Shown here: positions 1-41,702 of the stretch, piece after piece | Layout: each line of letters opens with the position of its first letter | Numbering within the stretch: position 1 is the first letter of the stretch | IMG/VR virus record: IMGVR_UViG_3300048833_000737 | Span: 1 to 41,702 of that record | DNA length: 41,702 nt | Source of the DNA: a virus | Strand: one strand, 5' to 3' | Program-made: the position numbers and the translations under genes | Notes under the pieces: generated by a model | Database searches by the model: none | What the model saw: only the letters and a program-made list of their open reading frames with translations | Told to the model about the DNA's origin: nothing

Positions 1-606
1 GCAAAGCGCCTACCCTTTAGGTTTTCCGTGGATGATAACAACCGCAAAGTATTTGATCTGCTGCTGCTGTACTTTACCGGTGACCCAGCTTTTGAACAGC
101 ATACCTACATAGGCCATGATGGCCAGGAACACAATTACACTTTCCGGAAGGGCTTAATGCTCAGCAGCCCGGTGAGAGGTACCGGCAAAACCGTGTTGAT
201 GGAATTATTTAGCCGGACGCCTGGGCGCTCTTACGTGGTAGTGCCGACCAAACGAATTACCAGCTTTTTTGAGGCAGATGGAGATGCAGTTATTACCCGT
301 TTCAGCCAGCCCTGGCGCTGTGAGCCTACGCCGGAATTTTTCTACCAATCACCCATCGGTATCTGCTTTGATGATATGGGTGACGAGGAAATCAAAAACC
401 ATTTTGGCAACCGTGAGAATGTGATGGCACGGGTAATAAGCCGGATTTATGATGAAGCTACGGACAAGGCGGTGTTTAAGTATTTCCACTGCACCACCAA
501 CCTGACCGGTAATGAACTGCAGCAAAAGTATGACAGCAGGGTACGGAGCCGGATGCGTGAGATGTTCAATTTTATTGAACTACCAGGCCATGACCGTAGA
601 ATATAG
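1..606 (+). CDS. DnaC-like AAA+ ATPase, helicase-loader type (5' partial)
   Basis: The frame is open to base 1, so the true start probably lies outside the window; the first possible internal start is GTG at 28. Counting from that GTG, a Walker A-like loop PVRGTGKT (about residues 48-55) is followed by a Walker B motif ICFDDMG and a sensor-I-like segment HCTTNL. A basic RSRMREM stretch sits near the C-terminus, where DnaC-family loaders carry the arginine finger. The first glycine of the usual GxxGxGKT is replaced by proline. By family analogy it would load a replicative helicase during phage DNA replication. No helicase is visible here, so its partner is to the left or is the host enzyme. 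It heads the DNA-processing operon. A general DNA-dependent ATPase is the alternative. Confidence 0.7.
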   Translation, partial: AKRLPFRFSVDDNNRKVFDLLLLYFTGDPAFEQHTYIGHDGQEHNYTFRKGLMLSSPVRGTGKTVLMELFSRTPGRSYVVVPTKRITSFFEADGDAVITRFSQPWRCEPTPEFFYQSPIGICFDDMGDEEIKNHFGNRENVMARVISRIYDEATDKAVFKYFHCTTNLTGNELQQKYDSRVRSRMREMFNFIELPGHDRRI

Positions 607-697
607 CTGAGAGCCATCACCAGCCAGCTGAGCGCCTTATCTGCCCGTGCCCTATGCCTACACATGCAACCCAGTTTTTAACCCAAATAAACACGAA

Positions 698-898
698 ATG
701 ACAAAAAAGATTTTGAAATCAGCGACAATCTGCCTGATTCTGGTGGCATTAATTGCCCTGTTTTTTTTGCCCTCCTGCAGCCCAGCTAACCAGGCATACC
801 GTAGGCACGGAAAGACCTGCACCAGTCCCGGAACCATTGGCACCGGCACCCCGACAAAGGACGTTTTGAAATTCTGGAAAAAAATGCACAAGCAATGA
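698..898 (+). CDS. Small phage lipoprotein (66 aa)
   Basis: I chose the ATG at 698 rather than the earlier in-frame ATG at 647 because it gives a clean signal sequence. Two lysines are followed by a hydrophobic stretch (ICLILVALIALFF) and a lipobox LPSC with Cys27. The mature part is only about 40 residues, basic and rich in Gly, Thr and Lys. It should be exported by Sec, lipidated and anchored in a membrane. The stop overlaps the next start by ATGA, so it is translationally coupled to the resolvase gene. Function is unknown. Small phage lipoproteins elsewhere can block superinfection, which is only a possibility here. Confidence 0.65.
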   Translation: MTKKILKSATICLILVALIALFFLPSCSPANQAYRRHGKTCTSPGTIGTGTPTKDVLKFWKKMHKQ

Positions 899-1338
899 AA
901 GCAGCTGCCAAAAAAATTGGACCCAGGTACTGGATAGGCATTGACCCTGGTACCAAAACCGGCCTGGCGGTATGGGATGCGTATAACAAGCGCTTTGAAT
1001 GTATTGGAAGCATGCTAATACATAAAGCAATGTTGTACGTGAAACAATTTGCTTTTGAGCACGGCCATGACAATGTAATAGTTCGGCTGGAAGATGCAAG
1101 GAAGCGCACCTGGTTCGGGGATACCGGCAAAGAACGGATGAAGGGCGCCGGATCGATTGAACGGGACTGCAGTATCTGGCAGGACTTTCTGGATGATAAC
1201 AAAATACAGTACATGCTGGTACACCCGAAAAATGTACGGACGAAACTGCCGGCCATGACCTTTCAAAAAATAACCGGCTGGAAGGAACAAACCAATGAAC
1301 ACTCCCGGGATGCCGCAATGATGGTGTACGGGATTTAA
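895..1338 (+). CDS. RuvC-like Holliday-junction resolvase (RNase H fold)
   Basis: The N-terminal strand WIGIDPGTKTGLAVWD carries the first catalytic Asp (D17) of the RuvC/RNase H-like nucleases. A second acidic position is in RLEDARK (E66/D67), and the C-terminal helix EHSRDAAMM supplies H136 and D139. The spacing of these acidic residues and the length of 147 residues fit the small RuvC-type resolvases found in phages. It would resolve branched DNA during recombination or before packaging, using two metal ions. It overlaps the lipoprotein stop by ATGA and lies among DNA methylation and replication genes. Basic residues in the middle (RKRTWFGDTGKERMK) probably contact DNA. Confidence 0.75.
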   Translation: MKAAAKKIGPRYWIGIDPGTKTGLAVWDAYNKRFECIGSMLIHKAMLYVKQFAFEHGHDNVIVRLEDARKRTWFGDTGKERMKGAGSIERDCSIWQDFLDDNKIQYMLVHPKNVRTKLPAMTFQKITGWKEQTNEHSRDAAMMVYGI

Positions 1339-1348
1339 AGCTCTATCA

Positions 1349-1813
1349 ATGAAGAAAATTTTAGATGCGACTTGTGGCAGCAGAATGATGTGGTTTGATA
1401 AGGAACACCCTGATACTGTTTATGTTGATAAAAGAACAGAATCAATAACAGCATGTGATGGACGAATTATAAATGTCAGGCCTGATATAGTAGCTGATTT
1501 TACAAAACTTCCATTCCCTGATAATTCATTTTACCTGGTTGTATTTGACCCGCCCCATGTAGATAATCTGGGAGAAAAAAGCTGGATGGCTCAAAAATAC
1601 GGCAAACTGTTTCCTGGATGGGAGGACCAAATTAAAGAAGGCTTTAATGAATGCATGAGAGTTCTAAAAACCAACGGCACACTAATTTTTAAATGGAGTG
1701 AGATTAGGATACCGGTTAGTAAAGTGGTTGATGTAATTGGAGTACAACCACTGTTTGGACACCCAACTGGTAAAGCTGGAAAAACTATCTGGATGACTTT
1801 TTTTAAACAATAA
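1349..1813 (+). CDS. Class I SAM-dependent methyltransferase, DNA-MTase-like
   Basis: The start DATCGSRMMWFD looks like motif I (SAM binding) of Rossmann methyltransferases. A carboxylate follows in VDKRTE, and the catalytic motif is FDPPH (residues 66-70), a variant of the D/N-PP-Y/F motif of amino-methylating DNA enzymes. Its aromatic residue is replaced by His. The segment VLKTNGTLIFKWSE is the usual hydrophobic strand after the catalytic loop. At 154 residues it is short and has no obvious target-recognition domain. It is immediately followed by a Dam-type gene, so this phage may methylate two targets. A base or small-molecule methylase is the alternative; the substrate cannot be read from sequence. 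Confidence 0.65.
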   Translation: MKKILDATCGSRMMWFDKEHPDTVYVDKRTESITACDGRIINVRPDIVADFTKLPFPDNSFYLVVFDPPHVDNLGEKSWMAQKYGKLFPGWEDQIKEGFNECMRVLKTNGTLIFKWSEIRIPVSKVVDVIGVQPLFGHPTGKAGKTIWMTFFKQ

Positions 1814-1830
1814 TTTTTTAACCCTACAAA

Positions 1831-2526
1831 ATGCAATTATTTCAAAACGCAATTGAGAACGAAACGGACGTATGGTTGACACCGCCCAAAATAATCAAAG
1901 CCCTGGGCCAGTTTGACCTGGATCCGTGCAGCCCCATCAATAGACCGTGGGACACTGCAAAAAAACATTTTACCGTTATTGACAATGGCCTGGTCCAACC
2001 ATGGACTGGCCGGGTATGGTGCAACCCGCCATACAGCCAAAAATCACCCTGGGTGCTTAAATGCGCGAATCATGGTGATGCTGTGCTGCTTATATTTTCC
2101 ACCACTGACACCATAGACTTCCATCGGTATGTTTTCCAAAAAGCAGACAGCATACTTTTTTTGGCTGGCCGGTTGACATTTTACGATCGCACGGGAACAC
2201 CCAGGCAACGGGCGCCAAAACCTAGCTGCCTGGTGGCCTATGGTGAAAACAATTCACTGGCACTGCAAAACAGTGGACTGCAGGGAGAGCACCTGCCTAT
2301 AAAATACACCCCAATGTTAGTAGTGGGTATATCACCCACCTGGGTTTCAGTGGTGAGCATAGCAGTGGAGCGAGTTGGCAAAGATGCACCCCAGGCAATT
2401 TATGAGGTAGTGGAGCGAATGGCACCAGGTAAAATTATCAATAACCAACACTGGAAGGCAAAGGTGCGCCAGTGCTTACAACTAATCAGAAAACAACAAA
2501 CTTTCACCAAAACGGCAACCGCATGA
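1831..2526 (+). CDS. dam: Phage DNA N6-adenine methyltransferase (Dam family)
   Basis: The N-terminal block WLTPPKIIKALGQFDLDPCS and the catalytic block VWCNPPYS (NPPY at residues 65-68) are signatures of the phage N-6-adenine-methyltransferase family. The segment RLTFYDRTGTPRQRAPKPSC also fits that family. It transfers a methyl group from SAM to adenine N6 in phage DNA, which can protect against host restriction. The C-terminal 60 residues go beyond the usual core and are poorly conserved. The stop overlaps the next start by ATGA. The recognition sequence is not readable, so GATC specificity should not be assumed. Confidence 0.85.
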   Translation: MQLFQNAIENETDVWLTPPKIIKALGQFDLDPCSPINRPWDTAKKHFTVIDNGLVQPWTGRVWCNPPYSQKSPWVLKCANHGDAVLLIFSTTDTIDFHRYVFQKADSILFLAGRLTFYDRTGTPRQRAPKPSCLVAYGENNSLALQNSGLQGEHLPIKYTPMLVVGISPTWVSVVSIAVERVGKDAPQAIYEVVERMAPGKIINNQHWKAKVRQCLQLIRKQQTFTKTATA

Positions 2527-3056
2527 ACGACAAAATTATTGACCTGCTTAAAAAGCTGAAGGAACTGGCAGACCGTGGCGTGGACGGTGAAAAGCAGACC
2601 GCTGAAAGGATGCTGCAGCAGATGATGAAAAAGCACGGCATCACCTGGGAAGAATTGAACGGCGACGAACGTACTGACCATGAATTTTTTGCCAGCAAAG
2701 ATCAAAAACAATTTTTACACCAGGTGGCGGCATCTGTATTGGGTAGAATAACCGTACAAAGGCTAGTGAAAGACAGAAAGTATAAAAAATCAATCTTCAT
2801 AAAATGCACTGACGCAGAATTTATTGAGATCAATGCAAAATTTAATTTCTACTGGCAGGCCTACCAGCGCGATCTTGATACATTTTACCATGCCTTTATT
2901 CAGAAAAACCGCCTATTTAAGAAACCAGAGGAATCTGATTATGATAATCAACCTGAAATAACCCCTAAAGAAAGGGCACGGTTGATGAAACTGAGCCTAA
3001 TGATGGAAGGCTTAGACCGCCATCAATTCCATAAACAATTAAAACCAGCAGAATGA
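2523..3056 (+). CDS. DUF2786-like protein
   Basis: I start at ATG 2523, which overlaps the dam stop by ATGA; a longer in-frame start at 2472 would run 55 bases into dam. The first 40 residues follow the DUF2786 pattern: a helix KIIDLLKKLKELAD, then an alanine/glutamine-rich helix ending LQQMMKKHGIT. The rest is mixed alpha/beta with a FYWQAYQRDLDTFYHAF segment and a charged tail. DUF2786 proteins have no firmly established function; they occur in phages and mobile elements. It overlaps the next gene by 4 bases and so belongs to the same coupled operon. Confidence 0.65.
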   Translation: MNDKIIDLLKKLKELADRGVDGEKQTAERMLQQMMKKHGITWEELNGDERTDHEFFASKDQKQFLHQVAASVLGRITVQRLVKDRKYKKSIFIKCTDAEFIEINAKFNFYWQAYQRDLDTFYHAFIQKNRLFKKPEESDYDNQPEITPKERARLMKLSLMMEGLDRHQFHKQLKPAE

Positions 3057-3694
3057 AATTCATCCCTAAGCTATTTATGACCGAAATGGTGCAGGCCATT
3101 CGTGAAGGACGTAAGGACGTAACCAGGCGCCCAATGAAGCCCCAGCCCATTGTTTTCAATGATCACTTTACTTTGCCCATACCCATAGATCAAATGAGCA
3201 AACAGTTAAAGCAATACGCCAAAAAAGGGTACACTCAGATTTATACATCTGGCCCATTATCCGGTAAGATGGGACCAGCCCTGCCAGCAAATCCCGGTGA
3301 TATTATCTGGGTACGTGAAACCTGGGCAGAAACCCCTGTGACATATTTATACAAAGCCGACTATGGTAAAGAGCCAGTAAGCTGGAACTGGAAGCCTAGC
3401 CTGTTTATGCCAAAAGAGGCCTGCCGATTGTTTCTGAGAGTTAAGGACTGCAGCTGGCAGCGCCTGGAAGAAATAACAGTTCAGGAATACTGGCGTGAAG
3501 GCTTGCAGACACAGTTAAGCTGTGAAGCTGGCGTGATTGATCTGGAAAGGCAGTGGGTTGAATTATGGTGCAGCATGTACCATGAGTACAGCCCTGGCCA
3601 ATGGGTAAGCCGTACTGAGTTTGAAGAAATTGGCCCGGATGAACTGCCTGCAATAAAAGAGCAATTTTTAAATGATAAAACAATAAAAATTTAG
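3053..3694 (+). CDS. ASCH/PUA-like phage protein
   Basis: It opens with KFIPKLFMTEMVQAIREGRK followed by DVTRRPMKP, the pattern of phage ASCH-type proteins, in which an N-terminal helix ends in a kTRR-like loop. GDIIWVRETW and the later LFLRVKDCSWQRLEEIT, EYWREGL segments match the beta-barrel strand and 'lsdi..eg' region of ASCH domains. ASCH domains are related to PUA domains and are thought to bind RNA or modified nucleotides. The 213-residue length is typical of these phage versions, which carry an insertion between the two halves. It overlaps the DUF2786 gene by ATGA. The role in the phage is unknown. Confidence 0.6.
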   Translation: MKFIPKLFMTEMVQAIREGRKDVTRRPMKPQPIVFNDHFTLPIPIDQMSKQLKQYAKKGYTQIYTSGPLSGKMGPALPANPGDIIWVRETWAETPVTYLYKADYGKEPVSWNWKPSLFMPKEACRLFLRVKDCSWQRLEEITVQEYWREGLQTQLSCEAGVIDLERQWVELWCSMYHEYSPGQWVSRTEFEEIGPDELPAIKEQFLNDKTIKI

Positions 3695-3696
3695 TT

Positions 3697-4059
3697 ATGC
3701 AGATAATAACTGATGAACAGATAAGGAAAGCCTTTGAAAATACAAACTTTGGCACTAATGACTTTCCCGGGTTGATAGTTGATGCCTTATCAAAAATAGC
3801 ACAAGGCTACTCAACAGGCCATACAATTGCACAGGTGATAAGTGAGTTAGGGCTTGCTACTGCAAGAGCGTATGACCGGCGCCTAACTGATAAAGGCTGG
3901 GAATATTTAAAGGCAGAACTGGTGAAGGAAGCGCTTGCTTCATTGCTGGATGAACTACCAGCAGCTGACGCTGATGAAAACCTGGGAACAGGTTATCTTG
4001 ACGGATGGACCGACTACAGGAATGCAGTAATACTATTAATTCAGAAGAAAATACAATAA
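3697..4059 (+). CDS. Hypothetical protein (120 aa)
   Basis: I do not recognise this family. The predicted product is acidic and mostly helical, with a segment ITDEQIRKAFENTNFG near the start and a central WEYLKAELVKEALASLLDEL helix. The C-terminal GYLDGWTDYRNAVILLIQKK could be amphipathic. It has no signal peptide, membrane segment or cysteine motif. It begins two bases after the previous stop and ends two bases before the next start, so it clearly sits in the operon. Confidence 0.6.
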   Translation: MQIITDEQIRKAFENTNFGTNDFPGLIVDALSKIAQGYSTGHTIAQVISELGLATARAYDRRLTDKGWEYLKAELVKEALASLLDELPAADADENLGTGYLDGWTDYRNAVILLIQKKIQ

Positions 4060-4061
4060 TC

Positions 4062-4376
4062 ATGGCCATTAAAAAAATGCTAACCGCAAAAGTTCATTGG
4101 ACACATCTGGTGAAAGGCCAGCAAACCAGTTTCAATGACGGTACTTACTATAAAACATACACTTATTTGACCAGAAAGGGGATTGTGCAGATAACTGCAT
4201 ATCAATTTATCAATCCGGAAAAGGAAAGAATCAATGAAGTGCAGTTTGAAACCATTCTGAATGAAACCACTTTCGTGATGACCGTTGACGGCCCATTGAT
4301 GGAATTAAGCATGAAAAACCAGGCAACCAGATTTTTAAATAAAATACTTAAAGAAAATGGAAAAGCAACTGTTTAA
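4062..4376 (+). CDS. Hypothetical protein (104 aa)
   Basis: The ATG at 4062, two bases after the preceding stop, is preferred over an in-frame ATG at 4005 that lies inside the previous gene. The protein is basic at its start (MAIKKMLTAKVHW), then beta-rich (TYYKTYTYLTRKGIVQITAYQF), with a helical C-terminus. No known motif is visible. Its last 20 bases overlap the NUDIX gene in another frame, so the two are probably coupled in translation. Confidence 0.55.
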   Translation: MAIKKMLTAKVHWTHLVKGQQTSFNDGTYYKTYTYLTRKGIVQITAYQFINPEKERINEVQFETILNETTFVMTVDGPLMELSMKNQATRFLNKILKENGKATV

Positions 4377-4803
4377 AACCTATGTACTGGGGTTTGCCAT
4401 TAACATAGACAGAACCACAGTTTTATTGATTGAAAAATCAAAACCAGATTGGCAAAAGGGTAAACTGAATGGGATTGGTGGCAAAATTGAACCCCGTGAA
4501 ACACCATTAGCTGCTATGGTGAGAGAATATGAAGAAGAAACCGGTATCACAACAACTGAAACTGATTGGTCTGAGTTCTGTATAATGCACGGACCAGGAT
4601 GGAGGTGCCACTGCTTTAAGGCTTTTACTGATGAAATATTTTGGGCACAAAAATTAACCGATGAAATGCCAATAGCTGTTGACTTAGATCGTTTTGATGA
4701 TTATACGATGATTTCAAATGTTCCCTGGCTGGTTCAAATGGCATTAGATAATTGCAGCGCCAGCAGTGACAGCGCCTTCCATGCAACTGTGAGTTATAAA
4801 TAG
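4357..4803 (+). CDS. NUDIX hydrolase
   Basis: A complete Nudix box is present: GKIEPRE then seven residues then REYEEETGI (about residues 42-64), matching GX5EX7REUXEEXGU with all catalytic glutamates. The upstream WQKGKLNGIGGK segment fits MutT-like members. These enzymes hydrolyse nucleoside diphosphates linked to another group, for example oxidised dNTPs, using Mg2+. Length (148 aa) is normal for a single domain. Given the downstream ParB/PP-loop module it could also process a nucleotide intermediate, but that is inference. This is the last gene before the AT-rich break at 4804-4872. Confidence 0.85.
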   Translation: MEKQLFKTYVLGFAINIDRTTVLLIEKSKPDWQKGKLNGIGGKIEPRETPLAAMVREYEEETGITTTETDWSEFCIMHGPGWRCHCFKAFTDEIFWAQKLTDEMPIAVDLDRFDDYTMISNVPWLVQMALDNCSASSDSAFHATVSYK

Positions 4804-4872
4804 CCGAATGTTTCATAAATGCTGTGAATTAATTTAATTCGTATTAAATTCGTACCATACAAACAACCGCCA
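4804..4872 (+). promoter_or_regulatory. AT-rich intergenic region with tandem AATTCGTA repeats
   Basis: This 69-base gap separates the NUDIX gene from the ParB/PP-loop operon and is strongly AT-rich. It contains AATTCGTA at 4836-4843 and again at 4847-4854, exactly 11 bases apart, about one helical turn. That spacing suits a protein binding one face of DNA. No clear TA-nn-TTTG element is visible. It is the likely site for independent transcription of the downstream genes. Confidence 0.35.
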
Positions 4873-5478
4873 ATGATTAATGTAACCCACACGGAAAAAA
4901 AAGTAGGGGAGTTAAAGCTGCTGGATAACAACCCCAGGACCATTAAAGACAAAGATTTTCAGGTGCTATGCGACAGCCTGCGGGCTAATCCGGAACTGTT
5001 TGAAGCACGGGCCTGCCTCGTGAGCGACCGGACGGGTGAACTGGTAATCATTGGCGGTAATATGCGCTACCGTGCTGCAGTGGAGATCGGTAAAAAGAAA
5101 ATACCGGTTATCATCATGAGTGGGCTCACAGAGGAAAAGGAGCGTGAGATCATCATACGGGACAATGTGCAGAATGGTGAATGGAATTGGGACATGCTGG
5201 CCAATGAATGGGACATGGGAGAACTGGCAGACTTCGGCCTGGAAATACCAAACTTTAATCTGCAGGACCCGGATGAAATGGATGGTGCTCAGAACAACTC
5301 AGGGGCTGAGGAAGGCGCTGAACGTGGCAACGTGGTGCAGTATAACATCATTTTCAATGATACGGACGAATACAATGCCTGGATGGCCTGGATCAAGCAA
5401 TTGAAACAAGGCAGCCCGGACGATGATCGTACCATTAGCCAGCTTATCCTGGCAGAAATAAAAAAGCTGCAGGCATGA
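4873..5478 (+). CDS. ParB/Srx-fold protein, IbrB-like (first copy)
   Basis: The start LKLLDNNPRTIKDKDFQVLC and the motif VIIGGNMRYRAAVE (about residues 58-71) are those of the ParB N-terminal / sulfiredoxin-like fold. GGNMRYRAA corresponds to the ParB GERRxRA nucleotide-binding loop. The following ENWDM-type segment (NVQNGEWNWDMLANEWDM) is typical of phage and IbrB-like members that lack the ParB DNA-binding helix-turn-helix. IbrB proteins occur next to an IbrA PP-loop protein, as here, with an ATGA overlap to the next gene. ParB folds bind or hydrolyse nucleotides, and related members act as kinases or nucleases. Which applies here is unknown. Confidence 0.75.
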   Translation: MINVTHTEKKVGELKLLDNNPRTIKDKDFQVLCDSLRANPELFEARACLVSDRTGELVIIGGNMRYRAAVEIGKKKIPVIIMSGLTEEKEREIIIRDNVQNGEWNWDMLANEWDMGELADFGLEIPNFNLQDPDEMDGAQNNSGAEEGAERGNVVQYNIIFNDTDEYNAWMAWIKQLKQGSPDDDRTISQLILAEIKKLQA

Positions 5479-6584
5479 GTGAAGTGAAGGCAGATAGTAA
5501 AAAGCGCCGTTACATTGATCAGAATGTATATGATGCAGCCCTGGAACGCATCAATTACGTGCTGGACACCTTTGATTCTATCTGGGTGTCATTTTCTGGT
5601 GGCAAGGATAGCCTGGCCGTGTTGAAGCTGGTGGAGGAAGTGTATGACCAGCGTGGCATCACCAGGCCTATCAATGTTATTTTCCGGGACGAGGAAGTTA
5701 TACAGGATGATGTGATTGATTATGTCAACACTTTCCGGACCAATCCCAGGTACAACTTTAAATACTATGCTGTACAGCAGCACTCAATAAAATTCGTGCT
5801 CGGACAGGTAGGCACTTATATCCAATGGGACCCCAGCCGTCCATGGATTAGGCCCAAACCAGACTATGCCATCACTGACCCGCTGGACCGGGTACACAGC
5901 CAAAACTCAATGGATAGTTTTCTGTTCCAGGGAGTAAAGGGTAAGATTGCTTTCTTAATGGGCATCCGTGCAGATGAAAGCCTGGTGAGGCTGCAATCCG
6001 TTACCAATAAGCGGTATGACAACTATATCACCAGTTCAGATGGCAACCCCAACGTAAAGGTGGTTAAACCCATCTATGACTGGACGGAGAAAGATATTTT
6101 CCGTTATTTCTTTGAGAAAGGGATTGATTACTGCCATACCTATGACACTCAGATGCTGGCCGGGCACTCTTTACGGGTGGCCACTCCATTGGTAGCAGAA
6201 AGCGCCAAGCGCTTCGGGAACATTCGTATTATGTACCCAAAGTTTTATGAGCAGATCATTTCTATCTGGCCGGAAATGCTGCTGCAGGAGCGCTATTACA
6301 AAGACCTGGACCGGGATGCTATCTTTTACAAATATCCACCCACCTGGGACGGCATCATGCAGTACATTGATGAAAACATACCGGACGCTGGCCAACGCAA
6401 AAAGTTTAAGGGGTATGTAACTGCCTGCAGAAAGATCAGGGAGAAAAAAATTAAGGAAGGCAGCAGTAACCTGGGTGGATATCCAATTCTGCACGTATTC
6501 AAAGCCGTGGTATCTGGCACAAAGCAAATGATACAGGCAAAAGTAACCATCACCAAAAAAGACCTGGAATATGAAGGATTATAA
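5475..6584 (+). CDS. PAPS-reductase-like PP-loop protein, IbrA-like
   Basis: The PP-loop motif SFSGGKDSLAVL (SGGKDS at residues 41-46) identifies an ATP pyrophosphatase of the phosphoadenosine-phosphosulfate reductase superfamily. FRDEEVI follows at the expected place. The length of 369 residues and the long C-terminal part (MGIRADESLVRL, KPIYDWTEKDIFRYF) match IbrA/DUF3440-type proteins rather than true CysH, and no C-terminal CysH-type cysteine pair is visible. The superfamily adenylates or activates a substrate for sulfur or amide transfer. It overlaps the ParB/Srx gene by ATGA and the HNH gene by 14 bases, indicating a tightly coupled unit. The biochemical role of phage members is unproven. 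Confidence 0.8.
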   Translation: MSEVKADSKKRRYIDQNVYDAALERINYVLDTFDSIWVSFSGGKDSLAVLKLVEEVYDQRGITRPINVIFRDEEVIQDDVIDYVNTFRTNPRYNFKYYAVQQHSIKFVLGQVGTYIQWDPSRPWIRPKPDYAITDPLDRVHSQNSMDSFLFQGVKGKIAFLMGIRADESLVRLQSVTNKRYDNYITSSDGNPNVKVVKPIYDWTEKDIFRYFFEKGIDYCHTYDTQMLAGHSLRVATPLVAESAKRFGNIRIMYPKFYEQIISIWPEMLLQERYYKDLDRDAIFYKYPPTWDGIMQYIDENIPDAGQRKKFKGYVTACRKIREKKIKEGSSNLGGYPILHVFKAVVSGTKQMIQAKVTITKKDLEYEGL

Positions 6585-7023
6585 CGGCTTCACCGGCGCG
6601 GAGCGCCAGCGGATTTATGATTTTAAAAAAGCCAATGGCTGCCTGCCGAATGTTTCAGGAGCCTGCTGCAGTGTATGCGGTGGCAAAGGTGGCCAGATCA
6701 TGGTCCACTGTGAGGATTATTATGACCTGTATGATGGGCGCCCCATCTGCGTGGAGTGTCACATGCTGCTGCACCGCCGCTTTTCCCAGCCTGGTGTATG
6801 GATAAAGCACCTGGTCATGGTGTCCCAGGGCTACCGGCCTACTCAGTGGAAATCAGTGGGCGCTTATTTCGGTAGCACAAAGGGCTTCCGGTATAACCCA
6901 GATCATTATGCAGATTTTTTGAGAATTGACCCGGCAACGCTGGGCAATGAATGGTATCACAAACTATTGTTGACCAAAATAGATTTGGCACATGGACGTA
7001 AAAATCCAATTGATCCGCTTTGA
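6571..7023 (+). CDS. HNH-type zinc protein
   Basis: A zinc-binding pair CSVC (residues 33-36) is followed by VHCEDYYD, in which H46 and the acidic pair are at the HNH catalytic-loop position. A second pair then follows in ICVECHMLLHRRF (C60, C63, H64, H68). This order (CxxC, H-E-D-Y, CxxCH, LH) is the usual phage HNH endonuclease layout. It would be a metal-dependent nuclease, possibly nicking DNA or RNA. It lies inside the ParB/PP-loop operon, overlapping the PP-loop gene by 14 bases and the GNAT gene by 32, so it may act with them. HNH proteins beside a terminase can also help packaging, which is a plausible alternative. Confidence 0.65.
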   Translation: MKDYNGFTGAERQRIYDFKKANGCLPNVSGACCSVCGGKGGQIMVHCEDYYDLYDGRPICVECHMLLHRRFSQPGVWIKHLVMVSQGYRPTQWKSVGAYFGSTKGFRYNPDHYADFLRIDPATLGNEWYHKLLLTKIDLAHGRKNPIDPL

Positions 7024-7390
7024 GGAAATCAATTTTCGTAACCTCATGCTGAAGGAGCGTGTGGCCGTGAAAAACCTACCTGGCACTGTTTATATCGGTG
7101 TCCGGGTGAATAATATGCTGGTGGGCGTGGCAGCTTACCACATCAATGGCAATAGCATCCGGTATAAAACAGATTTCATGCTGCCAAACTACCGGGGCAT
7201 CGGCTTGTATAAAAAGCTATTTCAGCACCGTGAGCGCCTTATCTCTGATCATGCCCATAACAGTATGCAGTCCGTAATTGTCACGGCTTTCTGTACACCC
7301 ATGAGCCTGCCTGTTTATTTAAAAAACCGTTTCATTGCTGAGAGCGAAAAGAACGGCATCACATTCGTGCGCAAAACAATCATTATATGA
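6992..7390 (+). CDS. GNAT-family acetyltransferase-like protein
   Basis: The sequence YIGVRVNNMLVGVAAYH forms the central GNAT beta strands. MLPNYRGIGLYKKLFQHRERL (residues about 66-86) is the acetyl-CoA pyrophosphate loop RGxGxxKxL and its helix. Length (132 aa) is normal for one GNAT domain. Substrate is unknown. The fold is also used by the phage DNA-modifying protein Mom, so modification of DNA bases is one possibility beside acetylation of proteins or small molecules. It overlaps the HNH gene by 32 bases and the second ParB/Srx gene by ATGA. Confidence 0.65.
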   Translation: MDVKIQLIRFEEINFRNLMLKERVAVKNLPGTVYIGVRVNNMLVGVAAYHINGNSIRYKTDFMLPNYRGIGLYKKLFQHRERLISDHAHNSMQSVIVTAFCTPMSLPVYLKNRFIAESEKNGITFVRKTIII

Positions 7391-7896
7391 CCGAACAATT
7401 TAAAGACCCTATCAATTCCATCCAATGGCTGCAGGTGGCTAACCTGAAAGCCAATGATTACAACCCGAATGTGGTATTCTCACCGGAGATGAAGCTGCTC
7501 AAACTTAGCCTAATGACCAACGGGTGGATCCAGCCCCTGCTGGTATCTGCAGACGGCATCATCATAGACGGCTTTCACCGCTGGTTTTTATCCTCCAATG
7601 ATAAAGACGTTCAGGCCCGTTACAATGGCCTGGCGCCGTGCGCTGTACTGGACCTTACACCAGCAGAAAGGATGCTGCTCACGGTCCGAATAAACCGGGC
7701 AAAAGGCAGTCACATTGCTGTTAAGATGCATGACCTTATCACTGCAGTACATAAGGAGCACGGCTATTCAGTGCAGGAAATAGCCAAACAGATCGGCGGC
7801 ACAAAGGATGAAGTGGAACTGCTACTCAAAGAAAATGTTTTCAAAGCCCTGGATATTGAGAACCATAAGTTCAGCCAGGCCTGGGTACCAAAATAG
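7387..7896 (+). CDS. ParB/Srx-fold protein (second copy)
   Basis: The domain starts with WLQVANLKANDYNPN and contains ADGIIIDGFHRWFLS (DGFHRW at about 61-66), the counterpart of the ParB nucleotide-binding loop. The C-terminal half (VQEIAKQIGGTKDEVELLLK) looks like a short helix-turn-helix, which the first copy at 4873 lacks. The two copies are clearly divergent rather than a recent duplication. It overlaps the GNAT gene by ATGA and ends 6 bases before the small-terminase-like gene. A role in modification, transcription control or packaging-site recognition are all possible. Confidence 0.7.
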   Translation: MTEQFKDPINSIQWLQVANLKANDYNPNVVFSPEMKLLKLSLMTNGWIQPLLVSADGIIIDGFHRWFLSSNDKDVQARYNGLAPCAVLDLTPAERMLLTVRINRAKGSHIAVKMHDLITAVHKEHGYSVQEIAKQIGGTKDEVELLLKENVFKALDIENHKFSQAWVPK

Positions 7897-7902
7897 TAAG
7901 TT

Positions 7903-8274
7903 ATGGCAGGTAAGATGCGTCAGGGGAAGAACGGCGGCCAGCTGTACACCCCAGCCAAAGGAGAGGTATTAAACCCAAAGGGACGTCCCAAAGGTGCACT
8001 GAGTGCAAAAACCATCATCCGGAAATGGCTGGAAGTTAAGCAGGCGCAAAAGAATCCATTCACTGGTAAGATGCAGAAACTTACCCAGCTGGATATCGCT
8101 GTGCTCAAATTGATTGAGAAAGCCCGGAAGGGTGATGTGCAGGCGCTGAACGCTTTACTGGACCGCATGGAAGGCAAGCCAAAACAGGCCATTGAAAGCA
8201 GTGGTCCAGATGGTGCTCCAATATCCACTGAAACAAAGCATGTAGTTGAATTCAGACGCATGAATGGCAAATAA
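7903..8274 (+). CDS. DUF5681-type protein, probable small terminase subunit
   Basis: The N-terminal part is basic and contains LNPKGRPKGALSAKTIIRKW, the hallmark of DUF5681-type proteins found directly upstream of large terminase genes. The middle LTQLDIAVLKLIEKARKGDVQALNALLDRMEG is helical and resembles the oligomerising part of these proteins. It overlaps the large-terminase start by 11 bases. By position and basic character it should recognise phage DNA and hand it to the large subunit. No classical small-terminase helix-turn-helix can be seen. Confidence 0.65.
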   Translation: MAGKMRQGKNGGQLYTPAKGEVLNPKGRPKGALSAKTIIRKWLEVKQAQKNPFTGKMQKLTQLDIAVLKLIEKARKGDVQALNALLDRMEGKPKQAIESSGPDGAPISTETKHVVEFRRMNGK

Positions 8275-9628
8275 TGTACACTTCGTTTTCAATGAGAAGT
8301 TTGAGCCCGTGTTCAGCACGAAGGCCAGGTATATCCATGTATGGGGTGGACGTGCCGGTGGTCGCTCTCACTTTGGCACTGATTACTTTTTGTTTCTGAT
8401 CATGCAGCCCACCTACTTCCGTGGGTGCTTTCTGCGTAACGTTTTCGGTGATATACGGGACAGTTTGTTCCAAGATTTTAAGGACCGGATTGAAGCCAAT
8501 GGTATTGATGAAGAATTGTTTGATATCAATGACACTAAAATGTCAATTACCTACCGGCCAACTGGTAATACCATCATTTCAAAGGGTTTCAAAAAAACAG
8601 CTGCCAACCGGTCCGCAAAATTGAAATCCCTGGCCGGCTTAACCCATGTATTGATTGAGGAAGCGGATGAAAACGGTGAGGAAGATGTAAACAAGCTGGA
8701 TGATAGTGTACGGACCAACCGGATTGAGAACATTCAAATTTTGTTCCTGTACAACCCACCGTCAAAAAACCACTGGCTGATAAAGCGGTTTTTCACCCTG
8801 CAGGACTGCACGGACCTGGGGCCGGATGGCAAACCATTGCCCTATTACCATGCCGTTCCAATTGAAAACCCAGACGTCCTGATCATCCATACCACTTACA
8901 AGGACAACCTGGTAAACCTCAACCCTAAAACTGTTCAAAAGTTTCTGGCATACGGTGACCTGAATAGCCAGTTTTACAACCCGGATATGTACTACATAGA
9001 CGTACTGGGTATGGTGTCCGAAGGTAGCCGTGGCCGTATCTATAAAAACTGGAAGCCGATCACAGATGAATTCTTTGATAGCTTACCCTGGCCATCCTTT
9101 TATGGCCTGGATTTCGGGTATAGCGAGGATCCGGTTGCACTAATTGAAATCAAGAGCCATAACAACCGCAATTTTTACAGGGAAACAATTTATGAGGTAG
9201 GCTTAACCAATCCGCAATTGGCTGCACTCATGCGCCTGCGAGGCGTGCCCAGGCGTGCCCCAGTATATGCTGACAGCAGCGAACCAAAGTCCATACAAGA
9301 ACTGAAGGATGAAGGCTTCAATGTAATGGAAGCTGATAAAGGTCCGGACAGTGTGCTGTTTGGAATTAAGCAGCTGCAGTCCATGGAAAACTATGTAACC
9401 GTCAATTCAAAAAACATCTGGAAGGAAAACCAGGAATACACCTGGAAGCTGGACAAGGATAAAAACCCCACTGATACACCGGAGGACAAAAACAACCATG
9501 CGAAGGACGGCATACGGTATGGGGTAACCACTCACCGCAAAATGAAGCGCAAAAAGAATATCAAAGTAGGTGCAGTACCATCTGAACCCAGGCCATCCGG
9601 GAAACCCAATCCGCTGGACTGGGTATAA
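8264..9628 (+). CDS. terL: Phage terminase large subunit (TerL)
   Basis: The ATPase half has a Walker A-like WGGRAGGRSHFGTD (residues 27-40), a Walker B VLIEEADE (129-136) and an LFLYNPPSKNHW coupling motif. The nuclease half has LDFGYSEDPVA (D283), VYADSSEPKSI (D337) and NNHAKDGIRYG (D415), the three metal-binding acidic positions of terminase nucleases. It packages DNA into the prohead by ATP hydrolysis and cuts the concatemer. The 454-residue length is normal. The usual Walker A lysine is arginine (R34), which some terminases tolerate. It is the last plus-strand gene before the inverted cassette, a point where a portal gene would normally follow. Confidence 0.9.
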   Translation: MANNVHFVFNEKFEPVFSTKARYIHVWGGRAGGRSHFGTDYFLFLIMQPTYFRGCFLRNVFGDIRDSLFQDFKDRIEANGIDEELFDINDTKMSITYRPTGNTIISKGFKKTAANRSAKLKSLAGLTHVLIEEADENGEEDVNKLDDSVRTNRIENIQILFLYNPPSKNHWLIKRFFTLQDCTDLGPDGKPLPYYHAVPIENPDVLIIHTTYKDNLVNLNPKTVQKFLAYGDLNSQFYNPDMYYIDVLGMVSEGSRGRIYKNWKPITDEFFDSLPWPSFYGLDFGYSEDPVALIEIKSHNNRNFYRETIYEVGLTNPQLAALMRLRGVPRRAPVYADSSEPKSIQELKDEGFNVMEADKGPDSVLFGIKQLQSMENYVTVNSKNIWKENQEYTWKLDKDKNPTDTPEDKNNHAKDGIRYGVTTHRKMKRKKNIKVGAVPSEPRPSGKPNPLDWV

Positions 9629-9655
9629 AAAATGCCAGGTGTAGAAACACCCGGC
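9628..9655 (-). terminator. Rho-independent terminator for the minus-strand cassette
   Basis: On the minus strand the hairpin has arms GCC-G-GGTGT and ACACC-T-GGC with a four-base loop (9634-9655), interrupted by one A/C mismatch, and is followed by six Ts (9632-9627). It sits at the end of terL, 32 bases beyond the stop of the DUF3560 gene, so it ends leftward transcription. There is no T tract on the plus side, so it should not stop terL transcription. Confidence 0.65.
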
Positions 9656-9686
9656 CAGATTCATCATTTAAAATTAGAAACAACAA

Positions 9687-10328
9687 TCAACTCCATAGGC
9701 GCCTGGCTAGGGCCAATTTTTTTTCCAGTTCATTCACTTCCTTCTTAGCGTAAGTTAAGCTATAAGAGTGGTCCCGTGAAATAGTACCATTTTTCAGTCC
9801 TTCATGCTTTGCTTTCGCTACTTCCAACTGGTACTCATACAACTCCACACTTTCAGGCATGCTCAGGTTGATGGTGTCCGCTTTGCTGGCCCAGTAGCTG
9901 GCCCGGCTGTTATACTCACCGGCTTTCTTCATAAACTGCACCGCTTTATCCATCCGGTTGTGGTTCCGTTCAATCAGTGCCCGGTGGCGCCGTTCACTGT
10001 GGTGGCCTATCTTAATAGGTTCAGCCAGGCGTAAAAAGTCAGCGCCTTCGTTGGAAGCCTGCCAGAATTTATCACTTTGTTTCTCAGCGGTCAGGCTGTA
10101 CCCCTGCAGACGTTCAGCTTTGCGCCGTGCCCATTCCTGGACGTTAAAGCCATCTGCACGTACTACGGAGTAGTAATAAAAGCCGTCACGCTCAAATATC
10201 AGGTTAAATATAATGCAGTCATGTTCCTGGCCGTACCTGGTAGTCATGGTAATGGTAGCGCCTTTCTCATGCTGCTGGTCGCACTTTGCTAAAAATACAT
10301 TAGGGCAATACTTTGAATAAGTGTTCAT
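9687..10328 (-). CDS. DUF3560 domain protein
   Basis: The start is ATG at 10328, 20 bases from the dyad promoter; the longer frame to 10385 would run through that promoter. The central PIKIGHHSERRHRALIER segment, then HNRMDKAVQFMKKAGEYNSR and a second alanine-rich helix, is the core of DUF3560. The C-terminus is a coiled coil (KKEVNELEKKLALARRLW). DUF3560 proteins occur on plasmids, conjugative elements and phages, often near antirestriction genes; no enzymatic activity is established to my knowledge. It has its own promoter, separate from the six-gene minus-strand operon behind it. Confidence 0.75.
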   Translation of the reverse strand: MNTYSKYCPNVFLAKCDQQHEKGATITMTTRYGQEHDCIIFNLIFERDGFYYYSVVRADGFNVQEWARRKAERLQGYSLTAEKQSDKFWQASNEGADFLRLAEPIKIGHHSERRHRALIERNHNRMDKAVQFMKKAGEYNSRASYWASKADTINLSMPESVELYEYQLEVAKAKHEGLKNGTISRDHSYSLTYAKKEVNELEKKLALARRLWS

Positions 10329-10347
10329 ATACCTGCGTTTTAATTTT

Positions 10348-10405
10348 GTTACAGCAAAGTAACGGAAACGGAATGATTCACGCAACTTTATTACAATGTT
10401 TTTTT
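10348..10405 (-). promoter_or_regulatory. Candidate promoter with dyad operator (copy 1)
   Basis: Read on the minus strand: seven As, then CATTGTAATAAAGTTG, then 19 bases, then the dyad GTTACTTTGCTGTAAC (10363-10348). The dyad contains TACTTTG, close to the Bacteroidota -7 element TAnnTTTG, with the TTG at the -33 distance. The arms GTTAC/GTAAC are perfect. The same layout with the same 19-base gap occurs before two other operons (12320 and 39108). It drives the DUF3560 gene, and its upstream part overlaps the end of the 10391-10672 gene. Confidence 0.6.
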
Positions 10406-10672
10406 ACCTACTTTACCGGACAGTTCGTCCTGAAATAACTTATATAAATCATCATTTGAATAAAGTATTCTATCACCGTAAGCATTTTTTCTCACATCAT
10501 GCTCATTAAACCATAGATTAATGTCAGAAATGTATTTGAATCCATGCAAGCTGCACCAGGCTGAAAACAGGTGTGCTACCTGGGCTGTGATTTCAGCATG
10601 CTTTATTGATGATACCCTGGGGCCATCTTTGAAGCTAAATACTTGCATGTGCTGCAGTTCAATTTCGTTCAT
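10391..10672 (-). CDS. Hypothetical protein (93 aa)
   Basis: I do not recognise this protein. It has a helical centre (KHAEITAQVAHLFSAWCSLH) and a polar C-terminus ending VGKKTL. There is no signal peptide, membrane segment or metal-binding motif. It is the last gene of the six-gene minus-strand operon that starts at 12304, and its 3' end overlaps the upstream half of the next promoter. Function is unknown. Confidence 0.55.
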   Translation of the reverse strand: MNEIELQHMQVFSFKDGPRVSSIKHAEITAQVAHLFSAWCSLHGFKYISDINLWFNEHDVRKNAYGDRILYSNDDLYKLFQDELSGKVGKKTL

Positions 10673-10702
10673 CTGGCTTTGTTTTTGGTTAATGGATTAA
10701 TG

Positions 10703-10957
10703 CTAAAAAAACCAACCTTCATCGGTATGATGGCCGGCTTCAATTACTACTTTGCCAAACAGTGTCAACCGGCCAATTTTTTCTCCATCACCTTCGTGAT
10801 AATGGCTTTTAGTTAGCACTCCTTCATGGCCGTTATAATGCAGGCCACAATATGGGCCATGCTCACCTGAGTACTCATTAAAGCAACCTTGCACTTTATC
10901 CCAGGATTCCATGAGCCAGTAGATTATCCTGGGGAGTATGTTTTTACGGTCCTTCAT
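10703..10957 (-). CDS. Hypothetical protein (84 aa)
   Basis: The ATG at 10957 overlaps the stop of the preceding gene as ATGA and is preferred to an in-frame ATG at 11020 inside that gene. The protein starts with basic residues (MKDRKNILPRIIYWLMESW) and continues with many His, Gly and Tyr residues (GEHGPYCGLHYNGHEG, KSHYHEGDGEKIGR). These could form a small beta domain, perhaps metal-binding. No family is recognised. Confidence 0.55.
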   Translation of the reverse strand: MKDRKNILPRIIYWLMESWDKVQGCFNEYSGEHGPYCGLHYNGHEGVLTKSHYHEGDGEKIGRLTLFGKVVIEAGHHTDEGWFF

Positions 10958-11226
10958 TTCAACTGCTTTAAAAGGTTTGCAATACCCCTGCCATCTTTGA
11001 TTCCTTTGCCGGTATGCCATCCGGTATAAGGGTAAAGAGTTATGAGGTTGTCATTGTGCCAAAACTGCACGGTGTTATGGTCCTGGAAGTGTATCTCCTT
11101 GCCTGCTTTCTGCAGCTGCTTAACGGCGTAATCTATTCGTTTAGGTTCCTCCTGCATACGAAAGGCAACCTCCTCACGGTGTTCACGGCGTGATCGATCT
11201 GAAAAATTTTCGTTCTGGGCTTGCAT
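10954..11226 (-). CDS. Hypothetical protein of the GIKDGRGIANLLKQ family
   Basis: The C-terminal half (FWHNDNLITLYPYTGWHTG, then KGIKDGRGIANLLKQL) is a pattern I associate with short hypothetical proteins in Bacteroidota phages and mobile elements. It looks like two beta strands followed by a conserved Gly-rich loop and a helix. The N-terminal half is charged and helical (DRSRREHREEVAFRMQEEPK). No function is known. It is coupled to the next gene by an ATGA overlap and follows its upstream neighbour by one base. Confidence 0.6.
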   Translation of the reverse strand: MQAQNENFSDRSRREHREEVAFRMQEEPKRIDYAVKQLQKAGKEIHFQDHNTVQFWHNDNLITLYPYTGWHTGKGIKDGRGIANLLKQLK

Positions 11227-11227
11227 A

Positions 11228-11461
11228 TCAAATTTGGTTTAATTGGTCAAGCAATTGTTTTTCTTTTTTCTGTAGGGCGCAAACTGTTTCAGAAACAACA
11301 GCGCCCAGCTGGAACTCAAACTGGCTAAGTTCAAAATTGCCGTCTGCGTTTTTGATTGCCACTGAAATGGTTGTATTCTTTTTTATTCGGGCAATTTTGT
11401 CCTGAATGGATTCCAGCTGCTCCATAATTGGCTTCGCTCTTTTGAAATTCTCCGGTGTCAT
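11228..11461 (-). CDS. Small coiled-coil hypothetical protein (77 aa)
   Basis: Almost the whole product is predicted helical: an N-terminal KRAKPIMEQLESIQDKIARI segment and a C-terminal ALQKKEKQLLDQLNQI segment. A short hydrophobic strand pair (FELSQFEFQLGAVV) lies between them. It may be an antiparallel coiled coil with a beta hairpin, perhaps an adaptor or inhibitor. Nothing more specific can be said. It lies 5 bases after the 11467-11844 gene in the same operon. Confidence 0.55.
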   Translation of the reverse strand: MTPENFKRAKPIMEQLESIQDKIARIKKNTTISVAIKNADGNFELSQFEFQLGAVVSETVCALQKKEKQLLDQLNQI

Positions 11462-11466
11462 CTGGT

Positions 11467-11844
11467 TTAATTTTTATGGTTATGTAATTGAGTGCGGTCG
11501 TCAACTATCACATAGTAACCCAGGGATCTCCACCTGGCAATATGTTCATCAACCTTTGCAAAAAATGCCTGGCCACGGATACCGGTTTCATTCAACTTAG
11601 GTCCGATATTCTCACTAATCCAATGGGCAAAAAACTGCTGGCGCCCCAGCTGGTCCGGATGGCTTTCTATGGTAATGATCACCTTCCGGGTGGCCATGAT
11701 TGCTTTCATTTCATTTTTGATTATGGCATTGCAGTAAGTGAAGCGTGCCCGGTATTCAATCTGCTTTTTTTTCTGCACCGGTGCCTGGTCAAATATGGTG
11801 GCCAGTTTTCTGAGCCTGGCCTGCAGTATAGTGATTCGTTGCAT
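11467..11844 (-). CDS. Hypothetical protein (125 aa)
   Basis: The N-terminus is strongly basic and helical (ITILQARLRKLATIFDQAP, then KKKQIEYRARFTYCN). The second half (RKVIITIESHPDQLGRQQFF, GYYVIVDDRT) looks alpha/beta. The basic N-terminus suggests nucleic-acid contact, but no motif confirms it. The start codon is preceded by a strong hairpin (11859-11880) that is nearly identical to one before the gene at 40121, so translation may be regulated. Confidence 0.55.
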   Translation of the reverse strand: MQRITILQARLRKLATIFDQAPVQKKKQIEYRARFTYCNAIIKNEMKAIMATRKVIITIESHPDQLGRQQFFAHWISENIGPKLNETGIRGQAFFAKVDEHIARWRSLGYYVIVDDRTQLHNHKN

Positions 11845-11858
11845 GGTGGTAGTATTGC

Positions 11859-11880
11859 GGCCCAGGCGTCACCCTGGGCC
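11859..11880 (-). promoter_or_regulatory. Intercistronic RNA hairpin, loop GTGACG
   Basis: On the minus strand the arms GGCCCAGG and CCTGGGCC (8 perfect pairs) enclose the loop GTGACG. It lies between the 11888 stop and the 11844 start, 14 bases before the ATG. The hairpin at 40084-40105 has the same stem and the loop GTGACA, also 15 bases before an ATG. No T tract follows, so it is not a standard terminator. Hairpins with different stems but the same loop occur at 39171 and 39575. Confidence 0.6.
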
Positions 11881-11887
11881 TGGTTGA

Positions 11888-12304
11888 TTATGCAGATACA
11901 GTAATTAGACTGAGATCTTTTTTGAGGCTGGCAACCATAGCATTGATCATTTTCAGCGTGCCAATTTTTTCTTCCAGTCTATTTGCGTGCCATTCGCGCT
12001 CATACCAAACTTTAGGGGTAACTACCTGGCCAGCGCCATCACGGAAAGTCATGGTTAAAATTTCCTTCTTTGCTTTCTCGCTGAATAGCATGGGGGTGTT
12101 AACTATCTGCAGCAAGGTCCGGCCCTGGTCATTGGTGCCAACTGTATAAAGACCAACTTCAATAATGTAGTTGCAATACTGCAGCACTTTGGTTTCTGAC
12201 TTAGCAATGTCGCGGTGGATTTCACATTCAGCAATTAGTCGGGCTGCAATTTTTGCGTACTCGTCAATCATTTGCTGTAATTCGGGGGCTGTAAGCTGTG
12301 TCAT
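11888..12304 (-). CDS. Hypothetical protein (138 aa), first gene of the minus operon
   Basis: The ATG at 12304 is chosen because it is 16 bases from the dyad promoter; the longer frame to 12349 would include the promoter. The protein is mostly helical, with an LTAPELQQMIDEYAKIAARL start and a C-terminal coiled coil (EEKIGTLKMINAMVASLKKD). Between them lies a beta-rich segment (NTPMLFSEKAKKEILTMTF). I do not recognise the family. As leader gene of the operon it would be the most directly controlled by the promoter. Confidence 0.55.
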   Translation of the reverse strand: MTQLTAPELQQMIDEYAKIAARLIAECEIHRDIAKSETKVLQYCNYIIEVGLYTVGTNDQGRTLLQIVNTPMLFSEKAKKEILTMTFRDGAGQVVTPKVWYEREWHANRLEEKIGTLKMINAMVASLKKDLSLITVSA

Positions 12305-12319
12305 GGTGTTTTTAATTTT

Positions 12320-12377
12320 GTTACAACAAAGTAACATTAGTGAGACCAAACAAACAAATATTTTGCAATCTTTTTTT
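12320..12377 (-). promoter_or_regulatory. Candidate promoter with dyad operator (copy 2)
   Basis: Read on the minus strand: seven As, GATTGCAAAATATTTG, then 19 bases, then the dyad GTTACTTTGTTGTAAC (12335-12320), followed by AAAATTAAAAACACC and the ATG at 12304. A second TTTG lies 17 bases before TACTTTG, giving a near-consensus Bacteroidota promoter. An extra AAAAAAGATTGCA stands upstream (about 12385-12398), so the upstream box is doubled here. It drives the six-gene minus-strand operon. Confidence 0.65.
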
Positions 12378-12420
12378 AATAAAAATGCAATCTTTTTTCT
12401 GAATGGCCAATGACAGGCAT

Positions 12421-12448
12421 AAAAAAGCCCGGTGTTGATACACCAGGC
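12421..12448 (-). terminator. Terminator-like hairpin at the right edge of the inverted cassette
   Basis: The arms GCC-C-GGTGT and ACACC-A-GGC with a four-base loop (12427-12448) match the hairpin at 9634-9655. Again six As stand on its left, so a T tract follows it on the minus strand. It points leftward but lies upstream of the cassette promoter, and no minus-strand gene is seen between it and the integrase. It may insulate the cassette from leftward read-through, or be a leftover of cassette insertion. Confidence 0.55.
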
Positions 12449-12578
12449 GTAAAACCGTAGAAAAACATAAGGCTCACCCTAAACCAATTAGAGGCCTCAA
12501 AGTAATTAAATTAATTCAATCACAATTAAAATAAATTTTACTTTTACTCAACATTAAAGCAATAAAAACGCAACTTTT
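12449..12578 (+). promoter_or_regulatory. AT-rich leader of the tail operon
   Basis: This 130-base non-coding stretch restarts plus-strand transcription after the inverted cassette. It contains ATTAATTCAAT at 12510-12520, also found at 25818-25828 before the protease gene. A TTACTTTTA word follows at about 12536, repeated before the gene at 37400. The latter could be a degenerate -7 element. No convincing -33 partner is visible, so a phage-specific activator may be needed. Confidence 0.35.
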
Positions 12579-13445
12579 ATGCAAGACCTGAAAAAAAACT
12601 ATGTGCTGGCAGCGGAAGTGCTGGAAGATGCTATGGATGAAATCAAGGCACTGCTGGGTGACCCTAATGCTCAATTAATCTATGTTGGCATCCATGCAGC
12701 CCTGCAGAAACAAGCCAACCGCCTGCACTTCCTGGGAGGCAGCACCCCTAAGCACGGTATAAGTGACCAGGAGTATAAGCCGATCACTGAGTTTATGGGT
12801 GAGAAAATTGAGCACCGGAAGGAAGTGAACTTTGAGGACTTGGAACCTGGTGAGGCAGACCGCCTGCAGTATGTAGAAAAGGTTAACAGCCTGTATGCTG
12901 AACTGCCTACGCTTTCACTGCGTGGTGTGCTGCATAGCATGACCATCACGGATGATATTCTGGTATTGCGGGGAGTTGCAAAGAAAGCCGGCATGCAGGA
13001 CTTTGAGGATGCAGTAATTACGGAGGAATACCTGGAAAAAGTGGTAAAAGCCATTAATGAGCGCAATGCGTTTGAAGCCCAGGAGAAATCCATCCATGCA
13101 CAACTGGAAGCGGATAAGCAGAAAGCCGGGGAGGCGCCTGTTATTACCGGTGACGGTACCACTGAGGATGAAGATGATGAAGAATTGATTGATGTGGTGG
13201 TAACCCAGCAGATCCTGGACATGAACCCGGTGATGGCAGAGCAGGGTATTAAACTGGGTGATATTATCCAGGTAACAAAAGACGAGGAAGGCGATTTTTT
13301 GCACGACGAATTTATTTTCCCGGACGGGCTGGACGATATCAAGCCGAATGAAGCAGCAAGCGCTGAACAGGCAGCTGCAGACAAAGTAGGTAACGAACCT
13401 AAGTCCACTAAAAACCGTTCCAGCCGTGCAAATAAAAATCAATAA
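12579..13445 (+). CDS. Acidic structural or assembly protein (288 aa)
   Basis: This first gene of the late tail module encodes a strongly acidic protein. A helical N-terminal half (NYVLAAEVLEDAMDEIKALL) is followed by a very acidic linker (GDGTTEDEDDEELIDVVV) and an Ala/Lys-rich tail (RSSRANKNQ). There are no membrane segments or enzymatic motifs. It overlaps the chaperone gene by 20 bases. An assembly protein or the tail-terminator region are possible; I do not recognise the family. Confidence 0.55.
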   Translation: MQDLKKNYVLAAEVLEDAMDEIKALLGDPNAQLIYVGIHAALQKQANRLHFLGGSTPKHGISDQEYKPITEFMGEKIEHRKEVNFEDLEPGEADRLQYVEKVNSLYAELPTLSLRGVLHSMTITDDILVLRGVAKKAGMQDFEDAVITEEYLEKVVKAINERNAFEAQEKSIHAQLEADKQKAGEAPVITGDGTTEDEDDEELIDVVVTQQILDMNPVMAEQGIKLGDIIQVTKDEEGDFLHDEFIFPDGLDDIKPNEAASAEQAAADKVGNEPKSTKNRSSRANKNQ

Positions 13446-14139
13446 TAAGGTTTTTACTTTCCCCAGCAGTTTAACTGAAATGACACTGGGGCAACGGATA
13501 GCATTTCAGCAAGAGCATGGCAACCTTTTGGATGCCATGCTCACCTCTATTTTAGAGATGCCGGAAGGCGCTGAGAAACAACTGGAAGTGATGCACTTTC
13601 AATTTGAAAAGATGTTCCGCACGTTCAGTTTCTTTTCCGGCTTCACCGTAGAAGAATTAAAGGCCAGTGAGTTCATTGAGGAAATTGCTGCCATTTATTA
13701 TGCCAATGTGGCCCAGGTCATGGAGCATGAGGCCCAGATTGAACTGCAGCCGTCCTACCAGTTTATGGGAGAGGAATGGGTTATTCATCCACCGGAATTA
13801 AGGCAAGGTTCAGAAATGACCTTTGGAGAATTTATTGATGCCAAACAGATCATTAAAAACCTGATTGATCTGGGCGCCAGTAAGTGGGAGCAATTGGTTT
13901 GCCTGGCAGCCATCTATTTCCGGAAGAAAGGGGAACCGTACCAGGCCAGCTTCATGTATGATGGCAGTGAGCGCCAGGAATTAATGAAACAGCTGCCTAT
14001 GGATATAGCCCTGGCTGTAGGTTTTTTTTTGAGCAGTTCTGTGAATTTATATCTCAACACTTTGCAGTTTTCTTCCCGAGCCGTGTCCGATCAGAAGGCC
14101 GTTTCAGTGCAGCCCACTATGAGCGCTATGGCTGGATAA
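13426..14139 (+). CDS. Tail assembly chaperone, short form (G-like)
   Basis: The GTG at 13426 starts a 237-residue frame that overlaps the preceding gene by 20 bases. The product is acidic and helical (IAFQQEHGNLLDAMLTSILE) with a beta segment YQFMGEEWVIHPPEL, in the style of Bacteroidota phage tail chaperones. At 14022-14030 it crosses a run of nine Ts. After this run its own frame continues with a weak, Ser/Gln-rich tail, while the -1 frame is open for another 98 codons with gene-like sequence. This matches the gpG/gpGT arrangement of siphovirus tails, where a small fraction of product is extended by a frameshift. Confidence 0.65.
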   Translation: MQIKINNKVFTFPSSLTEMTLGQRIAFQQEHGNLLDAMLTSILEMPEGAEKQLEVMHFQFEKMFRTFSFFSGFTVEELKASEFIEEIAAIYYANVAQVMEHEAQIELQPSYQFMGEEWVIHPPELRQGSEMTFGEFIDAKQIIKNLIDLGASKWEQLVCLAAIYFRKKGEPYQASFMYDGSERQELMKQLPMDIALAVGFFLSSSVNLYLNTLQFSSRAVSDQKAVSVQPTMSAMAG

Positions 14140-14327
14140 ATTTTCTGAAAAGCATAGCCAAAACAAAAGTGTTTGATATCCCTGGCAGCAATATGAACAG
14201 CATTGATTGCGCCCGTACAGCCAGCGCCTTTGATGTACTGCTGTATGCCAGTGAGGAAAAAGAGTTAAACGAGGCCCAGGCATTGGACCAGGAGGCCCAG
14301 ATTAATAAACAAAAACGAAAAAAATGA
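13426..14327 (+). CDS. Tail assembly chaperone, -1 frameshift long form (GT-like)
   Basis: If ribosomes slip back one base on T TTT TTG, reading continues in frame -1 from GAG at 14031 to the TGA at 14325-14327, giving about 300 residues. The extension includes AAHYERYGWINFLKSIAK, then KVFDIPGSN and SIDCARTASAFDVLLYASEE. It ends in a basic tail and looks like real protein, unlike the zero-frame continuation. Its stop overlaps the next start by ATGA, as real gene ends here do. No good start codon lies early in this part, which supports fusion over a separate gene. A homopolymer sequencing error (one missing T) would give the same picture. Confidence 0.6.
14022..14031 (+). promoter_or_regulatory. 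Programmed -1 frameshift site (T9 run)
   Basis: The sequence GGTTTTTTTTTGAGC holds nine Ts at 14022-14030. In the zero frame it reads TTT TTT TTG, and the last seven bases form the canonical slippery heptamer T TTT TTG. RNA polymerase slippage on the homopolymer could produce the same shift. The -1 frame is open before and after the run up to 14327. Confidence 0.6.
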
Positions 14328-14785
14328 ACGCGCAATCCCCGAAGCCAGTTATGAACCTGGCAAAAGACATGCAGGACCAACTGGTCACTGAACTCAGTAA
14401 AGTACCTTTTACGCATGAGCGCCTGACGCCCGGATGGATGGCAATGGCAAAAAGTGCTTTGCGCAAAAAATCACCGCTTGCCCTGGGTATTCGTATTGCA
14501 GACTACAAAGCAATTCTGGAATTGGAAGCCGGTGACCCGGTGACTATGATGCAGTACAGCATCCTGAACAACAATCTGGAAAACTGCAGTATGCTGGACC
14601 TTTCCCTGCAGCTGGATGCTTACAGTGATCTGATGGAGGACTGTGAGGTTATGAGCGAAGCCTGGAATGCTGAAACGCTTGGCCTGCGTAAACAGGTGGA
14701 AGCGGATATCCTGGCCAGGTATGAAAATACCGTAGGTAAACCAGTCGGCGGCATGAAGGCAGTACCTAAAAAAAGTGATGCCTAA
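14324..14785 (+). CDS. Tail-module hypothetical protein (153 aa)
   Basis: The start overlaps the frameshifted chaperone stop by ATGA and the stop overlaps the next start by one base, so it is firmly in the late operon. The protein is helical, with a basic patch (AKSALRKKSPLALGIRIADY) followed by an acidic region (LDAYSDLMEDCEVMSEAW) and a basic tail (AVPKKSDA). The family is unknown. Position suggests an assembly or connector role rather than an enzyme. Confidence 0.55.
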   Translation: MNAQSPKPVMNLAKDMQDQLVTELSKVPFTHERLTPGWMAMAKSALRKKSPLALGIRIADYKAILELEAGDPVTMMQYSILNNNLENCSMLDLSLQLDAYSDLMEDCEVMSEAWNAETLGLRKQVEADILARYENTVGKPVGGMKAVPKKSDA

Positions 14786-15357
14786 TGAACCAGCCATTCA
14801 CCCATATTGAGCGCTTGTTTACGGCTATACTTGCTCAGAGTATAGCCGTACAAGGCCGGTTTAAATTACTGGCCAGGAACGGCGCTGAGTTGAACCAGGA
14901 CGAAGTACAGGAACTTACCCATGAGTTTACCAACAATAAAGCAGCTTTCCCGGTGGCAGCTATGCTGACGCCCAGGCTGATCGGAGAGGTAGGCGTATTG
15001 AATGACTACAAAGAAGTAGCCATCACCATGTTCTTCCTGGACACTACTCACTACAATGCATCCGGCCAGGTTAAAAACCCGGTACCACAGACCGGAAAAT
15101 CTGGTGATGATGCCATTGATGAATGGGACCGAATGGGTAAGGTAGCACTGGACTTTGTGCGGGTATTGATGGACGTTACTAAGCCGGTGAATAACCCTAC
15201 CAGTAAGTTCAGAGTAAGACAGCAACGGTATTTCATTGACCCGGTTTCATACGTTAGCAGCAACCGCCTTTCAGGTGTACGGCTGCAGTTTACTGGTGAA
15301 ATCTTTGTGGGCTGTGATATCACCGATTATCCACCAACCATACAAATCCCTGAATAA
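14785..15357 (+). CDS. Probable tail-completion or minor structural protein (190 aa)
   Basis: This protein has a helical start (IERLFTAILAQSIAVQGRF) and a beta-rich second half (YKEVAITMFFLD, RVRQQRYFIDPVSYV, RLSGVRLQFTGEIFVGCDI) ending TIQIPE. The size and all-beta C-terminal part resemble tail-terminator or minor tail subunits, but I cannot name the family. The coding sequence contains a perfect 12-base-pair inverted repeat at 14820-14850, 35 bases after the start. It is joined to its neighbours by one-base overlaps on both sides. Confidence 0.55.
   Translation: MNQPFTHIERLFTAILAQSIAVQGRFKLLARNGAELNQDEVQELTHEFTNNKAAFPVAAMLTPRLIGEVGVLNDYKEVAITMFFLDTTHYNASGQVKNPVPQTGKSGDDAIDEWDRMGKVALDFVRVLMDVTKPVNNPTSKFRVRQQRYFIDPVSYVSSNRLSGVRLQFTGEIFVGCDITDYPPTIQIPE
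14820..14850 (+). repeat. Perfect 12-bp inverted repeat inside a coding sequence
   Basis: TACGGCTATACT (14820-14831) and AGTATAGCCGTA (14839-14850) are exact reverse complements separated by the seven bases TGCTCAG. The RNA would form a stable 12-bp hairpin beginning 35 bases after the ATG of the 14785 gene. No T tract follows. It could slow ribosomes or act as a protein-binding site. Confidence 0.6.
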
Positions 15358-15668
15358 TGCAAACACCAAAATCACCTATTGTGCCTGATCGGCGTATGCC
15401 TGCACATATAGCTGCTGCGTATCCGGATGAACAGCGACCCAACAAAATTGATGCAGCCATGCGTGAACAGCTGGCAGCGGAACGTATGGGTATAACCGTG
15501 GCCAGGCTACGGGAGATTAATGCCTATGCTGGGAAATTGCGTAAAAAGTTCCCTCACATGGCACCCAGTCGCCTGCAGCGCAAAGTGTGCGAATATTTCA
15601 AAATAAAGCTGGTTGATAATGACACTAAAGCAGATAGCACTGATGATTCCAGCGGAGTATCGCAGTGA
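15357..15668 (+). CDS. Hypothetical phage protein (103 aa)
   Basis: A basic, proline-containing N-terminus (QTPKSPIVPDRRMPAHIAA) leads to a helical basic region (IDAAMREQLAAERMGITVAR, YAGKLRKKFPHMAPSRLQRK). The tail is short, acidic and rich in Asp and Ser. The helix pair with GITVARLREIN between could be a helix-turn-helix-like element, but that is weak. It overlaps the next gene by 56 bases. The function is unknown; position suggests a tail assembly factor. Confidence 0.5.
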   Translation: MQTPKSPIVPDRRMPAHIAAAYPDEQRPNKIDAAMREQLAAERMGITVARLREINAYAGKLRKKFPHMAPSRLQRKVCEYFKIKLVDNDTKADSTDDSSGVSQ

Positions 15669-15885
15669 GATACTGGAATTGAATATGATTGCCCGTGCCC
15701 AGGCCAATAGCCAGGACACGACCATGGAGTACCTCATGCAAATATGGGGCACCTATATTGAGCCGGATGCTCACCTGGATGCAGCCTGTGGGCTCTGCAG
15801 GGAGCGGATTTTAAAGAATTACCGGCAGCTGCAGCCGGTGATGGTAGAATTAAAGAAACAGGAAAACCTTTTAAAAGCGCTGTGA
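15613..15885 (+). CDS. Hypothetical phage protein (about 90 aa)
   Basis: The start is uncertain: ATGs at 15613 and 15619 lie inside the previous gene, and one at 15685 lies just after its stop. The N-terminal part (LKQIALMIPAEYRSEILELN) looks like real helical protein, which favours the long form. A CGLCRERILKNYRQLQP segment holds a CxxC pair, and the C-terminus is a charged helix. The stop overlaps the GTG start of the next gene. The family is unknown. Confidence 0.5.
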   Translation: MIMTLKQIALMIPAEYRSEILELNMIARAQANSQDTTMEYLMQIWGTYIEPDAHLDAACGLCRERILKNYRQLQPVMVELKKQENLLKAL

Positions 15886-16397
15886 GGAATAACGTTGAAA
15901 TATTACAGAGTGCCCGGCAGGTGATTGAGCAGGCCATCCGTGAGGAATTGCGTGCCCAGGGCCATTATTTAACCGGCAGCCTGGAACGTAGTTTGACGGC
16001 AGACTTCACCCTGGGCAATACTACCATCATGCAAGGGGAAGCGCTTTTTTATGGCCAGATTCTGAATGATGGTGTTTCGCCGGCCAGAATACCATTTTCC
16101 GGATCCACCGGGAACGGTGGCACCAGTGCGTACATAGAAGGCCTGAAACGGTATTTCATGCTCAAAGGGCTTTCTGATCAGGAAGCGCTTCGTGCCGCCT
16201 TCGCTACTGCTCACGTACACAAGCGGGAAGGTATGCCTTCCCAGGGTAGCAGCCAGTACAGCAGTAACGGAAGGCGCCTGAAGGCCATTGAAACAGCCTG
16301 GAACGATAGCAGCAGACGGGTGGACCGGGTGCTGGATAATGCTTATCAGCGGGAGATCGATAAAACTTTTATGCAAACCAAAAGCGAGACTATCTAA
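15882..16397 (+). CDS. Minor tail or head-tail joining protein, HK97 gp10-like
   Basis: The GTG at 15882 overlaps the preceding stop. A long amphipathic N-terminal helix (VEILQSARQVIEQAIREEL) is followed by GHYLTGSLERSLTADF and ALFYGQILNDGVSPARIPF. These resemble the 'g.L..Si......a.yYg..le.Gt' layout of HK97-gp10-like tail-completion proteins. The C-terminal helix carries KAIETAWNDSSRRVDRVLD. It would sit at the tail-head interface, though the family match is by shape and not by a definite motif. Confidence 0.5.
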   Translation: MRNNVEILQSARQVIEQAIREELRAQGHYLTGSLERSLTADFTLGNTTIMQGEALFYGQILNDGVSPARIPFSGSTGNGGTSAYIEGLKRYFMLKGLSDQEALRAAFATAHVHKREGMPSQGSSQYSSNGRRLKAIETAWNDSSRRVDRVLDNAYQREIDKTFMQTKSETI

Positions 16398-17932
16398 TGG
16401 CAGTTACCAATGTACTAGGCCCGGAGCCTAATGAGATAAAAAGCGCCTACCGACCCATCATTTTTGATGTGACGGTACCAGGTGCTCCTAAGGTTGTTTA
16501 TTGTGACCTTTACTTTAATGGCCGGTATTATAAGACCCTGAGCAAAACGCAATACCATTCCAGAAACAGTTCCGGCAGTTACAGCTATTGGAAGTTTGAT
16601 ATTGCAGATGCCTGCCAGGAGTTTCTGCAGAAAGTACTGGCCCCAATTGATAGCACCCTGGTGCAAAATGCTGATAAGGCGTTCATTGGTGTTTATTGTC
16701 GTTTCAGAGATAGCCAGCTGGATGCAGATGGTTTAATCATTCCGGAGGGACCGGTACCGGTGCAGGGCACAATGGAATCAGAACCAGTACCAGGTGGTGG
16801 GCAGCAGAGTACTGATTTTTTTGTTCTTAATGTGGCATTGAAACACCATCACGAGCCATCCCTTGCCAATCATTTGAGCCGGTACATGGCCAGCCCATTT
16901 GATGAAAACTGTTATCCATTAAGCCGGAGGCCCAGGCGCTACCATATTTCACTGGGGAGTAGTGATTTTTACCCGGTGATTGATACTGCATTCCAGCGGT
17001 GCAGCCCTAACCTTCGGCTGAATTATAAGTATTTCGGGCAATCATCATTTAGCCAGGCTTCCAGTATAGCCAGTTATGGGGTAATTGTTTCTACTATCAC
17101 CAGCTTATCCGTGGTACAAATTGGTGATTTAATCAGTTTGAACTGGCAATATACCGGCAACCCCAGCAGCTTTAACGTGCAGGTTGATGCTGGTATAGTT
17201 CAGAATACACCAGTGCCCAGCATTGAACTGGCCGGGCTATCAGTTGGCAGCCATACAGTAGCCATCCGGCCCATATCCGGGTGTGCTCAGGGTACTCAGT
17301 TCAGTACCAATATTACGGTGGATGAAGCTGCTGAACTGTGTAACCTGGAAGTTTATACAGTATTAATCACTCAAACCGGTGCAGATACGATACAGGTGGG
17401 CGCTTTTATGAATGCGACTGCACCCAGTTATGCATACAGTTTAGATGGAGGTCCCAATGTGCCAGTGGCAGCATTGCCGTTCACCGTTTCAGGCATCACA
17501 CCTGGGGGCCATACCTTGAAATTGACACCGGTTTGTGATGATGATCGGCTGGGTGTACCAGCTACTGCCAGCTTCACGCAAACCCCTTCACCATCCATCA
17601 CGCAAACCAGCAACACCACAACCGGAGTAGGTGGTACCCGTACACAGGTTTTTCTGATCGGGCCAAACGTCAATCCTGGAAACCGTTACACGGTCGGAGT
17701 GTACAGCTATGTGATTACCGTGGTGGCAGTTGCAGGTGATACGCCGAGTAGCATAGCTACCAAACTGCGTGATGCCGTGAATGGGACGACTACAGCGCAA
17801 TGGAACTCATTTGGTGTGGCACCAGCACCAGGTACAGCAGGCTATCCACCCAATGCAACCGCCAGCGGTGCGTACCTGACATTAAAACTCAATCACGTAA
17901 ACTCATTTTCTGCATCTGCATTTATATCTTAA
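16397..17932 (+). CDS. Phage tail protein with two Ig-like repeats (511 aa)
   Basis: The N-terminal 200 residues form a beta-rich domain (KVVYCDLYFNGRYYKTLSKT) that may be a baseplate or tail-structural fold. Residues about 230-395 hold two related Ig/FN3-like modules, each ending in a G-SHTVAIRPISGC or G-GHTLKLTPVCD strand. The C-terminal part (TVGVYSYVITVVAVAGDTPS, then SIATKLRDAVN) matches a small repeat seen in surface-exposed phage proteins. It would be a virion surface component, perhaps binding polysaccharide weakly. Its start overlaps the previous gene by one base. Confidence 0.55.
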   Translation: MAVTNVLGPEPNEIKSAYRPIIFDVTVPGAPKVVYCDLYFNGRYYKTLSKTQYHSRNSSGSYSYWKFDIADACQEFLQKVLAPIDSTLVQNADKAFIGVYCRFRDSQLDADGLIIPEGPVPVQGTMESEPVPGGGQQSTDFFVLNVALKHHHEPSLANHLSRYMASPFDENCYPLSRRPRRYHISLGSSDFYPVIDTAFQRCSPNLRLNYKYFGQSSFSQASSIASYGVIVSTITSLSVVQIGDLISLNWQYTGNPSSFNVQVDAGIVQNTPVPSIELAGLSVGSHTVAIRPISGCAQGTQFSTNITVDEAAELCNLEVYTVLITQTGADTIQVGAFMNATAPSYAYSLDGGPNVPVAALPFTVSGITPGGHTLKLTPVCDDDRLGVPATASFTQTPSPSITQTSNTTTGVGGTRTQVFLIGPNVNPGNRYTVGVYSYVITVVAVAGDTPSSIATKLRDAVNGTTTAQWNSFGVAPAPGTAGYPPNATASGAYLTLKLNHVNSFSASAFIS

Positions 17933-17934
17933 TC

Positions 17935-18507
17935 ATGGCAGTATTAAACTACATACCAAACGGTCCGGCCAATCTGCAAAGCATTTTCCCAGGCATTGAA
18001 TTCGCTGAACTTGCTGAGTATTTTATTGAGTTGATGGCTGAGGATGGCACCACTATGGTAGCCAGGAGTACGGTGAATGTTTTGCATAAGCGGTGTTCAG
18101 ATACGGTGCGGATCCACTTTGTTAATGGTTGTGGCACAATGGATGCCATTGACTTTGATATACAGCAGCTGCAGCACCAGGTAAAGAGTGAAGAATTTCA
18201 AACCCCAGGCACCGATCCGCATGATTATAGCCGTCACGGCATTCAGCGCTTTAATATCAAGGCCAATGATGTATATGAAGCCGTGAACATTCTGTATGGT
18301 GAAGAACAACAGGAATGGCTGGATGAACTCTTTGACAGCCCAATGGCCTGGATAGAACAAAGCAACCCCTTCACGAATGAGCGCTTTTATCTGCCTATTC
18401 TCATACTGGACAATGAGCGCCAGAAAATCAAGCCCAATGGCCGGTACCTGTATGAAATCAGAATACAGTTTAAACTATCCAATGAAGTAACCACAATCCG
18501 GAACTAA
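17935..18507 (+). CDS. Phage tail protein (190 aa)
   Basis: ATG 17935, two bases after the previous stop, replaces the earlier in-frame start at 17800, which lies inside the previous gene. The protein is beta-rich with an N-terminal NYIPNGPANLQSIFPGIEFA segment, a central VRIHFVNGCGTMDAIDFD strand pair and a C-terminal RYLYEIRIQFKLSNE strand. This looks like a small distal-tail-type domain. It is flanked by two larger tail genes and is probably their partner. No enzyme motif is seen. Confidence 0.5.
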   Translation: MAVLNYIPNGPANLQSIFPGIEFAELAEYFIELMAEDGTTMVARSTVNVLHKRCSDTVRIHFVNGCGTMDAIDFDIQQLQHQVKSEEFQTPGTDPHDYSRHGIQRFNIKANDVYEAVNILYGEEQQEWLDELFDSPMAWIEQSNPFTNERFYLPILILDNERQKIKPNGRYLYEIRIQFKLSNEVTTIRN

Positions 18508-20825
18508 TGAGCCAAAAAAGCAAATATGTTCGCGTAACCATAGACGGCCAGGAGATTGACATTGAGCAGACGGATGATCTGCCAATTGCAATCAGTTACC
18601 AGGTGGAGGACGTTAAGAACTTTCAGGAAAAAAGAAGCGCCAGCAGCCTGGATATCACCGTGCCTGCAACCACTCTTAACAGCAGATTAAGCAATGGGCT
18701 GCACAATCCGGACGTGCTGGACATGACGGAGGATAAGCGCTATTCAAAGCCTGTTCCTGCAGTAATTGAAGCCGGCGGGTATGAATTGCTGGTGGGCAAA
18801 GCATTCCGGAAGCGTGCCCGGCACCGCCGTAACCCCATAAGCTATGACTTTGACCTGTATGGTGATAATGCGGATTGGATTATTTCTTTGCGGGAAACAA
18901 CCCTGTTTGATGCACTGCAGCACGTCAATTTTTTGTTTACTAAAGAGGGCATCATTGACAGCTGGGCATTTGATGGCCGTGACCCGCAATTGCCGTATGT
19001 TTTTGCTCCTTTCCGGCATAGCCAAACAATGGATGAAGGGTATAGCAATTATGTGATGGACCCACCGCCAAAAGTATTGGATTGGAGTATGTCACCGCAC
19101 TACATGCGGCCATCCCTTTCCATTTATTGGATACTTTACTGGGGCTTTAAGCTGGCAGGGTACAGAATTGAAAGCGACTTTTTTGAAACAGATTATTTCC
19201 GGCGTGCCGTCACGCCGTGGGTGTATGGTAGTTTTCTGTACAGTGATGGCACCCGGCTGGATAACCTGGACTTTCTGGCGAAAGCAAACCAGGCCGTGGC
19301 ATTTGAGGATGATTTTGCAGAGCAATACATTGACTGTGAGGTAAGCAATGACAGCACAAATGGCGCCTTTGATAATAATGGTTCCTATGAGTATGATGCA
19401 GCTAACCTCGCTATGAAGTGGACCTATTTGCCAGCGTATGATTATGGCAACCTGGATGCAACCTTTCATTTTCAGGCCGTGGTAGATACGACCGTGGCAG
19501 CGAATAGCCGGAGTGAATTGCATGTTCACTGGTTTAAAAACGGGGTTCAGTTTCGTGATACTGAACTGGTTAATCTAAATGCGCCTGTTATTGGGCGCCG
19601 TGATCAGGCCGGTACGGTCGAAGATTTCGCCAGCATAGCAGTGGTCCCGGGTGATGTTATCACCGCAAAGGTTCAGCTGTATATGTTTGCCAGCAGCCTG
19701 GGAAGGGCAAACTTTTCAATTGAAGTGGTGGCATTTGAACTGGATTATTTTCGCATACCCCTGGGTGGTACCATTGACTTTAAAAACTACAATGGCCTGA
19801 AGAAACACAAGTTTCTGGACCTATTGCGTGGTGTGACGGATGCTTTCAATTTAGAGTTTGGTACAGACAGCATATCAAAAACCGTTCGCATAGAGCCTGC
19901 ACATGCGTACAGTTTAACCGGCAATCTGCCAGACCGGACGGGCTACTGGAATGGTCAGACCGTGGACTGGACAGATAAGCAGGATTTAAGTAAGGACAGC
20001 GTGATTGAGTACCTGGATGAAGGAGAAAGAGAGCTCATTTTTTGCTTCAAAGAAGATAACCAGGACGGCCTGATAAAAATGGTGCAGGACCGGTATAGTT
20101 TACGCCTGGCCAGTTCAAAGTACGTGCTTCCAGAAAGATACCAGGCTGGTAAAAAAGAGTATTCAAACCGGTTTTTTAGTCCGACTATGCACTATCTGGT
20201 GCGCCAGTGGGAGCCAGCCGGTGAACCACCCTACATGGTGGCCATTGTTCCGGAAAACCGTTCAGATACCAGTGGCCGTGAAGCGGATAACACCATACAG
20301 CCAAAATTGTGCTGGTATAAAGGCACTCAGCCCTATGGATGGGTATTTGATCAGGAAAAGCGTACCGACTTCCCTATGATGTTTGCCGTCAATTACAACC
20401 TGGGCGGCGAGAATGATCCGGTATTTAGTTACTGTGATGAAGCCATACCTAATGACACCGGCGGCTTCAATGTCGGCCGTGGGCTGCTGAAACGTTTTTT
20501 CTGGCAGCGCCTGGCCAATATGAGAAAGGGTATGATTTATAACACTCCCCTAAAATTGAACAATTTTGACGTCTGCAACCAGCGGCACCGGGAGTATAAA
20601 CTACTGGGTGGCCATAAATGGGAACTGATTGCCATCAATAGCTATAAGCCATTGATGGATCAGTCAACAGACTGCGTGCTGCGTAAAGTAGAACCGTTGA
20701 GCATAGAGGACAAGGAAGCAACCTTCCCGAGTGATACCAGCGTGCTGGCAGATACATTGACCAGCAATTCCTTTGACCAAAAATACAAGCCTCTTATTTG
20801 TTTAACCACTGATATACCTGCGTAA
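18507..20825 (+). CDS. Large tail or baseplate protein (772 aa)
   Basis: The N-terminus VRVTIDGQEIDIEQTDDL followed by EKRSASSLDITVPATTLN has the insertion-domain pattern of Bacteroidota phage baseplate or hub proteins. KPVPAVIEAGGYELLVGKA and DFDLYGDNADWIISLRETTL continue the beta-sandwich-like region. The middle (residues about 280-430) looks like a carbohydrate-binding or Ig-type insertion. The C-terminal part resembles a tail hub. It has no signal peptide. One-base overlaps join it to the genes on both sides. The specific family is uncertain. Confidence 0.55.
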   Translation: MSQKSKYVRVTIDGQEIDIEQTDDLPIAISYQVEDVKNFQEKRSASSLDITVPATTLNSRLSNGLHNPDVLDMTEDKRYSKPVPAVIEAGGYELLVGKAFRKRARHRRNPISYDFDLYGDNADWIISLRETTLFDALQHVNFLFTKEGIIDSWAFDGRDPQLPYVFAPFRHSQTMDEGYSNYVMDPPPKVLDWSMSPHYMRPSLSIYWILYWGFKLAGYRIESDFFETDYFRRAVTPWVYGSFLYSDGTRLDNLDFLAKANQAVAFEDDFAEQYIDCEVSNDSTNGAFDNNGSYEYDAANLAMKWTYLPAYDYGNLDATFHFQAVVDTTVAANSRSELHVHWFKNGVQFRDTELVNLNAPVIGRRDQAGTVEDFASIAVVPGDVITAKVQLYMFASSLGRANFSIEVVAFELDYFRIPLGGTIDFKNYNGLKKHKFLDLLRGVTDAFNLEFGTDSISKTVRIEPAHAYSLTGNLPDRTGYWNGQTVDWTDKQDLSKDSVIEYLDEGERELIFCFKEDNQDGLIKMVQDRYSLRLASSKYVLPERYQAGKKEYSNRFFSPTMHYLVRQWEPAGEPPYMVAIVPENRSDTSGREADNTIQPKLCWYKGTQPYGWVFDQEKRTDFPMMFAVNYNLGGENDPVFSYCDEAIPNDTGGFNVGRGLLKRFFWQRLANMRKGMIYNTPLKLNNFDVCNQRHREYKLLGGHKWELIAINSYKPLMDQSTDCVLRKVEPLSIEDKEATFPSDTSVLADTLTSNSFDQKYKPLICLTTDIPA

Positions 20826-23800
20826 TGGCACAATCACAACTGACAAAAATTTATGAACTGCGTTCCATTGGCTATGAAGAACTGCAGGGCCAGTTAACCA
20901 ATATCAATACGGCATTTTCCGAGATCCGGAAAAATAAAGAGGCCCTGAATAAAATGGCCGGCAAAGGTAGCCGTACCAGTGAGGAACTGGAAAAGGAGCG
21001 CCAGGCTACGGAAAAGCTGCGTGTGGAAGAACAGGAATTGCGTAACCAGCGCTTGAAAATGCAGAATGAGGCCAAAGCATGGGCACTGCTGCAGCAGCAG
21101 GAAAAGCAGCGCCTGCAGGAACAAGCCAGGTTCGCAAAAGTAGCTGCAGGCAGTTACAATGAATTGTATTTGCAGTACCGTGAATTGTACAAACTGGTGA
21201 AGGCTGCACCAGCTGGTGGCCAGGTGACTTTCCTGGGCAACACCCTGCAGTATGATCAGGCAATTAAAAAGCTGCAGGAGTTGGCAGCAGCAGAGCAAAA
21301 TTTCCGGCGCCAGTTTCAGCGTGATGGCCTGCTGGTGGGAGAATATACCAGCGGTATCGTGCAGGCTTTCAAGTCAATGGGATTGGATGATCTGATAGGT
21401 GGCCAGATTACCAAAGCTAAAGGCCGTTTGACAGACCTGAATACGGAGTTTAACAAGCTGCAGCAGGAACTTTCTGAAACCAAAGTGGCCGGTGATGGTA
21501 GCCTGCAGGCTATTGAACGAATGCTCATTGAAAACCGTAAGGAAGCCATTGCACTCACCCAGCAGGTAGGCAAATTAGAAGCAGAATTCAGGGGCACTGG
21601 TGATGTGGGTAATCAAATTACGGCCAGCCTGGCAGCAGGCTTCAAAGATGCAAAAAACCAGCTGAGTAATTTCGTGCTGGGGTATGTAGGTTTTCAGGCA
21701 GCACTGGGCGGGGTACAGCGTGCCATTGACCTAAACGCTGAGTTATCTGATAAGTTTGTGGACCTGCAGCGGATTCTGGGTATTACGGAGGAAGCGACCG
21801 CCAAAGTGGTGAACAGCTTAAAGCAGATTGATTCCCGTACCTCATTGCAAGGCCTCACGGATATTGCCATCATAGCAGCGAAGGCCGGCGTGGCAGCGGA
21901 GGATATTGACGGCGTTACTGCTGCTATTGATCAGCTGGTACTGGTGGCCGGTAAGGAACTGGGTGACGTAGAAAAATCAACGGAGAGCCTGGTAAAACTG
22001 GTGAACATCTTTTCGGAAGATGGCAAAGTAACAGGTGATGCCGTTCGTTCAATAGGTAACGGCCTGGTGGAACTGGCCAATGCTGGCGTGGCATCCGGTG
22101 GATTCCTGATTGATTTCTCCCAGCGTTTAGCCGGTGTGGCCGGGACGGCAAACATTAGCCTGGATTCTGTGCTGGGGCTGGCTGCAGGCTTTGAAGAACT
22201 GGGCCAATCCAGTGAAGTTTCCAGCGGCGCCGTGGTACAGGTATTAAGTAAGATCGGCCAGGACGTTCCAAAGTATGCAAAGCTGGCCGGTAAGTCCGTG
22301 GAGGAATTCACGCAAACTTTGCGAACTGCACCCCAGGAAGCGCTTTTGCAGCTGGCTGAAAACCTGGGTGGTAATGGTGGCGCCTTTGATGAACTGAGTA
22401 AAAACTTTGCAGATGCTGAGGCCCGTGGCATCCGGGTAATTCAGACCCTGGGCGTATTGGGCGCTAATGCAGATACTTTCCGGGCAAAGATCAAACTGGC
22501 AGGCGGTGCCCTGGCTGATACTAATGCGATCGTTGACGGCGCCAACCAGAAACAGCAGACGTTTGGAGCAACCGTGGATAAGATCAGGAAACAGTTTGAA
22601 CTGCTGGGCAATAACAAAGCCGTGCAGGCGCTGATGCTGGCCGTAGCTGGTGCCATATCCTTGCTGATTGCCAACCTGCCTACATTGCTGGTATTATTGG
22701 GGGCACTCGCCGTGAATTGGGCCATCCAAAATGCAAACCTGCTTTTACTCAATGCTTCCATGATCGGGTATAACCTGCTCATTGCCCGTAACTACGTGCT
22801 GATGGGTTTGCTTACTCCTTTACTGGTAGCCCAAAAAATTGCATTGTTTCTGCTGAATGGAGCCTATACACTGGTGACGGCTGCAGCCAGTCGTTTCAAT
22901 ATTGTTATCGGTCGGACACCACTGGGGCTAATCTTAACCGGTATCACCTTGCTCACTGCTGCTACGGTGGCCTATGGTAACTCATTAAATGCAGCCAGCA
23001 ACCGGTTGAGAGAGCAAAACAGGCAGGCCCGGATAATGAATGAACTGCAGAATGAAGCCAGAAAATCCGTCACAGAAACCATCGCAAAGGAGCAAACCTA
23101 CCTGAGTATCATCCGGGACAATACCCTGGCACTGGGTACCCGTCAAAGGGCGTTGAATGAATTAATTGCACTCAACCCAGAATATCTGAAAGGCCTCACT
23201 CTGGAAAACATTGAAATGGATAAGGGCCGCAAAATTTTGGAACAGTACAATCAGGCACTGTACAATAAAGCACTTGCAGAAGCTGCTGCAGCTAGATCAT
23301 CCCGGGAGTTTCAAAAGCTGGTAAGCCTGCAGACACTTCAACAGGACGTCCAATTTGCTTTGAAAACCGGTAAAGGGTTGGACCTTTCTGATATTGATAC
23401 CGGCATACTGGACCAGCTGGCAGAAACCACTGACACCCCATTCCTTAACAGCTTATTCCTGGCAGCGGCCAAAGGTATAGGTGCCAGCCTTGACAATGTG
23501 AGCCAGCTGCGTGACCTGGATAAAATACTGCAAGCAAACATTAATGAGCAGCAGCAGATCGTAAATGATGTGGAGAAAAATAAACTGCTCATTGACAAAG
23601 CGCTGGGTAAGCCTACGACTGATAAAAAAACCGGTGGCGGTAGAGTGGTGACGGATGAAGAAAAGAAAAAAGGCAGGCGCCGGGCTGATCGGCTGGACGT
23701 TGATATACAAAACCAGTTTAAGGACATTGATGCTTTGCGGGATGAAGCCCTGGCCAAAGAAAGGCAGCGCCGGCTGAAGGATGAAATTGACGAGGAAACC

Positions 23801-25558
23801 TACCTGCGAAATATTCTGGTGATCAACCAGCAGGCGATCGATAAAAAGCTGGCCCTGCTGAAAGCCCGGAACAGTGAGGAACGTAAGCAGTATGCAGAGT
23901 TGAGCCTTAACCGCATTGAGCAGGAGCAGGAAACCAATGAGGCTATCTTCAAACTGCGTGAGCGTGCTGCCAGGCAGCTGCTGGATGCAGAAACCTCCCA
24001 GGCAGAAACAACTGCGACAGTTAGCCTGCAGGATCCAAACCTCAGCAGTCAAGACCGTGCAGGCATTGAGGTAGCCAAAACGGAAGCTATACTGGCAGCC
24101 CAGGTAAAATTCAATGAAACTATTGACCAGCTGGAAAAAGAATTCACGCAGATAAGCCGGGAAAATGCTGAGAAACGCAAAGCGACAATTCTTGCCATTG
24201 AAGCTGAACTACGTGCCGATCGAATTGCACTGGCTACCAGCCAGCTGCAGGATATTGACCGGGCTGAAAAGCGCCAGTTAACAGAGTATGAGATTTATTT
24301 CAGCAAGCTACGCCAGGCCATTCTGGAAAATGAGGAATTGACGGAGGAACAGCGGAAGTTTAAGCTGGATGAAGTCAACCGTACGGAAACCCGTACCATA
24401 CTTTCCGCTGAGTTGGCAAAACTGAACATTGAAGTTGCCAAAAAGAAACAACTGCTGCAGGAAGGTTTAATCAGTCAGGATGAATACCTGGATGCTGTCA
24501 AGCGCCAGCAGCAAAAAGCGGAGGAATTGGCTGAAGATTATACCCTCCCAGATGCACAGCGTCCGGAAATTAACGGTGTCCAGGGTGCCCTGCAGATTGG
24601 GGTAAGAAAATTGTCCGGGTTTAAAGCTGGAAGCAATGAGGACAAAATGCTGGCAGATGCCATCACAGCGTCATACAACCTGGCTACTGATGCAATGAAC
24701 GGTTATTTTGATGCAGAGCGTGCACGGATAGAGGACAGTTTGCGCTTGGCCATTGAACGGCTGGATATTGAGCAGGAACAGGTAATGAACCTAGCCAGCA
24801 GTAAAGCTGAACAGGAAGCTATTGAAAAGCAGTATGCAGCTAAGAAGCGGAAGCTGGAACAGGAAGCCTTTGAGAAAACAAAGGAAACCAAACGGAAGGA
24901 GGCAAAGATTGCTTTCCTGATGGAATTGGCCAATATTTGGTCCAGTGTGTGGTCCATTGGTAACCCTATTGTCGCTGCCATCATGGGCGCCGTGCTTTCA
25001 GGCCTGGCCATTGCCCGGTATGCCAATACGGTAAGCCAGATCAACCAACAAAAATTTGAGTTCGGTGGTAAGCCCGGCGAGGTGCCTACTCAGGGCGGTA
25101 AATTCGGCGGCCAGCCTCATAGCAAGGGTGGCACCCCTTTCACCTTCAAAGGCCAGTCTTACGAGGCCGAGGTAGATGAATTAGCGGTTATCCGTACCCG
25201 TAATGCACCCAAAAACCGGACGTATAATATCAGCGGCACTCAGAGCCAGATAGCCAGCAAATTAAATGAACTGGGTGGTGGCGTGGCATTTGACCGTGGC
25301 GCCAGGCTGAACAAATTTGAATACGGTGGCCAGGTAGGAGAGCGCCTGCAGGCGCCGGTATTTGTACCCTCAGCCGTGGCACTAAGTGATGCAGCTGGCA
25401 ATCAGACAGCTGAGATACTGGACACCATGCGTGAGCAGGCAATGGCTATTCAAGCGGTATCTAACCAGGTTCGCACCCTGCAGGTAGTGCAGCGCACTTC
25501 CACCGTAACGGAAGCCCAGGACAAAGAGGTTAAGCAAATTAAAACAGGCACTTTATGA
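20825..25558 (+). CDS. Tape measure protein (1577 aa)
   Basis: Length, coiled-coil N-terminus and central hydrophobic segments mark this as the tape measure protein, which sets tail length. Residues about 280-560 contain the TP901-type minor-tail region (ITEEATAKVVNSLKQID, LTDIAIIAAKAGVAAEDIDG, GLVELANAGVASGGFLID). Hydrophobic segments at about 600-720 and 1363-1400 are the parts thought to enter the host membrane. Between them lie long charged coiled coils. At roughly 1.5 angstroms per residue the tail would be near 235 nm, a rule-of-thumb value. It lies downstream of baseplate-type genes, unlike the usual order. Confidence 0.85.
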   Translation: MAQSQLTKIYELRSIGYEELQGQLTNINTAFSEIRKNKEALNKMAGKGSRTSEELEKERQATEKLRVEEQELRNQRLKMQNEAKAWALLQQQEKQRLQEQARFAKVAAGSYNELYLQYRELYKLVKAAPAGGQVTFLGNTLQYDQAIKKLQELAAAEQNFRRQFQRDGLLVGEYTSGIVQAFKSMGLDDLIGGQITKAKGRLTDLNTEFNKLQQELSETKVAGDGSLQAIERMLIENRKEAIALTQQVGKLEAEFRGTGDVGNQITASLAAGFKDAKNQLSNFVLGYVGFQAALGGVQRAIDLNAELSDKFVDLQRILGITEEATAKVVNSLKQIDSRTSLQGLTDIAIIAAKAGVAAEDIDGVTAAIDQLVLVAGKELGDVEKSTESLVKLVNIFSEDGKVTGDAVRSIGNGLVELANAGVASGGFLIDFSQRLAGVAGTANISLDSVLGLAAGFEELGQSSEVSSGAVVQVLSKIGQDVPKYAKLAGKSVEEFTQTLRTAPQEALLQLAENLGGNGGAFDELSKNFADAEARGIRVIQTLGVLGANADTFRAKIKLAGGALADTNAIVDGANQKQQTFGATVDKIRKQFELLGNNKAVQALMLAVAGAISLLIANLPTLLVLLGALAVNWAIQNANLLLLNASMIGYNLLIARNYVLMGLLTPLLVAQKIALFLLNGAYTLVTAAASRFNIVIGRTPLGLILTGITLLTAATVAYGNSLNAASNRLREQNRQARIMNELQNEARKSVTETIAKEQTYLSIIRDNTLALGTRQRALNELIALNPEYLKGLTLENIEMDKGRKILEQYNQALYNKALAEAAAARSSREFQKLVSLQTLQQDVQFALKTGKGLDLSDIDTGILDQLAETTDTPFLNSLFLAAAKGIGASLDNVSQLRDLDKILQANINEQQQIVNDVEKNKLLIDKALGKPTTDKKTGGGRVVTDEEKKKGRRRADRLDVDIQNQFKDIDALRDEALAKERQRRLKDEIDEETYLRNILVINQQAIDKKLALLKARNSEERKQYAELSLNRIEQEQETNEAIFKLRERAARQLLDAETSQAETTATVSLQDPNLSSQDRAGIEVAKTEAILAAQVKFNETIDQLEKEFTQISRENAEKRKATILAIEAELRADRIALATSQLQDIDRAEKRQLTEYEIYFSKLRQAILENEELTEEQRKFKLDEVNRTETRTILSAELAKLNIEVAKKKQLLQEGLISQDEYLDAVKRQQQKAEELAEDYTLPDAQRPEINGVQGALQIGVRKLSGFKAGSNEDKMLADAITASYNLATDAMNGYFDAERARIEDSLRLAIERLDIEQEQVMNLASSKAEQEAIEKQYAAKKRKLEQEAFEKTKETKRKEAKIAFLMELANIWSSVWSIGNPIVAAIMGAVLSGLAIARYANTVSQINQQKFEFGGKPGEVPTQGGKFGGQPHSKGGTPFTFKGQSYEAEVDELAVIRTRNAPKNRTYNISGTQSQIASKLNELGGGVAFDRGARLNKFEYGGQVGERLQAPVFVPSAVALSDAAGNQTAEILDTMREQAMAIQAVSNQVRTLQVVQRTSTVTEAQDKEVKQIKTGTL

Positions 25559-25779
25559 GTGATCAGAAAATGACCATACTGGACCGCCAGCTGCAGGAAA
25601 TTGCCATGAGCAACTGGGCGCAATTTGTTGCCATCATTGGACAGGATGCTGTTAAAAGTGCGAAGGTGTGCCTGCTCAGGCAGAAACAAGCCAGCTATGC
25701 ACAGATAAGTATCAAACTGGGAGTGACGGAAAATCAAGCCCGGTATGCCTGCCAAAAATGCGAGGAAAAGGGGGTGTGA
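25555..25779 (+). CDS. Small helix-turn-helix-like protein (74 aa)
   Basis: The C-terminal region YAQISIKLGVTENQARYACQ has the helix-turn-helix layout of sigma-region-4 or LuxR-type DNA-binding domains: two helices with the turn at LGVT. The N-terminal half is a helix (LDRQLQEIAMSNWAQFV). It overlaps the tape-measure stop by ATGA and lies just before the gap preceding the head module, so it may control the head genes. A non-regulatory tail role cannot be excluded. Confidence 0.5.
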   Translation: MSDQKMTILDRQLQEIAMSNWAQFVAIIGQDAVKSAKVCLLRQKQASYAQISIKLGVTENQARYACQKCEEKGV

Positions 25780-25849
25780 ATTTTTTGCACCCTTTGAATT
25801 AAAATAATTAAAAAAGTATTAATTCAATACTACATTTGAATTGTCAACT
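25780..25849 (+). promoter_or_regulatory. AT-rich promoter region before the head module
   Basis: This 70-base gap contains TACATTTG at 25831-25838, an exact match to the Bacteroidota -7 element TAnnTTTG, and ATTAATTCAAT at 25818-25828. The nearest upstream TTTG (about 25794) is somewhat far for a -33 box. If used, transcription would start only a few bases before the ATG at 25850, giving a nearly leaderless mRNA. It would raise expression of capsid genes separately from the tail genes. Confidence 0.4.
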
Positions 25850-26941
25850 ATGAAAAAGACACTACAAGTTTTCAATTTTGCAGTACGGAACCAGGCTGAT
25901 GATACCCTGGAAGTTCACATTGACGGCGATATTGTGGACGCCAGTACCCAGGAAATTCTGCGGAACTGGTACGGTGACGAAACCAGCGTTTCATTCAAAT
26001 CCTTACGGGACCAGCTGCTGGCCAGCAATGCCAAAACCATCAACATCTATGTGAATAGTCCTGGTGGTCATGTGGGTGATGCAATGGCTATCCATGACCT
26101 GCTTAAAGATTTGCAGGCCAAAGGAAAAACTGTAAATACGGAAGGCCGTGGCATTATTGCGAGTGCTGCGACCTACATACTTATGGCTGGCAACAATCCA
26201 ACCATGAGCGCTAACAGCTGGTTCATGATCCACAATGTTAGCGGGGGAATTTACGGAGATGTGAACACCATTGAAAACTATTCCAAGACCCTGAGGAAAT
26301 TCAATGATGCAGTCCGTGACTTCTACGCATCGGCTACTGGTATGCGTAAGGAGGATATCACAAAGTACATGGATAACGAAACATGGTTCACTGCTAATGA
26401 GGCAAAGGAAAAGGGCTTCATTAAAAACGTCACCAGTGATGCTGTGTTCAATTCTGTTATCAAGCCAGAAAGCTGGCAGTTTTCCAATACCGCCGTCCTC
26501 AATGCCTACAATAAAGCCGTACAGGCGCCTATTCCGGAGGACGAAAACACCAATTCTTTAATTAAAAATCAGTTTTCTGAAATGAAAAAGTTTTTTGAGC
26601 AGATGCTTAATGCCATTAAAGGCATCCAGCCTGCAAACACTACCGAAGGTGGTGCCCCTGTTAATCTGGCTGAGCAAATTGCCAACACTATGCAACCTCA
26701 TTTTGAGAGCCTGGCCACTGAAATTGAAACCCAAATCAGCAACCAGGTGAGCCAGCAGCGTGAGCAACTGGCTAAGGACGTTACCACTGCAGTAACTGAT
26801 TCATTTAAGGAAACCATCACCAACCTGCAGACTGCAAATGAGGACTTAAAAAAAGAACTCACTACGCTGAAGGGTGGTAAAACCCAAAGTGAAAACAAGG
26901 ATGATAACACCAAAGCAATTGGTGGATTCCGTAAGGCTTAA
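25850..26941 (+). CDS. ClpP-type prohead protease with scaffold-like C-terminus
   Basis: I start at ATG 25850 (MKKTLQVFNFAV); a TTG at 25841 would add three residues. The ClpP-like core has TINIYVNSPGGHVGDAMA, the catalytic Ser in GIIASAATYILMAG (S105) and His in WFMIHNVSGG (H128). A C-terminal segment ETWFTANEAKEKGFI is typical of phage protease domains. After about residue 240 comes an Ala/Gln-rich coiled coil (SQQREQLAKDVTTAVTDSF, TNLQTANEDLKKELTTL) that probably serves as the capsid scaffold. It would cleave scaffold or capsid N-termini during prohead maturation. Confidence 0.8.
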   Translation: MKKTLQVFNFAVRNQADDTLEVHIDGDIVDASTQEILRNWYGDETSVSFKSLRDQLLASNAKTINIYVNSPGGHVGDAMAIHDLLKDLQAKGKTVNTEGRGIIASAATYILMAGNNPTMSANSWFMIHNVSGGIYGDVNTIENYSKTLRKFNDAVRDFYASATGMRKEDITKYMDNETWFTANEAKEKGFIKNVTSDAVFNSVIKPESWQFSNTAVLNAYNKAVQAPIPEDENTNSLIKNQFSEMKKFFEQMLNAIKGIQPANTTEGGAPVNLAEQIANTMQPHFESLATEIETQISNQVSQQREQLAKDVTTAVTDSFKETITNLQTANEDLKKELTTLKGGKTQSENKDDNTKAIGGFRKA

Positions 26942-26991
26942 TTCATCCGTAATCCGTAACCCGAATTTTTAATCTGTAAATTTTTTTCCAA

Positions 26992-27381
26992 ATGGGAGCT
27001 CAAGCAATAGACAACAGCAACATGCTCAATTACCGGAACTCAGCGGATCTGGTTGGCTTTGTGCCAGCAGTTGGATTCGTGTATGATTCCGAGGCCGAAA
27101 CAGTTGTATTTACTGATGGAAGTACGATTCCTGCAGGTGATACGCTGGAAAAGGTTCACGTGCGTGTCACTGACAATTTTGGCAATGAACTGCGTGATAC
27201 CATCACCGTTACTGGTGCCCCTGGTGCGCAAACAGTAGATGTTTCCAGCCTGGACGCATCTGAGGGATTGAACGTTATGGCCACTGTTATTACAACCAAT
27301 AACATCGTGGCAGATGGTTCAGCTTTCAAGATTGGTGCATCTGGTAATATCAGTCGCTGGGACAGTCAAAAAAATGCGTAA
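26992..27381 (+). CDS. Probable head decoration protein
   Basis: A short beta-rich product without signal or membrane segments lies between the protease/scaffold gene and the major capsid gene, the usual position for a capsid decoration or stabilising protein. The sequence has repeated Val/Thr strands (AETVVFTDGSTIPAGDTLEK, VRVTDNFGNELRDTITVT) and a final GSAFKIGASGNISRWDS. It ends 43 bases before the capsid start. The assignment rests mainly on position and size. Confidence 0.6.
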   Translation: MGAQAIDNSNMLNYRNSADLVGFVPAVGFVYDSEAETVVFTDGSTIPAGDTLEKVHVRVTDNFGNELRDTITVTGAPGAQTVDVSSLDASEGLNVMATVITTNNIVADGSAFKIGASGNISRWDSQKNA

Positions 27382-27424
27382 CCAGCAAAGAAATCCAATT
27401 CTTAACTCTTTTTAATCAATATCC

Positions 27425-28453
27425 ATGTTTCAAACATTTGCAATTGACAGCCTGGCGTTTCATGAGAGTATCATTGCGCCTGCCTTCGCTGATATTATTC
27501 CTCAGGGCTTCCCTTATAACGGCACCCTGAATGAATTCACGTTGATGGATAACGTTGTTTCCAAACGACCTATCATCGACATTCGCCGGACCGCCAACAT
27601 TTTGCAGCGCCGTGACGCCAGCTGTGATATCAACTACAAGAAAGTAGTGGGTGCCAGCACCAGGCAGATCAGTGTTGATGAAGTGTATGGTGCAACCCAG
27701 TTTTGCCGTAACGAGTTTTATAAAGGTGCCCTGAAAGATTGGCGCAATAATGACCCGTTATTCGGCAATAAAATCCTGCCATATTTCCAGCAGGCGATCA
27801 GTTTAGACGTAGCTAGTAACAGCTATTTCGGTGACGTTGATCGTGTGGCGCCGGTGAATGCACAGTGGTCCACTAACATCTTTGATGGTGTGTTTAAGTG
27901 GATTAAGCGGTACATCACTGCAAACGTGATTCCTGCATCTCAAACTGTAGCTATTGCGGACGGTACGGACTATGCAGCTGCTGGTGGACCGGCTGCAGCA
28001 TACGGGCTGATTAAATCTTTGCATGACAAACAAAACCAGCTGATGTACAGCTTTGCTGACAATCAGAAGGCTTTCTATGTGAGCAAAGAGATTGCCAGCG
28101 CCTATGAAGATTATCTGATTTCTGTGGGGCTGGAAACATCTGGCTATACCCTGCTGGAAAACGGTATCAAAACCCTGGCCTATAAGGGTATTCCGATCAT
28201 GCCTGAGCCTATCTGGACGCCCATCATCAGTGAGATCAAAGGATCTGCTGGTTATGCAGCCATTCTCACCCTGCGTGGAAACTTTGTTTTCGCTACGGAT
28301 GCAGAATATGGTGAAGGCGAGGACGGCAAAACCGCACTGGAAGTGTGGTATGATCAGAAGGATATGCAGTGGTATTTCCGCATGTTCCTCAAAGCGGGTA
28401 CCCAGATTGCCCTGCCTGAGCATATTGTAGTGGCATTAAGTTCCTGGACCTAA
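27425..28453 (+). CDS. Major capsid protein
   Basis: Position after a ClpP-type protease and a decoration protein, 342-residue length and mixed alpha/beta composition all point to the major capsid protein with the HK97 fold. A charged segment (KRPIIDIRRTANILQRRD) and a GLIKSLHDKQNQLMYSF helix, then YKGIPIMPEPIW, resemble the spine helix and P-domain parts of such proteins. It starts without signal peptide and is preceded by the leader AAGAAATCCAATT at 27388. A hairpin spans its stop codon (28443-28462). Confidence 0.75.
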   Translation: MFQTFAIDSLAFHESIIAPAFADIIPQGFPYNGTLNEFTLMDNVVSKRPIIDIRRTANILQRRDASCDINYKKVVGASTRQISVDEVYGATQFCRNEFYKGALKDWRNNDPLFGNKILPYFQQAISLDVASNSYFGDVDRVAPVNAQWSTNIFDGVFKWIKRYITANVIPASQTVAIADGTDYAAAGGPAAAYGLIKSLHDKQNQLMYSFADNQKAFYVSKEIASAYEDYLISVGLETSGYTLLENGIKTLAYKGIPIMPEPIWTPIISEIKGSAGYAAILTLRGNFVFATDAEYGEGEDGKTALEVWYDQKDMQWYFRMFLKAGTQIALPEHIVVALSSWT

Positions 28454-28462
28454 CAGTCCAGG
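28443..28462 (+). other. Hairpin spanning the major-capsid stop codon
   Basis: CCTGGAC and GTCCAGG form 7 perfect pairs around the six-base loop CTAACA, which contains the TAA stop codon of the capsid gene. Only a weak pyrimidine stretch (CTTTCCC) follows, so it is at best a poor terminator. It could protect the 3' end of a processed capsid mRNA or attenuate downstream transcription. Confidence 0.5.
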
Positions 28463-28515
28463 GGCTTTCCCATAAATCAAGAAATCCAATTTTCTAAAAT
28501 TAAAGATCATTCAAA

Positions 28516-29103
28516 ATGACTTGCGTTCAATTACAAAGCTATAACCGGGCCTGTGGTGGTGTTACAGGCGGTATTTCTGATATACTGATTTTTGACCCGG
28601 CAGATTTTGATTTTACCCAGGCTGCAGACGTAGCAGGAGTAAAACAACCCTATACAGTCGTTGCCCGTGCTACTGGCGTTGACCCTGCAGCGGTTTTTTA
28701 CCGTGTCAACTTCCAGGAAAAAGAAGCGGAGCGCCTGTGGGCTCATACAGTAACCGGCTGTTCGGTAAAATACGAGCATACCGTTAACGCTCAGCTGCCT
28801 CAACTGAGCCAGGGGCTGACCACCTTCCTGCAGTCCCTGGATTCAGCCGGTTGTTGCTGTGGACTGGGGCTGATTATTCGTCACAATGATGGAAAAATCT
28901 TTGTGATGGGTGAAAAGATTGTGAACAGCGAGAGCATTCCAAAATTCAGTGTGAAGATGGAAGGTTCAGACGGTACGTCCGGTAAACTCTTTGATGATTT
29001 CAACGGTGCCAACGTTGTTATCAAAGGTGAGTATTCCCGTGACCTGTTTGAATATACCGGTACCTGGGCCAGTTTGGAGGCATTGATGGTAGCTGGTGCA
29101 TAA
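28516..29103 (+). CDS. Virion protein, probable major tail-tube or head protein
   Basis: The product is beta-rich with a central VNAQLPQLSQGLTTFLQSLD segment, a CCC motif, and the block IRHNDGKIFVMGEKIVNSES. The C-terminal KMEGSDGTSGKLFDDFNG is followed by VVIKGEYSRDLFEYTG, a shape often seen at the end of Bacteroidota phage tube proteins. It lies between major capsid and portal. No family name can be given from this view. The leader repeat AAGAAATCCAATT occurs at 28479, as before the capsid gene. Confidence 0.5.
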   Translation: MTCVQLQSYNRACGGVTGGISDILIFDPADFDFTQAADVAGVKQPYTVVARATGVDPAAVFYRVNFQEKEAERLWAHTVTGCSVKYEHTVNAQLPQLSQGLTTFLQSLDSAGCCCGLGLIIRHNDGKIFVMGEKIVNSESIPKFSVKMEGSDGTSGKLFDDFNGANVVIKGEYSRDLFEYTGTWASLEALMVAGA

Positions 29104-29114
29104 TCTTTATCATC

Positions 29115-29507
29115 ATGGTAAAAGTAAAAGATCAATACCTGGCCACTGTTATCGCATTCGGTAAGAGTGGCCAGGCTTTAAGCAAACGGTCCCAGGATGA
29201 ACTGCAGGACCTGGCCATAATGGCATTAAGAAGCAATAACCCCTCATTGCTTCGCCTGTTTGAAGAACCACTGCCATCATTGGAAGAATTGCTGAAAAGC
29301 AAGATGGCAAAAACACTCCCAAAAATTCAGGCTGTACCCAGTGATGAAGCTGCAAATATCACTAGTCTGGATGGGGGTAATGATAACGCTTTAAAGATTG
29401 AAACCGATGACAGCAATGAAAACAAACCTGCAAAAGAAGCGGCCAGCAGTGCAGCAAAAGAAAACAACAAAGCCGGTTTCAAACAGCGTTCAAATCGACG
29501 CCAATAA
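29115..29507 (+). CDS. Hypothetical virion or assembly protein (130 aa)
   Basis: A short globular N-terminal part (LATVIAFGKSGQALSKRSQD, LRSNNPSLLRLFEEPLPSLE) is followed by a low-complexity tail rich in Asn, Lys, Ala and Glu. The tail overlaps the start of the portal gene by 92 bases in a different frame. The disordered tail suits such an overlap because it tolerates sequence constraint. Function unknown; position suggests a head-assembly factor. Confidence 0.5.
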   Translation: MVKVKDQYLATVIAFGKSGQALSKRSQDELQDLAIMALRSNNPSLLRLFEEPLPSLEELLKSKMAKTLPKIQAVPSDEAANITSLDGGNDNALKIETDDSNENKPAKEAASSAAKENNKAGFKQRSNRRQ

Positions 29508-30816
29508 TCCTATCCCCTGGGATATTGGTGGGCATTCATTTTCATTTATTAATCAAGCGAAATACCTGCCTTTCCTGGGCAGGGATGATGATTTTGGGAG
29601 TATCTTACTGGAAGCCCGGCTACTCAGCACAACTCAGGGCGCCTGTATTAAAACAAAGCGTGATTATTGCGCCGGCACCGGCATGGTTGATATGGAGGGC
29701 GGGGAACTCCCGCCTGCATTTCTGGAAATGCTTAAAGGCATGAACCTGAAAAATGAGGATTGCGTTGAAGTAAACAAACAGATTTTTGAAAGTTTCTTCA
29801 CCTATGGGAATGCGCCTATTGAAATAGTACGTATGACTGTAGCTGGTGCAAAAAAACTGTTTGTGTATGTTCACAATTTTTTGGAGTGGCGCTTGATGGA
29901 GCCGGATGAAAACGGCATTGTAAGAAAGGCCATTCATTCAAAGCTATTTTTGCGCCAGGGGCACAACCTAACTAAGGAGCAAATTGAGAAAGCCAAACAG
30001 CTGCCATTGTACAACCCGATGATGGCAGAATCAGAAAACTGGCTCAAAGATGATAAAGGGGTTGAACGTACCATGATCTGGTATAAAAATTCAATGGCTG
30101 GGTATGACCATTATGGCATGTCTTCCAGCGTTTCTTCACTTATTTACCAGGTACTGGAATACAAAGGTGCCCGATATAACCTGGATAATTTTGAAAACAA
30201 TATGGTGATCGGCGGTATGCTGGCATTAAAGGGCAACCTGGGCCAGACGGAAGCGAACCGTATTGGACGAGATGTGATTAAAACGCATACCGGTGACGGT
30301 AAGCGTGGTCGTATTATTGTGGTAGCCAGTGAGGAAGGTATTGATGGAAGTGACTGGCACTCCTTTGATACAACAAAGGACGGCAGTTACCTGGAAAGTG
30401 ACGATCGCTGGTCCCAAAAAATCATTCTGGCCAATGAATGGGATGCTGTACTGGCCGGCATGGTAAGCAATAGCAGCCTGGGAAAAGGCAGCGGATTCCT
30501 AAGCAAAATCTTTGAGGTTAAGCAGCTGAATGTAATCGGTCCAGCGCAAACCCATCTGATCAATAATGTTTGGAAGCACATTCTAAAAATTGCCGGTGAG
30601 TGGTTAAGCTTCAAAACAGATGGCATATCACTGGCCATCAAAGGAACGGCTATGATTAACAGTTTACATGAGGTTGATATTGCAACCGTGGCAACTGTTA
30701 ATGAAGTGCGGGAAGCCAATGGGTTGCCAGCTGATGATTCAGAGAAAGGTAAGAAGTATCTGCACGAATTAAAGGCGGTGAAGCCTGAAAATACAAAGGA
30801 GGTAGGTGATGCATAA
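29416..30816 (+). CDS. Portal protein
   Basis: Start codons at 29398 (TTG), 29407 and 29416 (ATG) are all possible; I choose 29416. Portal-like segments are FLGRDDDFGSILLEARLLST, GACIKTKRDYCAG (clip/stem region), YKGARYNLDNFENNM and the long C-terminal helix region FLSKIFEVKQLNVIGPAQTH. The 466-residue size fits a dodecameric portal subunit. Portals form the DNA entry channel and bind terminase. It lies far from terL (about 20 kb), whereas the two are usually adjacent. Family assignment is from overall pattern. Confidence 0.7.
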   Translation: MKTNLQKKRPAVQQKKTTKPVSNSVQIDANNPIPWDIGGHSFSFINQAKYLPFLGRDDDFGSILLEARLLSTTQGACIKTKRDYCAGTGMVDMEGGELPPAFLEMLKGMNLKNEDCVEVNKQIFESFFTYGNAPIEIVRMTVAGAKKLFVYVHNFLEWRLMEPDENGIVRKAIHSKLFLRQGHNLTKEQIEKAKQLPLYNPMMAESENWLKDDKGVERTMIWYKNSMAGYDHYGMSSSVSSLIYQVLEYKGARYNLDNFENNMVIGGMLALKGNLGQTEANRIGRDVIKTHTGDGKRGRIIVVASEEGIDGSDWHSFDTTKDGSYLESDDRWSQKIILANEWDAVLAGMVSNSSLGKGSGFLSKIFEVKQLNVIGPAQTHLINNVWKHILKIAGEWLSFKTDGISLAIKGTAMINSLHEVDIATVATVNEVREANGLPADDSEKGKKYLHELKAVKPENTKEVGDA

Positions 30817-31501
30817 AATAAACAACCTTCAGCGGCCTGTATTAATTACTACGGATGAAGTGATCTTCCATGCACACAAAGGTCATACCCTGGATCCGGA
30901 AATGATTTCCAATGCCATCATTATCGCGGAAGAAAGATTCGGCAGGCAAGCCCTGGGCTATGATTTTTATGAGCACCTGGTTAATCAAAAAAACACGGTA
31001 GTGACCGCGGATAACCTGGCTGATCTGCAGGCAAAAGTTAATGCAGACAAATACCCAGGCGCCAATGATGTGACACTGGAAGCCGGTATGATCGTAAATG
31101 CAGCAGAGTTTCTCAATACTGCCAATCAAAAACTTTGGAAACAACTGCTATGGAAATTCATTGCAGAGTGTGTGATGCTGCTGGCGCTTCCGGAGGGCTT
31201 TGTACAATTTACCAGCGAGGGAGCTGTACATAAGCAAGCTCAGGGTGGAGCCATGACACCAGCAGGCACCAGTGTAACCCCTGGCCTGGGTTCCATGAAG
31301 TGGGCAATGGATAAAAAACTGATGGACCGGATTGACCCATTGCAGGAGTCACTGCACGTTTGGCTGTGTAAAAATTATGCAGACTATCCGCTGTATAAAA
31401 AACCGTGTGATTGTTCTGCTGATGGTACCCCATATAAACGCAAAACCAATCTTGTCATGGGTATCTATGACGAAGATGAAAACTGTGGATGCTATGATTA
31501 A
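30809..31501 (+). CDS. Head-tail connector-type protein (DUF6712-like)
   Basis: ATG 30809 follows a perfect Shine-Dalgarno sequence AAAGGAGGT (30795-30803) by five bases, unusual here. The protein has helices LEAGMIVNAAEFLNTANQKL and WKQLLWKFIAECVMLLALPE in its middle, then a Gly-rich GSMKWAMDKKL segment. Its C-terminus has Cys pairs (KKPCDCSADGTPY, DENCGCYD). Position directly after the portal suggests a connector or head-completion subunit. The family name is tentative. Confidence 0.5.
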   Translation: MHKINNLQRPVLITTDEVIFHAHKGHTLDPEMISNAIIIAEERFGRQALGYDFYEHLVNQKNTVVTADNLADLQAKVNADKYPGANDVTLEAGMIVNAAEFLNTANQKLWKQLLWKFIAECVMLLALPEGFVQFTSEGAVHKQAQGGAMTPAGTSVTPGLGSMKWAMDKKLMDRIDPLQESLHVWLCKNYADYPLYKKPCDCSADGTPYKRKTNLVMGIYDEDENCGCYD

Positions 31502-31754
31502 ATGGTTATTCCGGGTTATGGTCGGCTGGGGCCGTAAACTGAAGTACATCGATACCATCCCGGCACTGGACGCACTTTCTGAATTGCGGTTAAAAACCTG
31601 TTCGAAGTGTGGCCATTCTGGCACCAGTAAAATACTGGAATTGACAGACAGCGGCGGCAAGTATGAGGACGTTATCAGCTGCAAAATTTGTCATTGCCCG
31701 TGCCGTCAAAAAACATTGGTAACGGAAGAAAAATGTCCGATTGGACGCTGGTAA
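31494..31754 (+). CDS. Zinc-binding phage protein (86 aa)
   Basis: ATG 31494, overlapping the previous stop by 8 bases, is more likely than 31476 or the distant 31332. A basic hydrophobic N-terminus (MIKWLFRVMVGWGRKLKYI) is followed by CSKCGHSG and CKICHCPCRQKT, with a final CPIGRW. These six or seven cysteines should bind one or two zinc ions. Short proteins ending CPxGKW-like are recurrent in Bacteroidota phages, in my recollection. Its role is unknown. Confidence 0.6.
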   Translation: MIKWLFRVMVGWGRKLKYIDTIPALDALSELRLKTCSKCGHSGTSKILELTDSGGKYEDVISCKICHCPCRQKTLVTEEKCPIGRW

Positions 31755-31757
31755 GCT

Positions 31758-32174
31758 ATGAGTGGTTATTATGATAATGGATATTGTAATTGCGACTACG
31801 TTGACACTACCGTCAAAGTAAAAGGCGGCATGTACAGCCATTATAAAAACCATTGCATTTGCCCTACCAGTGAAATCTATCTGCCATTAAAAGACCTGGA
31901 TGGGAATGACGTACCAGGTTATCCGGTTAATGTGTACAATGTAAATGAGGAATTGATTGGTACAGCCATCAACAAAGCGCAGTTTATAACAGTATGGAAT
32001 AGTGATGCAGACAATCAATTGGTGGGAACGTTGGAAAATTTAATCGGACCAATGAGTTTCAAGTTATTGCTGAACCGTGGCCAGACGGCACCGCCTTATG
32101 TGATAGGGGATTATACAGGTACTATGCCTGATGTGAGCATTTATTCAAATCAATATTCAACTGTTTATTTCTAA
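31758..32174 (+). CDS. Structural protein (138 aa), adsorption module
   Basis: The protein has an N-terminal Tyr/Cys/Asp-rich part (SGYYDNGYCNCDYVDTTVKV, NHCICP) and a beta-rich remainder (EIYLPLKDLDGNDVPGYPVN, GPMSFKLLLNRG). No membrane segment or enzyme motif is seen. It overlaps the following gene by one base and precedes the fibre gene, so it is likely a base or attachment protein for the fibre. The family is unknown. Confidence 0.5.
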   Translation: MSGYYDNGYCNCDYVDTTVKVKGGMYSHYKNHCICPTSEIYLPLKDLDGNDVPGYPVNVYNVNEELIGTAINKAQFITVWNSDADNQLVGTLENLIGPMSFKLLLNRGQTAPPYVIGDYTGTMPDVSIYSNQYSTVYF

Positions 32175-32707
32175 TGGCAACACTTGTCCAACTAAAAGAA
32201 AATATTGATACGGTCATTCGGCAGAAAACAACGCCGAACTCCATAACCCCAGGTATGGATGCTGATCTGCGTGATCAATCGGTCAATGAAATAGGTTTGA
32301 GGGGAATACTGGAAGTTGCTACCGTGGCAGGGCTGGCGGATTATAACAACCTGCATACTAATAAAATTCTGGTCCCTGGCTATGGGGTTTTTGTGTATGC
32401 CAATAGCGGGGTAGTAGATAATATTTCAATATTTCCGGCCAGTGGTTCAGGGGTATGGACCTTAAATCAATTCAAACCGCTAAAAGAAACGATTTCAGCC
32501 ACTGGCGTCACCAGTGTTACGGTTGCCTGGACGGATGCCAGAAAGGCAAAATTTGGCCTATTCCCATGCTTTCAGGTGTATCTGGAAGAAAGCGGCACCG
32601 GATGGAGGAAAATTATTGATGAATGGCTGGTGGATGATCTTGATAACCCCACTGAGTTTACAATTGAATTCGGTGGATCTGTTAATGTAAAAATTCTGAT
32701 TCTATGA
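32174..32707 (+). CDS. Fibre-associated protein (177 aa)
   Basis: An N-terminal helix (ATLVQLKENIDTVIRQKT) precedes repeated beta strands (ILVPGYGVFVYANSGVVDN, GVTSVTVAWTD, EFTIEFGGSVNVKILI). The helix-then-beta pattern is common in short tail fibres or fibre-connector proteins that trimerise. The stop overlaps the large fibre gene by 4 bases, so the two proteins are probably produced together. No enzymatic motif is visible. Confidence 0.5.
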   Translation: MATLVQLKENIDTVIRQKTTPNSITPGMDADLRDQSVNEIGLRGILEVATVAGLADYNNLHTNKILVPGYGVFVYANSGVVDNISIFPASGSGVWTLNQFKPLKETISATGVTSVTVAWTDARKAKFGLFPCFQVYLEESGTGWRKIIDEWLVDDLDNPTEFTIEFGGSVNVKILIL

Positions 32708-35418
32708 TAAAGCTGAGGTTTTTGATGGTCATTTTTATTTTACTGGGTGCATTATGTGCAGCTGCTCAAACTACTCCATACCAGAGGATTAAAACCCCAT
32801 ATGAGTATGAATATTTGAAAGGCAGCAAGAAGGTGTTTGTGCCAGATACAACTGAGGCGCTGGCATGTAATGATACCAATCGAATTGCAGTAGTTGGTCA
32901 GAGTGTAGTTATATCATACCGTGATATTGTTTCTGGCTGTGCTAAGTGGTTCACATTGGGTGATGTTAGTTCATATTTTTCCTCATTCATACGTAGCCAG
33001 TATTTGAGCAAAGAGAATAAATCATTTTGGGCGCATCGTGGCAGGCTTGACACCATGTACATGGATGGTACTATTTATACAACCCCTTCGCAAGTAACAG
33101 ATGCAGGCTTCACAAAGCAGCGGTTTTTTATGCTGGGGTATGGAATTAACCCATTTTGGTTAATTCAGCAGGATAGTATCTGGACAGGTAGCGCCTGGCA
33201 AGAATCATTCAGTTATGGTGGCGGGTACCGTGCGCTGTATCGGAATAGAGGCATACACTCCAATGGCTGGGGATACCAGGCTGGCAATGGTAACACGGGC
33301 CAGTACAGCAACGGGTTCGGCTATAATTCACTATTTGGCAACACTGGCCAGTACGGAACTGGCTATGGATCATTTTCATTGTATCAAAACACTGCAGCCT
33401 ATGCAGTCGGTATTGGTGGGCTGGCATTGTATCAAAATACTGGCGCAAATCCTACCGGCGTAGGGTATAATGTGTTAAGAGGAAACGTTGGAAGCGGACC
33501 AACAGGGATGGGCGTCAATACGCTCAACGGCAATCGCGGCAATAGTCCTACAGCTATGGGGGTGCAATCACTTCAATCAAACGTAGGAGATAGTTCGACA
33601 GCATACGGTTCAGGAAGCGGCTATTTTAACAACTGGAAGAAACGAACCTCAATAGGTACTGGTGCTGGATTTTCTTTTGTTGAAGATCCTGCAACAGTAA
33701 AATCATTTGCCAGCGCAAACATCAATACAGGAACACAGCGGGTTACAATTACAGGGCATGGTTATGGAACTACCGGATACATAAATCTAAGATTTAAGGT
33801 AGTAAGCGGTACGCCTCCAACAAATATAGTGAATGATGGGCTTTACCAATTTCAGATAATTGACGCCAATACCCTGCAGTTTTCTGGCTTCACTACTGCT
33901 GGTTCAGGAAATTTTACATTGACAAGGGACCTGGATCGCACAAATTCTATTGAGATAGGTGCAAATGCTCAGGCCACAAAACCCGACCAGGTGATGATTG
34001 GAGACCATCTTGTTAAGGAAGTTTATACGGCTGGGAAGATCAGGGCCAATGCCAGTGATTACAGTACAGGCGGTTATAAAGTTTTGGTCCACAATAGCAC
34101 GACAAAGGAGTTTGAAACCATTTCATCTGATAGTATTGGCGGTGGTTCAGTAAGCACTCCTACTGTAAAAATTTTACTCCCATCTAACCTGTATGCAGTG
34201 CAGGGGGTTGAATCCAATATTTATTTTGACAATGTGATTTATTCTGAGGTCGGAATACAAAACCTAGAAATTGATGTTACCTGCACAAAAGGGAAACATT
34301 ATGAGCGTTTCTGGCGATACACACCATTGTCAACTGACAGCGGCACTGTCACTTTTCAGCTTGATGTTTATTATCAGGGGAACCTTGCTGCTACCAAAAC
34401 AGTGAATTTGAATACCACCACGACAGCAGCAGGATCCGGGAATAGAAATTATATTGTTTTTGGGGACAGCCAAATTGATGGCGGTGTCATGGTTGATAGC
34501 ATTGAAATAAATTATGCAGCTAACCCTTTGAATATAGTTTCTCAGGGCTATTATACCTCAGCCAATGGCAATAAGCACAATGGAAGGGGGGGGCATAGGT
34601 ACCGTGATTTTGCAACTTATGGCCGTGCTTTTTATGATTTCACCGTGACTGGCGTAACAACACCGCCCAGTATTGATGCCGTTTATTCAGATGGAACCCG
34701 GACTTATAAAATTTACAAAGTCGCTGTATCAGGTACTGGTGTAATTCAAGGTGAAAAGGGTGGCACCGGTGAACCTCCTGCATCTGGCACCCTTACCAGG
34801 GTATCCGGCACCGGTGATGCTTCAATTTCATTCACTTCAAATACAATTGTATCCGGCAATCCAATGTGGAACGCTACTACTGGCACGGTTGAGTTTTCAA
34901 AATACTTGACAGACAATTCAATTACATACAACGCTGGCGACTGGGTGTTCTTCCACCTGGGGACCAATGATATTTTTGGATTGACAGTCAACGCTAGGGT
35001 AGTTGATACAGCGGTGGCCGTTAAAAAGTACATTGATACCCTTGTGGCGTCTATTCGCCGTGTCTCACCAGACATAAACATTGGGATAGGCCTGCCTCCA
35101 ATTGGCAGTGATCAGGATGGCTTCGGTGATGATTATAGTAACAGCCAAAATTACCGTAGGTATAACCGGAACATGAAACTGCTGCATGATTACCTGCTGG
35201 CCAATGTTGACGTTTCAGGGTATAGGACTAATAAAGTTTACGTTCTGAGCCCTAACATGAATTATGACGCTGTATATAACAGCTTCAAGGGCACTATGCA
35301 GGTCAATGCAAAAAATTCCGCAACTGTACAGTTTTCAACGAATGGAGTTCACCCTGCACCAGCTGGCACTAGTCAGATGGGAGACGTTTATTATGCACTT
35401 TTAAAATGGTTCAAGTAA
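32704..35418 (+). CDS. Tail fibre / receptor-binding protein with SGNH esterase domain
   Basis: Three parts are visible. Residues 1-22 look like a Sec signal peptide (KLRFLMVIFILLGALCAAA), odd for a virion protein. Residues 173-300 are eight units of 16 residues (e.g. FGYNSLFGNTGQYGTG), like the beta-roll head repeats of trimeric adhesins. The last third is an SGNH/GDSL hydrolase: FGDSQ (Ser589), GTND (755-756) and GVHP (His883). The usual Asp three residues before that His is Asn880. The esterase would remove acetyl groups from surface polysaccharide during adsorption. A secreted host-surface protein is the alternative to a fibre. Confidence 0.75.
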   Translation: MIKLRFLMVIFILLGALCAAAQTTPYQRIKTPYEYEYLKGSKKVFVPDTTEALACNDTNRIAVVGQSVVISYRDIVSGCAKWFTLGDVSSYFSSFIRSQYLSKENKSFWAHRGRLDTMYMDGTIYTTPSQVTDAGFTKQRFFMLGYGINPFWLIQQDSIWTGSAWQESFSYGGGYRALYRNRGIHSNGWGYQAGNGNTGQYSNGFGYNSLFGNTGQYGTGYGSFSLYQNTAAYAVGIGGLALYQNTGANPTGVGYNVLRGNVGSGPTGMGVNTLNGNRGNSPTAMGVQSLQSNVGDSSTAYGSGSGYFNNWKKRTSIGTGAGFSFVEDPATVKSFASANINTGTQRVTITGHGYGTTGYINLRFKVVSGTPPTNIVNDGLYQFQIIDANTLQFSGFTTAGSGNFTLTRDLDRTNSIEIGANAQATKPDQVMIGDHLVKEVYTAGKIRANASDYSTGGYKVLVHNSTTKEFETISSDSIGGGSVSTPTVKILLPSNLYAVQGVESNIYFDNVIYSEVGIQNLEIDVTCTKGKHYERFWRYTPLSTDSGTVTFQLDVYYQGNLAATKTVNLNTTTTAAGSGNRNYIVFGDSQIDGGVMVDSIEINYAANPLNIVSQGYYTSANGNKHNGRGGHRYRDFATYGRAFYDFTVTGVTTPPSIDAVYSDGTRTYKIYKVAVSGTGVIQGEKGGTGEPPASGTLTRVSGTGDASISFTSNTIVSGNPMWNATTGTVEFSKYLTDNSITYNAGDWVFFHLGTNDIFGLTVNARVVDTAVAVKKYIDTLVASIRRVSPDINIGIGLPPIGSDQDGFGDDYSNSQNYRRYNRNMKLLHDYLLANVDVSGYRTNKVYVLSPNMNYDAVYNSFKGTMQVNAKNSATVQFSTNGVHPAPAGTSQMGDVYYALLKWFK
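33220..33603 (+). repeat. Eight tandem 48-base units encoding 16-residue repeats
   Basis: The fibre gene encodes eight consecutive 16-residue units, with a Gly at position 2, a hydrophobic residue at 6, Asn-Thr/Val-Gly around 9-11 and Gly or Ala at 16. The DNA copies have diverged, so this is an old, functionally maintained repeat. The pattern fits a coiled beta-roll stalk. Confidence 0.65.
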
Positions 35419-35678
35419 TGACTGAACAAAAAACCAACAGCAGCGGCTTTGAAAAGCACTTTCAGACCTTTCTTCTGACTATTATCACGACCGGTGTAAT
35501 TGCTGCATTCAGCAAACTGAATGAAGTGAATGAGCGCCTGGTAAGGCAGGAGGAAAAGGAAAAAATAAAGACAGAGCAAATTAATGCCATCCAAAATTCT
35601 ACTATAAAAATGCAGCAGGACATTGACGGCATAAAAGAACGGCTCACTATTATTGAAGCAAGAAATCCAACTCCATGA
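35418..35678 (+). CDS. Membrane-anchored coiled-coil protein (86 aa), lysis region
   Basis: The ATG at 35418 overlaps the fibre stop as TAATG; an upstream in-frame ATG at 35406 is less likely. One hydrophobic helix (HFQTFLLTIITTGVIAAFS) is followed by a coiled coil (VNERLVRQEEKEKIKTEQ, TIKMQQDIDGIKERLTIIE). This layout resembles XhlA-type or other holin-accessory proteins. It overlaps the next membrane protein by 4 bases, placing it in the lysis operon. Confidence 0.6.
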   Translation: MTEQKTNSSGFEKHFQTFLLTIITTGVIAAFSKLNEVNERLVRQEEKEKIKTEQINAIQNSTIKMQQDIDGIKERLTIIEARNPTP

Positions 35679-36025
35679 ATCCAATGCAATTAATCAATCA
35701 ACTGATTGACCCGATCATTATGGCCCTGGTTTTTTTATCCGGCTTTTCGCAGGAAAAATACCTGGTAGGCATATCGTTTTCAAAGGACAAGCGCTGGGAC
35801 GCCAGTATTAAAACCCTGGGGCTTTCTTTCATTGTGACAACTATTTATATTCTGCTGGTTGTTCGGGAGGGAGGCATTTTCTCGCTGGTTAAATATTTCT
35901 TCACCTATTTCATGACTACCAGCATTTATGACATTGCCATCAGGCCAATCCGGAAGTGGATCACCAGGATGCTAAACAAATATTTTCCATCTGACGAAAA
36001 GCAAGATCATGAACCTACTAATTAA
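35675..36025 (+). CDS. Holin-like membrane protein (116 aa)
   Basis: Three hydrophobic helices are seen: PIIMALVFLSGF, LGLSFIVTTIYILLVV and FSLVKYFFTYFMTTSIY. A basic, hydrophilic tail (RKWITRMLNKYF, then SDEKQDHEPTN) follows, as in class I holins. Size and position next to a coiled-coil membrane protein and upstream of a spanin-like gene support a holin role: forming lesions in the inner membrane. It overlaps the next gene by 17 bases. Other small membrane proteins nearby could be the true holin instead. Confidence 0.55.
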   Translation: MNPMQLINQLIDPIIMALVFLSGFSQEKYLVGISFSKDKRWDASIKTLGLSFIVTTIYILLVVREGGIFSLVKYFFTYFMTTSIYDIAIRPIRKWITRMLNKYFPSDEKQDHEPTN

Positions 36026-36680
36026 AATTCAAACCATCCTGATACTGGCGCTGGGTATAGCCCTGTTTGTATCAGTGAAGTCCTGCCAGAAAAATGAAGC
36101 CCTCGCAGATGATTATAAAGCCCGGCTGGACTACCAGGACAGCACCGTGAAAGTGATGGAAAACAAAATCAATGTATTGGTAGCTGAGAATAAAACAGCC
36201 GTTACCAGCAATGAGAAAACCATCAAAGAATTAAGCCAGCAGGTAAGGCAAATAAAGACTGTGACGGCGCTGGTGCAGGGCCACCAGGTGGTGACACTGC
36301 GTGATACTTTGATTGATTTTATTGAGGTATTGGTACCTGCAGACAGCAGTTCATTGATAAGCGTGCCCAGAAACTTCGCAAAGGTGACGCCTCACTATAC
36401 AATTACCGGCACAATCACAAAGCAGGGGGTGAACCTGGACAGTTTAGTGATGAAGAATACCATGTCATTCCGGATAGGAGAGCGACGAAATAATATTTTC
36501 AGGCCCAGTGAGGTAGTGGTGCAGGCTATCAATAGTAATCCGCATTTTCAAACCGTAGGCCTGCAAAGTATAACAGTTACTGCACGGCCCAATGCCTGGA
36601 ACAGATGGATAAAACCAACCCTGACAGCCATTGGAGGGGCTGCAGCTGGTGGGTACATTTCAAACAAGTTTTTTCAATAA
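36009..36680 (+). CDS. Membrane-anchored spanin-like protein (223 aa)
   Basis: The N-terminal helix (IQTILILALGIALFVSV) anchors the protein, ending near KSCQKN, and is followed by a periplasmic coiled coil (NKINVLVAENKTAVTSNEKT, IKELSQQVRQIKTVT). A beta-rich domain (SVPRNFAKVTPHYTITGTIT) comes next. The C-terminus has a short hydrophobic Gly-rich tail (GGAAAGGYISNKFF). This is the layout of inner-membrane spanins and Rz-like proteins, or of related Bacteroidota phage proteins (e.g. DUF6808-like). Role: final disruption of the outer membrane. Confidence 0.5.
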   Translation: MNLLIKIQTILILALGIALFVSVKSCQKNEALADDYKARLDYQDSTVKVMENKINVLVAENKTAVTSNEKTIKELSQQVRQIKTVTALVQGHQVVTLRDTLIDFIEVLVPADSSSLISVPRNFAKVTPHYTITGTITKQGVNLDSLVMKNTMSFRIGERRNNIFRPSEVVVQAINSNPHFQTVGLQSITVTARPNAWNRWIKPTLTAIGGAAAGGYISNKFFQ

Positions 36681-36698
36681 CACAATAAATCAAGTTTT

Positions 36699-36959
36699 AT
36701 GACAGACTCAATTATTCTGGCACTGTTTGCCATTGCAATCAATGCAGCTGCATTGATATTCGGATTACCGCCTGCATTAAAAGCCATGAAAGCCGGTCAA
36801 CCGTACAACGAATGGGATGAAGGGAAAGGCCGGTATGTGAAGAAACTTTCTGGAAAGGTTAAGCTGTGGCAAACAGATGCCGGTAAAATCTGGCTGATTG
36901 CCCAGGTGCTAACCATTGCGATCGCAATTGGTATTTTTTCCTTCTTAAACTCATACTGA
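36699..36959 (+). CDS. Small membrane protein (86 aa), holin candidate
   Basis: Two hydrophobic helices (LALFAIAINAAALIFGLPPA and IWLIAQVLTIAIAIGIFSFL) flank a basic, hydrophilic loop (KRYVKKLSGKVKLW-type, residues about 43-57). This hairpin topology and size are typical of class II holins. It is followed by two more membrane proteins, so several candidates compete for the holin role. The stop shares one base with the next start. Confidence 0.5.
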   Translation: MTDSIILALFAIAINAAALIFGLPPALKAMKAGQPYNEWDEGKGRYVKKLSGKVKLWQTDAGKIWLIAQVLTIAIAIGIFSFLNSY

Positions 36960-37360
36960 TGATGATTCTTAAAATTGAGGTACTGGTAGCCATTCTTTTC
37001 TGCATTGAAGCAGTGCTGGAAAAGTATGTGATTGCGCTGAAAAACCCAGCTGCAGAAAAATATCCGTACCTCAACAAAAAAGAACATGCCTGGTCACTGG
37101 TGTATGCCGTGGCCCTGGTCATTGCCATCACATTGATATCAGGCTGGTGGTGGGCATTTCCTTCACTGCTGGTAAGCAGGCGCCTGTTTTTTGATTACCC
37201 GTTAAAATTGGTACGTCAAAGGCCATTTGATAACATTGAAGGTGACGGCTGGTTTGATAAAACAGCCAGGGCCATTTTCGGAAAACACGGTGGGTATGAG
37301 GAAGCCAGTGCAGTATTGATTTTAAAATTTCTGCTCATTGCGGCCCAGCTTTATCTCTAA
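36959..37360 (+). CDS. Membrane protein (133 aa), lysis region
   Basis: Hydrophobic helices occur at LKIEVLVAILFCIEAVLE, SLVYAVALVIAITLISGWWW and ASAVLILKFLLIAAQLYL, with charged loops between (PAAEKYPYLNKKEHAW, RQRPFDNIEGDGW). There is no signal cleavage site or enzyme motif. Its start overlaps the previous stop by one base. An accessory holin, antiholin or exclusion protein are possible. A small AT-rich gap with TTACTTTTA follows. Confidence 0.5.
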   Translation: MMILKIEVLVAILFCIEAVLEKYVIALKNPAAEKYPYLNKKEHAWSLVYAVALVIAITLISGWWWAFPSLLVSRRLFFDYPLKLVRQRPFDNIEGDGWFDKTARAIFGKHGGYEEASAVLILKFLLIAAQLYL

Positions 37361-37399
37361 GGTGAATTATTATAATTACTTTTAAATTGTAAAAATACA

Positions 37400-37813
37400 A
37401 TGAGAAACTTTTTTCAACGTGCAATTTTGTTTCTGAAACTGTGGGACTTTATCTGGTCCGTGCCCCTGGCCCTGTTTCTATTTCTGGCTATTGGTGAAGC
37501 TGGCTATCTGTTTTTTGGTGATGGCTTCGCCGGTTATGACCCCAGCTACTTACATGCAGCTTTCTATACCAGCTTTATCATGGTATTTATGAATGCAGTG
37601 GCATGGCTGGGTATGATGCTGAACTGGCCAGGCATCTTCAAATACTATTCTGGGAAAGTCACCCGTCACAATGTGACGAATCGCTATTTCCGGCTGGATC
37701 ACTCTGAGTCCGACTTCAATAAGTTACCACCAATACAAAGGATATGCGTACTGTTATTTTGTTACTTTTTTTACTGCTGCCTGTTTGCGCTTTTGTTCAG
37801 CCTGCTGCTGTAA
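37400..37813 (+). CDS. Membrane protein (137 aa) overlapping the endolysin gene
   Basis: Three or four hydrophobic segments (FIWSVPLALFLFLAIGEAG, FYTSFIMVFMNAVAWLGMML, ICVLLFCYFFYCCLFALLF) are separated by polar loops. The last 70 bases overlap the signal peptide of the endolysin in another frame, so both frames encode hydrophobic sequence from the same DNA. The close coupling suggests co-regulation with lysis. Function unknown; holin or antiholin are possible. Confidence 0.5.
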   Translation: MRNFFQRAILFLKLWDFIWSVPLALFLFLAIGEAGYLFFGDGFAGYDPSYLHAAFYTSFIMVFMNAVAWLGMMLNWPGIFKYYSGKVTRHNVTNRYFRLDHSESDFNKLPPIQRICVLLFCYFFYCCLFALLFSLLL

Positions 37814-38256
37814 AAGTTCAGCAGATATACACCAGCCAGATCGGTGTCCGTGAAGCTACCGGCAAAAATGATGGTAAGCAGGTGGAGGCTTATTTGCGTG
37901 CAACCGGATTAGGTAAGGGTTACAGCTGGTGTGCTGCGTTCGTTCGCTGGTGCTTTGATCAGGCCGGCGTGAAAACCAGCATCACGGCATGGTCACCATC
38001 TGCACACAACTCCCGCAATGTTGTATATCATAAAAGGCAGTTACTAAAGCAGGTTCAGCCTGCAGATGTTTTCACCTTATGGTACAGTCATTTGAAGCGT
38101 GTGGGGCATACCGGCTTTGTTGATCGCATTGAAAACAGTAAAGTGGTGGTCACAGTAGAAGGTAACACCAACCAGGCAGGATCCCGGGAAGGTGATGGGG
38201 TGTATCTCAAAAAACGTTCATTACATACAATTCACTCAATAACAAGATGGCTATGA
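37744..38256 (+). CDS. CHAP-domain endolysin with signal peptide
   Basis: The N-terminal MRTVILLLFLLLPVCAF is a signal or signal-anchor sequence. The CHAP domain shows the catalytic Cys in YSWCAAFVRWCF (C63), His in RVGHTGFVDRI (H122) and the acid/Asn in VTVEGNTNQ (about 139-141). CHAP enzymes cleave amide bonds in peptidoglycan peptides. The signal sequence suggests export by Sec, so lysis may not depend fully on a holin. Length (170 aa) is normal for a single-domain lysin. It overlaps the next gene by ATGA. Confidence 0.75.
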   Translation: MRTVILLLFLLLPVCAFVQPAAVKVQQIYTSQIGVREATGKNDGKQVEAYLRATGLGKGYSWCAAFVRWCFDQAGVKTSITAWSPSAHNSRNVVYHKRQLLKQVQPADVFTLWYSHLKRVGHTGFVDRIENSKVVVTVEGNTNQAGSREGDGVYLKKRSLHTIHSITRWL

Positions 38257-39020
38257 AAAAATTGATCTTACTGGCACTGATGGTGCCGCTTTTCAGTGCA
38301 GGCCAGGACAGCCTGTTCACTGCTGAACTTAAACCGGCGTATGTAAACAATGAAACCAGGCCGTTAGAACTAGGTGTTCATTTTTACAGCGATATCCATG
38401 GCATGATTACCCATGTTCGTTTTTACAAAAACGGAACAGATGCCAGGAGTTACCAGGTGAGAGTGTATGATGCTCAAAAAAAGATGGTAGTTAACCAGAC
38501 CTATTATGCAGTGGCTTCCGGATGGCACCGTGTAAGACTTGATGAACCGGTATTTATGAAGAAAGAGGAAATCTTTGCAGCAAGTATTTACTCAGACCGT
38601 GGTTCATGGGGCGCAATATGGAATCAGTTGACGGTAAGCAAAAAAGGTAAGTACCTGGGCACTATCAATGAAGCTGGCAGATTTTTGTATGGTTCCGGAT
38701 ATCCAAATGAATTTTCCGGTGGCCAGAATTACCTGGTTGATGTGGTGTTCAGGCCTTTCCCTGCTGATACGGTCTGGATGAGTGAAACCATTAACATCTA
38801 TGAGCCTAAGAATGGAGGATGGGCACTTACTGCAGACAGCGGTAAAGCATACAAAGCAGTATTCGGATTTTTCCCTCCACCAGTAAATTCAGTGCATGAA
38901 CTTGATATAACCATTGACTCCATTCGCTACCGGATTTATTCTGCCGGTTATTGGCGAAAGTGGAGAATAAATGCAGACTGTTCGCAAACTCAAATTGACA
39001 CCCTGCATTTTAAAGAGTAG
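38253..39020 (+). CDS. Secreted DUF4082-type protein
   Basis: ATG 38253 overlaps the endolysin stop as ATGA and gives a neat signal peptide (KKLILLALMVPLFSAG); an ATG two codons earlier is less likely. The following ELGVHFYSDIHGMITHVRFY and SGWHRVRLDEPVFMKKEEIF match the DUF4082 beta-sandwich, commonly attached to secreted carbohydrate-active proteins. Here it stands alone, followed by a second beta-rich region. It may bind surface polysaccharide, alter the lysogen surface or assist release. It ends before a strong terminator. Confidence 0.65.
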   Translation: MKKLILLALMVPLFSAGQDSLFTAELKPAYVNNETRPLELGVHFYSDIHGMITHVRFYKNGTDARSYQVRVYDAQKKMVVNQTYYAVASGWHRVRLDEPVFMKKEEIFAASIYSDRGSWGAIWNQLTVSKKGKYLGTINEAGRFLYGSGYPNEFSGGQNYLVDVVFRPFPADTVWMSETINIYEPKNGGWALTADSGKAYKAVFGFFPPPVNSVHELDITIDSIRYRIYSAGYWRKWRINADCSQTQIDTLHFKE

Positions 39021-39067
39021 CCCGTTTTTAATCCCAATATCCTGCTGTTTTCATAAGCGGTTATCAC

Positions 39068-39096
39068 GTCCTGGGTTTCTACCTGGGACTTTTTTT
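39068..39096 (+). terminator. Rho-independent terminator of the late operon
   Basis: GTCCTGGG (39068-39075) and CCTGGGAC (39082-39089) form an eight-pair stem with two G-U pairs around the loop TTTCTA, followed by seven Ts. It lies 48 bases after the DUF4082 stop and should end plus-strand late transcription before the RadC operon. Confidence 0.7.
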
Positions 39097-39107
39097 GTAA
39101 AAACATT

Positions 39108-39165
39108 AAAAAAACATTGCAAAAAGTTTGCGTATATGGTTTTTAAATTGTTACTTTGTTGTAAC
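39108..39165 (+). promoter_or_regulatory. Candidate promoter with dyad operator (copy 3)
   Basis: Seven As, CATTGCAAAAAGTTTG, 19 bases and the dyad GTTACTTTGTTGTAAC (39150-39165) reproduce the layout seen on the minus strand at 10348 and 12320. TTTG and TACTTTG are at promoter spacing for Bacteroidota. It lies just after the late terminator and 48 bases before the ATG at 39214, so it drives the accessory operon with radC. Confidence 0.65.
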
Positions 39166-39170
39166 AAAAA

Positions 39171-39184
39171 CAGCGTGACGGCTG
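39171..39184 (+). promoter_or_regulatory. Leader hairpin, loop GTGACG
   Basis: CAGC and GCTG pair around the loop GTGACG in the leader between the promoter and the ATG at 39214, 29 bases before it. The sequence from here to the start codon is closely repeated at 39577-39621, before radC. Confidence 0.5.
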
Positions 39185-39213
39185 GCATTTTAAAACCTAC
39201 AAAATTTTACGCA

Positions 39214-39597
39214 ATGGAAAAGTTGAGAGCAAAAGTAAGTGACATTAAAGCCCCTCTAATTGTTACTGATGCTGAAATCTTTGTGGATGAAAGAGTATTC
39301 TGGGCTACTATAAAACAATGGCAGGGTACTGACTACGAAAATGAAAATATAAAAGTACCATTCAAATATTTTTATGAATGTGTTACTGATATGGGCCTGA
39401 TGGATTACTGGTTTGACACTTATGAAAACTGGACAATGGACGAGTGGGTGGAGGAATACCGGAATAAGCAGCACTATTATACCCCACTGGTACAAAAGGT
39501 ACTAAGGTATGCATTGATACATGGCAAACTGATAGACGGCCCTGAATCGATTGAATTTGATTATTACAATAACCCCAGCGTGACGGCTGGTATCTAA
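39214..39597 (+). CDS. Hypothetical protein (127 aa), first gene of the RadC operon
   Basis: ATG 39214 is used because the earlier in-frame start (38971) would cross the terminator and promoter. The protein is acidic with many aromatic residues (ERVFWATIKQWQGTDYENEN, YWFDTYENWTMDEWVEEY). It has no membrane or metal motif. The acidic character could mimic DNA, as some anti-restriction proteins do, but this is only a suggestion. Its C-terminal PSVTAG codons form the hairpin that precedes radC. Confidence 0.55.
   Translation: MEKLRAKVSDIKAPLIVTDAEIFVDERVFWATIKQWQGTDYENENIKVPFKYFYECVTDMGLMDYWFDTYENWTMDEWVEEYRNKQHYYTPLVQKVLRYALIHGKLIDGPESIEFDYYNNPSVTAGI
39575..39590 (+). promoter_or_regulatory. 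Intercistronic hairpin before radC, loop GTGACG
   Basis: CCAGC and GCTGG pair around GTGACG, inside the last codons of the 39214 gene and 28 bases before the radC ATG at 39619. Loop and downstream sequence match the hairpin at 39171-39184. Confidence 0.5.
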
Positions 39598-39618
39598 ACA
39601 CCTATAAATTAAAACGCA

Positions 39619-40074
39619 ATGGAACAACTGAACCACCTGGTAAGTGAAATTTATGTAGGCTACAAAAGCGAAGTGAAGGCATCTGACCGCCCAACATTAA
39701 CTAGTTCTAAGGGAACGGCTGAGTTATTTCGATCTCTGTTTGATGATGATACCCTGGAATTCCAGGAGCAATTTTTGGTACTGTTTCTTAACCGGAACAA
39801 TTCTGTGGTGGGTTATTACCCAATGAGTAAAGGGGGCATGACCGGTGTAGTAGCTGACCCCAGGTTGATATTGGCAGCAGCGCTGAAGGTACCCTGCTGT
39901 GCAATGGTGCTGGCCCATAACCACCCCAGCGGAAGCCTGAAACCTTCCAGGGCTGATGAAGAAATCACCGGAAAAATCAAGCAGGCCGGCTTGCTTTTAG
40001 ATATCCGAGTGCTGGACCATATAATCCTCACCAGAGATGGCTATTTTAGTTTTGCTGATGAAGGAATCATTTAA
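39619..40074 (+). CDS. radC: RadC-like JAB/MPN-domain protein
   Basis: The JAMM metal site is complete: E50 in FQEQFLVL, HNHPSG (H100, H102) and D113 in LKPSRADEEIT. VLDHIILTRDGYFSFADEG is the standard RadC C-terminus. At 151 residues it is the short mobile-element form that lacks the N-terminal HhH region of chromosomal RadC. Despite the name, RadC is not firmly linked to DNA repair; short forms are common in phages and conjugative elements, often near anti-defence genes. It shares promoter and hairpin style with the DUF3560 cassette. Confidence 0.85.
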   Translation: MEQLNHLVSEIYVGYKSEVKASDRPTLTSSKGTAELFRSLFDDDTLEFQEQFLVLFLNRNNSVVGYYPMSKGGMTGVVADPRLILAAALKVPCCAMVLAHNHPSGSLKPSRADEEITGKIKQAGLLLDIRVLDHIILTRDGYFSFADEGII

Positions 40075-40083
40075 TTTTAACCA

Positions 40084-40105
40084 GGCCCAGGGTGACACCT
40101 GGGCC
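40084..40105 (+). promoter_or_regulatory. Intercistronic RNA hairpin, loop GTGACA
   Basis: GGCCCAGG and CCTGGGCC form 8 perfect pairs around GTGACA between the radC stop and the ATG at 40121, 15 bases before it. The minus-strand hairpin at 11859-11880 is identical apart from one loop base and is also just before a start codon. Confidence 0.6.
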
Positions 40106-40120
40106 ATAACACAATAAACC

Positions 40121-40351
40121 ATGCAAGATAAAGCGAACGATTTTCTGAGGCGTTGCCATGCCGGTAGCGGTAATTCTGGGGCTGTATCAATTACGCAAGC
40201 CCAGGAAGCTGTAAGATTAGCAAAGCAAGATTTTTATGATAACCTTGTTTATGAGTTGTGGAAGTTTCGAGAGGAAAGGAGCCTTTCAATTAAAAGCAGC
40301 TATGCCGCAATGACCAATTTGATGAAAGAACTTGAAAAATTGAAGCCATGA
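40121..40351 (+). CDS. Hypothetical protein (76 aa)
   Basis: A short, largely helical, basic protein with a Gly/Ser-rich segment (CHAGSGNSGAVSITQAQEAV) and a C-terminal coiled coil (SYAAMTNLMKELEKLK). No motif is recognised. It lies behind the GTGACA hairpin and overlaps the next gene by ATGA, so the two are coupled. Confidence 0.5.
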   Translation: MQDKANDFLRRCHAGSGNSGAVSITQAQEAVRLAKQDFYDNLVYELWKFREERSLSIKSSYAAMTNLMKELEKLKP

Positions 40352-40551
40352 CCACGGATAAAGCATTTGAGCAGCTGCTGGCCGATAAAGATACCTGCCT
40401 GGCCATTGGCATGACAGAAACGAATTACAGGCAGCTGAAAGCCCGGTACAATAACGCTGACAGCCTGCTGAACCTGGAAACAAAAGTGAAGTGGTTGACC
40501 AGGGCCGGCTTCCAATATACCATGAAGTGGAAGGCGCCAGGTAAAAAATAA
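40348..40551 (+). CDS. Small helix-turn-helix-like protein (67 aa)
   Basis: The layout FEQLLADKDTCLAIGMTETN followed by YRQLKARYNNADSLLNLETK and a final basic segment resembles small Bacteroidota phage proteins with a helix-turn-helix (LGMT..., Cro-like). It would bind DNA, and its position next to the integrase is compatible with an excisionase or repressor role. This is inference from pattern. It converges on the integrase gene, with only 17 bases between the two stops. Confidence 0.5.
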   Translation: MTTDKAFEQLLADKDTCLAIGMTETNYRQLKARYNNADSLLNLETKVKWLTRAGFQYTMKWKAPGKK

Positions 40552-40568
40552 CTGCAGCTGCAGCCCGG

Positions 40569-41702
40569 TTAAAGGTCGTTGAGTTTATCAACGGCCTTAT
40601 CCATTGACTTGTCCCTTATGTGAAAATATACTTTTGTACTGCGTGAATCCTGGTGAGCCAGCAGGCGCTGGGCAACTTCCAGCGGTGTGTCCGTTTCTGC
40701 CAGCAGGGCGCCGAAGGTATGCCGGCCGACATGCGCCGTCAAAGTGGTGGACGTTTCTGCCAGCTGGCCCAGTACTTTGAGCCATCGATTGAACGACTGG
40801 TTTGTGATGCTGGTTCCCGGGTGCAGTCTGATCAATTCAATTACCTGCTGCAGCCGTGAGTGCAGCTTCATATTCAGCAATACGTTTTTTTTCTGGGTGC
40901 GAATAACCAGGCGGTTCCCGTCTATAATATGCCGGTCCGGATGAAAGTTCATTGCATCTGCAAAGCGGAGCCCGCTAAAACACATGAGCAGAAACCTGGC
41001 GCCAACCTCCCGAAGTGTTTCCGGTGTGTGCGGATCCACCACCACCTGCAGCAGCCGGTCACAGTCTGCTATTTCCAGGCCCAGCTTATCCGGATTTTTA
41101 TAGGTGCCCCGATCAAAGTTGTCCATTGGATGATGGTCAATGATACCACCCATCCGGATGGCATCTGCCAGCATGGTATTGAGAAATTTGAAGGACTTCC
41201 AAATAGTATTGGGGCTGTTCCCCAGGTTCATCATGTAATTGCGGTAATCCGTTAACCAGGCATAATCAATATCACCAAAAGAGACCTCCCGTCGAAACTG
41301 CTGCAGCTTACTCACTTCACTCAGATAGGTCCGGTTTGTTTCTTTATTCGTGTATTTTCTGGGTATCCAATCCAGGCAGAAAGCATAGAAGTCACGGCCA
41401 GGATCACCACCCTCAGCGATCTTTTTAACCCGTTGTTTGGTCATGTGAACACCCTGCAGCGATTTCTGCAGGACGGTGGCTTCCAGTTCAGCTACCTGCT
41501 TTTTGATTCTGGCATTGTAAAGTGCGTGATTGGCTTCCTTCCTGGTGACCATCCGGGCGCTGGTATCCCAGGCGTCTGGGTGAATCTTTATGCCGGTGTT
41601 GATTGTTTTGGCGACCTTTCTGGCAATGAAAACCCGGATAACTACCGGGCACTTACTGGTGCCATTGTTCCGGATGGCAGGGACTACGGTGACGGTTGTC
41701 AT
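40569..41702 (-). CDS. int: Tyrosine recombinase / phage integrase
   Basis: The N-terminal arm-type region (VVIRVFIARKVAKTINTGIK) and SAM-like domain (FYAFCLDWIPRKYTNKETNR) lead to the catalytic domain. Its active-site residues are R246 in SGLRFAD, K271/K272, H324 and R327 in HVGRHTFG, H350 in LAHQD and the nucleophile Y359 in KVYFHI. It integrates and excises the phage by site-specific recombination. The start codon is the very last bases of the window, and 377 residues is full length for this family, so the gene looks complete. No attachment site can be identified. Confidence 0.9.
   Translation of the reverse strand: MTTVTVVPAIRNNGTSKCPVVIRVFIARKVAKTINTGIKIHPDAWDTSARMVTRKEANHALYNARIKKQVAELEATVLQKSLQGVHMTKQRVKKIAEGGDPGRDFYAFCLDWIPRKYTNKETNRTYLSEVSKLQQFRREVSFGDIDYAWLTDYRNYMMNLGNSPNTIWKSFKFLNTMLADAIRMGGIIDHHPMDNFDRGTYKNPDKLGLEIADCDRLLQVVVDPHTPETLREVGARFLLMCFSGLRFADAMNFHPDRHIIDGNRLVIRTQKKNVLLNMKLHSRLQQVIELIRLHPGTSITNQSFNRWLKVLGQLAETSTTLTAHVGRHTFGALLAETDTPLEVAQRLLAHQDSRSTKVYFHIRDKSMDKAVDKLNDL

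Follow-up and report, generated by a model that had tools for sequence, protein, structure and literature searches.

Strong RNA hairpins between genes, 12-19 nt before an ATG and in numbers above shuffled expectation, recur in phages related to the virus IMGVR_UViG_3300048833_000737. This position and structure, not the loop GTGACR that four hairpins of this virus share, is the general feature of the phage group; the shared loop, though real, is a rare speciality. As to function, an evenly balanced judgement is that the hairpins are cis-acting elements at the cistron junctions of mRNAs, in phages probably starting translation without Shine-Dalgarno pairing.

The GTGACR hairpins of the window

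The window, i.e. the whole stretch of DNA analysed (41.7 kb), carries genes for tail, portal, terminase, integrase and RadC. Gene starts were inferred with a simple ORF caller allowing ATG only, without annotation. Judged by the Bacteroidota consensus, the promoters of the window are of the Bacteroidota type, and a Bacteroidota host was deduced from this promoter style and from the relatives. The dyad promoter GTTACTTTGYTGTAAC is present in three copies (Table 1), all of which overlap the promoter -7 element and have a common ATTG-rich box upstream; the three dyads are probably operators for a single repressor.

Table 1. Hairpins, dyads and genes in the window.
Feature	Position	Strand	Remarks
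Hairpin A1, CAGC[GTGACG]GCTG	39171..39184	+	4 bp; 29 nt before ATG 39214
Hairpin A2, CCAGC[GTGACG]GCTGG	39575..39590	+	5 bp; 28 nt before ATG 39619
Hairpin B1, GGCCCAGG[GTGACA]CCTGGGCC	40084..40105	+	8 bp; radC stop 9 nt upstream; ATG 40121 15 nt downstream
Hairpin B2, GGCCCAGG[GTGACG]CCTGGGCC	11859..11880	-	8 bp; upstream stop 7 nt away; 14 nt before ATG 11844
127-aa ORF	39214..39597	+	behind hairpin A1
RadC-like JAB-domain protein (PF04002)	39619..40074	+	behind hairpin A2
76-aa ORF	40121..40351	+	behind hairpin B1
125-aa ORF	11467..11844	-	behind hairpin B2; 97% identical in sibling
Dyad GTTACTTTGTTGTAAC over Bacteroidota-like -7 element	39150..39165	+	heads A1-A2-B1 operon
Dyad promoter, same type as 39150	12320..12335	-	heads operon with B2
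Dyad promoter, third copy	10348..10363	-	
Intrinsic terminator	39068..39096		separate from the hairpins
DUF3560 protein	9690..10385	-	

A first-pass annotation had reported four hairpins with the loop GTGACR, in sense orientation, 14-29 bases before an ATG, lacking a T tract and located in the regions of the dyad promoters. All four are present as described, none is followed by a T tract, and all lie in operons headed by GTTACTTTGYTGTAAC. The further claim, that one constant loop is combined with different stems, held in part. The stems do differ, and a third one occurs in a sibling phage (see below), but the four hairpins form two pairs of copies. The spacers of A1 and A2 are homologous (22/32 identical, z 4.8), one leader having been duplicated and being shared down to the ATG, and B1 and B2 are identical at 21/22 positions. 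The count of four is thus inflated, since the window has no more than two independent stems. The region 39575-39597 around A2 is also read as the final codons PSVTAGI of the upstream ORF and resembles a copied leader fused onto the gene end.

Predicted folding energies, compared with shuffled sequences, were strong for the 8-bp hairpins B1 and B2 (-19.4 and -19.0 kcal/mol; z -3.9 and -2.5) and moderate for A2 (z -1.3). The fold of A1, which is located in the 5' leader close to the predicted transcript 5' end, was weak and not below the shuffled controls (-6.2 kcal/mol, z +0.3). The raw hexamer GTGACR shows a mild excess in the window (41 vs 28 expected). As a hairpin loop it is above chance: in related phages, some 1,000 further hairpins with hexaloops included a single case (0/678; 1/350).

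The sibling phage

In shared segments, the DNA of the sibling IMGVR_UViG_3300048588_000110 is 83-97% identical to the window. Hairpin B2 is kept exactly, and its spacer and the 125-aa gene are conserved alongside. The near-identical block of the alignment at this site comprises the stop codon and the hairpin through the downstream gene, whereas the upstream gene has diverged; here, the hairpin therefore travels with the downstream gene. No occurrence of the gene behind hairpin B was found beyond the window and its two siblings.

The sibling has an extra hairpin, ACCCTGCAGCGATC[GTGACG]GGTTGCTGCAGGGT (g1 32517-32550, minus strand; L035:12517-12550), with a 14-bp stem 13 nt before the ATG of a DNA methyltransferase gene. 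Its stem is unrelated to those of the window and is thus the third independent stem with GTGACR; together with two G-U pairs in this hairpin, this favours a function as RNA over one as DNA. The proposal that the structure acts as RNA and belongs to the start behind it is supported by these G-U pairs, by the change of stem under a constant loop and by the conservation at B2. The window region 1.3-3.0 kb holds methyltransferase genes other than the hairpin-bearing one of the sibling.

Hairpins before start codons in related phages

The main set consisted of 74 non-redundant related contigs (1.38 Mb) with 394 same-strand intergenic gaps of 25-120 nt. In these gaps, 58 strong hairpins were found against 5.1 expected from dinucleotide shuffles, and the excess peaked 12-19 nt before the start (19 vs 0.9 expected). 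Held-out sequence of 661 kb, bringing the related phage sequence to about 2 Mb, contained 21 hairpins vs 2.6 expected, with 7 vs 0.2 at 12-19 nt before the ATG. The usual layout is a stop codon, 5-10 nt, the hairpin, 13-19 A/T-rich nt and the ATG, and it recurs on unrelated stems and loops. B1 and B2 fall inside the typical distance of 12-19 nt; A1 and A2 are outside. Streptococcus phages have non-terminator hairpins before starts too (3 at 12-19 nt vs 0.1 expected), hence this placement is not exclusive to the phage group studied. A 'mixed' control set was picked by hairpin pattern and is biased.

In the phage IMGVR_UViG_3300001918_000027 (L080:14792-16420), all four genes of one operon are preceded by a strong hairpin each, at 14-19 nt from the ATG. 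The successive loops are GTAAAA, TTCG, ATCAAA and TTCG, three different ones within a single operon. A relative of one of these genes on contig L115 (42% identity) also has a hairpin, at 14 nt, but its stem and loop are different. Stems and loops are interchangeable between phages and, in this one clear case, between orthologous genes. The DUF3560 orthologue has a hairpin when operon-internal, as in this phage, and none when under its own promoter, as in the window. The DUF3560 protein itself is kept in distant phages (Pasteurella, Porphyromonas, gut) at about 50-59% identity. In IMGVR_UViG_3300038549_000019, one contig has two copies of a hairpin segment, separated by about 35 kb (L106:9846-9865 and L108:5356-5375), besides other repeated hairpins.

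A possible role at cistron junctions

The distance between hairpin and ATG fits the edge of the initiating ribosome as given by known footprints. The hairpin would thus be placed just outside the footprint of the initiating ribosome and adjoin that of a ribosome terminating on the previous gene. It could act as a structured divider, by which the downstream start would be freed from upstream termination, the mRNA between the cistrons would be protected, or both. Hexaloops of the type GTRAMR, possibly GNRA-like, may be preferred, GTGACR being the form in one lineage, where it may have spread partly via the copying of whole leaders.

Messages of Flavobacterium johnsoniae are without Shine-Dalgarno sequences and tend to lack pairing between -20 and +20 (PMC6847099). 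The start region was predicted to be equally accessible with native and with shuffled hairpins (0.64 vs 0.63, p=0.49), and its accessibility was only slightly different when the hairpin was deleted (0.61 vs 0.64 for native, p=0.02). A simple role as a folding insulator is therefore not clearly supported. In view of this negative comparison with shuffled hairpins we favour a junction element, either as a divider between termination and initiation or in mRNA protection; its main rival is a protein that binds the loop. Against the junction element stand the accessibility result itself, the occurrence of similar hairpins in Streptococcus phages, the location of A1 in a 5' leader and the distance of 28-29 nt between A1 or A2 and the ATG; it also leaves the identical GTGACR loop on three different stems unaccounted for.

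A hairpin fixed in place and replaceable in sequence is a concrete candidate for the means by which Bacteroidota and their phages choose and tune starts within operons when Shine-Dalgarno pairing is lacking, and the constant loop on different stems offers a ready bait for a binding protein.

Loop sequences and alternative explanations

The constancy of the loop over differing stems had been regarded as the hallmark of an RNA structure recognised by its loop. As a general hallmark this did not hold for the phage group, in which most start-proximal hairpins have other loops (TTCG, CTAATA, ATCAAA etc.) and both stem and loop are replaced at an unchanged position before an orthologous gene. A wider loop class, GTRAMR (GTGACR, GTAAAA, GTAACA), defined post hoc after inspection of the data, accounts for 7/139 start-proximal hairpins vs 1/1456 others (p=2.5e-7), and all start-proximal cases lie 13-17 nt before the ATG on different stems. 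The held-out sequence alone gave a non-significant 1/25 vs 2/350 (p=0.19), the single case being GTAAAA at 13 nt before the ATG. By its sequence, GURAMR could adopt a GNRA-like fold, which is a resemblance only. Pair counts from the aligned hairpins, the members of which were selected for pairing, are by themselves no proof of compensatory evolution. Stop codons in the loops (0.39 vs 0.28 in shuffled loops) were of borderline significance and were dropped.

A regulator binding the loop, as first suggested, is possible, the protein, a small RNA or a processing site all being putative. The main rival assumes that a phage or host RNA-binding protein reads a constant GNRA-like hexaloop, regulating translation or antitermination, with the stem merely presenting the loop, comparable to boxB/N or the coat-protein operator. 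We regard it as doubtful. The same loop on three unrelated stems in the lineage of the window, the enrichment and narrow placement of GTRAMR and the differing stems of the aligned hairpin set speak for such a protein, and GNRA-like hexaloops such as the phi21 boxB CUAACC are protein-bound (PMC12550061). However, GTRAMR was defined post hoc and lacks significance in the held-out sequence alone, most related hairpins have other loops, loops are mixed within one operon, and no candidate RNA-binding protein was found among the genes adjoining the hairpins, the small ORFs there being without informative family.

The searches bear on the same point, as the related phages and viral contigs searched yielded no GTGACR hairpin placed comparably to a start codon beyond this lineage, i.e. 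the window and its sibling. Genes related to those for RadC and the methyltransferase have none either, and no Rfam covariance model matched at the hairpins at or near the gathering score. A ten-hairpin covariance model run over 1.6 Mb recovered its own members, the sibling orthologue and two weak matches (E 2.8 and 4.2). Additional cases on other stems come from the sibling and, carrying a related loop, from other phages. The exact 20-mer of hairpin B had four matches in genome contigs, all non-Bacteroidota and fitting chance. For the 16-mer of hairpin A2, 69 matches were obtained in IMG/VR, three of them near an ATG and none with an A/T-rich spacer of like length; both candidate sets were rejected. 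The segment CCAGCGTGACGGCTGG and its flanks are conserved near an apparent gene 3' end in about a dozen viral contigs (L179, L180, L181, L183, L192, L202, L238 and others); it is probably coding and unrelated to the window. A literature search confined to open-licence papers found no description of these hairpins.

In a more specific version, which is rather unlikely, a GNRA-like hexaloop GURAMR, on stems of any sequence and 13-17 nt ahead of the start codon, would be read by a dedicated RNA-binding protein setting initiation without Shine-Dalgarno, the loop having diversified by lineage into GUGACR, GUAAAA and GUAACA.

Still less probable are sites of RNA processing or stabilisation, where the hairpins would either label the cistron junctions for nucleases or shield them from these, and each gene would obtain stable 3' and 5' ends. 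The tight placement between stop and start, the 14-bp stem in the sibling, the location of A1 near a predicted transcript 5' end and the stability of the majority of predicted folds agree with this, whereas the stems, of 4-14 bp, are very diverse in length and sequence and a common cleavage-site sequence is absent.

Least credible is that the loop is shared through leader duplication and that the hairpin is a module boundary in gene exchange, the loop having no regulatory role: although the A1/A2 spacers are homologous, B1 and B2 nearly identical, the near-identity of the two phages sets in at the hairpin and the third hairpin accompanies an exchanged methyltransferase gene, this third stem is unrelated in sequence yet carries the same loop, and the hairpin-to-ATG placement is constrained across phages.

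Comparison with known systems

Intrinsic terminators likewise consist of a G+C-rich hairpin after a stop codon, and the window contains a separate true one (Table 1); the four hairpins were rejected as terminators, having no T run and being placed just before the next ATG. The iron-responsive element shares the constant hexaloop on variable stems, and a G1-C5 cross-loop pair as in that element is conceivable in GUGACR. It was rejected, since it needs the loop CAGUGN, whereas here GTGACR precedes phage genes.

The boxA consensus is CGCTCTT, and inspection of the 40-nt upstream flanks by eye revealed no boxA-like sequence. Phage boxB, bound by the N protein in lambda, P22 and phi21, is likewise a short hairpin; its protein-bound loop, a penta- or hexaloop, has a GNRA-like fold (PMC12550061). 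In contrast to boxB, the hairpins of the window occur several per operon and are placed by start codons, and no N-like protein was identified among the neighbouring small ORFs.

Intercistronic stem-loops of bacterial and phage operons similarly lie between a stop codon and the next start, have no T tract and are variable in sequence. The hairpins described here differ from them in that most of them cluster at 12-19 nt from the ATG, in phages probably without Shine-Dalgarno-led starts, and in that different stems carry an identical loop within one lineage.
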